This document shows positions 1 through 64,000 of a stretch of DNA of 64,000 nucleotides, in pieces. The DNA is taken from assembly GCF_009720385.1 (NCBI RefSeq), contig NZ_ML769306.1, positions 125,005 through 189,004 of the forward strand. The letters are read 5' to 3'. Position 1 is the first letter of the stretch. Every line of letters starts with the position of its first letter. The position numbers and the translations under genes were made by a program. Origin of the DNA: Catellatospora vulcania (GTDB lineage: Bacteria > Actinomycetota > Actinomycetes > Mycobacteriales > Micromonosporaceae). The notes under the pieces are model-generated. The model was not told where the DNA came from. It was given only the letters and a program-made list of their open reading frames with translations, and did not search any database.

Positions 1-8
1 CCTCCCGT

Positions 9-31
9 GGGCCCCCGCCGGGCGGCGGGCC
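9..31 (-). terminator. possible terminator of the CE1 esterase gene
   Basis: An imperfect GC-rich inverted repeat begins about 40 bases beyond the stop codon of the leftmost gene, which is read on the minus strand. The arms are runs of G, C and GCC with one or two unpaired bases. No T-run follows, which is usual for actinobacterial terminators. The call rests on position and pairing only. Confidence 0.35.
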
Positions 32-68
32 GGCCCCCCCCGCCGCCCCGCCCCGGCGACCATGCGGC

Positions 69-1469
<1,401 letters not shown>

Positions 1470-3287
1470 TCAGCGCGGGGTGAAGTCCTGGTTGGTGCCG
1501 GGGGCGTTCTTGCACTGCCACTGGTCGAGCTGCTGGCCGACGGTGCTGTTGGCGCCGTAGACGTCCAGGCACAGTCCGCTGTTCTGGTTCCGGAACGAGT
1601 ACGAGCCGTCCGATTGCCGGACAGGCAGCCATAGGCTGTTCGACGCGCTGTTGGGCGCCTGCTGGACGATGTTGAGCACGCCGGCGGCCGTCGAGCTGCC
1701 GGCTACGGCCACGTCGTAGCCCGAGTGCTGGGCCTGCAGCCGGCCGTAGCCGCCGGAGACCGGTACGAACTGGAACCGCTGGCTGTTCTGCCCGTTGCAG
1801 GTGCCCTGGACGATCGCCGCGCCGGCCGCGGTGGAGCTGCCGCTCACGTCGACGCACAGGCCGTTGTTGCCGATGACGAGCGGGTGGTAGCCGGTCGGGT
1901 AGCCGGTGGCCTGGCCGGTGGTGAACTGCCACCAGTTCACGTTGAACAGGTATCCGCTCCCGCCGGTGAACCGCAGGTACAGGTCGTGGGTGCCGGTCGC
2001 GCCGGTCACCGGGCACGACACCGTGGTCCAGGTCTGCCAGCCGCCGGTGCCCGGCACGGTGCAGGTGGCCACCGTGGTTCCGGTCGCGCTGTCCAGCCGC
2101 GCCTCGATGCGGCCGCCGCCGGCGCCCGAGGCGACCCGGGCGGTGAACGAGGCGGCGCCGGTGCCGAATGCCGCGCCCTTGACCTTGACGTAGTCGCCGT
2201 TGTCGATCCAGCCGATGTTCATCCCGCCCTCGCCTGCGGGCTCGGTCTCGATGCCACTGCCCCAGGCGATGGTCTCCGCCTCCTGGCGCACGTACGGGTC
2301 GAGCGTGCCGACCTGGGGCGCACCGCCGGTCGTCATGTTGATCGTCGGGATGGTGCCGTCGCTGTGGTAGGTGAACTTCTCCACCGCCACCGACCTGGTG
2401 AAACCGCCGCCGCCGGGCAACGCGCCGTTGTGGTAGAAGAAGTAGGAGCCGCCGTTGAAGTCGACGATGCCGGCGTGGTTGGTGAAGCTGCCGCCCTGGG
2501 TGGGCATGACGGTGCCGCGATACGTCCACGGCCCGGTCGGGCCGGACGAGGTGGAGTAGGCGATGAACTCAGAGCAGCACTTCGCCGCGTACACCAGGTA
2601 GTAGAGGTTGTTGCGCTTGTACACCCACGGGCCCTCCTCGTACAGGGTCGGCCGGTTGGCGTCGCCGCTGCGGGAGCCGAATCCCGCGGTGGTCAGCGAG
2701 ATCTGCGCCGGGCTGCCCGAGTACGAGATCATGTCGGCGTTGAGCCGCACGTACCACAGCCGCGGGTTGCCGTAGTACAGGTACGCCTGCCCGTCGGTGT
2801 CGATGAACACGGTCGGATCGATCTCGGCGTTCTGGATCAGCGGGCGGCCGAGCGCGTCGCGGAACGGCCCGGTGGGGCTGTCGGCGACCGCGACCCCGAT
2901 GGCGTTGGACCCGTTGGCCATCCGCACCGGCACATACCAGTAGAACTTGCCGTTGCGGTAGACGGCCTGGCCCGCCCAGGCGTCGGAGCTGGCCCAGCTG
3001 AAGGTCGCCAGGTTCATCGGCGATCCGTGGTCGGTCCAGTTCACCATGTCCGCCGACGACCAGACACGCCAGTCGCGCATCGTGAAGTACGTCGAACCGT
3101 CCTCGTCGTGTCCGGTGTACAGGTAGACCCGGCCGTTGTGGACCAGTGGCGCGGGGTCGGCGGTGTAGACGTGTTGCACGATCGGGTTGTCCGCGCGGGC
3201 CGTGCGCGGAGCGACTACGGTCAGGCACGAGAGGCCGACCAGCAGGGCGAGCAGGCGTATCGACGCACGCCGCAGGGGGAATGTCAT
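1470..3287 (-). CDS. secreted GH43 arabinofuranosidase/xylosidase with CBM6 and beta-trefoil modules
   Basis: Glycoside hydrolase family 43, expected to remove arabinose or xylose from arabinoxylan or arabinan outside the cell. An N-terminal signal peptide ends near residue 32. The five-bladed propeller carries the family's three acidic residues: Asp44 in TADPAP, Asp157 in EIDPT and Glu218 in YEEGPW. His271 in NHAG fits the central metal-binding histidine. Residues about 335-457 look like CBM6 (QEAETI start, NWWQF end), and about 465-605 form a ricin-like trefoil. The ATG is preceded by GGAG at seven bases. It lies 72 bases after the upstream CE1 gene and 45 bases before the downstream one, so the three are probably cotranscribed. 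Exact specificity cannot be read from sequence. Confidence 0.9.
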   Translation of the reverse strand: MTFPLRRASIRLLALLVGLSCLTVVAPRTARADNPIVQHVYTADPAPLVHNGRVYLYTGHDEDGSTYFTMRDWRVWSSADMVNWTDHGSPMNLATFSWASSDAWAGQAVYRNGKFYWYVPVRMANGSNAIGVAVADSPTGPFRDALGRPLIQNAEIDPTVFIDTDGQAYLYYGNPRLWYVRLNADMISYSGSPAQISLTTAGFGSRSGDANRPTLYEEGPWVYKRNNLYYLVYAAKCCSEFIAYSTSSGPTGPWTYRGTVMPTQGGSFTNHAGIVDFNGGSYFFYHNGALPGGGGFTRSVAVEKFTYHSDGTIPTINMTTGGAPQVGTLDPYVRQEAETIAWGSGIETEPAGEGGMNIGWIDNGDYVKVKGAAFGTGAASFTARVASGAGGGRIEARLDSATGTTVATCTVPGTGGWQTWTTVSCPVTGATGTHDLYLRFTGGSGYLFNVNWWQFTTGQATGYPTGYHPLVIGNNGLCVDVSGSSTAAGAAIVQGTCNGQNSQRFQFVPVSGGYGRLQAQHSGYDVAVAGSSTAAGVLNIVQQAPNSASNSLWLPVRQSDGSYSFRNQNSGLCLDVYGANSTVGQQLDQWQCKNAPGTNQDFTPR

Positions 3288-3359
3288 GGTCCGACTCCGT
3301 CAACTGGCTGGAAGGTGGAGTGGTGGCGGCGGTGTCGGCCGCCGCCACCGGTCAGGCGG

Positions 3360-5002
<1,643 letters not shown>

Positions 5003-5268
5003 TGACTGTTGTCGATTGCCCGCCGTGCACCAGGAACGCCTGATCAGCTCCTGCTGGCCACCAGGGCGGACCCGACCTGGCTCCGGGGTCGACGGAGCGG
5101 TGGGGGCGTATTTTTACCGCGAACGCGGCGCGCACACATCATATGTCTTGGCGTTGCGAATCTCGTACCACGTCAGGCGGTTCGCTCCTCGGCGGGCAGG
5201 CCGTGGAGCCGCCGGGGCGGGCGGGGCCCGCCCCGGCGACGAACATCTCGATCAGCGGGAAACCAGGT

Positions 5269-6531
5269 TCACCTGCCCGCGCCCGCGCGCCGCTTGGCGT
5301 AGACGTCGAAGGCGACCGCGCCCAGCAGGACGAGTCCCTTGAAGAGCATCACCTGCTCGGTGGGCGCGCCGATGAGGGACATGCCGTTGTTGATGACACC
5401 CATCATCAGCCCACCGGTGATCGCGCCGACCACGCGCCCGACCCCGCCCTGGACCGCGGCGCCCCCGATGAATGCCGCCGCGATCGCATCGAGCTCGAAT
5501 CCGGTGCCGGCAGTGGGTCCAGCCTGGTTGAGCCGTCCTGCGAACACCATGCCGGCGATGGCGGACAGCACACCCATGTTGACGAACAGCCAGAACGTTA
5601 CCGACTTGACCTTGACGCCGGACAGGGTGGCCGCGTTGATGTTGCCGCCGATGGAGTAGATGTGGCGGCCGAACACCACCCGGTCGGTGAGCAGCGTGTA
5701 GGCGATGACCAGCGCGGCGAGCAGCAGCAGCACCCAGGGCAGGTTCTTGAACCGGGCAAGCTGCACGATCACCGTCATGACGACGACGACGGCCACCGCG
5801 ACCTTGGCCGCGAACTGCGCGACGGGCTCGACCGTCTGGCCGTGACGTACGCGGCCTGCGCGGCTGCGCCACTGCGTCACGATGATCCCGGCGACGAAGG
5901 CCAGCCCGATCAGCAGCGTGCACAGGTCTGCGCCGTCGAGCGGGCCGAGGCCGATGTTGCCCAGGTAGGTCGGCATGAACCCGTTGGCGATGGTGCTGAC
6001 CTCGCTCGGGAAGGGTCCGATGCCCTGATTGCCCAGGACCGCGAGGGTCAGCGCCCGGAACACGAGCATGCCGCCGAGGGTGACGATGAAGGCCGGAATG
6101 CCGAAGTAGGCCACCCAGTAGCCCTGCCAGGCGCCGATCAGGCCACCGCAGATCAGGGTGAGCAGGACTGCCAGCGGCCAGGGCACGGCATGCTCGACCA
6201 TGAGCACCGCGGCTATCGCCCCGGTGGCCGCGACGACCGAGCCGGCGGACAGGTCGATGTGCCCGGCGATGATGATCAGGATCATGCCGATGGCCAGGAT
6301 GAGGATGTAGGAGTTCTGCACCACCAGGTTGGAGATGTTCTGCGGCGCGAGCAGATCACCGTTGGTGAGCACTGCGAACAGGACGATGATCAGCGCGAAG
6401 GCGATGTAGATCCCGTTCTGGCGCAGGTTTGCCGACAGGAGGCGGCCGCTGAACCGCTCCGGCGCGAGAGGGATCCCTGCCTGGTCCTCGGCGGCCGTCG
6501 GCACGGCGGTGTTGGGGCCGACACTGGTCAT
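5269..6531 (-). CDS. monosaccharide ABC transporter permease (MmsB/GguB type)
   Basis: Inner-membrane permease of a CUT2-type sugar importer, 420 residues, with around ten hydrophobic segments. Family features include the conserved stretch AGHIDLSAGSVVA near residue 90 and GGNINAATLSGV near residue 300. A hydrophilic insert around residues 210-230 is typical of the longer GguB/MmsB/XylH permeases. It lies five bases downstream of the ATPase gene and is the last gene of the binding protein-ATPase-permease unit. The substrate is unknown. Arabinose, xylose or galactose would fit the flanking GH43 and GH27 genes, which is inference. Confidence 0.92.
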   Translation of the reverse strand: MTSVGPNTAVPTAAEDQAGIPLAPERFSGRLLSANLRQNGIYIAFALIIVLFAVLTNGDLLAPQNISNLVVQNSYILILAIGMILIIIAGHIDLSAGSVVAATGAIAAVLMVEHAVPWPLAVLLTLICGGLIGAWQGYWVAYFGIPAFIVTLGGMLVFRALTLAVLGNQGIGPFPSEVSTIANGFMPTYLGNIGLGPLDGADLCTLLIGLAFVAGIIVTQWRSRAGRVRHGQTVEPVAQFAAKVAVAVVVVMTVIVQLARFKNLPWVLLLLAALVIAYTLLTDRVVFGRHIYSIGGNINAATLSGVKVKSVTFWLFVNMGVLSAIAGMVFAGRLNQAGPTAGTGFELDAIAAAFIGGAAVQGGVGRVVGAITGGLMMGVINNGMSLIGAPTEQVMLFKGLVLLGAVAFDVYAKRRAGAGR

Positions 6532-6536
6532 CGCGG

Positions 6537-8069
6537 CTACTGCTCCTTAACCTTCGTCATGTACTGCATGAGCCGCTCGGGCGTGGCCTGGTCGCGGGTG
6601 AGCTGTCCGGTGATGCGCCCGGCGGACATCGCGTAGATGCGGTCGCAGACGCCCAGCAGCTCGGGCAGCTCGGAGGAGATGATGAGCAGGGCCTTGCCCT
6701 GGTCCGCCATCATGTTGATGATCGAGTAGATCTCGTATTTCGCACCGACGTCGATGCCCCGGGTGGGCTCGTCCAGGATGAGCACGTCGGCGTCGGTGAA
6801 CAGCCACTTCGACAGCACCACCTTCTGCTGGTTGCCGCCGCTGAGCTTGCCGGTGATCGCGGCGACGCTCGGCGCTTTGATGTTCATGCCGGTGCGGTAG
6901 CCCTCGGCGACGCGGTACTCGTCGTTGTCGTGGATCCAGCCGCGCGTGGACAGCTTGTCCAGCGCGGCGGCGGACACGTTGCGCTTGATGTCCTCGATCA
7001 GGTTCAGGCCGTAGCGTTTGCGGTCCTCGGTGGCGTATCCGATGCCGTGCCTGATCGCGTCGCGGACCGACCTCAGGCGGATCTCGCGACCGTGTTTGAG
7101 GATGCGGCCGGTGATGCCGGTGCCGTAGCTGCGCCCGAACACGCTCATCGCCAGTTCGGTGCGCCCGGCTCCCATCAACCCGGCGAGGCCGACTATCTCG
7201 CCGCGGCGCAGGGTCAGGTTCGCTCCCGAGACCACGGTCCGTCCGTGCTGGGACGGGCTGTGCACTGTCCAGTCCTCGATGCGCAGCACCTCCTCGCCGA
7301 TGTCGGGGACGCGCTCGGGGTAGCGGTGGTCGAGGTCGCGGCCGACCATCGCCGCGATGATGCGCTCCTCGGTCACGGCGTCGGCGGCCATGTCCAGCGT
7401 CTCGACGGTGCGGCCGTCGCGCAGCACGGTCGTGGCGTCGGCGATCGCCTCGATCTCGTTCAGCTTGTGCGAGATGATCACGCAGGTGATGCCGCGGTCG
7501 CGCAGGCCGCGCAGCAGGTCGAGCAGGTGCGCCGAGTCGGTCTCGTTGAGCGCGGCGGTCGGCTCGTCGAGAATGAGCAGCCGCACCTGCTTGGACAGCG
7601 CCTTGGCGATCTCGACCAGCTGCTGCTTGCCGACGCCGAGGTCCATCGCGAGCGTCGCCGGGTTCTCGCGCAGGCCGACGATGTCCAGCAGCCGCGCGGC
7701 GTCGGCATGGGTGCGGTTCCAGTCCACCAGGCCGCGGGTCACCCGCTCGTTGCCCAGGAAGATGTTCTCCGCCACCGACAGGTTCGGGCACAGGGCGAGT
7801 TCCTGGTGGATGATGACGATGCCGAGGCGCTCGCTGTCGCGGATGTCGGAGAACCGGCACGCCTGGCCGTCAAAGACGATCTCGCCGGCGTAGGAGCCGT
7901 GCGGGTACACCCCCGACAGCACCTTCATCAGGGTCGACTTGCCCGCGCCGTTCTCGCCGCAGACGGCGTGGATCTCCCCGCGGCGGACCGTGAGGTTGAC
8001 GTCGTCGAGTGCGGTAACCCCGGGGAAGGTCTTGGTTATGGCCCGCATCTGCAGGATCGCGTCGGTCAC
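6537..8069 (-). CDS. sugar ABC transporter ATP-binding protein (MmsA/GguA type)
   Basis: Duplicated CUT2-type ATPase of 510 residues. The first domain has Walker [10 protein letters not shown] and Walker [12 protein letters not shown]. The second has a degenerate P-loop (GLMGAGRTE), the signature LSGGNQQK and Walker [12 protein letters not shown], the usual asymmetry in this family. The GTG at 8069 is used because GGAAGGGG precedes it by six bases. An in-frame ATG lies six codons upstream, ahead of that Shine-Dalgarno. It energises the permease encoded five bases downstream. Confidence 0.93.
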
Positions 8070-8130
8070 GAACGTCCCCTTCCGCATGCGCGACCCGCCC
8101 GGCCAAGGCGGGCCGGGCGGGTCGCGGTGA

Positions 8131-9255
8131 TCACTTGAGCTGGGACTCGGTGTAGTAGCCCGTCTCGATCAGCGTCTTGGCGTAGTTGTCCTTGTAGACG
8201 ATCACCGGCTCCAGCAGGTACGACGGGACGACCTTGTTGCCGTTGTCGTAGTCCTTGGTGTTGTTCACCTCGGGCTTGCCGCCCTTGAGCACGGCATCGG
8301 CCATCTTGACCGTGACCTTGGCCAGCTCGCGGGTGTCCTTGTAGATGGTCGCGTACTGCTCTCCCGCGATGATCGACTTGACCGAGGCGACCTCGGCGTC
8401 CTGGCCGGTGACGATCGGGTAGGGCTGGCCGGACGTGCCGTAGCCGCTGCTCTTGAGCGCGGACAGGATGCCGATCGAGAGGCCGTCGTAGGGGGACAGC
8501 ACGCCGTTGACCTTGGCGCCCTTGGCGTACGTCTTGGTGAGGAGGTCCTCCATCCGCTTCTGCGCGGTGGCCGGGTCCCAGCGCAGGATGGCCACGGTCT
8601 TGAAGTCGGTCTCGCCGCTCTTGACCACCAGGGTGCCCTTGTCGAGGTAGGGCTTGAGGGTGTCCATGGCGCCGTTGAAGAAGAAGGTGGCGTTGTTGTC
8701 GTCGGGCGAGCCGGCGAACAGCTCGATGTTGAACGGGCCCTTGGCCGCGCCGTCGGTTCCGTCCGCCTTCTTCAGGCCGAGGCCGACCAGCAGCGAGGTC
8801 GCCTGCTGGACACCCACCTTGTAGTTGTCGAAGGTGGCGTAGTAGTCGACGTTGGGCGACTTGCGGATCAGCCGGTCGTAGGCGATCACCGGGATCTTCT
8901 TGTCGGCCGCCTGCTGCAGCTGGGTGGTGATCGCCGTGCCGTCGATCGAGGCGATGATCAGCAGCTTCGCGCCCTTGGTGATCTGGTTCTCGATCTGGTT
9001 CACCTGGGTCGGGATGTCGTTCTCCGCGTACTGCAGGTCCACCCGGTAGCCCAGGGCCTCCAACTGGGACTTCACGTTGTCGCCGTCGTGGATCCACCGC
9101 TCGGAGGACCTGGTCGGCATCGTCACGCCGACCAGCACGGCGGACGAGTCGCCGCCCGGCTCCTGGTCGCCCGTCTTGGTGCTGGATCCGCAGGCGGCCA
9201 GACCGGCCACGACCATCAGGCCCACTGCGGCGCTGGCCAGTTTCGCGATCTTCAT
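8131..9255 (-). CDS. sugar-binding lipoprotein of the ABC transporter (ChvE-like)
   Basis: Periplasmic-binding-protein-like lipoprotein (375 residues) that should deliver a monosaccharide to the permease encoded downstream. The signal peptide ends in the lipobox LAAC with Cys22. The mature protein has the type I sugar-binding fold typical of ChvE ([13 protein letters not shown], then AYDRLI and VTGQDAE). An ATG with AAGGAG four bases ahead sets the start, and an in-frame extension of 25 codons is rejected for lack of a ribosome site. It is the first gene of the transporter unit, divergent from the GH27 gene, with an operator-like box at its promoter. Confidence 0.93.
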
Positions 9256-9343
9256 ATCACTCCTTCGCTCAGGACGGCCCGCAGGCCGGAGGATCAGATC
9301 TCGACCGGGACACCACTGCGACAAGTTCACGGCGCGTCCACAT

Positions 9344-9388
9344 TGTTACCGATCACATACTGTCAGCCTGTTGGATCGTGTTGGTCAA
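9344..9388 (-). promoter_or_regulatory. transporter promoter with LacI-type operator box
   Basis: On the minus strand TTGACC (9388-9383) and GACAGT (9364-9359) are 18 bases apart. Immediately downstream, at 9344-9357, lies TGTTACCGATCACA, which fits the LacI-family pattern TGnnAnCGnTnnCA exactly. A repressor bound there would block the start site of the binding-protein gene. A near copy lies at the GH27 promoter. Confidence 0.5.
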
Positions 9389-9560
9389 TGGTGGTTTAGT
9401 AACGGTTGCGTCACAACGGAATCCGGCCGCACACCTCATCGAAACCGTTCCGGTGCACCGTTTTGCGGCGGCACAAGCACTATCTTCAGGCGACCAGCAG
9501 CGGGATCGCCGATTCAGTCGAGCAGCGCACCGCGAACCGGTCCGGCCACTCGAAATTTTT

Positions 9561-11390
<1,830 letters not shown>

Positions 11391-11493
11391 CCCGCCAGAA
11401 GAACGCGGTTGATCAGCGACACTCGACACGCATCGAACGCATCAGACGTCATACGTCGGCACCACCGGATCCGTGATGACGGTCCGGAGGTGT

Positions 11494-11526
11494 GCCGCCG
11501 GGCATGCAGCGCGCGTGCCCGGCGGC
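11494..11526. terminator. bidirectional hairpin terminator
   Basis: A perfect 11-bp stem (GCCGCCGGGCA with its complement) encloses an 11-base loop between the convergent GH27 and SDR genes. It is placed to end transcription from both sides. Nothing else is seen between 11391 and 11591. Confidence 0.6.
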
Positions 11527-11591
11527 CCAAGCCTGCCGGGTCCGGCTCGGCCGTGGACACGGCCCGGTCCGGGCCAGCCGCGAGCAGCCGA

Positions 11592-12428
11592 TCAGGCCGG
11601 GAAATCTGCGCTCCGGGAGAGCGGCTCGCACGCGCGGAGGTCACTTCGGGTCGCGTCGAGCGTGGCGATCACCGCGTCGAACCCCGCGCCGCCCAGGACC
11701 AGGCGGTGCGGAGGCTCGTCCTGGGCCATCGCGGCGATCACCGCCCGGACCCCGCGCTGCGGATCCCCGGGCTGTCGGCCATCCTGGTCGATCATGGCGG
11801 TGCGGACGTCTTCCAGCATCGGCCGGTATGCCGTGACGGACTCCGCGACGGGCTCGTCGGCGAACCCGGCGTAGGCCCGGGTGCGGAAGGCCCCCGGCTC
11901 CACCGCCAGCACCCGGATGCCCAGCGGCGCGACCTCGGCGCGCAGCACCTCGGTCATGGCCTCGAGGGCGTGCTTGGCGGCGCTGTAGTAACCGAACCCG
12001 GTGATCCCGCGCAGTCCCGCGACTGAGGACATGTTCACGATCCAGCCGCTGCCCCGGGCCCGCATCCCGGGCAGCACCGCCCGGATCACCGACAGCACCG
12101 CGAAGAAGTTCAGTTCGAACATGGCCCGCACGTCCGCGTCGGCCATGCCCTCGATCGACCCGTACCAGCCGCGGCCCGCGTTGTTGACCAGCACGTCGAT
12201 GCCGCCGAAGTGCCCCTCGGCCGCGCGTGCCGCCTGCTCGACCTGCGCCGGGTCGGTGACGTCCACCGGTAGCACCAGCACCCGGTCACCGTGCGCCTGT
12301 GCCCAGCCGGCGAGCTCTTCGGGCCGCCGCGCGGTCAGCGCCACGCGGTCGCCGCACTCCAGTGCGGCATCCGCGTACGCCATGCCAAACCCGCCCGGTG
12401 TCCCGCCGGTGATGAACCACGTCCTCAT
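11592..12428 (-). CDS. short-chain dehydrogenase/reductase
   Basis: Classical SDR oxidoreductase of 278 residues with a Rossmann fold, probably NADP(H)-dependent (ALTARRPEE after strand 2). Seen motifs are the cofactor loop TGGTPGGFG near residue 8, NNAG, the serine in NMSSVAG and the catalytic YSAAK. The cofactor loop is one residue longer than the textbook TGxxxGxG. The second of two close ATGs is taken as start because GGGGGA is then at a normal distance. It is divergent from a MerR regulator, which may control it. Substrate unknown. Confidence 0.88.
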   Translation of the reverse strand: MRTWFITGGTPGGFGMAYADAALECGDRVALTARRPEELAGWAQAHGDRVLVLPVDVTDPAQVEQAARAAEGHFGGIDVLVNNAGRGWYGSIEGMADADVRAMFELNFFAVLSVIRAVLPGMRARGSGWIVNMSSVAGLRGITGFGYYSAAKHALEAMTEVLRAEVAPLGIRVLAVEPGAFRTRAYAGFADEPVAESVTAYRPMLEDVRTAMIDQDGRQPGDPQRGVRAVIAAMAQDEPPHRLVLGGAGFDAVIATLDATRSDLRACEPLSRSADFPA

Positions 12429-12611
12429 CGCCATCCCCCGTAGTTGTAGATCATGTCAGGGTCGGTAGGGAAAGTGAGCTTCCTGCCTTGATCACCGGTT
12501 CGGCGATCGACGATCCGTGCAGCTCGAGGCGGCAGATGATCGCCGGCAGCTCGGCCGGCGCGATCGTGGTCGCCCGACTCCGGTCGACTGTGCTCATGAG
12601 CCCACTGTGGG

Positions 12612-12661
12612 CCCTCTCCCTGGGGGAGGGTCCAGAACGGGGCCCTCCCCCAGGGAGAGGG
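12612..12661. promoter_or_regulatory. paired MerR-type operator boxes
   Basis: Two 19-bp boxes, at 12612-12630 and 12643-12661, are exact reverse complements of each other. Each is itself an imperfect dyad (CCCTC and GAGGG ends), the form expected between the -35 and -10 of a MerR-controlled promoter. They lie just ahead of the merR-type start codon and in the gap shared with the divergent SDR gene. The pair could also fold into one large RNA hairpin with a 12-base loop. Confidence 0.6.
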
Positions 12662-12675
12662 CGCAGAATGGCGGC

Positions 12676-13590
12676 ATGCGCCCGGTACTGACGATCGGCG
12701 AGTTCGCCACGCTGACCCACCTGAGCGTGCGTACGCTGCGCCGCTACCACGAGGCCGGGCTGCTGGAACCGGCCCGCGTCGACCCGTTCACCGGCTACCG
12801 CTACTACTCGGCCGACCAGATCCCACCCGCGCAGGTCATCCATCGGCTCCGCGAGCTGGACGTGCCGCTGGCCGAGGTCAGGTCGATCCTGGCCACCGAC
12901 GATCCACAGCGCCGTGCCGACCTCATCACCGGCCACCTGCGCCGCCTGGAGGCGGAGCTGGACCGGACCCGGGCCGCCGTCGTGTCGCTGCGGCAGCTGC
13001 TACGCCCCGACCCGGCTGAACTGCGGGTCGAGCTGCGCTCGGTGCCCGCACGCACGGTCGCCGCGATCACCGGTGACGTCACGCTGGACAGCGCGGTCGC
13101 GTGGTACGCCGCCGCGACGGCCGAACTGGATGCCGCCTATCCGCCGACCGAATGCACCGGTCCGCCCGGCGGCAGATACGCCAACGAGCTGTTCACCGGC
13201 GGCAGCGGGACGATGACCGTGTTCCGGCCCGTGCGCCGGCCGCGCGGAGCGGGCCGGATCGAGGCCCTCACCCTGCCGCCGGTCGACCTGGCCGTCGCCG
13301 TCCACTCCGGGCCGCACGACGATCTCGACGTCACCTACGGCCGCCTGGGCTCGTGGGTGGTCGAGCACGCGCTGGCCGTGAACGGGCCGATCCACGAGAC
13401 CTACCTCGTCGGCCCGCGGGACACCGAGGAGTCTGGCCGGTGGCGTACCGAGATCGGCTGGCCGGTCTTCCGGCTGGCCCTGCCGGCGCCGCTGCGGGCC
13501 GGCCCGACGATCCCGCCCTCGACGACGCCGCGGGCGAGCACGGAGATCCAGCCGTCCGGGTGGCCCGCCACCGGCGACGCGGTGGAATAG
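12676..13590 (+). CDS. MerR-family transcriptional regulator with GyrI-like effector domain
   Basis: Regulator of 304 residues. Residues 1-75 are a MerR winged helix (TIGEFATLTHLSVRTLRRYH, then GYRYYS). A helical coiled segment (residues about 85-115) follows. The C-terminal half (about 118-275) resembles the GyrI/BmrR-type small-molecule-binding domain. Such proteins activate a divergent or own promoter on ligand binding. The ATG at 12676 opens with the MerR motif; the frame continues upstream through the operator boxes, which cannot be coding. The GGGAGAGGG ahead is about 14 bases away, so initiation may be weak. Likely autoregulated through the paired boxes. Confidence 0.88.
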   Translation: MRPVLTIGEFATLTHLSVRTLRRYHEAGLLEPARVDPFTGYRYYSADQIPPAQVIHRLRELDVPLAEVRSILATDDPQRRADLITGHLRRLEAELDRTRAAVVSLRQLLRPDPAELRVELRSVPARTVAAITGDVTLDSAVAWYAAATAELDAAYPPTECTGPPGGRYANELFTGGSGTMTVFRPVRRPRGAGRIEALTLPPVDLAVAVHSGPHDDLDVTYGRLGSWVVEHALAVNGPIHETYLVGPRDTEESGRWRTEIGWPVFRLALPAPLRAGPTIPPSTTPRASTEIQPSGWPATGDAVE

Positions 13591-13701
13591 TCGTGTGAAC
13601 GGTGCGGTGGTCGCAGTGCTGCACCGCTGTCTGCAAAGAGGTAAGGGCTGACCGGGCCTTGGCCGGGAACGCGCGGGTCCGGTCTTGCCGGCTGCACGTC
13701 G

Positions 13702-14247
13702 TCACGGACAGTCGCAGAAGGCCGTCGCTTCCACCACGGCGCCCACCTTCACGGTGACCACATCGGACTCGGCAACCACCCCGAACTTGTCGACCATGGA
13801 GTCGGACCAGATGACCAGGCCCCCGCTCGATCCGGACGGCCGGATGGCGGCCGTAGCCAGGACCGCCTTCACTTGAAACGTCGTGCCGGTGCTCGGCTTG
13901 GCCACGTACGCCCGCGACACCCAGTCGCCGGCGGAGACCTGCTCGGTGGAGTCCCACTGCACGTAGTAGACCAGTGTGCTGCCGGGGCAGCACTCGTGGG
14001 CGATGAGCACGTACGGATGCAGCGACCGGCCGTGCCCGTCGTACCGTCCGCGCACTTCGACGGCGCAAGCGTCCCGCACGCACGTCACGGCGATCTTGTC
14101 GCCGAACCCGGGAGACAACACCGAGACGGTCGGGCGCTGGGGTGAAGGTGAGTCGGCAGCGCTCACGGCCGGGGCCGCGGGACGGTCCGAGGTCGGGTCG
14201 TCGCCGCGCAGCAGAGCCGGCAGGCCCAGGATCAGCGCGACGACCAC
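13702..14247 (-). CDS. membrane-anchored extracytoplasmic protein, apparently 5'-frameshifted
   Basis: Unrecognised protein. As readable from a GTG at 14247 it has 181 residues: the end of a transmembrane helix (VVALILGLPALL), a Pro/Ser stretch and an extracellular domain with paired cysteines (TCVRDAC, ECCPG, FCDC). That start lies inside the hydrophobic helix and has no ribosome site. The same frame is open far upstream with no start codon, and reads a sensible helix and a small-residue region back to about 14370. A second frame starts with a good ribosome site and ATG at 14453 (MAQEPTRSAAADD). Joining the two needs one frameshift near 14370-14400 and would give about 250 residues. Either a real lesion or a sequence error is possible. 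Confidence 0.6.
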   Translation of the reverse strand: MVVALILGLPALLRGDDPTSDRPAAPAVSAADSPSPQRPTVSVLSPGFGDKIAVTCVRDACAVEVRGRYDGHGRSLHPYVLIAHECCPGSTLVYYVQWDSTEQVSAGDWVSRAYVAKPSTGTTFQVKAVLATAAIRPSGSSGGLVIWSDSMVDKFGVVAESDVVTVKVGAVVEATAFCDCP

Positions 14248-14593
14248 ACCGGCGGCAGCCGAGATCCCCGCGAGTGCATCCCAGGGCCCTCGCCCCCCGC
14301 GCGCCGCCGAGCCGATGCAGGCCGCGACGGCGGTGTCGGCGGCGTCGTCGGCCGTGGCAGCGGTGCCCCGGAAGCCGGCGCTGGGCCGCTTTCGGCGGCC
14401 GCACCGTCGATGGGGTCGTCGGCAGCCGCGCTGCGAGTCGGCTCCTGAGCCATGGGCACCCTCCCGGGTCAGCTTCCTGGGCGCTGCGAACCTCCACTAT
14501 CGTCTGACATGTCAATTTGCGTCAGTCGATCGAACATGCTCTCGGCCGGGCATGCGGGTGGTCCGCGGCCTGCGTGGCTGGAATCCCTGGGAT

Positions 14594-14627
14594 GGCCATC
14601 CCGGCGACGCGCGTCGCCGGGATGGCC
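14594..14627 (-). terminator. chitinase gene terminator, 34-bp perfect palindrome
   Basis: A perfect 34-bp palindrome (ends GGCCATCCCGGCGAC and its complement) begins 22 bases after the chitinase stop codon. As RNA it forms a stem of about 15 pairs with a very short loop, and is the probable terminator of that gene. The remaining sequence between 14454 and 14649 holds no gene. Confidence 0.65.
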
Positions 14628-14649
14628 GCCGTCCGGGCCGAGCCGCGGG

Positions 14650-15759
14650 TCAGCTCTGGCGCAGCGCCGGCATCGGGATCGGGATGTTCAGGCTGGTCGC
14701 GCCGACCCCCATGCCGCCCTCGCAGGTGTTCGGCGGTGCGGTGCCGATGCCCCGGGTGGAGGGCTTCTCCGCCGCCCAGAACATGAACCCGAGCATCCCG
14801 GCACTGGCGCCGGCGCCGTTGGGTGTCACCGACTGCACGTACGGGGCGGTGGCCTTCTGCAGCGAGTTGGCGAAGTTGTTGCACTCCGGGATGGCCTTGC
14901 CGCCCGCGGCGACGTAGAAGGCGCCGGTGAACTTCGCCGGCGCGAGCGGCAGCACCGGCGGGTTGTACTGCGGCTTGCCGTCGATGTGCTCCTGCCAGTT
15001 GGCCTGCGCGGTGGACGCCGAGGGCTGCCGGGCCGAGACCATCGCGTTGGCGTAGTCGAGCACCGGGGTGTCGGTGCGCAGCCAGTCCGCGGTGGCCTTG
15101 CGGTTGATGTCGATCAGCCACCGGTCACCGGCGGCGACGTCGATGGTCAGCCGGGCCGTCGGGTCCGTGCCGGCGGCGTTGTAGGGGTGCACGGCGCGGT
15201 AGGCGTTGATGAAGTTCTGCAGGCCGGTCAGGTTCGGATTGGTGTTCTGCTCGTAGTCGATCTCGATACCGACACCGAGCTGGCCGGCGACCGCGGCGGC
15301 CCGCTGGCCGAGCAGGGTCGCGTTGGCGGCCAGTGCGGCGTCCCAGTCGTCGGTGTAGGTGATGCCGCCGATGGACAGCATCACCCGGACGCCGCGGGAG
15401 GTGAAGTAGTTGACGATCTCAGGCGTCATCCCGCGCGGCAGCCCGTTGAGGTTGCCGGCGTCGGTGGTCTGGTTGAGCAGCCGCAGCGGATTGACGAAGC
15501 TGAGCACGACGATGTTGACCGAGGGTCGGCCGTCGCCGCGGTCGACCAGCCAGTGGTTCTGGCTGTCGAACTCGGCCACCGTACGCGCCGCCGCCCAGGT
15601 GCACGCGTCGTTGCTGCAATGCCATGCGCCGTAGATCTGGATCGGCGTCACGGCCGCCGCCTGCGCCGCCCCGGCGGGGGCGGCCGGTGGTACGGCCGCG
15701 GCGGGAGCGGGCGTGGCCAATCCGATCGCGACGGCGACGGCCAGTGCCAGTCGTCTCAT
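14650..15759 (-). CDS. secreted GH18 chitinase-like protein
   Basis: Secreted family 18 glycosidase of 369 residues without a separate binding module. The signal peptide ends at PAAAV (about residue 23). The SxGG motif is LSIGG at about 128-132. The catalytic motif reads VGIEIDYE (163-170), so the first aspartate of DxxDxDxE is Val and the middle one Glu, while the last Asp and the catalytic Glu170 are kept. It should hydrolyse chitin or related GlcNAc polymers, though altered activity is possible. Start ATG has GGAGGT five bases ahead, and the frame upstream of that has no support. Confidence 0.85.
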   Translation of the reverse strand: MRRLALAVAVAIGLATPAPAAAVPPAAPAGAAQAAAVTPIQIYGAWHCSNDACTWAAARTVAEFDSQNHWLVDRGDGRPSVNIVVLSFVNPLRLLNQTTDAGNLNGLPRGMTPEIVNYFTSRGVRVMLSIGGITYTDDWDAALAANATLLGQRAAAVAGQLGVGIEIDYEQNTNPNLTGLQNFINAYRAVHPYNAAGTDPTARLTIDVAAGDRWLIDINRKATADWLRTDTPVLDYANAMVSARQPSASTAQANWQEHIDGKPQYNPPVLPLAPAKFTGAFYVAAGGKAIPECNNFANSLQKATAPYVQSVTPNGAGASAGMLGFMFWAAEKPSTRGIGTAPPNTCEGGMGVGATSLNIPIPMPALRQS

Positions 15760-15792
15760 AGTGGACCTCCGTTGACGTGGGACCAAACAGGA

Positions 15793-15808
15793 AACAATGT
15801 TCACTGTT
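15793..15808. promoter_or_regulatory. candidate operator upstream of chitinase
   Basis: AACAATGTTCACTGTT is an imperfect 16-bp palindrome (12 of 16 positions symmetric) located 34-49 bases ahead of the chitinase start, in an AT-richer patch. It does not resemble the DasR box. Function is inferred from position only. Confidence 0.35.
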
Positions 15809-15887
15809 ATGGCGTCAGCGGATGCCGATGTGTCACTGCCGCCCGAAGCATCTGCTTTGCGAGCCACCGCACTGCCTCCGCCGGCGA

Positions 15888-15947
15888 TTGACAACGGCCA
15901 CACCTCGACCTAAAGTCATTCTCAGTTCGAGTTAATCTCATATCGAG
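15888..15947 (+). promoter_or_regulatory. promoter and direct-repeat operator of the Nudix-PurA operon
   Basis: TTGACA (15888-15893) and TAAAGT (15911-15916) are 17 bases apart, a near-consensus promoter. Two 12-bp repeats, TCTCAGTTCGAG (15920-15931) and TCTCATATCGAG (15936-15947), match at 10 of 12 positions with a 16-base period and cover the start region. Each also has CTC/GAG symmetry. The encoded first gene has a winged-helix domain, so autoregulation through these repeats is likely. Confidence 0.6.
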
Positions 15948-15958
15948 AAGGACATGCC

Positions 15959-16687
15959 ATGGTCACCGAGCGCGAGTTCCTCGACGGCTACGACCCGCGG
16001 GCCTACCCGGCGGTCGCGGTCACCGTCGACGTCGTCACGCTCACCATCCGCGACGGCGTCCTGCACGTGCTGCTCGTCGAACGCGGCGAGCAGCCGCACG
16101 CCGGCCGCCTCGCGCTGCCGGGCGGCTTCGTCCGCGAGGAGACACTCGACCAGGCCGCGCTACGCGAGCTCGCCGAGGAGACAGGGATCCTTCCCCGCGT
16201 CCACCTGGAGCAGCTCGCCACGTTCGGCGACCCGGGCCGCGACCCGCGCATGCGGGTGATGTCGGTCGCCTACCTCGCCTTCGCGCCGCACCTGCCCGAG
16301 CCGACCGTCGGCGGCGACGCCGCCGCGGCCCGCTGGGTCCCCGTCGGCGCCGCGTCCGGCCTCGCGTTCGACCACGACGCGATCCTCGCCGCCGGCCTCG
16401 AACGCGCCCGCGCCAAAATCGAGTACACGCCGCTGGCGACCGCGTTCGTGGACGAGCAGTTCACGATCGCGCAGCTGCGCGGCGTGTACACGGCGGTCTG
16501 GGGCGAGGAGCCGCACGCGGGCAACTTCCACCGCAAGGTGCTGTCCGTGCCGGGGTTCATCGCCGACACCGGCGCCACGACCCAGCGCGGCGGCGAACGC
16601 GGCGGCCCCCGGTCCAAGCTCTACCGGGCCGGCGACGCCCGCATCCTGCACCCGGCATTGCTGCGACCCACCCAGGAACCTCGATGA
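15959..16687 (+). CDS. Nudix hydrolase / NrtR-like winged-helix regulator
   Basis: Protein of 242 residues with an N-terminal Nudix fold and a C-terminal winged helix (about 155-235), the arrangement of NrtR regulators, which sense ADP-ribose-type ligands and repress NAD-related genes. The Nudix box is intact (residues 55-77, GGFVREE then REL and EETGI), so hydrolysis is possible. Many NrtR proteins keep only binding. The ATG at 15959 follows AAGGA by seven bases; an ATG five bases earlier is out of frame. Its stop overlaps the next start (ATGA). As first gene of the four-gene unit, it probably controls the repeats just upstream. Confidence 0.85.
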   Translation: MVTEREFLDGYDPRAYPAVAVTVDVVTLTIRDGVLHVLLVERGEQPHAGRLALPGGFVREETLDQAALRELAEETGILPRVHLEQLATFGDPGRDPRMRVMSVAYLAFAPHLPEPTVGGDAAAARWVPVGAASGLAFDHDAILAAGLERARAKIEYTPLATAFVDEQFTIAQLRGVYTAVWGEEPHAGNFHRKVLSVPGFIADTGATTQRGGERGGPRSKLYRAGDARILHPALLRPTQEPR

Positions 16688-17664
16688 ACGCCTTCGACGA
16701 CGCGGTCACCCGGGTGGCGGCCGCACGCACCCCCGGCGACCTGTTCGGCGGCGACAGCGGGCACGCGTACCGGATGCTCGCCAAGGTCCTGCACCCCGAT
16801 GCCGCACCGGCCGGCGCGACCGCGACCGCGACGCACGCGTTCGCGCGGCTCGCGGACCTGTGGGCAGCGCACCGCGACGGCACGGTCATGGTCACCCGCC
16901 GCGGCGCGTACCGCGTCGGGCCGCTGCGGTACGCGGGCGACGTCGCCGACCTGTACACCGTCGACGGCGGCACGGCGCTGCTGAAGCTGCCCCGCCACCC
17001 CGCCGACAGCGACCTCATGCGCCGCGAGGCACGTGCGCTGACCCGGCTGCGCGACCACGGCGAGGCACGCCACCACGCCTACGCCCCGCGGCTGATCGAG
17101 TCGTTCACGCACCGCGACCCCGCCGGCGGCACCCAGCGCACCGCGACGGTCCTCGCCCACCAGGACGGTTTCGTGAACCTGGCCCGGGTCAAGCAGTCCT
17201 ACCCCGACGGCGTCGACCCGCGCGACGCGGCCTGGATGTGGCGGCGGCTGCTCGTCGCCGTCGGCTACGCCCACCACGCCGGTGTCGTCCACGGCGCCAT
17301 CGTGCCCGACCACGTGCTCATCCACCCGGGCGAGCACGGCCTCGTCCTCGTCGACTGGTGCTACAGCAGCACCGAACCCGGCCAGACCGTCCCGGCGCTC
17401 GCCGCCGGGTACCACGACCTCTACCCGCCGGAGGTCACCGGCAAGCAGCCCGCGAGCGAGGCGACCGACATCCACCTCGCGACCCGGTGCATGACCTGGC
17501 TCATGGGCGACCGGACACCACCGGCCCTGGCCCGGTTCGCCCGCGGCTGCACCCTGACCAACCCGAACAACCGACCGCACGACGCGTGGCGGCTGCTCGC
17601 CGAACTCGACGAGCTCCTCGAAGCGCTCTACGGGCCCCGCACCTACCGCCCCTTCACCCTCTAA
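16684..17664 (+). CDS. J-domain-like protein fused to a kinase-like domain lacking the catalytic Asp
   Basis: Unusual 326-residue protein. Residues about 25-62 resemble a J-domain core, with HPD at 37-39 (VLHPDA). Residues about 75-315 have protein-kinase layout: Lys101 (LLKLP), Glu115 (RREA) and an activation-segment Asp224 (LVDWC in place of DFG). The HRD loop reads HGA (203-205), and the following Lys and Asn are Val and His, so the catalytic base is missing. It is predicted to be a pseudokinase that may still bind nucleotide. Translation is coupled to the Nudix gene by ATGA, and the VWA gene follows after ten bases. Function is unknown; a scaffold or chaperone-linked sensor would fit. Confidence 0.72.
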   Translation: MNAFDDAVTRVAAARTPGDLFGGDSGHAYRMLAKVLHPDAAPAGATATATHAFARLADLWAAHRDGTVMVTRRGAYRVGPLRYAGDVADLYTVDGGTALLKLPRHPADSDLMRREARALTRLRDHGEARHHAYAPRLIESFTHRDPAGGTQRTATVLAHQDGFVNLARVKQSYPDGVDPRDAAWMWRRLLVAVGYAHHAGVVHGAIVPDHVLIHPGEHGLVLVDWCYSSTEPGQTVPALAAGYHDLYPPEVTGKQPASEATDIHLATRCMTWLMGDRTPPALARFARGCTLTNPNNRPHDAWRLLAELDELLEALYGPRTYRPFTL

Positions 17665-17674
17665 GGAGCAGATC

Positions 17675-18640
17675 ATGGGAAGTGGACGATGGTCCACCGA
17701 CGTCTACGCGGCCACCGCCAAGTACCGCAAAGCGACCGGCGCGAGCGCGTTCGCCTACAGCGACTCCGGCGCGCGTACGGTACACGACGCGCTCAACCCG
17801 CACGGTGTCACGATGCGGGAGAGCCGCGACAGCGACCAGCACCCGAACTCGACGCCGATCGCGATCCTGTTCGACGTGACCGGGTCGATGGGCTCGGTGC
17901 CGCGGGTGCTGCAGACCAAACTGCCGGAACTGTTCGGCCTGCTGATCCGCAAGGGCTACTGCACCGACCCGCAGATCCTGTTCGGCGCGATCGGTGACGC
18001 CACCTGCGACCGGGCGCCGCTGCAGATCGGGCAGTTCGAGTCCGACAACCGCACCGACGACGACCTCGGCCGGATCCTGCTCGAAGGCGGCGGCGGCGGG
18101 CAGCGCACCGAGTCCTACGAACTCGCCATGTACTTCATGGCCCGCCACACCGACCTCGACGCCGTCGCCCGCGGCCGGCGCGGCTACCTGTTCATCATCG
18201 GCGACGAGATGGCCTACCCGCGGGTCAAGCCCGACGAGGTACGCCGCGTCGTCGGCGACACGATCGCCGAGCCGATCAGCACCGAGGCGATCGTCGCCGA
18301 GCTGCGCCGCAGCTACGACGTGTACTTCATCATGCCCGCCCAGGCCAGCTACACCGGCGACGCCGAGATCCTCGGGTTCTGGCGCAGGCTGCTCGGCCAG
18401 CACGTCATCGAACTCGACGACCTCGACGCCGTCTGCGAAACCATCGCCCTGACCGTCGGGCTCGGCGAGGACGCCACCGACCTGGACTCGGGGCTGGTCG
18501 ACCTCGCCGACGCCGGATCGGCGGCCGGCCCGACCGTCGGCAAGGCGCTCGCCCCGCTCGGCAGCACCCGCGGCGCACTGGTCCGCTCGGCGCTGCCGGC
18601 CGGGTTCGGCGACCGGGCCACGCCGGTGACCCGGCTGTGA
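17675..18640 (+). CDS. von Willebrand factor A (VWA)-domain protein
   Basis: Cytosolic VWA-type protein of 321 residues without signal peptide or membrane segment. The metal-dependent adhesion site is DVTGS (Asp67, Thr69, Ser71), with a likely third ligand at Thr145 (QRTES) and an acidic loop GDE at 177-178. The fold runs to about residue 255 (YFIMPA, then ELDDLDAV), followed by a Gly/Ala-rich tail. AAGGAG lies six bases ahead of ATG. The gene is sandwiched between the pseudokinase and the PurA-like gene and overlaps the latter by GTGA. VWA and kinase pairs occur in TerY-type systems, but homology to those was not tested. Confidence 0.75.
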   Translation: MGSGRWSTDVYAATAKYRKATGASAFAYSDSGARTVHDALNPHGVTMRESRDSDQHPNSTPIAILFDVTGSMGSVPRVLQTKLPELFGLLIRKGYCTDPQILFGAIGDATCDRAPLQIGQFESDNRTDDDLGRILLEGGGGGQRTESYELAMYFMARHTDLDAVARGRRGYLFIIGDEMAYPRVKPDEVRRVVGDTIAEPISTEAIVAELRRSYDVYFIMPAQASYTGDAEILGFWRRLLGQHVIELDDLDAVCETIALTVGLGEDATDLDSGLVDLADAGSAAGPTVGKALAPLGSTRGALVRSALPAGFGDRATPVTRL

Positions 18641-19869
18641 CCGAGCCCCGCCACGTCATCGTCGTCGACCTCGGCTACGGCGACGCCGGCAAGGGCACCA
18701 TCGTGGACTGGCTCTGCGCGACCCGGCCGGTGAGCACCGTGATCCGGTTCAACGGGGGCGCGCAGGCCGCCCACAACGTGGTGACGCCCGACGGGCGTCA
18801 CCACACCTTCGCCCAGTTCGGCTCCGGGACCCTGCACGGGGTACGCACCCACCTGTCCCGGTTCATGATGGTCGACCCGCTGGCGCTGGCCACGGAGGCC
18901 GGGCACCTGGCGGAGCTGGGCGTGGCCGCGCCGTTCGAACTGCTCACCGTCGACCGGCGGGCCCTGCTGACCACGCCGTGGCATCGGGCCGCCAACCGCC
19001 GCCGCGAAGCCGCACGCGGCGACGACCGGCACGGGTCGTGCGGCATGGGCGTCGGCGAGACCGCCGCGTTCGCGCTGGCCCACCCCGACCTCGCGGTCCG
19101 CGCCGGCGACACCGAGTCCCCGGCCGCGCTGAAACGCAAGCTCGGCGCGGTCCGCGACGCGCTCACCGCCGAACTCGGACCTCTCGACGCGCCACCGGTC
19201 GCCGCCGTCGCCGAGGCCTTCCGGTGGTTCGGGACCGCGGTCCGGCTCGTCTCCTCGTCCCGGCAGGCGCTGTCCGGCCCGTGCGTCTTCGAAGGAGCCC
19301 AGGGGGTGCTGCTGGACGAATGGCGTGGCTGGCACCCCTACACCACCTGGTCCACCACCACCTTCGACAACGCCGAGACGCTGCTGGCCACCGACGGCGA
19401 CGGCGACGGCGACGCCCTGCGCCTGGGCATCGTGCGCACCTACACCACCCGCCACGGCGCAGGACCTCTCGTCACCGAGGATCCGCAGCTCACGGCGGCG
19501 CTGCCGGAACGGCACAACGGCCACGGCCGATGGCAGGGCGCGTGGCGGGCCGGTCACTTCGACGCCGTCGCCCACCGCTACGCCGTCGAGGTCTGCGGCG
19601 GCGTCGACGCGCTCGCCGTCACCCACACCGACACGGCCGAACACCACAAGCTGAAGATGTGCCTGGCGTACGGGCAGCTGGACCGGATCGTGCCCGGCGA
19701 GCGCGGCGATCTGGCGTACCAGGAGAAGCTCACCCAGACGTTGAGCACCGCCACCCCGGTCTACACGGGGCTCGGCGATCCCGGAGAGGTGCTCGGCGTT
19801 CCGGTCGCGGTCACCTCATTCGGCCCGACCTGCGCAGACAAGGCGCAGCGGTCCACGCGGTCGCGGTGA
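18637..19869 (+). CDS. divergent adenylosuccinate synthetase (PurA) paralogue
   Basis: PurA-family protein of 410 residues, slightly short for the family. PurA makes adenylosuccinate from IMP, Asp and GTP. The N-terminal loop GYGDAGKGTIVD keeps the catalytic Asp, and GGAQAAHNVV keeps the catalytic His. The aspartate-binding loop (TTTGRPRR in typical PurA) is replaced by a longer stretch (HNGHGRWQGAWRAG). The guanine-specifying TKLD is THTD, and the TTGRGIGP loop is SCGMGVGE. It is therefore probably not housekeeping PurA and may use a different amino donor or nucleotide. The GTG start overlaps the VWA stop codon. Confidence 0.82.
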   Translation: MTEPRHVIVVDLGYGDAGKGTIVDWLCATRPVSTVIRFNGGAQAAHNVVTPDGRHHTFAQFGSGTLHGVRTHLSRFMMVDPLALATEAGHLAELGVAAPFELLTVDRRALLTTPWHRAANRRREAARGDDRHGSCGMGVGETAAFALAHPDLAVRAGDTESPAALKRKLGAVRDALTAELGPLDAPPVAAVAEAFRWFGTAVRLVSSSRQALSGPCVFEGAQGVLLDEWRGWHPYTTWSTTTFDNAETLLATDGDGDGDALRLGIVRTYTTRHGAGPLVTEDPQLTAALPERHNGHGRWQGAWRAGHFDAVAHRYAVEVCGGVDALAVTHTDTAEHHKLKMCLAYGQLDRIVPGERGDLAYQEKLTQTLSTATPVYTGLGDPGEVLGVPVAVTSFGPTCADKAQRSTRSR

Positions 19870-19901
19870 CGGGTTGTCCTCGGCCATGGCGCAGCGGCGA
19901 C

Positions 19902-20234
19902 CTACGCCGACTCGTGCAGCGGCCACACCTCGACGACTCCGTGCGCGATCGCGCACGGAGTCGCGGCCACGGCTTCGATCGCCTCGTCCAGCGAGGCCGC
20001 TTCGATGAGGGCGAACCCGGCCACGGGAAGTCCAGCCGACATGAACGGACCCTTCTCGACGACCACGCCGGTGGCGTCATGATTTCTCACCTGCACCGGC
20101 GCGCCGGCGATCCCCGACTCGGCACCGGCCTCCCGCAGCCGCGCATCATGGGCATGCGCGCGGTCGCGCAGCTCAGCGGCGGTACGGTCGTATCCGGCCT
20201 GGTCGCCGTATCCGATGGTCAAGAACTTCGCCAT
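19902..20234 (-). CDS. YciI/DGPF-domain protein
   Basis: Small cytosolic protein of 110 residues with the YCII-related fold. The DGPF-like motif is EKGPF, followed by AGFALIEAASLDEAIEAV, which is typical of the family (often found near ECF sigma genes; none is seen here). Start ATG has GGAAGGA ahead, and an in-frame extension upstream lacks support. It converges on the PurA-like gene with a 32-base gap, and its 3' part contains a 30-bp perfect palindrome. Function unknown. Confidence 0.8.
   Translation of the reverse strand: MAKFLTIGYGDQAGYDRTAAELRDRAHAHDARLREAGAESGIAGAPVQVRNHDATGVVVEKGPFMSAGLPVAGFALIEAASLDEAIEAVAATPCAIAHGVVEVWPLHESA
19934..19963. terminator. 30-bp perfect palindrome within the YciI-like gene
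   Basis: The segment is an exact 30-bp palindrome (CGACTCCGTGCGCGA and its complement). It lies 65 bases past the stop of the PurA-like gene and inside the oppositely read YciI-like coding region. It is well placed to terminate the Nudix-PurA operon. The codons it spans (TPCAIAHG in the protein) are compatible with the fold. Confidence 0.5.
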
Positions 20235-20401
20235 GACGCGGTCCTTCCGTGGCAGGAGGTCACCGAGCCAGACGATCCGGTGACACCTACCGACTCGCCG
20301 ATCAGGCGGGCGATGAAACCTACCCAGCACACCTGCGGGTGCCGTCGCCCCGTTGAGCGGCTTGCATCCTGCCCTACAGACGCCGCGTCCACGCGCTCAC
20401 C

Positions 20402-20755
20402 TCACGGCTTCGCTGCCTTCAGAACGTAGATGCATGCCTCGACCGGACCGCCCGGCGTGTGCACGTCGGTGACGACTCGCTCGTACTGCGGACCTTCGAA
20501 TGCGTCGAGCCGCGGCCAGCGGGCCGGCAGGTCGCTGGACTCGAAGACCTCCACGCCTACGCGCTCGCCGTCGGGATCGACGGCAAGCCCGGGGAACCCG
20601 AGGGCGCTCCCCCAGCCGGCGTCGATGAGCCGGCCGTGTACGTGGCCGGGGAACCAGCGGCCGCCAAGATCGTCCAGGTGATGATGGTTCGGTTTACCCG
20701 GCGCAAGGCTTCCGTAGGTCGCCAGGCGGTGAGCCGGCCCGAGATCATCGCTCAC
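20402..20755 (-). CDS. gamma-glutamylcyclotransferase-like (AIG2/GGCT) protein
   Basis: Protein of 117 residues with the GGCT-fold signature YGSLAPG near the N-terminus and a catalytic-type Glu in LDAFEGPQYERV. Such enzymes release 5-oxoproline from gamma-glutamyl compounds or act on related amides; the substrate is not evident. The core motifs start 14 residues after the first Met, as is usual. It is separated from the YciI-like gene by 167 bases with no clear gene content. Confidence 0.82.
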   Translation of the reverse strand: MSDDLGPAHRLATYGSLAPGKPNHHHLDDLGGRWFPGHVHGRLIDAGWGSALGFPGLAVDPDGERVGVEVFESSDLPARWPRLDAFEGPQYERVVTDVHTPGGPVEACIYVLKAAKP

Positions 20756-20923
20756 CGGACGATTCTACCGTCGTATCCCGGCGGGAGCCGGCCGTGGTTG
20801 GCGACCTGGGCTGCGGATACGCCGAGGCGCGACCGCGCCGGCGCCTCGCGCTCTGCGGTGTGCCGGCGAATGGAACTGGCGCTTCGTGGGTACGTCTGCC
20901 GGTGCCATGCCGAGGAGGCCGAG

Positions 20924-21058
20924 ATGAGCCAGACACCCGAGGAGCCGGAAATCGTCCGTGAGGACGACGAGGCCGAGGTTCTCGAACAGCGGGGACGCAC
21001 TCCGCACCCCATCGAACCCGCGGAAGGGCCCGACGATCCGGAGTACACCGGCGGCTGA
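20924..21058 (+). CDS. small acidic hypothetical protein
   Basis: A 44-residue, strongly acidic protein (REDDEAEVLEQ, then EPAEGPDDPEYTGG). GAGGAGG five bases before the ATG supports translation. No domain recognised; composition suggests an intrinsically disordered peptide. The frame upstream of this ATG is not coding-like. Confidence 0.5.
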   Translation: MSQTPEEPEIVREDDEAEVLEQRGRTPHPIEPAEGPDDPEYTGG

Positions 21059-21287
21059 CAGCGCAGCATGACCGACGAGGAACGGCGAGTGGTTGCGAGG
21101 TAATGAGGCTGTCCACACTGCGTTGGGTATTGCCGACCGTCGGTAACAGAGAGTCCCGATGCGTCGCATCGTGCCGCGCCAGGAGAATCAGCGGTCCGGG
21201 GGCCCCGAGATCGGCCGGATGTCGAAAGTGAAAGGATTCGGGGGCACGTTCGGCACCACGCCGGACCACGACCCCGAAGGAGTGGCC

Positions 21288-21509
21288 ATGCCGGTTTCCG
21301 CTGACCTCGCCAAGCTGTTGGACAAGGACTACCAGGACAAGAGCCTTGAGGAGCTCGCCAACGCGCCCGTCGCCGCGCTCGCCGGTGTGAGCGAGCGTGC
21401 CGCCGAGCACCTCAAGGACGCCCTGGGCATCAAGACGATCGGCGAGCTGGGCCGCAGCCCGTACTTCCGTGCGGCGCGGGCCATCGCCGACCTGGCCGAC
21501 GCCAAGTAG
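21288..21509 (+). CDS. small helix-hairpin-helix-like protein
   Basis: A 73-residue protein. The segment NAPVAALAGVSERAAEHLKD followed by LGIKTIGELG looks like a helix-hairpin-helix unit of the kind used for non-sequence-specific DNA contacts. AAGGAG with five-base spacing sets the ATG at 21288, and longer in-frame starts lack one. It is monocistronic, with a hairpin eight bases past the stop. Function unknown. Confidence 0.75.
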   Translation: MPVSADLAKLLDKDYQDKSLEELANAPVAALAGVSERAAEHLKDALGIKTIGELGRSPYFRAARAIADLADAK

Positions 21510-21516
21510 TTCTCCC

Positions 21517-21544
21517 GGGGCCGGCTGCTGTGCCGGCCGGCCCC
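21517..21544 (+). terminator. hairpin terminator of the HhH gene
   Basis: GGGGCCGGC (21517-21525) pairs perfectly with GCCGGCCCC (21536-21544) across ten bases, starting eight bases after the stop codon. Confidence 0.6.
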
Positions 21545-21627
21545 GCTGCGGTCGTCGTAGCCCGGCCCGATCGGCGGGCGACGGATCGGTCAGACCCGCG
21601 GTCGTCCGCGCCGTTATCATCGTGTCC

Positions 21628-22062
21628 ATGATGGACGGGCAGTACGCGCTCTACGCGTGGGGCAACTTCATCCACGAGACCGAGCTCGACAGACTACCCG
21701 AGTTCGCCGACCCCGGACTGCTGCGCGGTGACCGCCTGCTCGACGACGACCGGCTCACCGTCTACGAAGTACCGCTGGCCATCGACGTGAGCCGCTCACT
21801 GTTCGATACCCCGGCCGGGTACGTGACAGGCCGGGACCTGACCACGCTCCCCGAGCGATGGCGCGTCGGCTACCTGCGACTGGCCACCGACGGCACCCTC
21901 GACGACGCGGTCCGGGTCATCGGGCAGTTCGAGGAGAACGACGTCGAACTCGACCGGGACGACCGTCCCGGCCGTAATCCGCTCCCCCTCGGCGATGTCG
22001 TCACCACCTGGGAGGACCTGCACGGCCAGTGGGACCTGGCGGTCGTACGGTTGCCCCGTTGA
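21628..22062 (+). CDS. hypothetical protein
   Basis: Soluble 144-residue protein with no recognised domain. It opens MMDGQYALYAWGNFIHETEL and ends in QWDLAVVRLPR. No Shine-Dalgarno is seen, but TTATCAT lies about eight bases ahead of the ATG, so a leaderless transcript is likely. The second Met (21631) is an equally good start. It converges on the DUF2306-like gene. Confidence 0.7.
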   Translation: MMDGQYALYAWGNFIHETELDRLPEFADPGLLRGDRLLDDDRLTVYEVPLAIDVSRSLFDTPAGYVTGRDLTTLPERWRVGYLRLATDGTLDDAVRVIGQFEENDVELDRDDRPGRNPLPLGDVVTTWEDLHGQWDLAVVRLPR

Positions 22063-22106
22063 TCGGCTCGACCGACATCGCGGCCTCAGACCTGCCGGAT
22101 TGACCG

Positions 22107-22856
22107 CTATTCCTGGGCAGCGCGAAGCCGGCGTTGCTCGCGGGCCCTGCGCTGCGAGGCCGTGCCGCGCTCCAACCACCACTCGGCGATCACCAGGTTG
22201 ATCATCATGCCGACCCAGACGCCGATGCTGCTGAACATCTGCGCGCGCGGATCGGTCGGGCCGGTGAGCTCGGCCATCTGCTCGCCGTACATGATGAAGC
22301 CGGTGATCGTGCCGGTCACTCGCGTCGTGATGATCGCGAACGTGAGCCAGAAGCTGCGCACCATCCAGCGCCGGTGCTCGACGTATCGGCGGCGGCGCGC
22401 CATGCGGAATCCCGCGATCGTCGTCGCGAGCCAGAGGATGCCGAGGGTGACATTGGCGGCGCGGACGACCGGCCCGAACGGGCTCATCACGCCGACGACG
22501 ACGGCGAGCACGCCGCCCGGAAGCACGCCGGCGAGAACGTAGACGCGGCCCATGACGCGGTGTGCTCTCGGGTGGCGGGCGCGGAACGTGGGCCAGATCT
22601 GGAAGCACGCCGTGACCATGGCGACCGTGCCGCACAGGACATGACCGACCAGCAGCGCGTAGTGAGCGGCGAAGCCGTCGGGGGCCGGCACGTTCGTCTG
22701 CGCGGGGTCGAAGGTCAGATAGCGGGGCACGGAGAACGCGAGGAAGGTCGCCGCCAGGAGCATCAGCGGGCCGATCCACGGGCGGCGCCAGAAGCGCGGG
22801 CGGGGTTCTACCTGGGGTGAGGTGGTCGCCGCTGCCGTGTCGACGGTGCTTGTCAT
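22107..22856 (-). CDS. DUF2306-like integral membrane protein
   Basis: Membrane protein of about 249 residues with some seven hydrophobic segments (for example MLLAATFLAFSV, ALLVGHVLCGTVAMVTACF, VLAGVLPGGVLAVVVG). Conserved charged loops FRARHPRAHRVMGRVYV and RRRRYVEHRRWMVRSF match the DUF2306/YozB-like pattern. Molecular function is unknown. The start is uncertain: ATG 22856 is taken, with 22868 as alternative. The 22901 ATG would fall in the operator. It is divergent from a TetR gene and almost certainly controlled by it. Confidence 0.8.
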   Translation of the reverse strand: MTSTVDTAAATTSPQVEPRPRFWRRPWIGPLMLLAATFLAFSVPRYLTFDPAQTNVPAPDGFAAHYALLVGHVLCGTVAMVTACFQIWPTFRARHPRAHRVMGRVYVLAGVLPGGVLAVVVGVMSPFGPVVRAANVTLGILWLATTIAGFRMARRRRYVEHRRWMVRSFWLTFAIITTRVTGTITGFIMYGEQMAELTGPTDPRAQMFSSIGVWVGMMINLVIAEWWLERGTASQRRAREQRRLRAAQE

Positions 22857-22882
22857 GAGGGGATCCATTCGATCGACGAAAA

Positions 22883-22926
22883 AACTCTGTATAGCGTACA
22901 ACGAAAAATGTATGTCATACAGAGTT
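22883..22926. promoter_or_regulatory. TetR operator between the divergent genes
   Basis: Two 18-bp arms (22883-22900 and 22909-22926) form an inverted repeat with 15 of 18 matches around 8 bases. Each arm contains a shorter dyad of the form TGTAnnnnnTACA or close to it (22888-22900 and 22909-22921). The site lies between both start codons, so one regulator can control both directions. Confidence 0.65.
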
Positions 22927-22959
22927 TTAGGATGGCCTCACCACGACGATCGGAGAAAG

Positions 22960-23694
22960 ATGCCCCGCGACACCGGCGGCCTGGCCCGCACCGTCGAGCT
23001 CCTGTGGGGAGTGAGCACGTCGCGGGGCACCCGCGGACCGCGCCCCGGGCTCTCCGTGGAGGCCATCACCCGGGCCGCGCTCGCGATCGCCGACGCCGAG
23101 GGCATCGGCGCGGTCTCCATGCAACGCGTCGCCAAGGACCTCGATTACACGACGATGTCGCTGTACAACTACGTGCCCAGCAAGGATCAGCTCATCGAGC
23201 TGATGATCGACGCCGCCACCCCGCCACCGCCGGTCCCGGACGACGGCGACGACTGGCGCGACGGGGTCGAACGCTGGGTGCGCGCCACCTGGGACCTCTA
23301 TCACGCGCACCGGTGGGTGCTGAAGGTCCCGACGGTGAACGTGCCGATCGGACCGAACCAGATGGCGTGGTTCGAGGCCCTGCTGCACGCCCTCAGCCGC
23401 GGCGGCCTCGAAGGCGCCGAGGTGATGGCGATCGCCCAGCACATCCTCGCGTCGACCAGGGGCCAGGCCGCCCTCTCGATCGACCTGACCACCGAGCAGG
23501 ACGGCACCACCGCCGAGTTCAGTGAGGCGCTGCGCAAGCTGGCGACACCTGATCGATTCCCGACCCTGCACGGGCTGCTCACAGCAGCCGAACCCGGTGG
23601 CTTCGACGCGGGTGCGGAGCTGTACGCGGGACTTCGGCTCGGCGTGCGGCTGCTGCTGGACGGCGTGGAGGGACACGTGCGTCCGGGAGCGTGA
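22960..23694 (+). CDS. TetR-family transcriptional regulator
   Basis: Regulator of 244 residues. An N-terminal helix-turn-helix (AITRAALAIADAEG, then SMQRVAKDL and TTMSLYNYVPSKDQLIELM) is followed by an all-helical ligand domain. GGAG lies four bases before the ATG. It is divergent from the DUF2306-like membrane protein, with a double-dyad operator between. The inducing ligand is unknown. Confidence 0.9.
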   Translation: MPRDTGGLARTVELLWGVSTSRGTRGPRPGLSVEAITRAALAIADAEGIGAVSMQRVAKDLDYTTMSLYNYVPSKDQLIELMIDAATPPPPVPDDGDDWRDGVERWVRATWDLYHAHRWVLKVPTVNVPIGPNQMAWFEALLHALSRGGLEGAEVMAIAQHILASTRGQAALSIDLTTEQDGTTAEFSEALRKLATPDRFPTLHGLLTAAEPGGFDAGAELYAGLRLGVRLLLDGVEGHVRPGA

Positions 23695-23822
23695 AGGGCG
23701 CAGCCTGACCGGCCGCTTACCGGGGCCGACCGGCAACCGGTCTCCGACGCCGTCGCCCGCAACGGGTTGACCGGGGGAAGACAACGCACACCTGCCCGTC
23801 CTCCCCCTGGCCAACCGAGTTG

Positions 23823-24443
23823 TCAGCTGGTGGCGAGGCAGCGACCGCGGAATCGGAGCAGTGCCGCCGTCAGCAGGCCCGCCGGAAGCCAGAGGTAGAC
23901 GAAAGCGAAGCCGGCGAACTTCACCGCCGCGACGGTCGAGTAGACGATCGCCAGGGCGCCGTTCACATGCGCCGGGTCGCTCAGCAGCACGAACGAGATC
24001 AGATTCTCCAGCGCGTCGGCCACGGGCGCCACCAGCGCGAGGGGGACCAGTGCCACCGCCTTCGATCGCGCCGCGCTCGCCGGTGGCATCGCCCGCGCGA
24101 CCAGCAGCAGCGCGGCCGTGAAGAACAGGGCGGTCGCCGCGATGAAGGCGAAGTCCACGAACTGCGTCTGCCAGTAGGTCTCCAGGGTTCCGCCGCGCTC
24201 CATCGCCGAGTACCACCCCGACAGCTTCCGGCCGCTGAAGGAGAGCTGCCCGGCGTAGTAGGGCACCGGATAGCCCGACCGCGCATAGAGCCCGTCGAGC
24301 ACGCCCTGGCTAACCCGCTGCGCCACGAAGCCTGCCCCGAACAGGCCGAGGAGCAGGGGCAGTCGCGACGACGTCGCTCGTCGCGCCGCGATCCGCAGGT
24401 GGGTGTACAGCGAGGCCCGGCCGGTGGCGATTTCATATTCCAT
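23823..24443 (-). CDS. four-helix membrane protein
   Basis: Integral membrane protein of 206 residues with about four hydrophobic segments (LPLLLGLFGAGFVAQRV, FAFIAATALFFTAALLLVA, VALVPLALVAPVADAL, FAGFAFVYLWLPAGLL). No family recognised with confidence. The ATG at 24443 lies inside a 16-bp palindrome and has no ribosome site, so a leaderless or near-leaderless mRNA is likely from the promoter at 24451-24479. It is divergent from a MarR gene that probably represses it. Confidence 0.72.
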   Translation of the reverse strand: MEYEIATGRASLYTHLRIAARRATSSRLPLLLGLFGAGFVAQRVSQGVLDGLYARSGYPVPYYAGQLSFSGRKLSGWYSAMERGGTLETYWQTQFVDFAFIAATALFFTAALLLVARAMPPASAARSKAVALVPLALVAPVADALENLISFVLLSDPAHVNGALAIVYSTVAAVKFAGFAFVYLWLPAGLLTAALLRFRGRCLATS

Positions 24444-24492
24444 GGAATATATCCTGACCGGGCGACGCCGGCCTGTCAAGCGTTCCATGGAA
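24435..24492. promoter_or_regulatory. MarR operator pair and promoter
   Basis: A perfect 16-bp palindrome, ATATTCCATGGAATAT (24435-24450), recurs in shorter form as TTCCATGGAA (24483-24492). Between them, on the minus strand, lie TTGACA (24479-24474) and CAGGAT (24456-24451) with 17-base spacing. The first box covers the start codon of the membrane-protein gene; the second lies 13 bases ahead of the marR start. A regulator bound at both would silence both genes. Confidence 0.65.
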
Positions 24493-24504
24493 TATGATTG
24501 CCCG

Positions 24505-24972
24505 ATGAGAGCGGAGCTGCAGGGACAGGCACTGCGGGAGCTGTCGATCCTGCATCAGCTCACGACCACCCGGCTCAACCGCGCGCTACGCCCCCTCGGC
24601 ATCACGACGACCCACACCAGCCTGCTCTTTCACCTGATGAGCACACCGGAGGGCACCTCGGTCGGCGAGATCGCCGACGCCATGGAGGTCAATCAACCGG
24701 CCGTCTCCAAGACCATCAAGGCGCTCACCGATCGCGGCGTGGTCACCGTCGAACCGGCGCCGGACGACGCCCGGCGGCGGGTCGTCCGCCTCACTCAGGC
24801 CGGCGGCGAGCTGCTCACCCGGGCGATGATGGCGATGCACCCCGACGCGACCCTCACCTTCGAGTCGCTCGACGATGACCGTCTGCGCAACCTGATCGGC
24901 CTCGTCGCCGAGGTCAACGCGCATTTGGACGCCGCCCGAGCGACCATCGCGCCCCCGGTCGACGCGCCCTGA
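24505..24972 (+). CDS. MarR-family transcriptional regulator
   Basis: Winged-helix regulator of 155 residues. The recognition region is SVGEIADAMEVNQPAVSKTI, and the wing carries DDARRRVVRLT. MarR proteins bind short palindromes as dimers, which fits the TTCCATGGAA boxes next to its start. No strong ribosome site precedes the ATG, so the mRNA may be leaderless. The adjacent membrane-protein gene is the probable target. Confidence 0.9.
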   Translation: MRAELQGQALRELSILHQLTTTRLNRALRPLGITTTHTSLLFHLMSTPEGTSVGEIADAMEVNQPAVSKTIKALTDRGVVTVEPAPDDARRRVVRLTQAGGELLTRAMMAMHPDATLTFESLDDDRLRNLIGLVAEVNAHLDAARATIAPPVDAP

Positions 24973-25018
24973 CCCTACGCAGGAGTGGTGAGGACACCAG
25001 CGACGGCCGACCCCTCGG

Positions 25019-26386
25019 CTAATGGCTGTGTTCTTTCACCGTGGCGGCGACGACGTCGTTCTTGTCGCACCGGGCGGTGATCTCGCTGTCGTTGTCCGGT
25101 GACACGAGCAGGATACGGACCTGGTCCTTGGGCTGCGGAACATCCCTGACCGTGTATCCGGCAGCCGGCGTGACACGCACGACGGCCGGTTGCCTGTTCG
25201 AGCACGTGACCCGCACCGTGCCACCGAGCGCGGTGACATCGGACCCCGGCAGCACGACCGGAGGCGACGGCGAGGGTGGCGGGGACGGTGGCGCGCCCGG
25301 CGAGGAAGGCGGGGCCACCGAGGGTGGCACAGACGCCGCGGGGCCGGCGGTGACCACGGTGACCGCGCTGCTCGGCGGCGACTGCTGACCTGCCGCGTTG
25401 TACGCCACGATCACGAAGATGTACCGGGTGCCCGCTGCCAGACCGGTGACCGTCGCCCCCGGGGACCTGGTCCAGCCGGCGTCGGCGCCGTCCTGCACGA
25501 TGCGGTAGTACGCCACACCTCCGGTCCCCACGTCAGCGGGCACCGACCAGCTCAGCATCACGCTGTCGTGGGTGGCCGCCATGGCGGCCAGGTCCCTTGG
25601 CGCGGACGGCGGCCTCGACGCCGGGCCGGCCGACACCGACACCGGTGGCGGCTGATCCGTGATCGCCGACGGTGGCCGCATTGCCGACGCCAGCACGGTC
25701 GGCAGGGCGCTGGGCTGCATCGAAGAGCCGGCCACGACCACCGCTGCCGTGGACCCGGACGCCGTCGGCGTGCCGGCTGCGGCCCCGGAAGGCGTCTCGG
25801 GCGTGCGACTGCTCAGCGCGAACACCGACGCCGCGGCCACCACGACCACTGCCGCGACGGCCCACGCGCGGCTTCTGACGCCCGACGCACGGGGAATTTC
25901 GGCGGTCTGCAGGGTGGTGTCGGCGCTCGGCCGCACCGTGATCCCGCCGCCCGCCCACGGTTCACCGGCACCGTCGTCCTGTGCCGGACGGGCTGCCGGG
26001 CCCAGTGTGGCGGCGATCTCCGCGTAGCCGGGCACGGCGTCGACGGCGGCGCGCGCGGCCAACCATTGGGCTGTGGCCAGTTCAAGGTGGATCTTCTGGA
26101 CGCGCGGACCGCTGAACGTGATGACGGCCGGCAGGACGATTTTCTGCCAGGCCGATTCGGGCAGCCGGAGGCCCTGCTGGACGCCGGTCCAGAGCTGCAT
26201 GAACTCGTCCCGCCCGACCTCGACTCCGTCGATCCGGCTGTCATCATGGGGCGCGTCGAAGGCGTCGATCAGCACCTGGTGCACCTCAAGGCCGCTCCGG
26301 CCGCTCACGACGTCGTCGAGCGTGGCCCCGAGCGTCATGATCAGTGAGCGGGCGAGCTGCGCCTCGGCCAGCCATGGCTGAGCCAC
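25019..26386 (-). CDS. single-pass membrane protein with fibronectin type III domain
   Basis: Protein of 455 residues. Residues 1-140 are a soluble, mostly helical region without a recognised family. A single transmembrane helix follows at about 173-192 (WAVAAVVVVAAASVFAL). Outside are a Ser/Thr/Pro linker, an Fn3 domain at about 262-345 (APRDLAAMAATHDSVMLSW, TRYIFVIVAYNAAG), a second Pro/Ser-rich linker and a C-terminal domain with two cysteines (RVTCSN, TARCDK). GTG start with GGGAGA ahead. It looks like a cell-envelope sensor or adhesion protein; the role is not known. Confidence 0.72.
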   Translation of the reverse strand: MAQPWLAEAQLARSLIMTLGATLDDVVSGRSGLEVHQVLIDAFDAPHDDSRIDGVEVGRDEFMQLWTGVQQGLRLPESAWQKIVLPAVITFSGPRVQKIHLELATAQWLAARAAVDAVPGYAEIAATLGPAARPAQDDGAGEPWAGGGITVRPSADTTLQTAEIPRASGVRSRAWAVAAVVVVAAASVFALSSRTPETPSGAAAGTPTASGSTAAVVVAGSSMQPSALPTVLASAMRPPSAITDQPPPVSVSAGPASRPPSAPRDLAAMAATHDSVMLSWSVPADVGTGGVAYYRIVQDGADAGWTRSPGATVTGLAAGTRYIFVIVAYNAAGQQSPPSSAVTVVTAGPAASVPPSVAPPSSPGAPPSPPPSPSPPVVLPGSDVTALGGTVRVTCSNRQPAVVRVTPAAGYTVRDVPQPKDQVRILLVSPDNDSEITARCDKNDVVAATVKEHSH

Positions 26387-26487
26387 GTCGTCTCCCGTCG
26401 TCCATCGCGGTCGCGACGATATGCCCGGCGCTCAGTGATCGAAACCTGCCACGTTCACGACCACGGCGTCACCGCCGGTGGCGGTGT

Positions 26488-27213
26488 TCACCTGGGCGCA
26501 GCTTGGGGGACAAGGCCGAGTTGCCGGTACAGGTGCAGGTTGTCCCAGTTCCACCAGGCCTCCCTGACCTTGCCGTCCTCGAACCGGAAGATCGCTATAC
26601 CGGTCATGGTGCACTCCCGGCCCGTCGCGGCCACGCCCCGGAACTCGCCATGGTGCATTCCGGCCCAGCTCCACCGGGTGGCGACCTCGTCGCCCTCGGC
26701 GACCTGGGCCTGCACGTCGAACCGGCAGTCGAACCCGCGGCGGTAGCCTTCGACCTGCGTGCGCAGCGCGTCGAGGCCGATCGTCTCCCCCTCGTCGACC
26801 GTTTCGCCCTCACCGGCCGGGTCATGGCCGACGTAGTCCGCGGCGAACAGGTCCGGCAGCAGGTCCAGCCGGCCCTCGGAGGCGATCTGATCGAAGAACA
26901 CCCGGGCGTTCATCTTGTTCAGCTGCTCGTCACGGATGACGTCCAGGTTGGTGAAGGTCGGTGGCTCACCGCACAGCGCCACGATCTCATCGAAGATCCG
27001 GCTCGTCTCCGGCAGCTGCGAGTTGCGCATGGCCTGCTCGTACGACGGGAACTCGACGATCTCCAGGTAGTGGCCGGCATCGTCGCGATCGCGGCCGATC
27101 AGCGTGTGGGTGGCCGTTCGCCTACCGGCGGTCTGCTCGACCCACGTGTCCATGAGCCGGTTGAGGTCATCAGGACGTTCGGTCTTGCAATCGATGATCT
27201 GCATGAATGTCAT
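26488..27213 (-). CDS. SnoaL/NTF2-like protein with N-terminal dimeric barrel domain
   Basis: Soluble protein of 241 residues with two parts. Residues 1-95 resemble a ferredoxin-like dimeric alpha/beta barrel (MTFMQIIDCK, HYLEIVEFPSYEQAM). Residues about 105-235 look like a SnoaL-type NTF2 fold (RVFFDQIASEGRLDLLPDLF, VATRWSWAGMHHGEF, WWNWDNLHLYRQLG). SnoaL-like proteins include polyketide cyclases and many unassigned enzymes. GGGAGG lies six bases before the ATG at 27213. No biosynthetic genes are near. Confidence 0.75.
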   Translation of the reverse strand: MTFMQIIDCKTERPDDLNRLMDTWVEQTAGRRTATHTLIGRDRDDAGHYLEIVEFPSYEQAMRNSQLPETSRIFDEIVALCGEPPTFTNLDVIRDEQLNKMNARVFFDQIASEGRLDLLPDLFAADYVGHDPAGEGETVDEGETIGLDALRTQVEGYRRGFDCRFDVQAQVAEGDEVATRWSWAGMHHGEFRGVAATGRECTMTGIAIFRFEDGKVREAWWNWDNLHLYRQLGLVPQAAPR

Positions 27214-27461
27214 GGGGTGCCTCCCTGCTCCGGGACCACGCACCTGGCCGATACGCGGCCTCTCCCCAGGTTATGCCCTTGCCCGCCTTGCGATCACTGC
27301 CGTGCGCTCCCCCGCCCGGTCACGCGTCGGACGTGAGCAGGCAGCGCAAGTGGCACTTTCTGGAGCATTGCGCCACATCTGCGAAGGATCTGCCCTAGCG
27401 TGAAAAGACACCGGCAAGGGCAGCTCTCCAGGTCAGTGACCTACGGCATCCGAGGACGAAC

Positions 27462-27869
27462 ATGATCACGCTGGCTCAGTCGTCGTTCGGCAACGGCGAC
27501 TTCCTTCTCTGGATGTTCGAGTTCTTCCTGTTCGTGATCTGGTTCTGGCTGCTGGTCATCGTCTTCTCGGACCTGTTCCGCGATCACGAGACCTCGGGCT
27601 GGGTCAAGGCGCTGTGGGTCATCCTGCTCATCTTCCTGCCCTACCTCGGCATCTTCATCTACCTCATCGCGCGCGGCCGCGGTATGGCGCAGCGCAACCT
27701 GAAGCAGCAGCAGGCCATGAAGCAGCAGATGGACGCGCAGATCCGCTCCGCCGTCGGCACCGGCATGTCGCCCACCGACCAGATCGCGCAGGCCAAGTCC
27801 CTGCTCGACACCGGAGCGATCACCCAGGCCGAGTTCGAGGCGCTCAAGGCCAAAGCGCTGTCGTCCTGA
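27462..27869 (+). CDS. small membrane protein with PLDc_N-like and SHOCT segments
   Basis: Protein of 135 residues with two transmembrane helices in a PLDc_N-like arrangement (FFLFVIWFWLLVIVFSDLF and LWVILLIFLPYLGIFIYLIARG), a Gln-rich cytoplasmic linker, and a C-terminal SHOCT motif (IAQAKSLLDTGAITQAEFEALKAKAL). SHOCT modules are short oligomerisation elements. GAGGA precedes the ATG. It stands alone, with about 300 bases free of genes on its right. Confidence 0.85.
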   Translation: MITLAQSSFGNGDFLLWMFEFFLFVIWFWLLVIVFSDLFRDHETSGWVKALWVILLIFLPYLGIFIYLIARGRGMAQRNLKQQQAMKQQMDAQIRSAVGTGMSPTDQIAQAKSLLDTGAITQAEFEALKAKALSS

Positions 27870-28165
27870 ACCCGCCCGACCTGCGGCCGAGGCGTGCTTC
27901 GGCTTGCCGGGGTGAACTCGTCACTCCCGCACCCTGGCGCCGCGCCCGACATGACGCGCAGATCGTTTCCGAGCTGCGAGCACCCGCAGGACCCTCCACA
28001 GCAGAGGGCTGCCGTGTGCAGAGGCGCGGCCGTGTTCACATGGTCTGCGAGACTGCGCCAAGGGGCGCGCAAGCGCACGTATCGTGCCGATCCGCGAGTG
28101 GAGGGAACCTTGGGGCTGTCTGCGCGGTCGGTTGGGGCGGAACACGATCGTGAAAGGCGGCCCCG

Positions 28166-29143
28166 ATGCCCGAGGAGATGGACCTGCTGACCGACGCGCA
28201 GGAGCAGGCGTACCGGTCCCTGGTGGAGTCGGGTGGAGGGCGGGTCGCCGACGTAGCCGAACTCGGCGAGCTGTCGCACGCGCAGGCCGCGGCCGCGCTG
28301 GGAGCCCTGCTGGACGCCGGGCTGGCCGTCGTCGAACCCGGCCCCGACCCGGTGTATCAGCCGCTGCCGCCGGACGTGGCGCTCGGCGCGAGCCTGCTGC
28401 GCCGGCAGGAGGCTCTCGAACGGGGCCGCCGGCTGATGGCCGAGCTGCACGACCAGTACCGTGCCTCCAGCCGCCGGCGTGGCGGCGAGCAGGTGGCCGA
28501 GCTGGTCGTGGGCGCGGAGCCGCTGCGGCGGCGGCTGCGCCAGGTGCAGGACCTGGCCGGAGGCGAGCTGCTGTGGTTCTGCCGCGCCAACCCGGTCGCG
28601 CTGGCCAGTGGCGAGAACACCGCCGAGTTCGATGCGCTCGCCCGGGGTGTGGGCTGCCGTGTCGTCTACGAGCGCGAGTCGCTGCTGGTGCCCGGCGTGC
28701 TCGACAACGTGGCCGAGGGCATCCGCCGCGGGCAGGTCGCTCGGGCCACGCAGGCGCTGCCGGTGCGGATGCTGGTCGCCGACCGGAGCACGGCGGTGCT
28801 GTCACTAATCCGCGAGCCCGGGGACGCCGCGGGGCCACGCGCTGCGGTGATCAACAACGGGGAGATGCTGCACGCGCTCGTCGCGCTGTTCGACAGCCAT
28901 TGGCAGGCCGCGGTGCCGATCCGCGTCCCCGGTGGCGGCGCCGATCATGCCGGCGGCCCGGACGAGGCCGAACTTTACGTGCTGTCGCTGGTCGTCGGCG
29001 GGGTGCCGGACAAGGCGATCGCCTCGCAGCTGGGAGTCAGCCGGCGGACCGTGCAGCGGCGGCTGGACCGGCTGATGGCGCTGGCGGGCGTCGACACCCG
29101 GGCGGGCCTGGCCTACCACGCGGCGCGTTGCGGGTGGCTCTGA
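28166..29143 (+). CDS. TrmB/LuxR-type transcriptional regulator
   Basis: Regulator of 325 residues. The N-terminal 70 residues form a TrmB-like winged helix (SHAQAAAALGALLDAGLAVVE). A helical linker and an effector-like domain follow. The C-terminus is a LuxR-type helix-turn-helix (VLSLVVGGVPDKAIASQLGV, then SRRTVQRRLDRLMALAGV). The subtilisin-like protease gene begins 117 bases downstream in the same direction and is the likely target. Confidence 0.85.
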   Translation: MPEEMDLLTDAQEQAYRSLVESGGGRVADVAELGELSHAQAAAALGALLDAGLAVVEPGPDPVYQPLPPDVALGASLLRRQEALERGRRLMAELHDQYRASSRRRGGEQVAELVVGAEPLRRRLRQVQDLAGGELLWFCRANPVALASGENTAEFDALARGVGCRVVYERESLLVPGVLDNVAEGIRRGQVARATQALPVRMLVADRSTAVLSLIREPGDAAGPRAAVINNGEMLHALVALFDSHWQAAVPIRVPGGGADHAGGPDEAELYVLSLVVGGVPDKAIASQLGVSRRTVQRRLDRLMALAGVDTRAGLAYHAARCGWL

Positions 29144-29260
29144 CCGCGGAAAGTCGCGGATGGGCAAGTCACAACCGTGCCACCGTGATCGCTTCACGCC
29201 GGCACCCGCCGTTGCGACGATCTCCACACGTTCACCCCCCGTTCGAGTGGAGTCGCCCTG

Positions 29261-32200
29261 ATGACCGCCCGTTTACCTGCCCACCGCCGCAAGGCCCTGG
29301 CGCGCGCCGTACTGGCGCTCGCGCTGGTCGCCGGCCTCTCCTCCGCTGCGCCGGTGGCCGCCACCGCGGCGACCCCCGGCGCGGCCGCACCGGCGCGGTC
29401 CGGCGCCATGCACACCGTCACCCTGATCAACGGTGACCGTGTCACCGTGACGGACCTGCCCGGCGGGCACACGACCACCGTCGTACACGGACCGGCGGGC
29501 CAGGCCGTCGGAGCGCACGTGGTGACGTTCGGCGCACGCACCTTCGTCTACCCGGACGCGGTGGCGCCGTACGTGGCCGCGGGCCTGCTCGACGAGCGCC
29601 TGTTCGACGTGACGGGGCTGATCGCCGCCGGGTACGACGACGCGCACATCGGCCGCCTGCCCCTGATCGTCGAGTACGGCGCCACCGCCGCGCGCCGCAC
29701 GCCGCTGCCCGGGACGACCCAGGTGCGCACGCTGGACAGCGTGCACGGCGCGGCGGTCGAGCAGGACCGTGCCGGCGCGGCCCGGTTCTGGCAGGCGCTC
29801 ACCGCGCCCGCGGCGGCCGGGAAGCTTACCGCCGCGAAGCCGGTGCTCAGCGGCGGCATCACGAAGGTCTGGCTGGACGGGAAGGTCCGCGCCGCGCTGG
29901 CCGACACCACCACGCAGATCGGCGCCCCGACCGTGTGGGCCACCGGCAACACCGGCGCGGGCGTCGACGTCGCCGTCCTGGACACCGGAGTCGACCAGAC
30001 CCACCCCGACCTCGCGGGCCAGATCGCGGAGGCGCAGAGCTTCGTACCCGGTCAGGAGGTCACCGACCGGCACGGCCACGGCACGCACGTCGCGTCGACG
30101 ATCGCCGGCACCGGCGCGGCCTCGCAGGGCCTGGAGCGGGGCGTCGCCCCGGGCGTACGGCTGCACGTCGGCAAGGTCCTCAACGATCAGGGCGAGGGCC
30201 AGGACTCCTGGATCATCGCGGGCATGGAGTGGGCCGCCCGGCAGCAGCACGCCAAGGTCGTCAGCATGAGCCTGGGCGGCGCGCCGACCGACGGCACCGA
30301 CCCGCTCAGCCGGGCCGTCGACGAGCTCAGCGCGCAGACCGGCGCCCTGTTCACCATCGCCGCGGGCAACTCGGGCCCGGACATGCAGACCGTCGGCGCA
30401 CCCGGCGCGGCCGACGCGGCACTGACCGTCGGCGCGGTGGACGGCCAGGACCGGTGGGCGTTCTTCTCCAGCAGCGGGCCGCGGCGCGGCGACAACGCGC
30501 TCAAGCCCGACCTGTCCGGACCCGGCGTCGACGTGCTGGCGGCCCGCTCGCAGCAGTCCGGCGAGGGCGAGGGCATGTACACCACGATGTCCGGCACCTC
30601 GATGGCGACGCCGCACGTGGCCGGGGCCGCGGCGCTGCTGGCGGCCAAGCACCCCGGCTGGACCGGCCGGCAGCTCAAGGACGCGCTGATGAGCACGAGC
30701 CGGGCGGCGCAGCGGCTGGAGCCGTACCGCGACGGCAGTGGCCGCGTCGACGCCGCCGGCTCGGTCGCGGCGACGGTGTTCGCCACCGGCTCGGACTTCA
30801 CCGCCCTGACCTGGCCCTACCAGCCCGGTCAGCGGATCGACCGGACCGTCTCCTACACCAACACCGGCGACGCCGCGGTGACCCTCGACCTGTCGATGCG
30901 CGCCCCCACCGCCCCCGAGGGCCTGTTCACGCTCACCGCCGACCGGGTGACGGTGCCCGCCCACGGCACCGCGCAGGCCACCGTGCGCCTGGACCTGGAC
31001 CGCGCCGCCGACGACACGTATGCCAACGCCAGTGTCGACGCCGCCGGGCCCGACGGGGTGCGGCTTACCCATACGCTCGTCGGGATGAACAAGGAAGGGC
31101 AGCGGGCCAGGCTGACCTTCCAGGCCCGCGACCGCGACGGCAGCGGCCTGTCCGGACTCCTGCTGATCAACGACATCACCCGCAACACCACGCCGAGGCT
31201 GGTGGCCGTCGACGCGACCGGACACGTGGACCTGCGCCTGCCGACCGGCACCTACAGCGCCGTCATGCACGCCGACATGCCCGGCCTCGACGGACCCGAC
31301 AGCCTCGGCCTGGGCATGCTCTTCGCCCCCGAGACCGTGCTGACCGGCGACCGCACCGTCGTGCTCGACGCCCGGCGGCTGCGCAGGGTCAGCGCCGAGG
31401 TCAAGGCCGACACCGCGAGCGCCGGGATCCGGGTCGACTACGGACGGACCTACGCCGACCGGTTCCCGATGTTCGACAACTACACCGTCGACAAGCGCTA
31501 CCACAGCGTCTGGGCCACGCCGACCGGCAAGGACGTCACCCAGGGCACGTTCAGCCTCGGGTTCCGGTGGAGCCTGGTCCAGCCGCCGCTGACCATCGGC
31601 GGGTACGGTCAGCGCTTCGACGACCTGCTGATGCAGACGGCGTCACGCAGCCTGCCGGAGGGCAGCGAGCAGCTCGACCTGGTCTACGCGGGCAACGGCT
31701 CCCCGGCCGAACTCGCCGGGGCCCGCGTACGCGGCAAGGTCGCCGTCGTCCGCCGCGACCCCGCCGTGGACGTCGTCGCCTCCACCGACGCCGCGGCGGC
31801 CGCCGGGGCGAAGCTGCTCGTCGTCGTCAACGACGGCCCCGGCCGGCTCGACGCGTGGACGGACGTGCCCGACCCGAACCCGGCGCTTCCGGTCGCGTCC
31901 ATCGGCCGCAGCCAGGGCGAACTTCTCATCGCGCAGCTCCGCCGCGGCCGGGCCCGCCACACGGTGACCGCGCACCCGGTTTCGGACTACGTGTACGACC
32001 TGGTCCGCCGCCACCGCGGCGCGGTGCCGGCCGACCTGAGCTACCGGCCCGGACCGCGGGACCTGGCCCGGATCGACGTCTCCTTCGAACGCCCCACCCC
32101 GGGCACCGTCAACTTCCTGCGCTACGACGTCTCACCGGAGCAGTCGCACGCCGGCCTCGGCGGGCCGGTGCTGCTCGCGCCCGCCCAGGGCCGGCGCACC

Positions 32201-32989
32201 GACTGGGTGTCGGCCGAGCACGACAACCAGTGGTTCGAGCAGGCCATGGAGACGCGCATCATGCTCTCCTCGGACCTGCTCGGCTACCGGCCCGGTGCGC
32301 GCCACGAGGTCAGCTGGTTCGCGCCGGTGGGCCGGCCCAGCCTGCTGCGCGACAGCCTGATCTCGGGCGTGCCCACGCAGCTGGGCAACGAGGTGATGAT
32401 CTGGAACCTGCCGAGCTGGGGCGACGCCGACCCGCACCACCAGGGCCAGGTCTGGGAAGGCGAGATCGCCCAGACCACCAGCCTGTACCAGGGTGGCGAC
32501 CTGATCACCGAGGGTCCGGGCAGCAGCCTGTACGGGCAGCTGACGCCCGGCGCCGGCCGGGTGCGGATCGTCAACCGCGGCACGCAGCAGGTCGTGTCGC
32601 CGTACTCGACGAGCACGCAGACGGCGTGGACGTTCCCGTTCACTCCCGCGGCGTCGGACGAGTCGTGGCGGCTGCCGCTGATCGGCGTGCACTACGCGGT
32701 GGACACCGATGTGCTCGGCCGGGCCGACCGGCGGGCCGGGCTGACCGTGTCGGCGGCACACCACCCGGACGCGCACCGGGCCGGGAAGATCCGCGCCGTC
32801 ACCGTCGAGCTGTCCTATGACGACGGCCGCACCTGGCGTCGGGCCACCCTGACGCAGCGTGACGGTGGCTGGCGGACCACGCTGGACGCACCGCGTGCCG
32901 CGCGGTTCGTCGCGGTGCGGGTCACCGCCGTCGACACCGCGGGCAACACCGTCACACAGACCGTCGAGCGGGCCTTCGGGCTGCGCTGA
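29261..32989 (+). CDS. large secreted subtilisin-like serine protease (S8)
   Basis: Secreted S8 peptidase of 1242 residues. A signal peptide (about 1-37) is followed by a propeptide to about 215. The catalytic triad is Asp241 (LDTGVD), His273 (HGHGTHV) and Ser447 (GTSMATP), with oxyanion Asn370 (AAGNSG). The long C-terminal region carries beta-rich domains and a PA-like insert near 810-880 (GKVAVVRRD, AAAAGAKLLVVVN). It should degrade extracellular protein. GGAG is eight bases before the ATG. The gene ends at a strong hairpin and probably depends on the regulator just upstream. Confidence 0.93.
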   Translation: MTARLPAHRRKALARAVLALALVAGLSSAAPVAATAATPGAAAPARSGAMHTVTLINGDRVTVTDLPGGHTTTVVHGPAGQAVGAHVVTFGARTFVYPDAVAPYVAAGLLDERLFDVTGLIAAGYDDAHIGRLPLIVEYGATAARRTPLPGTTQVRTLDSVHGAAVEQDRAGAARFWQALTAPAAAGKLTAAKPVLSGGITKVWLDGKVRAALADTTTQIGAPTVWATGNTGAGVDVAVLDTGVDQTHPDLAGQIAEAQSFVPGQEVTDRHGHGTHVASTIAGTGAASQGLERGVAPGVRLHVGKVLNDQGEGQDSWIIAGMEWAARQQHAKVVSMSLGGAPTDGTDPLSRAVDELSAQTGALFTIAAGNSGPDMQTVGAPGAADAALTVGAVDGQDRWAFFSSSGPRRGDNALKPDLSGPGVDVLAARSQQSGEGEGMYTTMSGTSMATPHVAGAAALLAAKHPGWTGRQLKDALMSTSRAAQRLEPYRDGSGRVDAAGSVAATVFATGSDFTALTWPYQPGQRIDRTVSYTNTGDAAVTLDLSMRAPTAPEGLFTLTADRVTVPAHGTAQATVRLDLDRAADDTYANASVDAAGPDGVRLTHTLVGMNKEGQRARLTFQARDRDGSGLSGLLLINDITRNTTPRLVAVDATGHVDLRLPTGTYSAVMHADMPGLDGPDSLGLGMLFAPETVLTGDRTVVLDARRLRRVSAEVKADTASAGIRVDYGRTYADRFPMFDNYTVDKRYHSVWATPTGKDVTQGTFSLGFRWSLVQPPLTIGGYGQRFDDLLMQTASRSLPEGSEQLDLVYAGNGSPAELAGARVRGKVAVVRRDPAVDVVASTDAAAAAGAKLLVVVNDGPGRLDAWTDVPDPNPALPVASIGRSQGELLIAQLRRGRARHTVTAHPVSDYVYDLVRRHRGAVPADLSYRPGPRDLARIDVSFERPTPGTVNFLRYDVSPEQSHAGLGGPVLLAPAQGRRTDWVSAEHDNQWFEQAMETRIMLSSDLLGYRPGARHEVSWFAPVGRPSLLRDSLISGVPTQLGNEVMIWNLPSWGDADPHHQGQVWEGEIAQTTSLYQGGDLITEGPGSSLYGQLTPGAGRVRIVNRGTQQVVSPYSTSTQTAWTFPFTPAASDESWRLPLIGVHYAVDTDVLGRADRRAGLTVSAAHHPDAHRAGKIRAVTVELSYDDGRTWRRATLTQRDGGWRTTLDAPRAARFVAVRVTAVDTAGNTVTQTVERAFGLR

Positions 32990-33078
32990 CGGACCCGCCA
33001 CACGCGCCGGTGTTCAGGCCGGGCCGTCCATCACGGGTAGCCGAACCCGGATCCACGAGGGGAGGTGTGCTCGTAGAC

Positions 33079-33111
33079 CGAGGGGGCGGGGCCGCCGGTC
33101 CCGCCCCCTCG
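33079..33111. terminator. bidirectional terminator after the S8 protease
   Basis: A perfect 12-bp stem (CGAGGGGGCGGG with CCCGCCCCCTCG) and a nine-base loop lie between the convergent protease gene and the PH-like gene, serving both. Confidence 0.7.
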
Positions 33112-33119
33112 ACGTCCGG

Positions 33120-33599
33120 TCAGTGGCTTTGCCGGCGGTGCTCGTCGAGTTGCTCCACGAGCGCGACCAGCTTCTCGAACGGCATCCTGACCACCGGGCT
33201 GAACAGGTTCCGGCTGACACCGACGCTCGTGGGGACCTGGGTGCCGTCCAGCAGTTCGAGGTGGAGCAGCCGCTTAGCGGCCCGGCCGGGCTGCGGGCGG
33301 ATGGTGAACTCGCGCACCTGGCTCATCCCGATGACGGTGCGGCCCAGCCCGAACCGCAGGATCAGCTGGTCTCCGGCCAGGTAGACGCCCTGGCGCAGCC
33401 CGATGTAGGCGGCGGCGAACAGGACGGCCAGCGGGAGCAGCATCGGATCGCGGTATCGGCCGTCGGCGAGCGCCTCGACGGCCAGCGCCCCGCAGATCGC
33501 GATCCCGACGAGGTAGAGCGGTCCGAGGGCGGGCAGCGGGGTGAGGCGTTTCGAGCGGCGTACGGCGACTGGGGGCACCGGCGCATTCTGCCGAGTCAC
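33120..33599 (-). CDS. membrane protein with PH-like domain
   Basis: Protein of 159 residues with two hydrophobic segments (LGPLYLVGIAICGALAVEAL, LLPLAVLFAAAYIGL) followed by a PH-like beta region (GDQLILRFGLGRTVIGMSQV, EFTIRPQ). No assigned function. The frame is open far to the right, but those residues would overlap the cutinase gene and read as Ala/Arg-rich shadow. The GTG at 33599 is the most plausible start, without a clear ribosome site. Confidence 0.65.
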   Translation of the reverse strand: MTRQNAPVPPVAVRRSKRLTPLPALGPLYLVGIAICGALAVEALADGRYRDPMLLPLAVLFAAAYIGLRQGVYLAGDQLILRFGLGRTVIGMSQVREFTIRPQPGRAAKRLLHLELLDGTQVPTSVGVSRNLFSPVVRMPFEKLVALVEQLDEHRRQSH

Positions 33600-33747
33600 C
33601 GGCCCGCCCGTCTGCCCCACTTTCGGCTGACCATCCGGCTGCGCTCGCGTGAACCGACGGGTTGTGCGCCCGCTGTATGCCGGATGTGCGCCGGGTTCCG
33701 CAGGCCGTGCCATCATGACGCCACCAGTCATCCATTGGAGGTCGTTG

Positions 33748-34509
33748 ATGCATCGAATGGTTTCCCGGCCGCTCGCCCGGAGGCTGCGCCGGACGGCGGC
33801 GGCCGTCGGGCTGGCGGCGGCGACGCTGGCGGCAGGTGCGGCCGTACCCACGCCCGCCCACGCCGTGACCTCGACCCTGACCTGCCCCGGCGTCATCGTC
33901 ATCGGGGTACGCGGCACCAACGAGGCCGCCGGCTCGGGCGGCGGGTCCTACAACTACGCCAGCGGTGGCTTCGGCGGCCGGCTCAATCTGACCTCCAGCA
34001 CCGTCATCGAGACGTCCTACAGCGCGCGCCGCATCGCGGTGAAGTACCCGGCGACCGCCATCGCGCCGATCTACCCGATCAGCCAGCACGACGGCACGGT
34101 CAACCTCAAGAACCTGGTCACCTCACTCGGCAGCCAGTGCTCGTACGCCACCAGGTTCGTCCTGGTCGGATACTCCCAGGGCGCGCACGTCATCGGCGAC
34201 GCGCTGGCCAGCGACTCGGCCAACCGGATCGCGGCGGCCTACCGCAGCCGGATCGCGGCCGTCGTGTTCTTCGGCGACCCCACCTACCGCAAGGGCGAGC
34301 CCTTCAACGTCGGCGGCGCCACCGGCACCGGCACCTGGCCCCGTGCCGCGGGTGTGCTCAGCGAGTTCAACTCCCGGCTGCGCTCCTACTGCTACGCCAG
34401 CGACAAGTGGTGCCAGAACACCAGCGACCCCAACGACGTGCACGGCACCAGGTACCAGACGTCGGCGGTGCAGACCTCGGCGAAGAGCTTCATCCTCTCC
34501 AAGCTCTGA
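33748..34509 (+). CDS. secreted cutinase-family esterase
   Basis: Secreted serine esterase of 253 residues in the cutinase/acetylxylan esterase-2 group. The signal peptide ends at AHA (about residue 39). The triad is Ser143 (GYSQG), Asp177 (FGDPTY) and His232 (NDVHG), with cysteine pairs typical of the fold. Substrate may be plant cutin, acylated polysaccharide or lipid. GGAGG lies six bases before the ATG at 33748. The stop codon is inside the first copy of a 74-bp repeated hairpin element. Confidence 0.9.
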   Translation: MHRMVSRPLARRLRRTAAAVGLAAATLAAGAAVPTPAHAVTSTLTCPGVIVIGVRGTNEAAGSGGGSYNYASGGFGGRLNLTSSTVIETSYSARRIAVKYPATAIAPIYPISQHDGTVNLKNLVTSLGSQCSYATRFVLVGYSQGAHVIGDALASDSANRIAAAYRSRIAAVVFFGDPTYRKGEPFNVGGATGTGTWPRAAGVLSEFNSRLRSYCYASDKWCQNTSDPNDVHGTRYQTSAVQTSAKSFILSKL

Positions 34510-34575
34510 CGGGCCGGCTCCGCGAAAGAACCCGCCCGGCATCGTCGGCGCCGGACCCGACGCCGACGATGCCGC
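34502..34575. repeat. 74-bp hairpin repeat, copy 1
   Basis: It matches the copy at 36282-36355 in 68 of 74 bases. It begins in the last codons of the cutinase gene and contains a hairpin built on GCATCGTCGGCG and its complement (12 perfect pairs, extended with one mismatch). It probably terminates the cutinase transcript. Confidence 0.75.
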
Positions 34576-34664
34576 ACGTGGAGACCTTCCGGACAGGCGT
34601 CAGGTGCTTTTCGAATGTCGCACCGTCCACGGCGCACGGGGGCCGAGTCCGGCATTGCCCCGTT

Positions 34665-36221
34665 CTATAGTGCTCCACCCGTGGCCGCGTCCAGCAGCAG
34701 TCGGCAGACCTGCGGCGGCAGTCCCCGGTTGCGGGCGACCTCCACGACCACCGCGGGGTCGGAGTGTCCGGCCAGGTCCAGCAGGATGTCCGGCGGCGTG
34801 GCCGGGTTACCTGCCGCATACACCGCGTTCGCCGGGTCCCGCAGACACGCCGCGACAGCGGCGGGCGGCGACGCCTCGTTCCAGGCGACGTCCGTGACGG
34901 CTGCGGCGGGCGCCTGGGGATGTGTCGCGATGACGAGCAGGAGGTCGGGTGGGCAAGACGGGTGTCCGGCTATCTCGGAGAAAACCGCCGGTCCGTGCCG
35001 GGCGACGCTCGCCCGGATCTGCGTGCCTGACAACGCGGCGCGAAGTGCCTGGCGGGCCACGTCGAGGTCGGGGTCGACGACCAGTGCCGTCCGTATGTCG
35101 TCGGACAGCCGGTGGCTCGCGGCGGCGACCAGCCGCACCCGCGGGTCGGCGTGCGCGGCGAGGGCGCGCACCTCGTCGGTGTCCGGGTGGAAAGCGGTGT
35201 TGGGTGAGCCGCCCTCGCGGCTGTGCCGCACCAGCAGGTCCAGCGGGGTGCGGGGGTTGGCCAGGACAGCGCCCCGCCACTGGCCCGCGTCCGCGTCGAA
35301 CAGGAGCCGGAGCAGGTCGGGCGGGGCCGCCCAGTTGATCGCGACGCGGACCGTCACCTGACTGTCCCCGAGCGTGGTGAGGCGGTCGTACGTCGCGGCC
35401 GGGAGGTCGGTGCGGGCGGCGAGCGCGAGCGCCGTACGCGGGTCGGGGTGGGTGGTGAACGGCTCGACCGCGTCCAGGGGTGTCGCCGGGTTTCCCGCCG
35501 CGGACACACGTAACTCGTGCAAGGCGGCCGGCGCGTCGGGCCGGTGCGGGCAGGGGCGCATCGCCGGTGCTCCACCGTGGCCGATCAGCTCGGCGAGGAG
35601 CGGGGCCGGGGCGTGCCGGCTCGCCGCCACGGCGACCCGGACACACGCTTCGGTCCTGGCGGCCAGGCGCAGCGCCAGGTGCTCGGGCAGGTCCCAGTTT
35701 CCGGCGGCGTGCGCGGCGAGCGAGCAGTCCGCATCGTCGGCCAGGGCCTCGGCGATGTCGGTCCGGTCGTAGGCGGACCTGCCGAGGGCGTCGCGAACCG
35801 CGGCGTCCGGGCTCGACGCGAGCGAGCGGAGCAGATCGTCGGGCCGGTCCGCGCGCTTGACGGCGGCCAGGGCCAGCCACGGGTCACCGGGCGGGATCCG
35901 GCCGATCGCGAGCTGCTCCGAGATGATCAGCCGCTCCAGGACGTCGCGGTGCCCGGTCGCGGCGAGCGCGTCGACCTGGCGGGGCGTGAGCTGCTGCTCC
36001 TCGGCGAGCGCGGTCAGCACGGCCGCGTCGCCGTCGGCGATGATCTGGTCGACGTGCTCGGGCGGCAGCGCGGGGTTGCCCGCAAGGGCGAGCAGGATCT
36101 GCTGGGCGGCCACGGCACTCCTGATCGGCTGGGGAGGTGCGGCACCGGTCGCCGCGTCGCCCAGGATCACCGACTCGCACCGGCGGTGCAAGCCGGTTTG
36201 CCGATCGTCGGGCCTGCTCAC
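34665..36221 (-). CDS. leucine-rich-repeat-variant (LRV) type repeat protein
   Basis: A 518-residue soluble alpha-solenoid made of about 20 short repeats. Typical units read AGNPATPPDILLDLAGHSDP and related forms such as SAAGNPATPLDAVEPFTTHPDP. This pattern of AxNPxTPxxxLxxLxxxxDxxV matches leucine-rich repeat variants, which usually bind proteins or nucleic acid. No catalytic domain or signal peptide is seen. The GTG start has no ribosome site but a TATAGC/GAATAT element lies directly ahead, suggesting a leaderless mRNA. The gene is bracketed by two copies of a 74-bp hairpin repeat. Confidence 0.8.
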   Translation of the reverse strand: MSRPDDRQTGLHRRCESVILGDAATGAAPPQPIRSAVAAQQILLALAGNPALPPEHVDQIIADGDAAVLTALAEEQQLTPRQVDALAATGHRDVLERLIISEQLAIGRIPPGDPWLALAAVKRADRPDDLLRSLASSPDAAVRDALGRSAYDRTDIAEALADDADCSLAAHAAGNWDLPEHLALRLAARTEACVRVAVAASRHAPAPLLAELIGHGGAPAMRPCPHRPDAPAALHELRVSAAGNPATPLDAVEPFTTHPDPRTALALAARTDLPAATYDRLTTLGDSQVTVRVAINWAAPPDLLRLLFDADAGQWRGAVLANPRTPLDLLVRHSREGGSPNTAFHPDTDEVRALAAHADPRVRLVAAASHRLSDDIRTALVVDPDLDVARQALRAALSGTQIRASVARHGPAVFSEIAGHPSCPPDLLLVIATHPQAPAAAVTDVAWNEASPPAAVAACLRDPANAVYAAGNPATPPDILLDLAGHSDPAVVVEVARNRGLPPQVCRLLLDAATGGAL

Positions 36222-36281
36222 AGCTATATTCTCGCGGGCGGCACGCGAGTCGCTCGGGGGGCGGGCCGGACTTCACGTCCC

Positions 36282-36355
36282 AGCTCTGACGGGTCGGCTT
36301 CGCGAAAGAACCCGCCCGGCATCGTCGGCGTCGGGTCCGACGCCGACGATGCTGC
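36282..36355. repeat. 74-bp hairpin repeat, copy 2
   Basis: Second copy, upstream of the LRV gene start. It includes the bases matching the end of the cutinase gene (AGCTCTGAC). The changes relative to copy 1 extend the hairpin to a 16-bp stem with a two-base loop, so pairing is maintained. No gene reads into it from the left. Confidence 0.75.
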
Positions 36356-36408
36356 CAAAACCGACCGCAGGCATTGATGCGCGACCATGGGCTTGGCATG
36401 ATTTGCGC

Positions 36409-37218
36409 ATGGAGAGCCAGCAGGGTCCACGCTCGGTCGAGCAGGCGGTGGCCGAGGCCGACCTGGGCGAGCTGCACGGCCGTTACCGGCCCGCCGTCGG
36501 CGCCGACATCGCGATCGTCGTGTGCTGCGTCGCGCTGGGACTCGTGCTGCTGGCCGCCGCGGGCGCCGCCGGTGCGGTCGTCGCGATGGGCGTGGGCGTG
36601 CTCGCGCTCGGCGCGGTGGGCGCTTGGGTCACCTGGCGCAAGGCCAACACGTGGCGCCACCTCTACACCGGCGGGACCCTGACGGTCGATCACCGGGGCA
36701 CCGTCACGTCACTGGTCACCTGGCACGACATCGCCCACGTCCGGTACTGGACCAGGGTCGTCAACCTCGGCACCGCGTACGCCGAGGTGCCGCAGTGCCG
36801 CCTCGACCTGGCCGGTGGCGAGGTCGTCGACCTGGCCAAGCCCCGCTACCAGGAGCTGCCGGAACTCGTGGCGTTCGTCGACCAGCAGGTCTCCGCGCTG
36901 GTGCTGCCGCGCAGGCTCGACGAACTTCGCACCACCGGTGTCGTGACCTTCGGGCCCGTCACGCTGATGGATGAGGGCGTGCGCTGGCGAGAGCTGCTGG
37001 TGCCGTGGGGCGGCATCACCCGGATCGAGTTCGGCAAGACCCGCCTGAAGATCTGGACCGGTGGCCGCAGTCCGGTCGTCTCACAGCTGCTCAGCGCCCT
37101 TCCCGACCGCACCGTGCTGACCCACCTGATCGCGCACTGGCCGGAGCTGCGGCAGGCGTCCGAAGGCTCCGACCCTCCCGTCACACCCTCTGAACCGGGC
37201 CGGGAAAGTCGCCCCTGA
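36409..37218 (+). CDS. two-helix membrane protein, DUF6585-like
   Basis: Protein of 269 residues with two adjacent transmembrane helices (AIVVCCVALGLVLLAAAGAA, VVAMGVGVLALGAVGAWV) and cytoplasmic beta-rich PH-like segments (HLYTGGTLTVDHRGTVTSL, WHDIAHVRYW, GGITRIEFGKTRLKIW). This layout resembles DUF6585 proteins of actinobacteria. Function unknown. The ATG has CATGAT about six bases ahead and no ribosome site, consistent with leaderless expression. Confidence 0.72.
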   Translation: MESQQGPRSVEQAVAEADLGELHGRYRPAVGADIAIVVCCVALGLVLLAAAGAAGAVVAMGVGVLALGAVGAWVTWRKANTWRHLYTGGTLTVDHRGTVTSLVTWHDIAHVRYWTRVVNLGTAYAEVPQCRLDLAGGEVVDLAKPRYQELPELVAFVDQQVSALVLPRRLDELRTTGVVTFGPVTLMDEGVRWRELLVPWGGITRIEFGKTRLKIWTGGRSPVVSQLLSALPDRTVLTHLIAHWPELRQASEGSDPPVTPSEPGRESRP

Positions 37219-37244
37219 CCTGGTACTCGCCTGCCGCGCGGTTC

Positions 37245-38828
37245 CTAAGCCATCCCCGAGCCCACAGGCCCGTCATCCGGCGTCGGCGCGTACGGCCCGC
37301 AGGCGGGTTCGGGCCAGGTCCGCGGGTCAGTCAGGGACAGCGGAGGGTGCGCACCGGCCTCGTTCAAGGCCATGAGCAGGCCGGTCGGCGCAGAATGAAC
37401 CAAAGCCTCGCACATCGGCGTGTAGCCGCGTCGGCTACGGTCGTTCACGTCCAGGCCTTCGGCGAGCAGGCGCGGCAGCAGCTCCGCGTACTCGAACTGG
37501 TGGATCCGGTGCAGCAGCGTCCGTCCCTGACCGTCCCGCATGCGCGGGTCCATGCCGGCGTCGAGCAGCGCGAGCACCACCCTGCTGCCTCCATGCTCCA
37601 TCCGCCGCCAAAGATCATCGCGGTAGGCGCGCAGACGTCTCGGCACGGCCCCGTCGCTGTCGTGCCATGCGATCTCGGCTCTGAAACAGCCGCCCAGTGC
37701 CCCACCGAAAGCACGCAGGGCGCGCTCGCGCCGACGTTCGGCCGCGGTGTGGTGGATCAGTGCGAGACGCCCGCCACGCACGCCGATCCAGTGCCACTGG
37801 CCGCCGCAGCGGACACGGAACCGCTGCTCGGTGTCTAGACCAGGTGGAACGATGGAGACTTCTGGATCGGGCCGGGGCTGGACGCGATCCGTGGACGGGA
37901 ACAGGGCTGACCGAACCAGCGGATGCAGGTCCATGACGCCGATCCGGCCCTGCCGGAGGAGGTCCACGTCGAGCGGCGGACGTAACAACGCCGGATGCAG
38001 GCAGAGTTCCGCCTTGATCGAAACCGGCTGACACGGCGCCGCCGCGCCGAGGCGGAGCCGGTGACGACCCCCGGCCACCTCGAGACGCGGGCACACGTCG
38101 CTCGGCCGGCGCCAACGCCGGCCGGCGCCGCGCAGTCCGTACGACGTGCCGCCGAACTGGGCCGTGACACGTCGCAACTCAGCGACCGCGAACTGCGCAT
38201 CCGCAAGACGCAGCAGGTCGAGTTGCGATGGCCACCAGTAGCCGGCCGCCGACTCGTCGATCAGCCACCCGGCCGCGGACCACGCCTCGACCGGTCCGGC
38301 CGGATAGACCGATCGAGCGGCCCGCGAAGGCTCCCCGTCCGCCCCCGGCCCGCCGAACCACGACGGATCCTCCGCTGAGGCGACCCCGGAAGGCCCTGCG
38401 GCGAACCCGCGCAAGGCAGCCCGCAGCTCGCCCACCCGGCGGGCGTCCCACAGGTACCGCGGAAGCGGGAAGACGTGCCCCTCCGCGAGGTCACCGACCC
38501 GCTCAGCGGCCAGCGTGATCCGCTGCGTCCCGGTCACCCAAGCCGGTGAACGGACGACGAGCACCACCGTGTCGGCGGTGACCGGCCCGTCGGGAGCCAG
38601 CACGTACGTCATTCTCGCGGCCAGCGCCGCCGTCCCGCTGAACGATCGGGGCAGATGCCAGCGGAGCAGATCCGGCGCGAGACCCGCAAGCATGTCCGCG
38701 ACCGGGTCGGCATCGTCGAAGCAGACCGTGACCCGGGCCGCCTCACACGCGGCCCGCCAATCGCCGCGCTCACGCGCCCGGGTGCACTCGGCGATCATCC
38801 ACTCGGGAACCCCGTAGCGGCGGACCAT
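37245..38828 (-). CDS. ankyrin-repeat protein
   Basis: Soluble protein of about 527 residues. The first 400 residues are an unassigned domain rich in Arg and Trp (YGVPEWMIAECTRARERGDW opens it). The C-terminus holds two or three ankyrin repeats (ALLDAGMDPRMRDGQGRTLL, LLAEGLDVNDRSRRGYTPMC). Such proteins are common in Micromonosporaceae and lack a known role. The start is uncertain: ATG 38828 suits the conserved opening, a GTG at 38867 is an alternative, and the ATG at 39020 gives a Ser/Arg/Gly-rich extension that looks non-coding. Confidence 0.72.
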   Translation of the reverse strand: MVRRYGVPEWMIAECTRARERGDWRAACEAARVTVCFDDADPVADMLAGLAPDLLRWHLPRSFSGTAALAARMTYVLAPDGPVTADTVVLVVRSPAWVTGTQRITLAAERVGDLAEGHVFPLPRYLWDARRVGELRAALRGFAAGPSGVASAEDPSWFGGPGADGEPSRAARSVYPAGPVEAWSAAGWLIDESAAGYWWPSQLDLLRLADAQFAVAELRRVTAQFGGTSYGLRGAGRRWRRPSDVCPRLEVAGGRHRLRLGAAAPCQPVSIKAELCLHPALLRPPLDVDLLRQGRIGVMDLHPLVRSALFPSTDRVQPRPDPEVSIVPPGLDTEQRFRVRCGGQWHWIGVRGGRLALIHHTAAERRRERALRAFGGALGGCFRAEIAWHDSDGAVPRRLRAYRDDLWRRMEHGGSRVVLALLDAGMDPRMRDGQGRTLLHRIHQFEYAELLPRLLAEGLDVNDRSRRGYTPMCEALVHSAPTGLLMALNEAGAHPPLSLTDPRTWPEPACGPYAPTPDDGPVGSGMA

Positions 38829-39050
38829 CCGCAGGTTGCCCAAAGCGGCGCTCAGTCCACCCTCCACCTTGCCGACACCCCTCGACCTCCGCCGGGAGGA
38901 TGATCGCCCTCCGGAACCGCTCTCGCCACCCGCCGGGAAGCGGAGCCGATCGTAAGTCGCAGGTATGACGACGCGATGTGAACCGATGCCATCCTGGAGC
39001 GCTTGTCTATCAGTTAACAATGTTGCAAAATATTTTTTCGATCACTGTCG

Positions 39051-39974
39051 ATGCCCGACGCCGACGGGCTGCCGGCACCCCGCGATGCAACGGATCCTGG
39101 AGGTCGCGTGCTGCTCGTCTACTCCGGCCGCCACAAGGCGGCGTCCAGCTGGTCGCGCGCCATCCTGCGGGAGGCCGCCGCCCTGCTCGGCCTGAACATG
39201 CTCACGGTCATCGCGCCCGAGCAGTGGGCGCCCTACGGCTCGCTGGCCGAACTCGTCCGCCAGGAGCGGGTCGACCTGCTGTCGCTGACCAACATCGAAC
39301 AGCGGCACTACGAGACCCTGCCGCCACGGCGCACCGTCAACGTCATCCGCGACCCGCGCGACATCGTCGTCTCGGGATACTTCAGCCATCGCAACACCCA
39401 CGGCGTGCACGCCCTCGGGGTGACCTGGCACGAGCTCATCGACCACCGCAAGCGCCTGCTCGAACTCGACGTCCCCGACGGGCTGCTGGAGGAGATCGAG
39501 TTCAGCGGCTACTTCCTCGACCACATGAACACCTGGGACTACCACCAGCCCGAGGTCCTGGAGCTGAAGATGGAGGACCAGATCAGCGACCAGATCGGCG
39601 TGTGGACCCGGATCTTCGAGCACTACGGGCTGCTGGTGCCGCCCCGGGCCCTGGGCGAGTGGGTCCGCACCGCCGCGATCCGCTGGCGCCTGCCCGCGCT
39701 GCGCGCCGAACCAGGCGATGCCCGGCTCCGCCGCGCCCTGCCCGCGTTCACGCTGCGCCGGCTGCCGCGCTCGTTCGTGCCGCTCGCGCTGGACCACTAC
39801 ACGTTCACCCGGCTGTCCTACTCGGATCGCAGGCCCGGCGACGTGGACGAGATGAACCACTACCGCAACGGCGTCCCCGGCGACTGGCGCAACCACTTCA
39901 CCGAGCGCCACCGCAAGGCCTTCCGGGCACGCTACGGCGACCTGGCGGAACGGCTGGGCTACCCAGCCGACTGA
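39051..39974 (+). CDS. PAPS-dependent sulfotransferase
   Basis: Cytosolic sulfotransferase of 307 residues that would move sulfate from PAPS to an unknown acceptor. The 5'-phosphosulfate loop is KAASSW (29-34), the 3'-phosphate motif is VIRDPRDIVVSGYFSH (about 97-112), and the C-terminal RNGVPGDWRNHF matches the RKGxxGDWKxxF signature. It stands alone, with no PAPS synthesis genes near. The upstream 50 bases are conspicuously AT-rich (TTGTCT, then AAATAT). No ribosome site is visible. Confidence 0.88.
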   Translation: MPDADGLPAPRDATDPGGRVLLVYSGRHKAASSWSRAILREAAALLGLNMLTVIAPEQWAPYGSLAELVRQERVDLLSLTNIEQRHYETLPPRRTVNVIRDPRDIVVSGYFSHRNTHGVHALGVTWHELIDHRKRLLELDVPDGLLEEIEFSGYFLDHMNTWDYHQPEVLELKMEDQISDQIGVWTRIFEHYGLLVPPRALGEWVRTAAIRWRLPALRAEPGDARLRRALPAFTLRRLPRSFVPLALDHYTFTRLSYSDRRPGDVDEMNHYRNGVPGDWRNHFTERHRKAFRARYGDLAERLGYPAD

Positions 39975-40053
39975 GTTGTCGACCTGCCGCTTGCCCGGGG
40001 TACGGCTGGTGGCAGGTGATCGACCAGTTCAGCGCGGGTGTACGCGGCTGAGC

Positions 40054-40230
40054 TCAGTCCTCGTCCTCCGATGCCCGGTGGATGCTCTCCGCGATCGCGG
40101 CGGCGTCCCAGCCGCCGTCCTCTCCGCTGTCCCGCCAGGCGGCCACCGCCTCCTCGGCCTGCTCCTCATCCCAGTCGTAGTCCTCGACGAGGGTGTTCGC
40201 GATCAGCCGGTCCAAAGTCAGGTCGTCCAT
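40054..40230 (-). CDS. small acidic hypothetical protein
   Basis: A 58-residue acidic protein (MDDLTLDRLIANTLVEDYDW, then DEEQAEEAVAAW and IHRASEDED). TAGACT lies eight bases before the ATG with no ribosome site, so it is probably leaderless. A 39-codon upstream extension in frame is Arg/Ala-rich and unsupported. Function unknown. Confidence 0.6.
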   Translation of the reverse strand: MDDLTLDRLIANTLVEDYDWDEEQAEEAVAAWRDSGEDGGWDAAAIAESIHRASEDED

Positions 40231-40437
40231 GTCGAGGCAGTCTACGGCTGCACGACGGCGGGCACCGGCAGCCACCGCGGTGGCGGTGCGGCCGTCTGAC
40301 CAGCGCGGCAATCTTTCGACAACTCGGCGCACCGGGCCGGCTGCCACCTTTGTGGGATCACATCGAGACAGCTGTGTTCGGCGTCGCCGCTGAACGTGGC
40401 CATACGCGGACCACGGCGGATTGGTCAGGTGTACGAG

Positions 40438-41502
40438 ATGACGGATGTCCTGACCGCACCTATCGCTCCGGCCCGGCGGGCGCTGGCCGCCTCACCGGAG
40501 CTGGAGCGGCTGCTGCGCGGCTTCCGCGCCCGCGAGCTGGCCCGGCGGTCCCGGCCGGGCGCCGGACCGATGTGGCTCGACGGGATCGCCCGGCTGGCGC
40601 CGCTGGCCGTCGGCTACGGCGGAACGGTCTGGCTGGCGTACCCGCTGGACATGGCGTTCGCCGTGCTGTTCGCGTTCGCCACGACCTCGCTGCTCGGCTC
40701 CTGGTTCCATGACGGCGTCCACTCCTCCATCCGGCATCCGCTGGCCCGCCTGCTCATGCGGCTCGGCGCCGCGCCGGTCGGGTTCAGCCCGCGGTGGTGG
40801 CTGCTCAAGCATGTCCGGCTGCATCACCGCTACCCCGGCAATCCCGAGTTCGACCCGGACATCCAGCTGGGTTACGTCGTGCGGGTGAGCGCGCTGCAGC
40901 CGTGGCGGCGCAGGCACCGGACCCAGCACCTGCACATCTGGCCGCTGTATGCGCTGGCCACCCTGAACATCCTCAAGCCCGAGGAGGCCCGGGTCGTCGG
41001 CCGGTACGCCCGGCTGATCGAGCTGCGCCGTCCGCCGCCGGGCTGGCTGCTGCTGGTCGACAAGTATGTGCCGTTCGCGCTGGTGTGGACGCCCCTGGTG
41101 CTGACCCACGGCGCTGGGAACGCGCTGCGGGTGTTCATCGCGTTCCACCTGGTCGCCGGGGTTCTCGCCTCGCTGATCACGCAGGTGCAGCACAACACCG
41201 CGCTGTCCGGCGACGCCGTCGGGCGCAGTCCCGGCCTGCCGCTGTGCGAGCAGCTGCTGCGTACCACCGACGTCGGCCACGGCCGGGGCGTGTGGTGGTG
41301 GCTGTGCGGCGGCGTGAACTTCCACATCGTGCATCATCTCGCGCCGACCCTGACCTTCTTCGAACTGCCCGAGGTGAGCGCGCGGCTGCGGGCGGCGTTG
41401 CGGGAGGCCGGCTACGAGCTGCCCGCACACGCGGGCCTGTGGGCGGCCGTGCGCTCGCATCACCGGCTGCTGCGACAGCTATCCCGACCGGAGGGACTCT
41501 GA
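40438..41502 (+). CDS. membrane fatty acid desaturase/hydroxylase-like protein
   Basis: Di-iron membrane enzyme of 354 residues. The three histidine clusters are HDGVH (91-95), HVRLHH (125-130) and FHIVHH near residue 299, set among four or five hydrophobic segments, as in acyl-lipid desaturases. It would act on fatty acyl chains in the membrane. The partner electron carrier is not encoded here. Its stop overlaps the next start (ATGA), and a patatin-like lipase gene follows, so the operon probably remodels lipids. Confidence 0.87.
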   Translation: MTDVLTAPIAPARRALAASPELERLLRGFRARELARRSRPGAGPMWLDGIARLAPLAVGYGGTVWLAYPLDMAFAVLFAFATTSLLGSWFHDGVHSSIRHPLARLLMRLGAAPVGFSPRWWLLKHVRLHHRYPGNPEFDPDIQLGYVVRVSALQPWRRRHRTQHLHIWPLYALATLNILKPEEARVVGRYARLIELRRPPPGWLLLVDKYVPFALVWTPLVLTHGAGNALRVFIAFHLVAGVLASLITQVQHNTALSGDAVGRSPGLPLCEQLLRTTDVGHGRGVWWWLCGGVNFHIVHHLAPTLTFFELPEVSARLRAALREAGYELPAHAGLWAAVRSHHRLLRQLSRPEGL

Positions 41503-42776
41503 TGACGGTGACACAGGCCGCGCGGGCCGAGGCGACGGCGCTGACGTCGTTGCCCGACCTGCAGCCGTTCAACATCGATCCGGTGCTGCTCGGTCCGCTC
41601 AGAGGCGCGAGGGCGCGCCCGCAGTGGATCTCGGCGGCCGTACCGGTGCTGATCTTCGGGTTGGTGGTCTGGGCGGCGGCGGCAGGTGATCTGCTGTTCT
41701 GGCGGGTGACGCCCCAGGCGCTGTGGGCCGACGTCTGGAACTTCATCGCGCACCGGCCGTCGGCCGAGGCGGCGACGGTCCCGCTGCTGCGCGACTACCC
41801 CTCGATCGTGCTGACCTGCACCATCGCCGCGGCGGTGGCGCTGGTGTACCACCTTTACGGTGACGCGGCCAAACTGCACAGTGACCTGGAGAAGTCGGGC
41901 TGCGTTACGGTCAAGGACGCGAACCGGGCGGAGCTCACCCAGATGATCAACGAAGTGAACGAGCGGTTGAGCAGGTGGGGGCGGTTCTCCCCGCTGGCGT
42001 TCGTGCTGGCGCTGATCCTGATGGTGCTGGTCAACCTGTCGATGCAGGCCGAGCTGTTCGCGTTCCTCGGACCCGGCCTGTACCAGCACTGGTGGGCGAG
42101 CCTGACCCCGCTGCGGCCGGGCGGGATCGTCTGGGTCGTCTTCGGCGGGATCGGCATCTACATGGTGTACGTCGAGGCCGTCCTCGGCCTGACCTACGTC
42201 AGCTTCCTGCGGCGGCTGCACCGCCAACAGAAGTACGACTTCACCGCGAACCCGCTCAACCCCGACGGCTTCTTCGGCTGGAGCCGGCTGCGCCAGGTGA
42301 TCACCAACCTGCAGGCGGGCCTGGTCTGCACGCTGCTCAGCGCGTGGACGTTCTCATTCTTCCTGCTGCCGTCGGTGGGCACCGTGGCCACCGTCGTCGT
42401 GCTGCTGATCTTCGTCGGCATCGTCGTGTACGTCTACTTCTCGGTCGAGACGAACTTCCGCCGCCAGGTCAACGAGAGCAAGAACGAGCAGGCGCTGCAG
42501 GTCGGCGCGCGGATCAGCAGGCAGCTGGCCGCGGTCGAGCAGCGCTTCGACGTACGCGCGCCACTGGACGGCGTGCCGCGCCAGCCCGGCCGCGACGACC
42601 CGCACCTGCGCGACACGGACCGGCTGCTCCTGCTGCTGGTCTCCTACCGGCAGCTGGAGTACATCTCCATGATCCCCAATACCCCGATCCGGCAGAAGTG
42701 GCTGATCGCGGGCGTGCTCTCGCTGCTGGGCACGCTCTCGGCGATCGTCATCCCGCTCCTGGAGTACTTCCAGTGA
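41502..42776 (+). CDS. multi-pass membrane protein of unknown function
   Basis: Integral membrane protein of 424 residues with about seven hydrophobic segments (VPVLIFGLVVWAAAAGDLLF, IVLTCTIAAAVALVYHLYG, FVLALILMVLVNLS, IVWVVFGGIGIYMVY, VATVVVLLIFVGIVVYVYF, LIAGVLSLLGTLSAIVIPLL). A cytoplasmic loop with YDFTANPLNPDGFFGWSRLR and a helical segment near residue 335 are notable. No family recognised. GGAGGG precedes the ATG that overlaps the desaturase stop. Confidence 0.75.
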   Translation: MTVTQAARAEATALTSLPDLQPFNIDPVLLGPLRGARARPQWISAAVPVLIFGLVVWAAAAGDLLFWRVTPQALWADVWNFIAHRPSAEAATVPLLRDYPSIVLTCTIAAAVALVYHLYGDAAKLHSDLEKSGCVTVKDANRAELTQMINEVNERLSRWGRFSPLAFVLALILMVLVNLSMQAELFAFLGPGLYQHWWASLTPLRPGGIVWVVFGGIGIYMVYVEAVLGLTYVSFLRRLHRQQKYDFTANPLNPDGFFGWSRLRQVITNLQAGLVCTLLSAWTFSFFLLPSVGTVATVVVLLIFVGIVVYVYFSVETNFRRQVNESKNEQALQVGARISRQLAAVEQRFDVRAPLDGVPRQPGRDDPHLRDTDRLLLLLVSYRQLEYISMIPNTPIRQKWLIAGVLSLLGTLSAIVIPLLEYFQ

Positions 42777-42799
42777 CCCGCATCCAGCAAGGGACCACC

Positions 42800-43702
42800 A
42801 TGATCTCACTGGCCGTTCAGGGCGGCGCGATGCGCTCGATCTACTGCCTGGGCGCCGTCCGCGCGCTGGTCGACGCCGGGCTGGCCGAACAGGTGCGCAC
42901 CGTGCACACCGCCAGCGCCGGATGCGTCTCGGGGGTCCTGCTCGGCGCGCACCTGGCCGACCCGACCGGCCCCGCCCTCGACAAGGTCCGCGACGAGCTG
43001 CTGGACCGGCTGGCGGGCCGGCGGTTCGTCAACCCGCTGCGGCCGTGGAACGTGGTCGACGTCGACTACCTGACCACGACCATGCGCGAGGTCACCGGGC
43101 TGTCGGCGCGCTGGCTGGCCGAGCGCGGCACGGTGTTCGAGGTCGGCATGACCGACGCCCGCACCGGCGCGCCCCGCTACGTCGACGTGGCCCAGGGCGA
43201 CGACGACGAGCTCTACCAGGCACTACGGGCCACGATGGCGCTGCCGGTGCTCTACCCCAAGCGGGTGGTGCTGGACGGCCGCCGTTACCTCGACGGCGGC
43301 ATCAGCGATCCGCTGCCGCTGCTGCGGGCGCTGCGCCGCAGCCCGGACGTGGTCATCGCGGTGTCGAGCGTGGCGCAGTCGTTTCTGGGCATCGAGCTGG
43401 AGAGCCCGCTGGAACGCGCCGCGATCAGGCTGACCCCGTTCGTGCTGTCGGCGGACGTCAAACACCTGCTGCTGACACGCAATCCGCTGGCCGCCGCCAG
43501 CGAGGCGCTGGCCGTCGCCGGGACGGTCGCGGGGGTGCGGATCATCCGCATCGCACCGGCCGACCAGGGCGCGGTGGGCTCGCGGCTGGAAACCCGCCGG
43601 CAGCGCCTGCTGCGCCTGGAGGAGATGGGCTACACGGACGGCGTACGCGCGCTGGCCGCCGCCGGTGAGCTGGCCGGCATCGCGCCCGGCGCTCAGCCGT
43701 AG
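42800..43702 (+). CDS. patatin-like phospholipase
   Basis: Patatin-family acyl hydrolase of 300 residues. The oxyanion motif reads QGGAMRSIYCLG (7-18), the nucleophile elbow is ASAG with Ser39 (Ala instead of the first Gly of GxSxG), and the dyad aspartate is in YLDGGISDP. It would cleave acyl chains from membrane lipids. ATG 42800 has AAGGGA five bases ahead. A GTG at 42773 overlapping the previous stop is possible and would add nine residues. Its 3' end overlaps the convergent CYTH gene by ten bases. Confidence 0.87.
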   Translation: MISLAVQGGAMRSIYCLGAVRALVDAGLAEQVRTVHTASAGCVSGVLLGAHLADPTGPALDKVRDELLDRLAGRRFVNPLRPWNVVDVDYLTTTMREVTGLSARWLAERGTVFEVGMTDARTGAPRYVDVAQGDDDELYQALRATMALPVLYPKRVVLDGRRYLDGGISDPLPLLRALRRSPDVVIAVSSVAQSFLGIELESPLERAAIRLTPFVLSADVKHLLLTRNPLAAASEALAVAGTVAGVRIIRIAPADQGAVGSRLETRRQRLLRLEEMGYTDGVRALAAAGELAGIAPGAQP

Positions 43703-44463
43703 GCGGGCCGCGGCGCCGACACGCGCAGCGCCGTCTGCGCCTTCGTGTGCCGGAACAGCCTCGGGATCACCCGGTGCAGATCCAGGAACGACGGCCAGCG
43801 CGCCACGGATGCCGCCGCGTCCGCAGCGTCGATCTTGGTGGACAGTTCCAGCAGCGGCTCGCCCGGGAACTCCCACAACTGCACCGCCAGCGGGTGGGGC
43901 CAGCCGCGGGCGGTGCCGGACAGCCGCCGCACCAGCACCGGGCCGAACAGCGACAGCCCGTCGAGCGGTACGCCGTGCGGCGCGTAGTTCTGGAACAGCC
44001 GCCGCTGCCGCGGGGTGAACAGCGCACCCGGTGGTGTGCGGCCGGCCGCCGCCTCCTGCACGGTCGCCCCGGCCAGCCTGGTCTTCAGCGACGCCGAGCA
44101 GACGAACCCGTCGCAGACCATGTCCAGCTCGACGTGGAAGCCCTTGCGGCGGCGCAGCTCCGGATCCAGCGCAGCCGGGTCGGCGGGGCGGATGCGCACC
44201 GTCGCGTCGGCTCCGGCGTCACCCGTACGGCGGATCCGCACGATCAGCCCGGCCGCCTCCAGCGCCAGCCCCGGCGTGTCCAGGTAGTAGACCTGGCTGG
44301 TCAGCGCCTTGCCGAGATCGAAACCCAGCGACTCCGCCGTACGGCGACCCTCCGCCTCGGCCATCACGGCCTTGAGCTCAACCGAGTCGCAGGCGTCGAG
44401 CAGCGCCGGGACGTCGGGCACGGCGTACCGGGCGTTGTCGTGCTGTCCGATTTCAGGGGTCAC
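43693..44463 (-). CDS. CYTH-domain phosphatase-like protein
   Basis: CYTH-type protein of 256 residues. The family binds triphosphates or polyphosphate in an acidic/basic tunnel (thiamine triphosphatase, class IV adenylate cyclase). Seen are VELKAVM near the N-terminus, the typical YYLDTPGLALEAAGLIVRIR, then a basic/acidic stretch (RRRKGFHVELDMV) and GEPLLELSTKI. GTG 44463 or 44484 may be the start; neither has a good ribosome site. It lies 32 bases downstream of the AfsR-like gene and may be cotranscribed with it. Confidence 0.8.
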   Translation of the reverse strand: MTPEIGQHDNARYAVPDVPALLDACDSVELKAVMAEAEGRRTAESLGFDLGKALTSQVYYLDTPGLALEAAGLIVRIRRTGDAGADATVRIRPADPAALDPELRRRKGFHVELDMVCDGFVCSASLKTRLAGATVQEAAAGRTPPGALFTPRQRRLFQNYAPHGVPLDGLSLFGPVLVRRLSGTARGWPHPLAVQLWEFPGEPLLELSTKIDAADAAASVARWPSFLDLHRVIPRLFRHTKAQTALRVSAPRPAYG

Positions 44464-44495
44464 GTGTGATGGCAACGAGCACACCGCGATCCCGG

Positions 44496-47405
44496 TTACC
44501 GGGTCTCGGCCTCGGCACGCGCCAGGTCGAGTTCCTGACGGTCCCGCAGGGTGTCGGGGTGGGTGTCGCCGAGCAGCCTGGCCATTCCGGCTACCACCTG
44601 CTCGAACTCCTCCACCGCCGCACCGGGGTTGCCCAGGCGCAGCTGGACGCGGCCGTGTTCACGCCGGGTCGCCAGCGTGTCGCGGTGGTGGGGCCCGAAG
44701 ACTCTCAGCCGCTGGACGGTCAGTTGCGCGAACGTCGCCGCCGCCTCCTGGAGGTGGCCCGCGCGGGCCTGGGCGGTGGCGAGGTGGTGGCGGTAGAGGG
44801 ACACGTCACGGTGGTCCCGCCCGAGGACAGTCTCCGCGTCGGTGACCAGGTCCTGATACGCCGCCGCGGCGCCGGCCGGGTCGCCTGCCTCGGCCCGCCA
44901 TTTCCACAGCCCGGCACGGATGTCCAGCGTCAGACGGCTGTCGGGGCCGAGCACACGCGTCGCCTGCGGCAGGAGGGTGTCGTACTCCGCGACCGCCCGC
45001 TCCACGTCGCCGGACTTGCCGCACCAGTAGGCCAGCTGGCTTCGCGTGTAGATCACCTCCAGGTGGTCCGGGCCGAGCGTGCGCAGCAGCGCGCCGAGGA
45101 CCGGTTCGATCCCCGCCACCGCCCGCGCCGGATACCCCGCCAGCCCGTGCTGGTAGCCCAGCGTGCGCCGGGCCTTCAGCGCGAGCGGATGCTCCGCGCC
45201 CAGCGCGCTGACCACGTCGGCGGCCAGCTCCTCGATGTGCTCGGTCGCCTCAGCGACGAACCCCGCGTCCCCGAGCCAGGTGGCGAGCTGGTTGCGCAAC
45301 GTCAGGGTGTCCCGGTGCACCGGGCCGAGCAGGCTCGCCGCCAGGCCGCTCAGCTCCCGGCACAGCCGGATCGCCTCGGTGAGCTGCACGGCCGCGCCGA
45401 GGCTTTCGATGGTGCGCAGCATCACCGGATGCATGCCGTGCTCGGCGTTCCAGATCGCGTCCTGCCAGTTGTCCTGCAGTGCCATCGCGTTCGCGCGCAT
45501 GAGATGGCCGGCGTCGTGGTCGGCGGCAGGCCAGGTCTGGATGAGGGCGTCGGCCGCCGCCCCGGCGACCGCGTTGGCCTGCGCCTGGCCCAGCCCTTCC
45601 CGGACCGCCCGCTGGACCAGCGCGTGCACCCGCACGACGCCGTCCTCGTGGGTGATCAGGTGGAACCGGTGCAGGCTGCGCAGCCCGTCCCAGATGTCGG
45701 CGGGATCGGGCCGGCGGCCGCTGCGCTCGGCCACGTACGCACGGCACGCCTGCGCGTTGAAGACCTCCTCCGGGATGCCGTTGGGCTGCAGCGCCGCCGC
45801 GATCTCCAGCAGCGGCCGGGCCAACCCGGCCGGCGGCAGCGCGTCCGCCGCTTCGACGGACAGGTTCCAGGTCGTCGCGACGGTCTGGGCGCTGCTGTCG
45901 GCGAGGGTGTCCGGGTGCGGGAACAGGTCCGCCAGCCGCCGCCGCCGGTCGGCGAACCGGATCCGGTAGTCGGTGCACGTCAGACCCTGGTCGGCGATGT
46001 ACGCGGCCGCGTGCGACAACGCCAGCGGCAGGGCCCCCAGGTCGTCGGCGACGCCGGGGATGTCGTCGGCCAGCCGGGCCGGGATCCTGCGCTCCAGATA
46101 GCCCGCGGCTTCCCGGGCGGTGAAGACGTCGATCTCCACGAGGTTGCGGCCGGCCAGCAGACCCGCGTCCCGGCGGCGGGTGGTGACCACGACCCGGCCG
46201 TTGGGGCGCTCCGGCGGCCACAGATCGCGGATGTCGGCGGGATTGGTCACGTCGTCCAGCACGATCAGCCAGCGCCGTTCCGTGCGGGCCAGCCAGGACA
46301 TGAACCGGGCGACCGTGCGTTCGGGCTCCTCGCCGTCGGGCCCGATCGCCAGGTCCGTTCCCGTCTGCGCGTACGCCGACACGACCGAGTCGCGGCTCAG
46401 CGCCGAGGCCCACACCAGCAGGTCCAGCGCATCCCGGTCCCACAGCCGCCGGGCCAGGTCGGCGGCCAGCTGGGTCTTGCCGACCCCGCCCAGCCCGGCG
46501 ACCACGTGGGTGAGCACGACGGTCCGTCCCGGCTGGGCCGCGCCGTCGAGGATCCCCGCCGCCGCCCGGATCTGGAAGGCGTCGGCACGCGGCGGCAGGG
46601 TGCCCACCGCGTGCGGCCACGCCGGGTCCGGCCGGACGGCCGGCGGCCGGGGCGCCTGCCAGTCGACACGCCCGCGCAGGATGGCCACGTGCAGCTCGCT
46701 CAGCTGCGGGTCCGGTGACATGCCGAGCCTGTCGGCGAGCCGCTCCCGGGTCATCTCGAACAGCTCCACCGCCTGGGCTCCGTCCCCGGCGGCGAACAAC
46801 GCCCGCATCAGGGCGCCGACGGCTTTCTGCTCCAGCGGCTCGCCGGCCACGAAGTCGGCCAGCGGTCCGATGACCGTGGTGGCGTCACCCGCCTCGACCT
46901 CGGCCTGCGCCCAGGCCACCAGGGCCGCCACCCGTTTGATCAGCCAGCTGTGACGGGTGGCGTCGGCCCATTCCCCGGTCAGCCCGGCCAGCGCCTCGCC
47001 GCGCCACAGGCTGTGCGCGCGGCCCAGCAGCTCGCGCAGCCGGCTGCTGCCGGCCGGGGCCTGCGCGGCCTGCCGGGTGAGCGCCAGGAACTGCAGCACG
47101 TCGACCCGGTCCCGGGCGATCCGCAGGGTGTATCCGCCGTGCGCGTGCTCCAGCGACGCCCCGTGCCGCGGTCCGGCGCCCTGCGCCAGCAGCCGCCGCA
47201 ACCCGCTGACGTGCGGCCGGAGGCTGCGCCGCGGATCGGTCGGGGGTGCCGCGTCCCAGATCCGCCGGCTCAGCTCGCCGACGCTGACGCTGTGGCCGGC
47301 GTCGGCCGCCAGCGCGGCCAGCACGAGGCGACGCTGCGGCGTCCCGACTTCGGCCTCGACGCCGTCGACGAGCAGACTCACCGGCCCGAGAAGCTGAATG
47401 TCCAC
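44496..47405 (-). CDS. AfsR-like SARP regulator with NB-ARC and TPR domains
   Basis: Large transcriptional regulator of 969 residues. Residues 1-95 form an OmpR-type winged helix and about 98-245 the bacterial transcriptional activation domain (SARP module). The NB-ARC ATPase has P-loop GLGGVGKTQ (304-312) and Walker B LIVLDD (380-385). The C-terminal 350 residues are tetratricopeptide repeats (for example RTLGYQHGLAGYPARAVAGI). SARPs usually activate antibiotic clusters, but no biosynthetic cluster is in this window. The start is a GTG with only a weak ribosome site. Confidence 0.9.
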   Translation of the reverse strand: MDIQLLGPVSLLVDGVEAEVGTPQRRLVLAALAADAGHSVSVGELSRRIWDAAPPTDPRRSLRPHVSGLRRLLAQGAGPRHGASLEHAHGGYTLRIARDRVDVLQFLALTRQAAQAPAGSSRLRELLGRAHSLWRGEALAGLTGEWADATRHSWLIKRVAALVAWAQAEVEAGDATTVIGPLADFVAGEPLEQKAVGALMRALFAAGDGAQAVELFEMTRERLADRLGMSPDPQLSELHVAILRGRVDWQAPRPPAVRPDPAWPHAVGTLPPRADAFQIRAAAGILDGAAQPGRTVVLTHVVAGLGGVGKTQLAADLARRLWDRDALDLLVWASALSRDSVVSAYAQTGTDLAIGPDGEEPERTVARFMSWLARTERRWLIVLDDVTNPADIRDLWPPERPNGRVVVTTRRRDAGLLAGRNLVEIDVFTAREAAGYLERRIPARLADDIPGVADDLGALPLALSHAAAYIADQGLTCTDYRIRFADRRRRLADLFPHPDTLADSSAQTVATTWNLSVEAADALPPAGLARPLLEIAAALQPNGIPEEVFNAQACRAYVAERSGRRPDPADIWDGLRSLHRFHLITHEDGVVRVHALVQRAVREGLGQAQANAVAGAAADALIQTWPAADHDAGHLMRANAMALQDNWQDAIWNAEHGMHPVMLRTIESLGAAVQLTEAIRLCRELSGLAASLLGPVHRDTLTLRNQLATWLGDAGFVAEATEHIEELAADVVSALGAEHPLALKARRTLGYQHGLAGYPARAVAGIEPVLGALLRTLGPDHLEVIYTRSQLAYWCGKSGDVERAVAEYDTLLPQATRVLGPDSRLTLDIRAGLWKWRAEAGDPAGAAAAYQDLVTDAETVLGRDHRDVSLYRHHLATAQARAGHLQEAAATFAQLTVQRLRVFGPHHRDTLATRREHGRVQLRLGNPGAAVEEFEQVVAGMARLLGDTHPDTLRDRQELDLARAEAETR

Positions 47406-47725
47406 TGTAGATCCGCCTGGAGGTGTGCACCGACAGGCGTCAATCCTATGGCGGGCGGGCCTCGACCGCGGTCCATTAACGCATGGTGTGCCGCCGACCC
47501 GCGGTGCTCAACATCCGGCACCCGCACCGGTCGACGTCGCGGGCGCGAAGCGCTGGTCAAGGGGCATCGACCGGCGGTCGGCTCGCCGACCAGCCGGAGG
47601 GCGCAGCGCGCAGAGGAGTACAGTTCACCCGGGTCAGTCGATCCGTTTCACGCCCATGGCGTTTCTGGCACTCACTTGCAGACCGTGCTGGTCGAACCGC
47701 TCGTCAAGCTTGTGAAGGAGCCGTC
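47406..47725. other. intergenic region without recognised gene
   Basis: This 320-base gap separates the leftward AfsR-like gene from a rightward small gene and should contain both promoters. No consensus -35/-10 pair, RNA gene or strong palindrome was found in it. Short open frames here have no ribosome site. Confidence 0.5.
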
Positions 47726-47923
47726 ATGCTCGATAAATCCCCCCAGACCGACGCAGGAGCCAGAGAGATCGACAAGTCGAAGGTGCTGGCCGCGCTGCGC
47801 GCCAAGGGCCAGGATGCGCGGGCCGACTTCGTCGACCGGCAGCTACCGGAGATCATCGACATCGAGGCCAACGCGGGCCTGCTCCGCACCCTCGGACTCG
47901 ATGTCGCCGAGCTCGCCCGGTAG
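47726..47923 (+). CDS. small hypothetical protein
   Basis: Soluble 65-residue protein, helical by composition (KVLAALRAKGQDARADFVD, then LPEIIDIEANAGLLRTLG). GAAGGAG five bases before the ATG supports translation. Its last 81 bases overlap the end of the convergent membrane-protein gene, so one of the two 3' ends is under dual coding constraint. No family recognised. Confidence 0.65.
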   Translation: MLDKSPQTDAGAREIDKSKVLAALRAKGQDARADFVDRQLPEIIDIEANAGLLRTLGLDVAELAR

Positions 47924-48862
47924 CGGCTCCCGGCACATTCTCTGATCGGCACCGGGGTCGGCCGGTGGTTGCCAGAACAGGGCGGCGGCGCTGGGCATGA
48001 TCACGCTCGGCACCGCCAGGAACACCACGTACTGCATCGGCCAGGCCAGGAACACCGTCAGCGGCAGGCCGTCCCGCAGCCGCGGTCCCGGGAAATGGGT
48101 GTATGCCCAGTGCCAGTGCACGGCATTGGGCACCTCGTACACCACCGACACGACCGCTGCCGCGAGCACGATCGCGGCGAAGGGCACCCGGTACAGCCGG
48201 CCCGCGGCGGTCACCAGCGCGCCGCTGAGCAGGGCCACCCCGGCGAACGCCAGGACGGCATGGCCGAACGGAGGGGCGCTCGGCGTCGGATTCGTGACGT
48301 CGAACGTGAAGCCTCTCTCGGCGTACCACCTGATGGAAAGCGCGGCAAAGACGGCCAGGGCGGCCGCGCCGACCGGCCAGAGGCGCACCGGCCTACGGGC
48401 GGGCAGCCGGCGCACGGCGGTGTCGAGCACGGCTTTGGCTGCCAGGTAGCTCTCCACGATGAACAGCCAGTAGAGCGCGAAGCCCGGCACCAGCACCAGC
48501 GCGTAGAACCAGGTCGTCCACCACGGGTAGTACCAGAGCCGGCCCAGCCACTGCGCGACGATCTCCAGGACGAGTCCGGCCACGGTGCCGCAGGCGAGCA
48601 GCCGCAGCGCCCGTAGCGGGTCCCGCACGAAGATGTCCCCCAAGGACGTGGACCCGAAGGCGTTGCAGATCCCTTCACCGGCGACGATCGCGCCGACCGC
48701 GAACAGCGCCGAGCTGAGGCCCAGGACGAGGACGGGAGCGAGCGGGAGGCCGAACACCCGCGGCTGGATCGGCGCGAACACCCACGCGGGAGCCAGGACC
48801 TGCAGCCAGGACGCCGCGATCAGCACCGAGCCGGTGCCGATCTTCCAGGCAGCCCGTCCCAC
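47843..48862 (-). CDS. multi-pass membrane protein of unknown function
   Basis: Protein of 339 residues with about eight hydrophobic segments (VLIAASWLQVLAPAWVFAPI, VLVLGLSSALFAVGAIVA, LLACGTVAGLVLEIVAQWLG, FYALVLVPGFALYWLFIV, WPVGAAALAVFAALS, VLAFAGVALLSGALVTAAG, IVLAAAVVSVVYEVPNAVHW, MQYVVFLAVPSVIM). No family identified. The GTG at 48862 has GATAAT six bases ahead and no ribosome site, so it is probably leaderless. Residues from the longer open frame look like shadow of the serpin gene. The C-terminal tail overlaps the small gene at 47726-47923. Confidence 0.75.
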   Translation of the reverse strand: MGRAAWKIGTGSVLIAASWLQVLAPAWVFAPIQPRVFGLPLAPVLVLGLSSALFAVGAIVAGEGICNAFGSTSLGDIFVRDPLRALRLLACGTVAGLVLEIVAQWLGRLWYYPWWTTWFYALVLVPGFALYWLFIVESYLAAKAVLDTAVRRLPARRPVRLWPVGAAALAVFAALSIRWYAERGFTFDVTNPTPSAPPFGHAVLAFAGVALLSGALVTAAGRLYRVPFAAIVLAAAVVSVVYEVPNAVHWHWAYTHFPGPRLRDGLPLTVFLAWPMQYVVFLAVPSVIMPSAAALFWQPPADPGADQRMCREPLPGELGDIESEGAEQARVGLDVDDLR

Positions 48863-48911
48863 CAGGCCATTATCGCGCTGCCCGCGGCTGCCGGGGCGGC
48901 CTCGCCCGAGG

Positions 48912-50192
48912 TCAGGGCTGAGGTCGGGGTCCGGTGCGAGGATTGCGCAGCAAGTCGGTGAGGTCGACGAGCTGGGACGGGTGCGGACGGTACCGTTCCA
49001 GCTCGGCGACCCAGCCCGCGAGCAGCACCAGCCCGGTCGCCTGGTGCCTGGCCACGAACCCGAACGGCCGGTCGGCGCGGAACACGATGTTTCGCGCCCG
49101 TAGGGGCGGCCCACCCCCGCCGGCCATGCTGACCGGCGTAGCGACGGCCGCCTCGAATCCGTCCGCGGTGAACGAGGCGGTCAGCTCCTGCCTCGCCGCA
49201 CCGACCGCAAGCGGCAGGTCGCTGATCCCGGGTAGCCGCTGCCGGGACCGGTCGGCGACGGTACGCAGCCCGAACAGCTCCGCCGACGCCAGCAGATCGT
49301 GGCACGCCGCCACATCGAAGCGCGGCACGTATGCGAACAGCAGCGGCTCGTCGGTGCGGTGCGAGTGGCCCAGGGTCACCCCGGGGGCGGCATCGGCGTC
49401 CCTGAGCTGCGAACCGGTCCGCGCCGCTAGCGTGCCCGGGGCGGTGATCCCGGCGGACAGCACCTCCCCGGGTGGCGCTTCCGGCAGGCCCATGACCAGG
49501 TCGACGTAGACCCCGTTGTCGCCCGCGACGGACAGCACCGAGATCGGGCCGGGCTCGGCGGCGTACACGGCGACCTGGTCGCGGTCGGGGCCGCTGCGCT
49601 TCAGCCCGGCCAGCGGCCGCTTCGCCCACGGCCCGGTGTCCGCGGCCAGGATCGTGTCCTCGAACGGCTGCGTCCAGCTGGTACGGACGGTCAGCGCCGT
49701 CGCCAGGACCAGCAGCGTCTCCGGGTCGGTCGGCACGGCCAGGCCGTCGAGCAGCCCGCCGGTCCGTGCGCGCACCCAGGCGTCGACAGCGCCTTCGGTC
49801 AGCACCCCCACCGACTCGGCGGGCAGCGCGTGCCGCCACTGCTCGCGTACCGGCACGTCCGGCCGCGTCCAGCACCCCACGGCCGCCCGCACTGCGGCCT
49901 GCCCGTCCAGCACGCCGACCAGCGCGTTCGCCGCCCGAACCGCGTGGTCGGCGTCCAGTCCGACCGCCGCGGCGAGTTCCTCACGCCCTTGGCCGGCGGC
50001 AGCCCAGGACAGGTATGCCAGCAGCGGCCACAGGCCGGCCCCGGACAGGGCGGTGGCCGTGCCGCCGGTGACGGTGGCCGCCCATCGCGCGGTCAGCGCG
50101 TTGGCCTGCGATACCGCACTCGCGACCGCGTCGTCGGCAGCAGGAGAGCTCGTCGCGGTGGTGGCCGTCGGCCGGGCGTGCGCCGTGCTCAT
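48912..50192 (-). CDS. serpin-family protein, second of a tandem pair
   Basis: Serpin-like protein of 426 residues with a 30-residue Ala/Thr-rich head and no signal peptide. The hinge before the reactive loop reads TASFTADGFEAAVATPVSM, followed by a Gly-rich loop (AGGGGPP). The C-terminal serpin signature is ADRPFGFVARHQATGLVLLAG. Serpins trap serine or cysteine proteases when the loop is cut. The target residue cannot be fixed here because the loop is short and Gly-rich. Its ATG overlaps the upstream serpin's stop (ATGA), so the pair is translated together. Confidence 0.85.
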   Translation of the reverse strand: MSTAHARPTATTATSSPAADDAVASAVSQANALTARWAATVTGGTATALSGAGLWPLLAYLSWAAAGQGREELAAAVGLDADHAVRAANALVGVLDGQAAVRAAVGCWTRPDVPVREQWRHALPAESVGVLTEGAVDAWVRARTGGLLDGLAVPTDPETLLVLATALTVRTSWTQPFEDTILAADTGPWAKRPLAGLKRSGPDRDQVAVYAAEPGPISVLSVAGDNGVYVDLVMGLPEAPPGEVLSAGITAPGTLAARTGSQLRDADAAPGVTLGHSHRTDEPLLFAYVPRFDVAACHDLLASAELFGLRTVADRSRQRLPGISDLPLAVGAARQELTASFTADGFEAAVATPVSMAGGGGPPLRARNIVFRADRPFGFVARHQATGLVLLAGWVAELERYRPHPSQLVDLTDLLRNPRTGPRPQP

Positions 50193-51367
50193 CGGGGCTG
50201 CCCGAAACTCGTCACGGCAAACGGCTCACCCTCGGCGACCCAGCCCGCGACGAGCACCAGGCCGGTCGGGCGGTGCCGGGCAGTGAACCCGAACGGCCGG
50301 TCGAGCACCAGCCGCACCTGCAGCGGGCGACCCGAGGGCCCGCCGCCGCCGGCCCGCATACCGAACGCGGTCACCACCGCCGCCTCGAACCCGTCCTCGG
50401 TGAACGACGCGGTCAGGTCCTGCGCCGCCGCGCCGACACCCAGCGGGAAGTCGCTGACGCCGGGCAGCCGCTGCCGGCTGAGGTCCGACACGGTACGCAG
50501 CCCGAACACGTCGGCGTGGGCGAGCAGGTCATGCGACGACGTCACCGTGAACCGGGGCAGGCCGGCCAGCAGTTCAGGTGTGTCGTCGTACGACCGGCCG
50601 ATGCCCACGGTGACGCCGGGCGCGGTCTCCCCTTCGACGAACTGCGAACCACGCCGCGACGGCACGGCCGACGGGGCGTCGATCCCGGCGGCGACCACCG
50701 CGGCGGCCGGGGCCTCGGGCAGACCGATGGCCAGGTCGACGTCGATCTCCTCGGCGCCCTCGACGGTCAGCACGGTGACCGGACCGGCCGGGGTCTCGTA
50801 CACCGCGAGCTGATCGCGATCGGCGGTGGCCCGGTACAGGCCGGCCAGGCGTCGCCCGGCCCAGGGTCCGTCCGCGCCGTTGAGCATGCCTTCGCTGAAC
50901 GGCTGCTTCCATCGGGTCCGGGCGACCAGCGCCGACGCCAGCACGAGCAGCGTCTCGGGGTCTACGGTCAGCGGCATGCGGTCGAGCAGGCCGCCGGTCT
51001 GCTCGCGTACCCAGGCGTCGAGCACCGCCTGCTCGCCGAGCGTGCCCACGGTGCCGGGCGGCAGGCTGTCGCGCCACTGCCTGCGCAGTTCCAGCCCGGG
51101 GCGGACCCAGGCGCCGATCGCGGCCCGCAGCCCGGGGGCCGAGCGCAGCAGCTCGACCAGCGCCGCCGCCGCGGCGGCCGCGTCGTTCGCGGTCAGCCCG
51201 ATCGCCGTCGTCAGCTCGTCGCGGCCGGCGCCGTCGGCGGCCGGGGCCAGGTAGGCCAGCAGCGGCCACACTCCAGCCCCGGACACGGCCGCCGAATCCT
51301 CGGCCTCCATGGTGGACACCCATCGCCGCGTCAGCGCGTTCGCGCCCGCCACCGCTTTCTCGATCAC
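50189..51367 (-). CDS. serpin-family protein, first of a tandem pair
   Basis: Serpin-like protein of 392 residues and a clear paralogue of the next gene. The hinge is TASFTEDGFEAAVVTAFGM, with a short reactive loop (RAGGGGPSGRP) and the signature LDRPFGFTARHRPTGLVLVAG. No signal peptide, so it probably acts inside the cell. The GTG start at 51367 has TAGGGT six bases ahead and no ribosome site, consistent with leaderless expression. The pair may inhibit endogenous or incoming proteases. Confidence 0.86.
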   Translation of the reverse strand: MIEKAVAGANALTRRWVSTMEAEDSAAVSGAGVWPLLAYLAPAADGAGRDELTTAIGLTANDAAAAAAALVELLRSAPGLRAAIGAWVRPGLELRRQWRDSLPPGTVGTLGEQAVLDAWVREQTGGLLDRMPLTVDPETLLVLASALVARTRWKQPFSEGMLNGADGPWAGRRLAGLYRATADRDQLAVYETPAGPVTVLTVEGAEEIDVDLAIGLPEAPAAAVVAAGIDAPSAVPSRRGSQFVEGETAPGVTVGIGRSYDDTPELLAGLPRFTVTSSHDLLAHADVFGLRTVSDLSRQRLPGVSDFPLGVGAAAQDLTASFTEDGFEAAVVTAFGMRAGGGGPSGRPLQVRLVLDRPFGFTARHRPTGLVLVAGWVAEGEPFAVTSFGQPR

Positions 51368-51651
51368 CGCGACACCCTATGTCCTGCAGGCAATCCCCGC
51401 TCGTTGGTTGCGCAGCGCGGTGCCTGGGTTGCCGGTCCTGCTATGCGGCGCGGCCGCATGGCATCGGCGTCGGGAAGGAGGCGGGTTGGAGTCGGTGTGG
51501 GTGAGTTCGCCCGGTGGCCCGTTGATCTTGGTGCCTGAGTCAGCGGGCGCGCAGTGGGGAGGGGCTCCGCGTCAGCGGATGGCTCAGACCCCACTCATGA
51601 GACACGTCGAGCGGGCGCCGATGCGGAATGGTCGAACTCCGCAGGGTGGAC

Positions 51652-51680
51652 GACCCGCCAGCCGGTTCAGCCGGCGGGTC
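51652..51680 (-). terminator. hairpin terminator of the lectin gene
   Basis: GACCCGCC (51652-51659) pairs with GGCGGGTC (51673-51680) about 25 bases past the stop codon of the lectin gene. The rest of 51368-51704 shows no gene. Confidence 0.55.
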
Positions 51681-51704
51681 ATCCTCAAACCATCGAATGC
51701 GGCG

Positions 51705-52814
51705 TCAGCGCTGCGACCATTTCTGGTCCTGAGACGAGCTGCACGGCGCCATCGTCGCGTTGTATGCGAAAACGGTCGACCCGACCAGGCACTGGCCCGA
51801 GTTGAGATTCTGTAGTCGATAGGTCGGCCCCGTGTCGAGGACTACCCATTTCGAGTCAGGATAGATGTCGCAATAGGTCTGTGTGACGCCGAAGTCAAAC
51901 CAATACGGTGAGACCAGGCACATACCGCTGTTGGCATTGGCAATCTCGGTTCCACCGCCGTTCCCGGCTCGCGTCACCCACAATTGGTCGGCGTAGGGAA
52001 CCGAGCAGTCGTGCATGAAGGCCTGACTGCCGTCAGCGGTTCCCTGCACCACGAGACAGAGACCGCTTTGCGCATTCTTGAGCTGCCGTTGGGTGTTGTA
52101 CTGCCAGGGTGCCGGCGGAAGCGCGCCGGTTGTGACCGAGATCGATCCTGATTTCGTGGTCTCAATCGACCCGCGTACCATCGTCACGGCGAACGTGTAG
52201 GTCGTCCCGGCGGTGAGGTTATACCGCGTATAGGAGGACACCGTTCCGTTATTGCCGTATACGAAAGCATTTCCGCCTGGGTACACGCCGTTGACGTAGA
52301 CCTTGTAATCGGCTCCAGGGATCGGATTCCAGGCGATGGTGATGGAAGACTGGTTGCTGCTGGTCGCATGCAGCCCGGTCGGCGGGAAGCAGTTCTTCTC
52401 GGTGATCAAGAAGCTGTCCACATCAAAGATCTTGTACCATTCGCTGCCCTGGTTCCGCCGGTCCCTGTTGACCGAGAACGGAAGGGCGTTCCGAGTCCCC
52501 TGTCCCTTCGTGATGCAGTTGGCGTCCGCCCGGAACGCGTCGACGTCGTCATTCACGTTGCCGAACGGCGCAACCTCCGTCGACGTACCCGGAGCGCATG
52601 GCATGACCTCAAGTTGCTTGTACCAATCGAAACGGTCCCAGCACCAGTAGTTGACGACAGCGACGTGAGCTGTAGCCGAGTTTTTCAGGCATGCCGATGC
52701 CGGGGACAGATCGCAGTTCGCGGCCAAGGCCGGCGAGGCCGTGAGGCCCACCACGCCAGCCGTCGCGACCAGGACTAGCGACAGAAGCCGCCGCAGGATT
52801 TTCGTGATCAACAT
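51705..52814 (-). CDS. secreted Fn3 and ricin-type lectin protein, lower GC
   Basis: Secreted protein of 369 residues. The signal peptide ends at ALAA (about residue 32). Residues about 33-143 are a cysteine-containing domain of unknown type, about 145-232 an Fn3-like domain (PPTGLHATSSNQSSITIAW), and about 238-369 a ricin-type beta-trefoil with repeats such as NAQSGLCLVVQG, NANSGMCLV and NLNSGQCLVG. No catalytic domain is seen, so it is likely a sugar-binding protein. GGGGG lies four bases before the ATG. Third codon positions hold many more A and T than in neighbouring genes, a sign of recent acquisition. Confidence 0.82.
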   Translation of the reverse strand: MLITKILRRLLSLVLVATAGVVGLTASPALAANCDLSPASACLKNSATAHVAVVNYWCWDRFDWYKQLEVMPCAPGTSTEVAPFGNVNDDVDAFRADANCITKGQGTRNALPFSVNRDRRNQGSEWYKIFDVDSFLITEKNCFPPTGLHATSSNQSSITIAWNPIPGADYKVYVNGVYPGGNAFVYGNNGTVSSYTRYNLTAGTTYTFAVTMVRGSIETTKSGSISVTTGALPPAPWQYNTQRQLKNAQSGLCLVVQGTADGSQAFMHDCSVPYADQLWVTRAGNGGGTEIANANSGMCLVSPYWFDFGVTQTYCDIYPDSKWVVLDTGPTYRLQNLNSGQCLVGSTVFAYNATMAPCSSSQDQKWSQR

Positions 52815-52986
52815 AAACCCCCATTGCCGTTGGCGAACCCATGCACATCGAAGAACTCAGAGGTTTCGCTCCAACGTCACGAAGATTAAGGCACGAAGCG
52901 AGTGTGCTGGAGGTGGCTTGGTTCATATCCGACCTGCTCGCCTCCGCGACGACCGTTGCGCACACTCCTGAACGCCCGACGGGGAG

Positions 52987-53592
52987 TCAGCGGACGCGAA
53001 CCCGGCCGCCGGTGTAGCCTGCCAGCGCCTGGTCGATCGCGGGAACCGGCTGACGCAGCACCCGCACCGCCGTTCGCAGACCTTTGACACCCATCACCTT
53101 GTGGTTCAGCACGCGCTGCACGTCTGGGTGCTCCAAACCGGTCACCCCCGGCGAGCCGGGCCCGACACCCGGCGCAAGGTCGACCACCAGGATCTGCCGG
53201 CCCAGCCGACTCACCAGTCGCATGCCCTGCACGGCGGCCCACGGCAGGAAGATCGAGTCCGGTGCCGCGTCGATGCTCAGCCGCAACCCCGCCGGCGACA
53301 TCCGCATCGCCACCGGTGTCACGCCCTGGGCGGCCCACAGTGCACGCAGCTCACGGACCTTGCGCAGACTTCGCGTGCCCGACGCGCCCAGCAGGACCGC
53401 GGGCACCGCATTGACCAGCCCCACCGGTCCGGCAAGCGAGACCAGCACCACGGTCAGACCGGCGATCACGCCCGCACCCACCAGGGTCACCCATGCCGAG
53501 GACGTCAGCGCCCGCAGCGTCGTGGTCCTGGCCCGCCTCACCGCGTCCTGGTCCACCTCGACCGTGAACTCGTCGACAGCCATGTTCTCCAT
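52987..53592 (-). CDS. membrane-anchored hypothetical protein
   Basis: Protein of about 201 residues with one or two hydrophobic stretches near the N-terminus (WVTLVGAGVIAGLTVVLVSL, GLVNAVPAVLLGA) and a soluble PH-like remainder (LRLSIDAAPDSIFLPWAAV, RQILVVDLAPGVGPGSPG). The role is unknown. Start is uncertain between ATG 53592 and ATG 53583; a longer form to 53655 lacks support. It lies 102 bases downstream of the response regulator gene in the same direction. Confidence 0.62.
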   Translation of the reverse strand: MENMAVDEFTVEVDQDAVRRARTTTLRALTSSAWVTLVGAGVIAGLTVVLVSLAGPVGLVNAVPAVLLGASGTRSLRKVRELRALWAAQGVTPVAMRMSPAGLRLSIDAAPDSIFLPWAAVQGMRLVSRLGRQILVVDLAPGVGPGSPGVTGLEHPDVQRVLNHKVMGVKGLRTAVRVLRQPVPAIDQALAGYTGGRVRVR

Positions 53593-53694
53593 CGGCACAG
53601 TGTCGCGGAAGGACCAGTCGCGCGGAGACCCGCGAACAGCCGCCTCGACCGGCACGCGACTCTGCCGAGCAGGGGCACGCTGTGGCCCGGACGG

Positions 53695-54375
53695 TCACGA
53701 ACCAGGGCTGACCAGGCCGCTCTCGTACGCGAAGATGACCGCCTGGACCCGGTCGCGCAGCTGGAGTTTGGCCAGGATGCGGGCCACGTGGGTCTTCACG
53801 GTCGCCTCGCCGAGCTGCAGCTGTGCGGCCAGTTCCGCGTTGGACAGCCCGCGGGCCAGCAGCACCAGCACCTCGCGCTCGCGGGCGGTCAGCGTCGGCA
53901 GCGCGCCGTAGTCCTCGCGTACCCCGGAGGTCGAGCTGAACCGGTCTACGAGCCGGCGGGTGATCGACGGCGCGAGCAGCGCGTCCCCGTCGCGGACCAG
54001 CCGCACCGCGTGCACCAGGTGGTCGGGGGTGACGTCCTTGAGCAGGAAGCCGCTGGCCCCGGCGCGCAGCGCCGCGTAGACGTACTCGTCGAGGTCGAAC
54101 GTCGTCAGGATGATCACGCGGGTGGGTTCGCCGGCGGTGGTCGTCGCCCCGGTCGCCAGCAGGCGTCGGGTCGCCTCCAGCCCGTCCATGCCGGGCATGC
54201 GGATGTCCATCAGCACCACGTCCGGGCGCAGCCGCCGCACCGCCGCCAGCGCCGCCTCGCCGTCGCCGGCCTCCCCCACCACGTCGATGCCCGACGCGGC
54301 GAGGATCATCGTGAACCCGCTGCGGACCAGCGCCTGGTCGTCGGCGACCACGACCCGCACCGGCTGCCCGGTCAT
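53695..54375 (-). CDS. NarL/LuxR-type response regulator
   Basis: Response regulator of 226 residues. The receiver domain has Asp12-13 and the phospho-acceptor Asp57 (LMDIRMPGMDG), with the conserved LLKDV lysine. The C-terminal LuxR helix-turn-helix is LTAREREVLVLLARGLSNAE, then TVKTHVARIL. It overlaps the sensor kinase stop by four bases (ATGA). The divergent ABC exporter genes are the probable target. Confidence 0.93.
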   Translation of the reverse strand: MTGQPVRVVVADDQALVRSGFTMILAASGIDVVGEAGDGEAALAAVRRLRPDVVLMDIRMPGMDGLEATRRLLATGATTTAGEPTRVIILTTFDLDEYVYAALRAGASGFLLKDVTPDHLVHAVRLVRDGDALLAPSITRRLVDRFSSTSGVREDYGALPTLTAREREVLVLLARGLSNAELAAQLQLGEATVKTHVARILAKLQLRDRVQAVIFAYESGLVSPGS

Positions 54376-55658
54376 GACGCCGCCGGGAAACGCGCGGTCA
54401 GCCGGAACCCGCCGCCCGGCGCGGCCCCGGCCTGCAGGGTGCCGTCGTGCAGGCGCAGCCGCTCGCGCAGCCCGAGCAGGCCACGCCCGGCTCCGGGACC
54501 GCCCGGTGCTGCCGTCGGGACCTCGTTGCTGACCTCGACGAGCAGGTCACCGCCGTCGCGGCGGATGGCCACCGCGGTCGCCGCGCCCGGCGCGTGCCGC
54601 AACGCGTTGGTCAGCCCCTCCTGCACCACCCGGTATGCCGTCAGGTCCACGCCCTCGGGCACGTCGGCGGCGTCGCGGCGCAGCGTCACCGGCTGGCCCG
54701 CGGCGCGTACCGCGTCGACGAGGGTGTCGAGTTCGCGCAGGCCGGGCTGCGGGTGCAGGCGGTCGTCGACCGGCGCCATCAGCCCCAGCAGGTGGCGCAG
54801 CTCGGCCATCGCGGCCCGGCCGCTGTCCTCGATCGCCGACAGCGCGCCCGCGGCCAGGTCGGGGCGCTGGTCGATGACCTTCCCGGCCGCCCCGGCCTGC
54901 ACCACCATCACGCTGACATGATGGCTGACCACGTCGTGCAGCTCGCGGGCGATCCGGGCCCGCTCCTCGACGATCGCCGCACGGGCCGTGGCCGCCTGCT
55001 CCTGCTCCAGCGCGGCGGCGCGGCGGGCGGCGGCGTCGGCGCGGCCCCGGGCGTTGCGCAGCGCGAACGCGAACAGGCCCGCGGGCACCAGCACCGCGAA
55101 CGGGCTCGCCCAGCCGGGCATCTGCGGGATCGACTGAGCGAAGAGGGTCGCCGAGATCACCGCCGCGACCAGCACCAGCGCCGCCGCCCACCGCACCGAC
55201 CGGCCGTACGCGACCGCCGAATACGCGCAGATCAGGATCGCCACGAAGCCCGGCCAGAGCAGGCCGTCCTGGATCACGAACACCGCTCCGGCCGCGACGG
55301 CGAGCGCGGTCATCGGCCACTTGCGGCGTACCGCGACGGAGGCCCCGGCGATCACGTTGACGGCCAGCATGCCGAACGAGGTTCCGCCGTCGTCGTCGGG
55401 CGGGTGGAACTCCCGCGGCACCGGCGGCACGCGGCCCACCCCGGGCACGTACGGGACCTCCGGGACCGGCGGGACGTCGTGCCGCACGCCGAAGCCGCCG
55501 GGCAGGTCCAGATCCACCGGCGCCGGGGCGTCTCCCCCGCCGCTGGTCGCCGCCCAGACGATCCCGGCCGCCACCAGGACCGCCGCGAGGGCGAAGTCGG
55601 TCCGGGGCACCCCGAGGCGGTCGGGCAGGCGGCGCAGGTCTATCGGCACGCCGCCCAT
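54372..55658 (-). CDS. sensor histidine kinase (HisKA_3 type)
   Basis: Membrane kinase of 428 residues. Several hydrophobic segments lie between about 22 and 200, with a long Pro-rich extracytoplasmic loop (residues about 45-90). The phospho-acceptor is His241 in RIARELHDVVSHH. The ATPase domain is C-terminal, with GRGLLGLRERL as its G-box. It forms a two-component pair with the overlapping response regulator. The Pro-rich loop could sense envelope stress or a peptide antibiotic, given the adjacent exporter, which is inference. Confidence 0.9.
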   Translation of the reverse strand: MGGVPIDLRRLPDRLGVPRTDFALAAVLVAAGIVWAATSGGGDAPAPVDLDLPGGFGVRHDVPPVPEVPYVPGVGRVPPVPREFHPPDDDGGTSFGMLAVNVIAGASVAVRRKWPMTALAVAAGAVFVIQDGLLWPGFVAILICAYSAVAYGRSVRWAAALVLVAAVISATLFAQSIPQMPGWASPFAVLVPAGLFAFALRNARGRADAAARRAAALEQEQAATARAAIVEERARIARELHDVVSHHVSVMVVQAGAAGKVIDQRPDLAAGALSAIEDSGRAAMAELRHLLGLMAPVDDRLHPQPGLRELDTLVDAVRAAGQPVTLRRDAADVPEGVDLTAYRVVQEGLTNALRHAPGAATAVAIRRDGGDLLVEVSNEVPTAAPGGPGAGRGLLGLRERLRLHDGTLQAGAAPGGGFRLTARFPAAS

Positions 55659-55822
55659 TGTGCCCAGGCCGGCCGCGGGCTGCGTCCGCCGTGATGACTA
55701 CCCGGCTCATCATCGTGGCGGACGCCACGCCGCCGGGTTCGCTCCTGCGCCGGACGCGCCCGTCCCCTGCGGCTTCCTACGGTCACCAGGTCCGATGTCC
55801 GACCTGGAAGGGGCCATTGACC

Positions 55823-56503
55823 ATGACCGAACTGATCCGCCTGCGCGACGTCGCGAAGGCGTACGAGGCCGCCGGGCCGCCCGCCCTGGCGGGCGTCGAC
55901 CTGACCGTGCACGCCGGGGAGGCCGTCGCGGTCATGGGCCCGTCCGGCAGCGGCAAGTCGACCCTGCTCAACGTCATCGCCGGGCTGGACCGGCCCACCG
56001 GCGGCAGCGTCGAGGTCGCCGGGGTGCGCGTCGACAAGCTGTCCGAGACCGCGCTGGCCCGCTTCCGCAGCGCCCACGTCGGCATCATCTTCCAGTTCTT
56101 CCACCTGCTCGACGAGATGACCGTGCGCGACAACGTGCTGCTGCCGGCCCGGCTGGCCGGGGCACGCGCCGCCCAGTCCCGCTCGCGCGCCGACGAGCTG
56201 CTGGAACGCCTCGGCATCGCGGGCAAGTCCGACGAGTACCCGGCCCGGCTGTCCGGCGGCCAGCGCCAGCGCGTTGCCATCGCCCGCGCACTGATGAACC
56301 GCCCGCAGCTGCTGCTGGCCGACGAGCCCACCGGCGCCGTCGACCAGGAGGCCGCCGCGGGCGTCCGCGACCTGTTGCACGAGCTGTCCGCCGACGGCCT
56401 GACCCTGCTGCTGGTCACCCATGATCCACAGCTGGCGACGGCCGCGGGCCGACGGCTGATCACCATGCGCGACGGCCGCGCCACCGAGGCGGTGCCCGCG
56501 TGA
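55823..56503 (+). CDS. MacB/LolD-like ABC exporter ATPase
   Basis: ATPase of 226 residues: Walker A GPSGSGKST, signature LSGGQRQR, Walker B LLLADEPTGAVD, and the H-loop VTHD. The sequence GAVDQ is typical of MacB-type exporter ATPases. GGAAGGGG lies somewhat far (about 11 bases) from the ATG. The stop overlaps the permease GTG (GTGA). It is divergent from the two-component system, a common arrangement for antibiotic or peptide export. Confidence 0.93.
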   Translation: MTELIRLRDVAKAYEAAGPPALAGVDLTVHAGEAVAVMGPSGSGKSTLLNVIAGLDRPTGGSVEVAGVRVDKLSETALARFRSAHVGIIFQFFHLLDEMTVRDNVLLPARLAGARAAQSRSRADELLERLGIAGKSDEYPARLSGGQRQRVAIARALMNRPQLLLADEPTGAVDQEAAAGVRDLLHELSADGLTLLLVTHDPQLATAAGRRLITMRDGRATEAVPA

Positions 56504-58950
56504 GCGCCGAGCTGACCGGCACCCGCACCGCGCCGGCGACGGGCACGACCGGAACGGCGTCGCCGCAACCGCCGCCGAGCGCTCGAACCGACGTGCCGCG
56601 ACGCGGCCGGGGCGGCAACGCGGTGTTCTCCGCGGCGCGATCGGCGGTCGCGCGGCGCAGGCTGCAGACCGTGATCGTCGGCGTGGTGGTGCTGCTGTCC
56701 GCGGCGACGGCCGTGCTCGGCGTCGGGCTGCTCGTCTCCTCGCACGGGCCGTTCGACGCCGCGTTCACCGACGCGCATGGCTCCCACGTCACTGCCACGA
56801 TCAGCGCCGACACCCCCGCCGACCAGGTCGCCGCCACCGGCGCCGCGACCGGGGTCGCCGCGAGCGCGGGCCCGTTCGACCAGGTCACCGCACCGATCTC
56901 GGGCGTGATGGGGCCGCGCGGCATGGAGTCGGTCATCGTCGGCCGCGCCGAGCAGAACGGGCCCGTGGACCGGATCACGCTCAGCAGCGGCTCATGGCTG
57001 AGCGGGCCGGGGCAGATCGTGCTCACCAAACGCACGTCCGGGCCGCGTACCGCGCCGGGCAGCGAGGTGACGGTCCGCGGCGTGAGGTTGCGGGTGGCCG
57101 GCGTCGCCGGATCGGTCACCGGCACCGCCGAAGCCTGGGTGTGGCCCACGCAAACCGACGTGCTCGGCGGCGAGAACGCCGCCCGGCAGATGCTCTACCG
57201 CTTCGCCTCCCCCGGCGTCGACGACGCCGCGCTGCGCGCCGCCCTGGACACGGCCACCGCCGCGCTGCCCGAAGGGGCCGTGACCGGCGCGGCCACGTAC
57301 CTGACGATCCGGCAGTCGCTCAACCGGTCGATCTCCGCGATCGCGCCGTTCGTGGTGGCGTTCGCGGTGCTCGGCATCGTGCTGTCGGTGCTGATCACGG
57401 TCAACGTCGTCAACGGGGCGGTCGTCTCCGGTTTCCGCACCATCGGCATCCTCAAGACTCTCGGCTTCACCCCGGGGCAGGTCGTCGCCGTCTACGTCGC
57501 GCAGGTGCTGGCCCCGGCGCTGGTCGGCGCAGTGCTCGGGGTGGGGCTCGGCGCGGGGCTGGCGGTGCCGCTGCTCGCCGAGACCGACGACGCGTACGGC
57601 CTGCCCGGCGACGGCGCCGGCGTGCCGCTGTGGGTGCTCGGCTTGGTGCTGCTCGCCGCGCCGCTGCTGGTGGTGCTCGCCGCGATCGGTCCGGCGTCGC
57701 GGGCCGGGCGGCTGGCCGCCAACCAGGCGATCAGCGTGGGCCGCGCGCCGCGTACCGGCCGGGGTTTCAAGGTTCGTCGGGCGCTGCTGGCCTCGGCGCT
57801 GCCCCGGCCGGTCGCACTGGGCCTGGGCATGCCGCTGGCCCGGCCGTCCCGAGCCGTGGCGACGCTGGTCGCGCTGCTGCTCGGCGCGGTCACCCTGGTC
57901 TTCTCCAGCGGCCTGTCCGCGTCGATGACCGAGGTCAACACCGCGTTCACCCGCATCGACGCCGTCACCGTGACGGCGCAGGTCATCATCCCGGGCGCGT
58001 TCGGACCCGAGTTCCGACCGCCCGGCGGCGGCCCGATCGACCCGCCCGACCCGGCCGACCTCGTCGCGGCCGCGGCCGCCGTGCCGGGCACCGCGCACAC
58101 CGCACTGCTGCAGGAGGCCGAGATCCGCCTCGCGGGCATCGCGCAGGAGGTCCGTCTCCACGGCTACACCGGCGACGCGAGCTGGACCGGGTACCGCATC
58201 GCGTCCGGGCGCTGGTACTCCGGCGCGGGCGAGGTCGTGGTCTCGTCGTACTTCCTGCGTCAGACCGGGTACCAGGTCGGCGACCGTCTCACCATGCCCG
58301 GCGGGCAGGTGGTGACCATCGTCGGGGAGTTCATCGACGGCAGCAACGGGCTGAAGGTGATCGGCGACGGGTCACTGGTGGCCGAGCCGATGATGGCCCA
58401 GGTCGAGATCGCGCTCACGCCCGGCGCCGACCCCGGCGTGTACGCGACGGCGCTGCAGCAGAAGTACCCGGAGGAGAAGTCCGGGGTGTACGTCGAGGAC
58501 CGCACCGTCGGCGAGGACGGCGAGACGATGCTGATCATCCAGTCGCTGATCGCGACGCTGACGCTGCTGCTGGCGGTCGTCGCCGCGCTCGGCGTGCTCA
58601 ACACGGTGGTGCTCACCACCCGCGAGCGCATCCACGAGATCGGCGTACTCAAGTCGCTGGGCATGACCCCGCGGCAGACCCGCACCATGGTCATCACATC
58701 GATGGTGGGGCTCGGCCTGCTCGCCGGAGTCATCGCGGTGCCGCTGGGCATCGCGCTGCACCACGCCGTCATCCCGATCATGGGCGAGGCCGCGAGCACC
58801 GCGCTGCCGCAGTCCGCGATGGAGGTCTACCAGGGCGGTCAACTGGTCCTGCTCGGCGGCGCGGGCATCGTGCTGGCGGTCCTCGGCGCCCTGCTACCCG
58901 CAGGCTGGGCAGCCCGCACCCGCGTCGCCACCGCCCTACGCGCCGAGTAG
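56500..58950 (+). CDS. FtsX-like ABC exporter permease
   Basis: Permease of 816 residues with two FtsX domains and two extracytoplasmic domains. Helices are near residues 60-85, about 280-425 (VVAFAVLGIVLSVLITVNVV, TLGFTPGQVVAVYVAQVLAP) and about 690-810 (LLLAVVAALGVLNTVVLTTR, SLGMTPRQTRTMVITSMVG). It pairs with the upstream ATPase to export a lipid, peptide or drug, or to transmit signals to the kinase. It ends before an inverted-repeat element. Confidence 0.92.
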   Translation: MSAELTGTRTAPATGTTGTASPQPPPSARTDVPRRGRGGNAVFSAARSAVARRRLQTVIVGVVVLLSAATAVLGVGLLVSSHGPFDAAFTDAHGSHVTATISADTPADQVAATGAATGVAASAGPFDQVTAPISGVMGPRGMESVIVGRAEQNGPVDRITLSSGSWLSGPGQIVLTKRTSGPRTAPGSEVTVRGVRLRVAGVAGSVTGTAEAWVWPTQTDVLGGENAARQMLYRFASPGVDDAALRAALDTATAALPEGAVTGAATYLTIRQSLNRSISAIAPFVVAFAVLGIVLSVLITVNVVNGAVVSGFRTIGILKTLGFTPGQVVAVYVAQVLAPALVGAVLGVGLGAGLAVPLLAETDDAYGLPGDGAGVPLWVLGLVLLAAPLLVVLAAIGPASRAGRLAANQAISVGRAPRTGRGFKVRRALLASALPRPVALGLGMPLARPSRAVATLVALLLGAVTLVFSSGLSASMTEVNTAFTRIDAVTVTAQVIIPGAFGPEFRPPGGGPIDPPDPADLVAAAAAVPGTAHTALLQEAEIRLAGIAQEVRLHGYTGDASWTGYRIASGRWYSGAGEVVVSSYFLRQTGYQVGDRLTMPGGQVVTIVGEFIDGSNGLKVIGDGSLVAEPMMAQVEIALTPGADPGVYATALQQKYPEEKSGVYVEDRTVGEDGETMLIIQSLIATLTLLLAVVAALGVLNTVVLTTRERIHEIGVLKSLGMTPRQTRTMVITSMVGLGLLAGVIAVPLGIALHHAVIPIMGEAASTALPQSAMEVYQGGQLVLLGGAGIVLAVLGALLPAGWAARTRVATALRAE

Positions 58951-59001
58951 CAGTCGGGCGCGGGGCGGCACGCGGTCACGACCCGCTGCCGCCCCGCTGC
59001 G

Positions 59002-59055
59002 GTTTCGGGGAAACTGCAGCCACCGTGCGGCTGACAAGTGCAGTTTCCCCGAAAC
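59002..59055. repeat. REP/BIME-like inverted repeat
   Basis: Two 17-bp arms (GTTTCGGGGAAACTGCA at 59002-59018 and its exact complement at 59039-59055) surround 20 bases between convergent genes. Each arm is itself a small dyad (GTTTC-GGG-GAAAC). The nested symmetry resembles REP/BIME elements. It may also terminate both transcripts. Confidence 0.6.
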
Positions 59056-59158
59056 TGCGAGCAGGCCGCAGTGGTGCGCGGCGTCATGGAGCGTGCGGGC
59101 TACGCCTGCGGGTTGCGCGGTGACCGCAGACGGGCGAGCCGGGCCCGACGTTTGTTGG

Positions 59159-61381
59159 TCAGAGGCGTAGGGGGAGGGTTCGGAGCCGGGGGCCGCCGGC
59201 CGCGCGGACGGCGTTCGCGACCGCGGCGGGCACCGGGCCGACGACCGGTTCGCCCATCCCGTGCGGCACGTCCCCGCCGCCGACGAAGGCCACCCGCACC
59301 GGCGGCGTGTCGGCCATGCTCAGGATCGGGTAGGTGTCGAAGTTGTCGGAGACGACCTGGCCGTCCTGGATGCGCAGCTCCTCGCGCAGGGTCGAGCTGA
59401 GACCCATCACGATCGACCCCTGCGCCTGCAGTTTCGCCCCGGCCGGGTTGACCACCAGGCCGCAGTCGACCGCCACGTCGACGCCGGTGACGCGCAGCCG
59501 CCCGTCGGACAGGTCGACCTCGGCGACGACGGCGACCACGGTCCCGGCGTCGCCCGAGCAGGCGATGCCCCGGCCGCGCCCGGCCGGCAGCGACTCGCTC
59601 CAGCCTGCCATCTGCGCGGCGGTGCGCAGCACGGTCCGCAGCCGCTCCCCCTGCTCGCCGGACTTGCGCAGGTGCGCCAGCCGGTAGGTCAGCGGGTCGG
59701 ACCCGGCGGCCTCGGCCAGCTCGTCGAGGAAGCTCTCCAGGGCGAACGTGTTGGGCATCAGGCCCAGCCCGCGCCACGGCCCGGTCGGCACCGGCAGCTG
59801 CTCGCGGCGGTTGACCAGCCGGTAGGCGGGCAGGTCGTACGGCAGGAACAGGCCGAGCAGCCCGCCGGGATCGAAGCCGATCAGGCTGCGCACCGGCTCG
59901 GGCAGCCCGGCGACGGCCCAGATGATGTCACCGGCGGCGCTGACCTGCTCCACGCCCCGGATCATGCCGTCGGGCCCGATCGAGCCGCGCATCCTGGTGT
60001 GCGTCGGCGGCCGGTAGAACGCCTGCCGCAGGTCCGTGTCGCGGGTCCAGCCGACGTGCACCGGTGTGCCGACGGCCGCGGACAGCCGGGCGGCCTCGAC
60101 CGCCAGGTGCTGGCCGCCCTTGCGCCCGAAGGAGCCGCCGAGCTGCGTGACGTGCACGACGACCGGCCGGTCCTCGCCGAGCGCAGCGTGCAGATCCTCC
60201 AGCACGCTCTCCGGGCTCTGCGTCGGCACCCACACCTCGACCTTGCCGGCCGGTCCCGGTTCCACCCGGGCCAGCGCCGCGAGCGGCTCCAGGTGGGCGT
60301 GGGCGGCCATCGGCGTACGGTATTCGGCTGCCACGAGCCGGCCCTGCGACAGGGCGTCGCGGATCGAGCCGTCCCGGCGCAGCACCACGCCGTCACCGGC
60401 GGTGACCTGCTCTTCGAGGGCCGCGTTGTCGACCCGGGTGCCTTCGCTCCAGCTCAGTTTCAGGGCGCGGGCCGCCGCCCAGGCGCGGGTCCTGGTGTCG
60501 GCGACCACGCCGGCGAACCCGGCCTCCACGTCGATCACCACCTGGTGCACGCCCGGCATGGCGGCGGCGTCGCCCGGTTCGGCGCTTTCCAGTTCCGCGC
60601 CGAAGCGCGGCGGCACCACGAACGCGCCGTAGCCCATGCCGGGCAGCCGGGCGTCGTAGCCGTAGGTCGCCTCGCCGAGCACCTTCGCCCGGAAGTCGAC
60701 CCGGGGCACGGACCGGCCGATGCTGGTGAACTCGCCGGCGGGACGCAGCTCCGGCTGCTCTGCGGGCTCCTGCCAGGGTCCCTGGTGTGCTGCGATCACC
60801 TCGGTGTACGCGACGCGGCGCTCTGTTCCGCCGACCTGGAAGACGCCGTCAGCCGCGGTCAGCTGCTGCGTGTCGACGCCGAGCTGCCGGGCGGCCTCGG
60901 CCGCCAGCATCGCCCGTACGGCGGCGGCCGCCTCGCGGATCGGGGTGTACAGGGACGACACCGAGGTGGACCCGAACGTGAACATGGTCGCCGACGGGAA
61001 CCCGCGTGCCGTGTCGGCCTGCACCACGGTCAGCGCCTCGAACGGCACCCGCAGTTCCTCGGCCGCGATCTGCGCCAGGGCGGTGTGGATGCCCTGACCC
61101 ATCTCGATCTTCGGCACGTGCAGGGTGATCCCGTCACCGGTCAGCTCGAACCAGACCAGCGACGACTCGGGGACCTCGGACGACCCGGCACCGCGTTCGA
61201 GCATCCACTGCGCCAGGGTCGGGCGGCCGTACTCCAGCGCGATCGGCACCCCGACCAGCAGCGACCCGAATGTCGCCCCGGCCCCGATCAGCAGCCGGCG
61301 GCGGGCGACCCGCCAGCGCCGGGGCCGCGCGTCCGGTTCGGACGGTGCGGCGTCGGACGGCACGGCGTTCGTGTCGGTCAT
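59159..61381 (-). CDS. molybdopterin-binding large subunit, isoquinoline 1-oxidoreductase type
   Basis: Molybdenum hydroxylase large subunit of 740 residues (IorB/xanthine dehydrogenase family). The N-terminus has a Tat-like RRRLLIGAGATF segment with a hydrophobic stretch, so the complex is probably exported folded. Molybdopterin motifs include VTQLGGSFGRKGGQH and a C-terminal GMGEPVVGPVPAAVANAVRAAGG with the catalytic-type Glu. It would hydroxylate an N-heterocycle or oxidise an aldehyde with the [2Fe-2S] subunit, whose stop it overlaps (ATGA). Cofactor maturation genes are not nearby. Confidence 0.9.
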   Translation of the reverse strand: MTDTNAVPSDAAPSEPDARPRRWRVARRRLLIGAGATFGSLLVGVPIALEYGRPTLAQWMLERGAGSSEVPESSLVWFELTGDGITLHVPKIEMGQGIHTALAQIAAEELRVPFEALTVVQADTARGFPSATMFTFGSTSVSSLYTPIREAAAAVRAMLAAEAARQLGVDTQQLTAADGVFQVGGTERRVAYTEVIAAHQGPWQEPAEQPELRPAGEFTSIGRSVPRVDFRAKVLGEATYGYDARLPGMGYGAFVVPPRFGAELESAEPGDAAAMPGVHQVVIDVEAGFAGVVADTRTRAWAAARALKLSWSEGTRVDNAALEEQVTAGDGVVLRRDGSIRDALSQGRLVAAEYRTPMAAHAHLEPLAALARVEPGPAGKVEVWVPTQSPESVLEDLHAALGEDRPVVVHVTQLGGSFGRKGGQHLAVEAARLSAAVGTPVHVGWTRDTDLRQAFYRPPTHTRMRGSIGPDGMIRGVEQVSAAGDIIWAVAGLPEPVRSLIGFDPGGLLGLFLPYDLPAYRLVNRREQLPVPTGPWRGLGLMPNTFALESFLDELAEAAGSDPLTYRLAHLRKSGEQGERLRTVLRTAAQMAGWSESLPAGRGRGIACSGDAGTVVAVVAEVDLSDGRLRVTGVDVAVDCGLVVNPAGAKLQAQGSIVMGLSSTLREELRIQDGQVVSDNFDTYPILSMADTPPVRVAFVGGGDVPHGMGEPVVGPVPAAVANAVRAAGGPRLRTLPLRL

Positions 61382-61851
61382 GCTTCGCGCGCCAGCTCGG
61401 CGGCGCGGGCCACTGCCGCCTTGATCGTGTTGTAGCCGCCGCACCGGCAGAGGTTCGGCTGTGCCGCCTCGGCGATGGCCGCCTCGTCCGGGTCGGGATC
61501 ACGGGCCAGCAGTGCCACGGCGCAGAGCACGTGGCCGGGCAGGCACCATCCGCACTGCAGCGGGGTCTCCACGAACGCCTGCTGCACCGGATGCAGGGCC
61601 ACCACTTGGCCGTCGGCCCCGCGTTCGGCCAGACCCTCCAATGTCACCACCGGACGCTCACCGACCTCCGCAGCGGTGATCCGGCAACTTCTCGCCGGCT
61701 GTCCGGCCAGCAGCACGGTGCAGCAGCCGCAGATCCCGGCGCCGCAGCCATACCGGGTGCCGGTCAGGCCGAGCTCGTCGCGAAGCACCCACAGCAGCGG
61801 CTCGTCGCCGTGCTCGATCTCATGGTGCCGGCCGTTGATCAGCAGCCGCAT
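61378..61851 (-). CDS. [2Fe-2S] small subunit of the molybdenum hydroxylase
   Basis: Iron-sulfur subunit of 157 residues (IorA/CoxS type). The plant-ferredoxin-like cluster motif is YGCGAGICGCCTVLL, and the second cluster uses CGWC and CRCGG. It passes electrons from the molybdenum site to an unknown acceptor. The ATG at 61851 starts the usual domain; a 20-residue extension is unsupported. It is the first gene of the pair. Confidence 0.92.
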   Translation of the reverse strand: MRLLINGRHHEIEHGDEPLLWVLRDELGLTGTRYGCGAGICGCCTVLLAGQPARSCRITAAEVGERPVVTLEGLAERGADGQVVALHPVQQAFVETPLQCGWCLPGHVLCAVALLARDPDPDEAAIAEAAQPNLCRCGGYNTIKAAVARAAELAREA

Positions 61852-61929
61852 CGCGCCCGCACCCTGAAGACCATGCGACGTAGTGTAGGCACGCACCCGC
61901 GGCACCACCACCGTCGTCGATCGATCGGC

Positions 61930-63000
61930 TCAGCCGGGCGGATGCAGGAACCGCGTGATCGTGTCCACTTCCCGCGCGACCTCGATCTGGACCTGTCCGG
62001 GCAGGGGCGAGAAGGGGTCCACCGTGATCGCCCGGCCCCGGGACCAGGTGCCGAGCACCTGACCGTCGACCAGCACGGTCGGCCGGATCACGCCGCCGCC
62101 GGGCCACACCCGTGCCTCGAACGCGGCGTCGACCGACTCCTGCCGGGTGCGGTAGCCGGTCAGGTAGTTGTCGTAGGCGGGCAGCAGCCGCACGTCCGGC
62201 GGGCCGGGCTCACCGGCCGGCTCCGGTTGCCGGGCCAGCACCGCCGAGTCCCCGTCGGTGACGATCGTCGCGGCCTGGGCCAGGTCCCGCCAGGCCTGGC
62301 GGGCCGAGCCGAGCGCGAGGCCCGACCACGACGCGAAGTCGTCCACGCCCGCCGGGGCGTACGCGGCCAGGTACCGGCGAGCCAGTTCGGCCACGGCCGC
62401 CTCGCCCGTCATGCCGCGTTCCGCGGTCGCCGGAATCCAGTCGTGCAGCAGCGCATACGTCGGCTCACCCGCGCGCAGCGGCCCGTGGCAGAGCAGCCCG
62501 GTCAGTGCGGCGTGCCGGATCAGGTGGAACGGCGCCTGGCCCGTCGGGGCGATCCCGATCACGGCGAGGCGTTCGGTCAGCTCGGCCCGGGTGAGCGGGC
62601 CGTGTGTGCCGAGCGCCTGGCCGATCAGCTCGTCGGCGCGGCGGCGCAGGTCGTCGGTGAGGCCGAGCTCCCGGTAGCGGTGACGGGTCGCGCCGAGCAC
62701 GCGCGGGGCGAGCAGCCGGGTGACCCAGCCGACGTCCTCCGCCGGGATCGTGTGCAGCGTGCCGCGCATGAACCAGTTGCGCACGATCGAGCGGTCCTGC
62801 TCGTACGCGGTGCGGATCGCCTGGGCGGTCAGGTCCTGCCCGCGGGCCCGGATACCGAGGTCGGCGGCCGTGGTGTCCTGGGCCTGGATCGCGAAGACCT
62901 GCCGCACGACGTCAGCGGCGCCATCCCCGCGGCGGTCGCCGGCCAGCAGCTGCGCACGGGCACGCGCCGTACGCACGGGATCGTCGGCGCGGCGGGGCAC
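61930..63000 (-). CDS. AlkZ-like winged-helix DNA glycosylase
   Basis: Protein of 356 residues of the HTH_42 family, which includes AlkZ (YcaQ), glycosylases that unhook interstrand crosslinks and bulky alkyl adducts. The QxQ catalytic motif is present as IQAQD (Gln39 and Gln41). SIVRNWFMRGTLHTIPAED and LLPAYDNYLTGYR are family landmarks. The GTG start has TAGCTT seven bases ahead and no ribosome site, so it is likely leaderless. Substrate range is unknown; some relatives protect against self-made genotoxins. Confidence 0.87.
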   Translation of the reverse strand: MPRRADDPVRTARARAQLLAGDRRGDGAADVVRQVFAIQAQDTTAADLGIRARGQDLTAQAIRTAYEQDRSIVRNWFMRGTLHTIPAEDVGWVTRLLAPRVLGATRHRYRELGLTDDLRRRADELIGQALGTHGPLTRAELTERLAVIGIAPTGQAPFHLIRHAALTGLLCHGPLRAGEPTYALLHDWIPATAERGMTGEAAVAELARRYLAAYAPAGVDDFASWSGLALGSARQAWRDLAQAATIVTDGDSAVLARQPEPAGEPGPPDVRLLPAYDNYLTGYRTRQESVDAAFEARVWPGGGVIRPTVLVDGQVLGTWSRGRAITVDPFSPLPGQVQIEVAREVDTITRFLHPPG

Positions 63001-63010
63001 GGCGTAGAAG

Positions 63011-63559
63011 CTACGGCACCTCGACGGGCTGCTCGGGCGCGGCCTCGGGCTCGGCCGCCGGGCCCGTGATCGGGATGTTGCGCAGGCTGAGCACCAGGAT
63101 CAGGCCCACGCCGACCACCAGCGCGATGTCCGCGACGTTGCCCACGAACGGGCCGTAGTCGATGAAGTCCACCACGTGGCCGCGCATGAATCCCGGCTCG
63201 CGCAGCAGCCGGTCCAGCAGGTGGGTGGTCGCGCCGCCGAGCATCAGGCCGAGCCCGACGGCCCAGGCCCGCGACCCCACCCGGCGGGAGATGTAGGTGA
63301 TCGTCCCGACGGCCGCAGCCGCGATCAAGGTCAGCACCCAGGTGTACTCGGTGCCGATGGAGAACGCCGCGCCCGGGTTGTAGGTCAGCCGCAACTGCAG
63401 CAGCTCGCCGATCACGTCGATCGGCGCGCGGCCGGTCAGCGCCGACACCGCCCACCACTTGGTCAGCTGATCCACCACCACCAGCACGGCGGCCAGGGCG
63501 AGCACCGCCGCGAACAGCCGCGGTACGCGGGCGGTGGATGCGGACTGCCCTGTTGCCAT
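63011..63559 (-). CDS. lspA: lipoprotein signal peptidase II
   Basis: Aspartic membrane peptidase of 182 residues that cleaves prolipoprotein signal peptides, such as that of the sugar-binding lipoprotein in this window. Four transmembrane helices, DQLTKWW (30-36), NPGAAFS (61-67), the catalytic Asp116 (LLDRLL) and Asp144 (NVADIA) are visible. The Asn usually found in GGxxGNxIDR is His113 here. GGAGAG lies seven bases before the ATG at 63559. Confidence 0.93.
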   Translation of the reverse strand: MATGQSASTARVPRLFAAVLALAAVLVVVDQLTKWWAVSALTGRAPIDVIGELLQLRLTYNPGAAFSIGTEYTWVLTLIAAAAVGTITYISRRVGSRAWAVGLGLMLGGATTHLLDRLLREPGFMRGHVVDFIDYGPFVGNVADIALVVGVGLILVLSLRNIPITGPAAEPEAAPEQPVEVP

Positions 63560-63609
63560 CACGATCTCTCCGTACGCCGTCGACCAGCTCACCGGCTGGC
63601 AACCATAAC

Positions 63610-63930
63610 CTACGGAAGGATGCTGATTCCGATCATGCGCGCGCCGGTCTCGGTCCGCGGGCGGTGCGTGCTGCCGGGGGCGAAGACCACGTAGCTGCCC
63701 GGCCCCAGCCGGTGCCCCCGGTCGATGAACTCGCCCGAGACCACGTAGTAGCGCTCCTCGCCGTCGTGCACGTCCACCTCCGGCCACTGCGTGCCGGGGG
63801 CGAAGTCGTACATCCAGCCGCGTGCCCGGTCGGTGGCCGGCAGCCGCCGCCGGACGATACCGGGCACGACCTCGACGGGTTCGACCTCGTCGACGTGGAC
63901 GATCTGCATGTCGTCGCGCTGCTCTGTCAC
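63610..63930 (-). CDS. cupin-domain protein
   Basis: Small cupin of 106 residues (QWPEVDVHDGEERYYVVSGE, then GPGSYVVFAPGSTHRP), with metal-ligand His and Glu in positions typical of the two cupin motifs. Likely an enzyme or a ligand-binding protein; the reaction is not identifiable. GTG start overlaps the stop of the gene to its right (GTGA), so the two are translationally coupled. Confidence 0.85.
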   Translation of the reverse strand: MTEQRDDMQIVHVDEVEPVEVVPGIVRRRLPATDRARGWMYDFAPGTQWPEVDVHDGEERYYVVSGEFIDRGHRLGPGSYVVFAPGSTHRPRTETGARMIGISILP

Positions 63931-64000
63931 TGTGACGATCTCCAGGTCAGGGTGGGTCCCGGTGTCTCGACGACCCGGTCGACGACGAAGTCGATCATTC
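63927..64000 (-). CDS. C-terminal end of an unidentified gene (partial)
   Basis: The minus strand is open from the window edge to a TGA at 63927-63929 and ends ETPGPTLTWRSSQ. The stop overlaps the cupin start by four bases, the usual operon junction, which supports a real gene continuing beyond the window. Only about 23 residues are visible and no product can be named. Confidence 0.5.
   Translation of the reverse strand, partial: MIDFVVDRVVETPGPTLTWRSSQ

What the first reader, a model, noticed from the sequence alone, without database searches (positions are those of the whole stretch)
15888..19963. Compact operon: Nudix regulator, J-like pseudokinase, VWA protein, PurA paralogue
Four genes are packed with ATGA, ten-base and GTGA junctions behind one near-consensus promoter, with a palindrome at the end. 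The parts suggest a signalling unit: an NrtR-like sensor of ADP-ribose-type ligands, a kinase fold lacking its catalytic Asp, a VWA protein with an intact MIDAS, and a nucleotide-synthesising enzyme with altered substrate loops. I know of no characterised system with this set. VWA/kinase pairing recalls TerY-type stress modules. A role in NAD or nucleotide stress, or phage defence, is inference.
Basis: partly seen in the sequence, partly recalled or inferred. Interest (0 to 1): 0.82.

Follow-up and report, generated by a model that had tools for sequence, protein, structure and literature searches.

The report
Phage-shared purine-ligase/chaperone operon with own repressor
A four-gene bacterial operon turns out to be one form of an undescribed gene module, built around a changed purine-making enzyme and two helper proteins, that many bacterial viruses also carry; finding its reaction would show what both viruses and bacteria need it for.

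Summary
The operon is real: 72 of 80 fetched actinobacterial relatives keep the four genes in order, and in 200 Micromonosporaceae genomes VWA and this PurA type co-occur except in one broken copy. A conserved tandem operator beside the -10 box, with one exact site in the genome, points to a dedicated NrtR-like repressor. The "kinase" is a J-domain protein with a dead kinase fold (HPD 85 of 88, catalytic Asp 0 of 88). The PurA paralogue keeps the activation residues but has lost the aspartate loop and most phosphate contacts. New: the VWA/PurA-like pair, often with the pseudokinase, is carried by mycobacteriophages, Rhizobium and Vibrio phages and many IMG/VR contigs; bacterial and viral copies interleave in a tree. 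In three phage contigs NAD-salvage genes are interleaved. I read it as a phage-shared, GTP-driven, purine/NAD-linked enzyme module; substrate and function are inferred. The Ter reading fails; phage defence is not supported. Ten open-access searches found no description.

The parts
15888..15916 (+). promoter-like site, TTGACA-17-TAAAGT
   Evidence: TTG[AG]C-(17-20)-TA...T in 34 of 79 upstream regions against a mean of 0.6 in simple shuffles
15921..15947 (+). operator-like site, two CTCAN4GAG palindromes 16 bp apart, four bases after the -10 box
   Evidence: CTCN5GAG-N5-CTCN5GAG in 64 of 79 upstream regions, 0.0 in shuffles; 1 exact site in the 8.83-Mb genome
15959..16687 (+). NUD: NrtR-like regulator (Nudix domain with intact box, plus NrtR winged helix)
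16684..17664 (+). KIN: J-domain (HPD at residues 37-39) fused to a pseudokinase (HGA in place of HRD)
17675..18640 (+). VWA: von Willebrand A-fold protein with MIDAS DVTGS (67-71), conserved GG..E.Y and GDE
18637..19869 (+). PUR: PurA-superfamily protein with altered amino-acid and phosphate pockets

Best explanation
A repressor-controlled, phage-shared enzyme/chaperone module. Shown by sequence: VWA and PUR almost always occur together; KIN is a J-domain pseudokinase; the operon has a conserved operator of its own; PUR has strictly kept but altered substrate pockets. Inferred: NUD binds that operator and represses the operon until it meets a nucleotide ligand of the ADP-ribose type. Inferred: PUR uses GTP to phosphorylate the 6-oxo group of a purine-containing substrate, as PurA does (Asp13/His41/Gln224 kept), but that substrate is not plain IMP and the attacking group is not aspartate; I propose a NAD- or ADP-ribose-linked or otherwise altered purine nucleotide, which the module repairs or converts. 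Inferred: VWA (Mg-dependent peptide binder) and KIN (DnaK recruiter, kinase fold as docking or nucleotide-sensing surface) assemble, present or regulate PUR or its target. In phages, mostly without NUD, it helps keep the nucleotide/NAD pool usable during infection.
For: VWA and PUR: 108 of 109 VWA-bearing genomes, 0 of 91 others; PUR in 85 of 87 viral VWA loci. Residues in bacteria and named phages (94 rows) and IMG/VR (74 rows): Asp13, Lys16, His41, Gln224 in all; Arg303 absent and Val273 to His in all; Thr301 to Gln in 94 of 94 and 72 of 74. HPD in 85 of 88 KIN rows, HRD Asp in 0 of 88. Operator. NUD is closest to solved 3gz5/3gz6 (Shewanella NrtR by recall). NAMPT and/or NMNAT-like genes inside or next to the module in L118, L136, L142; 3 of the 5 NAPRTase-bearing records among 50 have it adjacent; NAMPT shares first place, 3 each with Nudix, among Pfam families of 150 viral neighbours.
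Against: NAPRTase-family genes are absent from 45 of 50 viral records and from the window's genome, so the NAD link is a minority pattern; NadV is common in large phages anyway (22% of medium, 33% of jumbo; PMC9503650 section 25). Neither the NUD ligand nor DNA binding nor the PUR substrate was tested. In 54 viral KIN rows only 27 keep the Lys and 29 the Glu, and 5 lack the J-domain; KIN is missing in some loci, so it is accessory. The Rhodovulum locus (L110) has NUD, KIN and VWA but no PUR hit; L067, L141 and L184 also lack PUR in the stretch read. Four of the 108 PUR matches run over one stop codon and three genomes give the match in two pieces. The reversed-pattern control for the operator gave 3 hits in 11 genomes.
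Confidence: 0.4

Rival explanations
1. The module makes a modified purine nucleotide (signal, antimetabolite or genome precursor) unrelated to NAD; NUD senses that product.
For: Changed nucleophile and phosphate pockets with intact activation residues; Vibrio phage Va1 has nrdD/nrdG about 4 kb upstream; one of 150 viral neighbours is a ribonucleotide reductase.
Against: No recurrent transporter, kinase or polymerase partner among the 25 Pfam families shown; PurZ, the known genome-modifying relative, does not fit (24.6 bits against a cut-off of 300). The NAMPT links would be coincidence.
Confidence: 0.25
2. A bacterial anti-phage defence system, repressed until infection.
For: Patchy (109 of 200 genomes), on plasmids of several genera, Nudix repressor as in predicted conflict systems (PMC9503650 section 31).
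Against: 189 Mycobacterium phage records match each of VWA and PUR (lytic lifestyle recalled); the kinase and PurA-like gene are called conserved in all C1 members in PMC9476963 (passage); no PADLOC family recurs in 130 flanking proteins; none of the four proteins looks like a toxin.
Confidence: 0.15
3. VWA and PUR form a GTP-driven protein-remodelling machine, like MoxR/VWA pairs, and PUR no longer makes a metabolite.
For: The VWA model matches, among others, a chain of the NorQD complex (1.8e-5); PurA has a P-loop-type fold (recalled); a J-domain partner suggests chaperone work.
Against: Asp13, His41 and Gln224, needed for the purine chemistry (roles recalled), are invariant in 94 and 74 rows.
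Confidence: 0.12
4. A TerY-type stress module (VWA plus kinase plus nucleotide synthesis).
For: VWA/kinase pairing; a PRTase_3 gene and a hydrolase annotated as dehalogenase-like lie a few kb from the pair in one Rhizobium phage.
Against: No TerD in the window's genome; the kinase fold is dead.
Confidence: 0.03

Closest known systems
ARG-centred host systems with Nudix-HTH repressor and vWA chaperone (PMC9503650, section 31 read)
   Same: Nudix-type negative regulator plus a vWA protein in one neighbourhood; actinobacteria and proteobacteria
   Different: No ADP-ribosylglycohydrolase or phosphatase in the operon; PurA-like protein and J-pseudokinase instead; also carried by phages
NrtR regulators (PDB 3gz5/3gz6, name recalled)
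   Same: Nudix plus NrtR winged helix
   Different: Nudix box mostly intact in actinobacterial rows; its exact operator pattern occurs once in the genome, on this operon
Adenylosuccinate synthetase PurA
   Same: Sequence family, guanine-site Asp and 6-oxo activation residues
   Different: TTGRxRR aspartate loop lost, Arg143 kept in 3 of 94, Val273 to His
PurZ
   Same: PurA relative in phages
   Different: 24.6 bits against cut-off 300; keeps Asp13
Phage NAD salvage (NadV/NadM; PMC9503650 section 25) and NARP1 (PMC12774641, abstract and passages)
   Same: NAMPT/NMNAT-like genes interleaved in three phage contigs
   Different: Absent from the bacterial operon and from most viral records tested
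PHROGs 3043, 2971 and 1211
   Same: Phage families matched by KIN, VWA and PUR
   Different: Separate families there; 2971 is of unknown function

Membership tests
NrtR | Nudix domain plus NrtR winged helix | tested here: met
   both over the Pfam cut-off
NrtR | controls NAD biosynthesis genes | tested here: not met
   one exact operator site in the genome, upstream of this operon; weaker sites were not searched beyond one mismatch
NrtR | binds ADP-ribose | not testable with these tools
   -
PurA | Asp13, Lys16, His41, Gln224 | tested here: met
   94 of 94 rows; residue roles recalled
PurA | aspartate loop with Arg303/Arg305 | tested here: not met
   Arg303 absent in 94 of 94; at 305 no Arg among the 93 of 94 rows listed
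PurA | NCBIfam equivalog cut-off | tested here: not met
   149.9 bits against 402
PurZ | NCBIfam NF038379 cut-off | tested here: not met
   24.6 against 300
Protein kinase | HRD catalytic Asp | tested here: not met
   0 of 88 rows; 1 of 54 further viral rows has Asp
J-domain protein | HPD motif and J profile | tested here: met
   HPD 85 of 88; profile hits DnaJ chains near 2e-6
VWA | VWA fold with MIDAS DxTxS | tested here: met
   Foldseek 4e-7 to an integrin I domain, TM 0.39 of query and 0.59 of target, model pLDDT 75; D/T/S in 95 of 97 rows; no Pfam or PDB sequence hit
ARG-centred Nudix/vWA system | ADP-ribosylglycohydrolase gene | tested here: not met
   none of the four proteins matches it; no further gene recurs in more than 19 of 85 loci (mechanical gene calls)
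Ter system | TerD family present | tested here: not met
   none in the window's genome
NAD salvage operon | NAMPT/NAPRTase in the operon | tested here: not met
   absent from the window's genome; present beside the module in L118, L136, L142

The most novel reading that the evidence does not exclude
A new class of phage metabolic counter-immunity: VWA, PUR and the J-pseudokinase form a GTP-driven complex that restores purine nucleotides or dinucleotides (for example deaminated or ADP-ribose-derived forms) damaged by host immunity, used by many phage lineages and exchanged several times with bacteria, which hold it under an NrtR-type repressor.
Probability: 0.22. Interest if true: 0.93.

Novelty: categorically new. 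Interest (0 to 1): 0.78.

Why it matters
It joins scattered "PurA-like", "kinase" and "hypothetical" genes of many phages and actinobacteria into one module with a tightly linked enzyme/VWA pair, an unknown reaction with testable residues, and a regulator with one operator whose ligand would name the pathway. If the NAD or purine-repair reading holds, it is a new arm of phage-host nucleotide conflict; it also gives a bacterial J-domain/pseudokinase protein to study.

Tried and rejected
Ter/TerY link: rejected, no TerD in the window's genome. Defence island: 130 flanking proteins (130 of 140 chosen from 29 loci; the 10 of L084/L085 dropped for a size limit) gave 23 PADLOC families at 1e-10, each matched by one protein; no background set was run. 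Conserved fifth gene: the next gene cluster spans 19 of 85 loci, but the mechanical gene caller found the four known genes in only 48-73 loci, so a missed small gene is possible. Terminator palindrome: belongs to the neighbour gene. PurZ: rejected. Kuttervirus VWA and adenylosuccinate synthase (PMC10892097, passages) are listed apart there, and no Salmonella phage is in the VWA tallies, so I do not count them. Literature: searches found no description of the set; open-access full text only, so absence is not proof.

Limits: the genome-contig scan used one sequence (close relatives), the IMG/VR scan a profile, and 80 of 220 and 80 of 430 confirmed stretches were kept, so the interleaving in the tree is biased by sampling. 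Operator shuffles were simple base shuffles. Nine viral loci were left out as near-copies, by their matching coordinates. The 108/109 comparison uses handle lists typed. E. coli residue roles, the NrtR name of 3gz5/3gz6, lytic lifestyle and the fold class of PurA are recalled.
Full report
WHAT IS THERE. The window lies in an 8.83-Mb genome whose operon is 90-95% identical in VWA to five named Catellatospora. Four ORFs, here NUD, KIN, VWA and PUR, run on the + strand from 15959 to 19869 with an overlap of 4, a gap of 10 and an overlap of 4. All four are under purifying selection against those five (dN/dS 0.09-0.36).

SYNTENY. A scan of genome contigs for VWA gave 220 relatives; the best 80 were kept. 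72 of 80 have all four genes in the same order and strand; L034, L057 and L081 are cut by contig ends, L020, L031, L037 and L038 lack KIN, L067 lacks KIN and PUR. The next gene cluster spans 19 of the 85 loci clustered, though the gene caller was crude. In a sample of 396 genomes of the phylum the VWA query matched 5, two of them strongly; of 200 Micromonosporaceae 109 have it, and one of 11 genomes of the window's genus (G527) does not. The PUR of this type (E at most 1e-60) occurs in 108 of those 109 and in 0 of the other 91; the exception, G551, has a VWA frame with two stops. Four of the 108 PUR matches run over one stop codon (G494, G413, G554, G423) and three come in two pieces (G498, G478, G492).

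REGULATION. 64 of 79 upstream regions hold CTCN5GAG-N5-CTCN5GAG (0.0 in simple shuffles); in 45 of these 64 a TANNNT box ends three bases before it, in 10, among them the window's kind, four (sequences). In the window's genome the exact pattern CTCAN4GAGN5CTCAN4GAG occurs once, at 15921-15947; with one mismatch there is one more site and the reversed control also gives one. Among 11 genomes of the genus, 8 have one exact site and it lies about 1.7-1.8 kb before VWA, where NUD begins; G512's only exact site is elsewhere, G503 and G527 have none, and the reversed control hits 3 times in the 11 (distances from printed coordinates). So NUD is most likely a regulator of this operon only; binding is not shown. 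Its Nudix box is intact in most of 86 rows and lost in the four proteobacterial and the Rhodococcus and Tsukamurella rows shown. Its nearest solved relatives are 3gz5/3gz6 and AraR; NadQ matches over the winged helix.

KIN. The profile matches kinases (3e-11) and, at positions 23-69, DnaJ J-domains (about 2e-6); the model (pLDDT 94) matches kinases. HPD is kept in 85 of 88 rows; the HRD Asp in 0 of 88. In 54 IMG/VR rows the three HPD residues are present in 46-47, 5 lack the J-domain, 27 keep the Lys, 29 the Glu, 1 has the catalytic Asp. In 35 diverse rows H37, P38 and D39 are among eight invariant positions. So KIN is a J-domain protein with a dead kinase fold.

VWA. No PDB sequence match, and no VWA model of Pfam in 36 members, but the model (pLDDT 75) matches integrin I domains (4e-7) and a chain of the NorQD complex (1.8e-5). 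MIDAS D/T/S in 95 of 97 rows.

PUR. The genome has a canonical PurA elsewhere (617 bits) and this paralogue (188 bits). Against E. coli numbering, 94 rows (L064 left out) keep Asp13, Lys16, His41, Gln224 and Thr239 in 94 and Asp333 in 92; Asn38 is Gln in 93, Thr129 Cys in 93, Val273 His in 94, Thr301 Gln in 94, Arg303 absent in 94, Arg143 kept in 3, Lys331 His in 88. 74 IMG/VR rows agree on the main points, with Thr129 Cys in 43 and Val in 28, and Lys331 His in 36 and Cys in 32. By recalled roles: activation chemistry and the guanine Asp kept; aspartate site and most of the IMP phosphate site replaced by a family-specific set. That is a changed substrate, not decay.

PHAGES. VWA and PUR each match 189 Mycobacterium, 10 Rhizobium and 6 Vibrio phage records (duplicate accessions included), and a faecal phage record carries the pair. 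Read in detail: Sebata (Bixzunavirus) has KIN, VWA, a small gene and PUR; Vibrio phage Va1 and Rhizobium phage RHph_TM2_3B have VWA then PUR, no KIN hit. A C1 phage announcement lists the kinase and the PurA-like gene as unique to and conserved in all C1 members (PMC9476963, passage). A profile scan of IMG/VR confirmed 430 stretches; with earlier scans 87 viral loci were read (at least two contigs twice): PUR in 85, KIN in 60, a NUD-profile hit in 6, of which L136 and L142 were shown to have the NrtR winged helix. They form 46 VWA clusters at 70% identity, PUR in 44, KIN in 33. 13 of 47 IMG/VR records tested carry a Terminase_6N gene. On plasmids the set recurs: Rhodococcus and Tsukamurella (KIN, VWA, PUR, NUD), Agrobacterium, Acetobacter and R. 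leguminosarum (NUD on the other strand, KIN, VWA, PUR), Variovorax (no NUD hit), Methylorubrum (VWA and PUR hits only), Rhodovulum (NUD, KIN, VWA, no PUR hit). A VWA tree of 71 rows (49 viral, 22 bacterial) needs 6 changes of label, at least 3 forced by well-supported branches: exchange between phages and bacteria happened several times; direction is not shown, and sampling favours viral diversity.

NAD LINK. L136 (416-kb contig): NUD, VWA, an NMNAT/Nudix-like gene, NAMPT, PUR, KIN in a row; L142 (512 kb): NUD, NAMPT, VWA, PUR, KIN; L118: NMNAT-Nudix, then other genes, VWA, PUR, NAMPT. NAPRTase-family genes are in 5 of 50 viral records; in 3 of these 5 beside the module, in L190 and L160 about 14 and 156 kb away by the printed coordinates. 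An NMNAT-Nudix query matched 11 of 50, strongly in 2, the rest mostly over the Nudix part. Among 150 of 162 chosen neighbours in the viral clusters NAMPT and Nudix share first place in Pfam with 3 each, and two of the Nudix ones are the NUD genes themselves; nicotinamide phosphoribosyl transferase leads in PHROGs with 3, equal to MutT/NUDIX. Large phages often carry NadV (22-33%, PMC9503650 section 25), so presence alone means little; interleaving means more. The window's genome has no NAPRTase-family gene.

MECHANISM. Shown: tight VWA/PUR pairing, J-pseudokinase, conserved operator, altered PurA pockets. Inferred: GTP-driven activation of a purine 6-oxo group in a NAD-/ADP-ribose-linked or other unusual purine substrate; VWA and KIN as chaperone-like partners; induction by a nucleotide ligand. 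The nearest published idea is the ARG-centred Nudix/vWA host systems of PMC9503650 (section 31 read), which share the repressor type and the vWA but not the enzyme.

VERDICT. As a system I found it undescribed in the library searched and, by its enzyme/VWA core, not a member of any family tested.

Noticed in passing
window 19935-19962: Perfect 28-bp palindrome inside the convergent ORF 19902-20330 (resembles a YCII-type protein by recall; no Pfam hit at 1e-5).
   Followed up: partly
window 12517-13590: MerR-family regulator with GyrI-like ligand domain upstream of the operon region.
   Followed up: no
L067 6902-7001: Actinoplanes siamensis locus with NUD and VWA only has, by eye, an array of CTC..GAG-like repeats before NUD, as if the operator had been amplified while KIN and PUR were lost.
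   Followed up: no
L102 8738-9004: Mycobacteriophage Sebata has a small ORF of unknown function between VWA and PUR.
   Followed up: no
L118-L122, about 4700-6000: A conserved phage protein of about 273 aa of unknown function just upstream of VWA (5 loci, 4 clusters).
   Followed up: no
L104 2890-5226: Rhizobium phage carries PRTase_3 (ComF-like), a hydrolase annotated as dehalogenase-like and a Nudix gene upstream of its VWA/PUR pair.
   Followed up: partly
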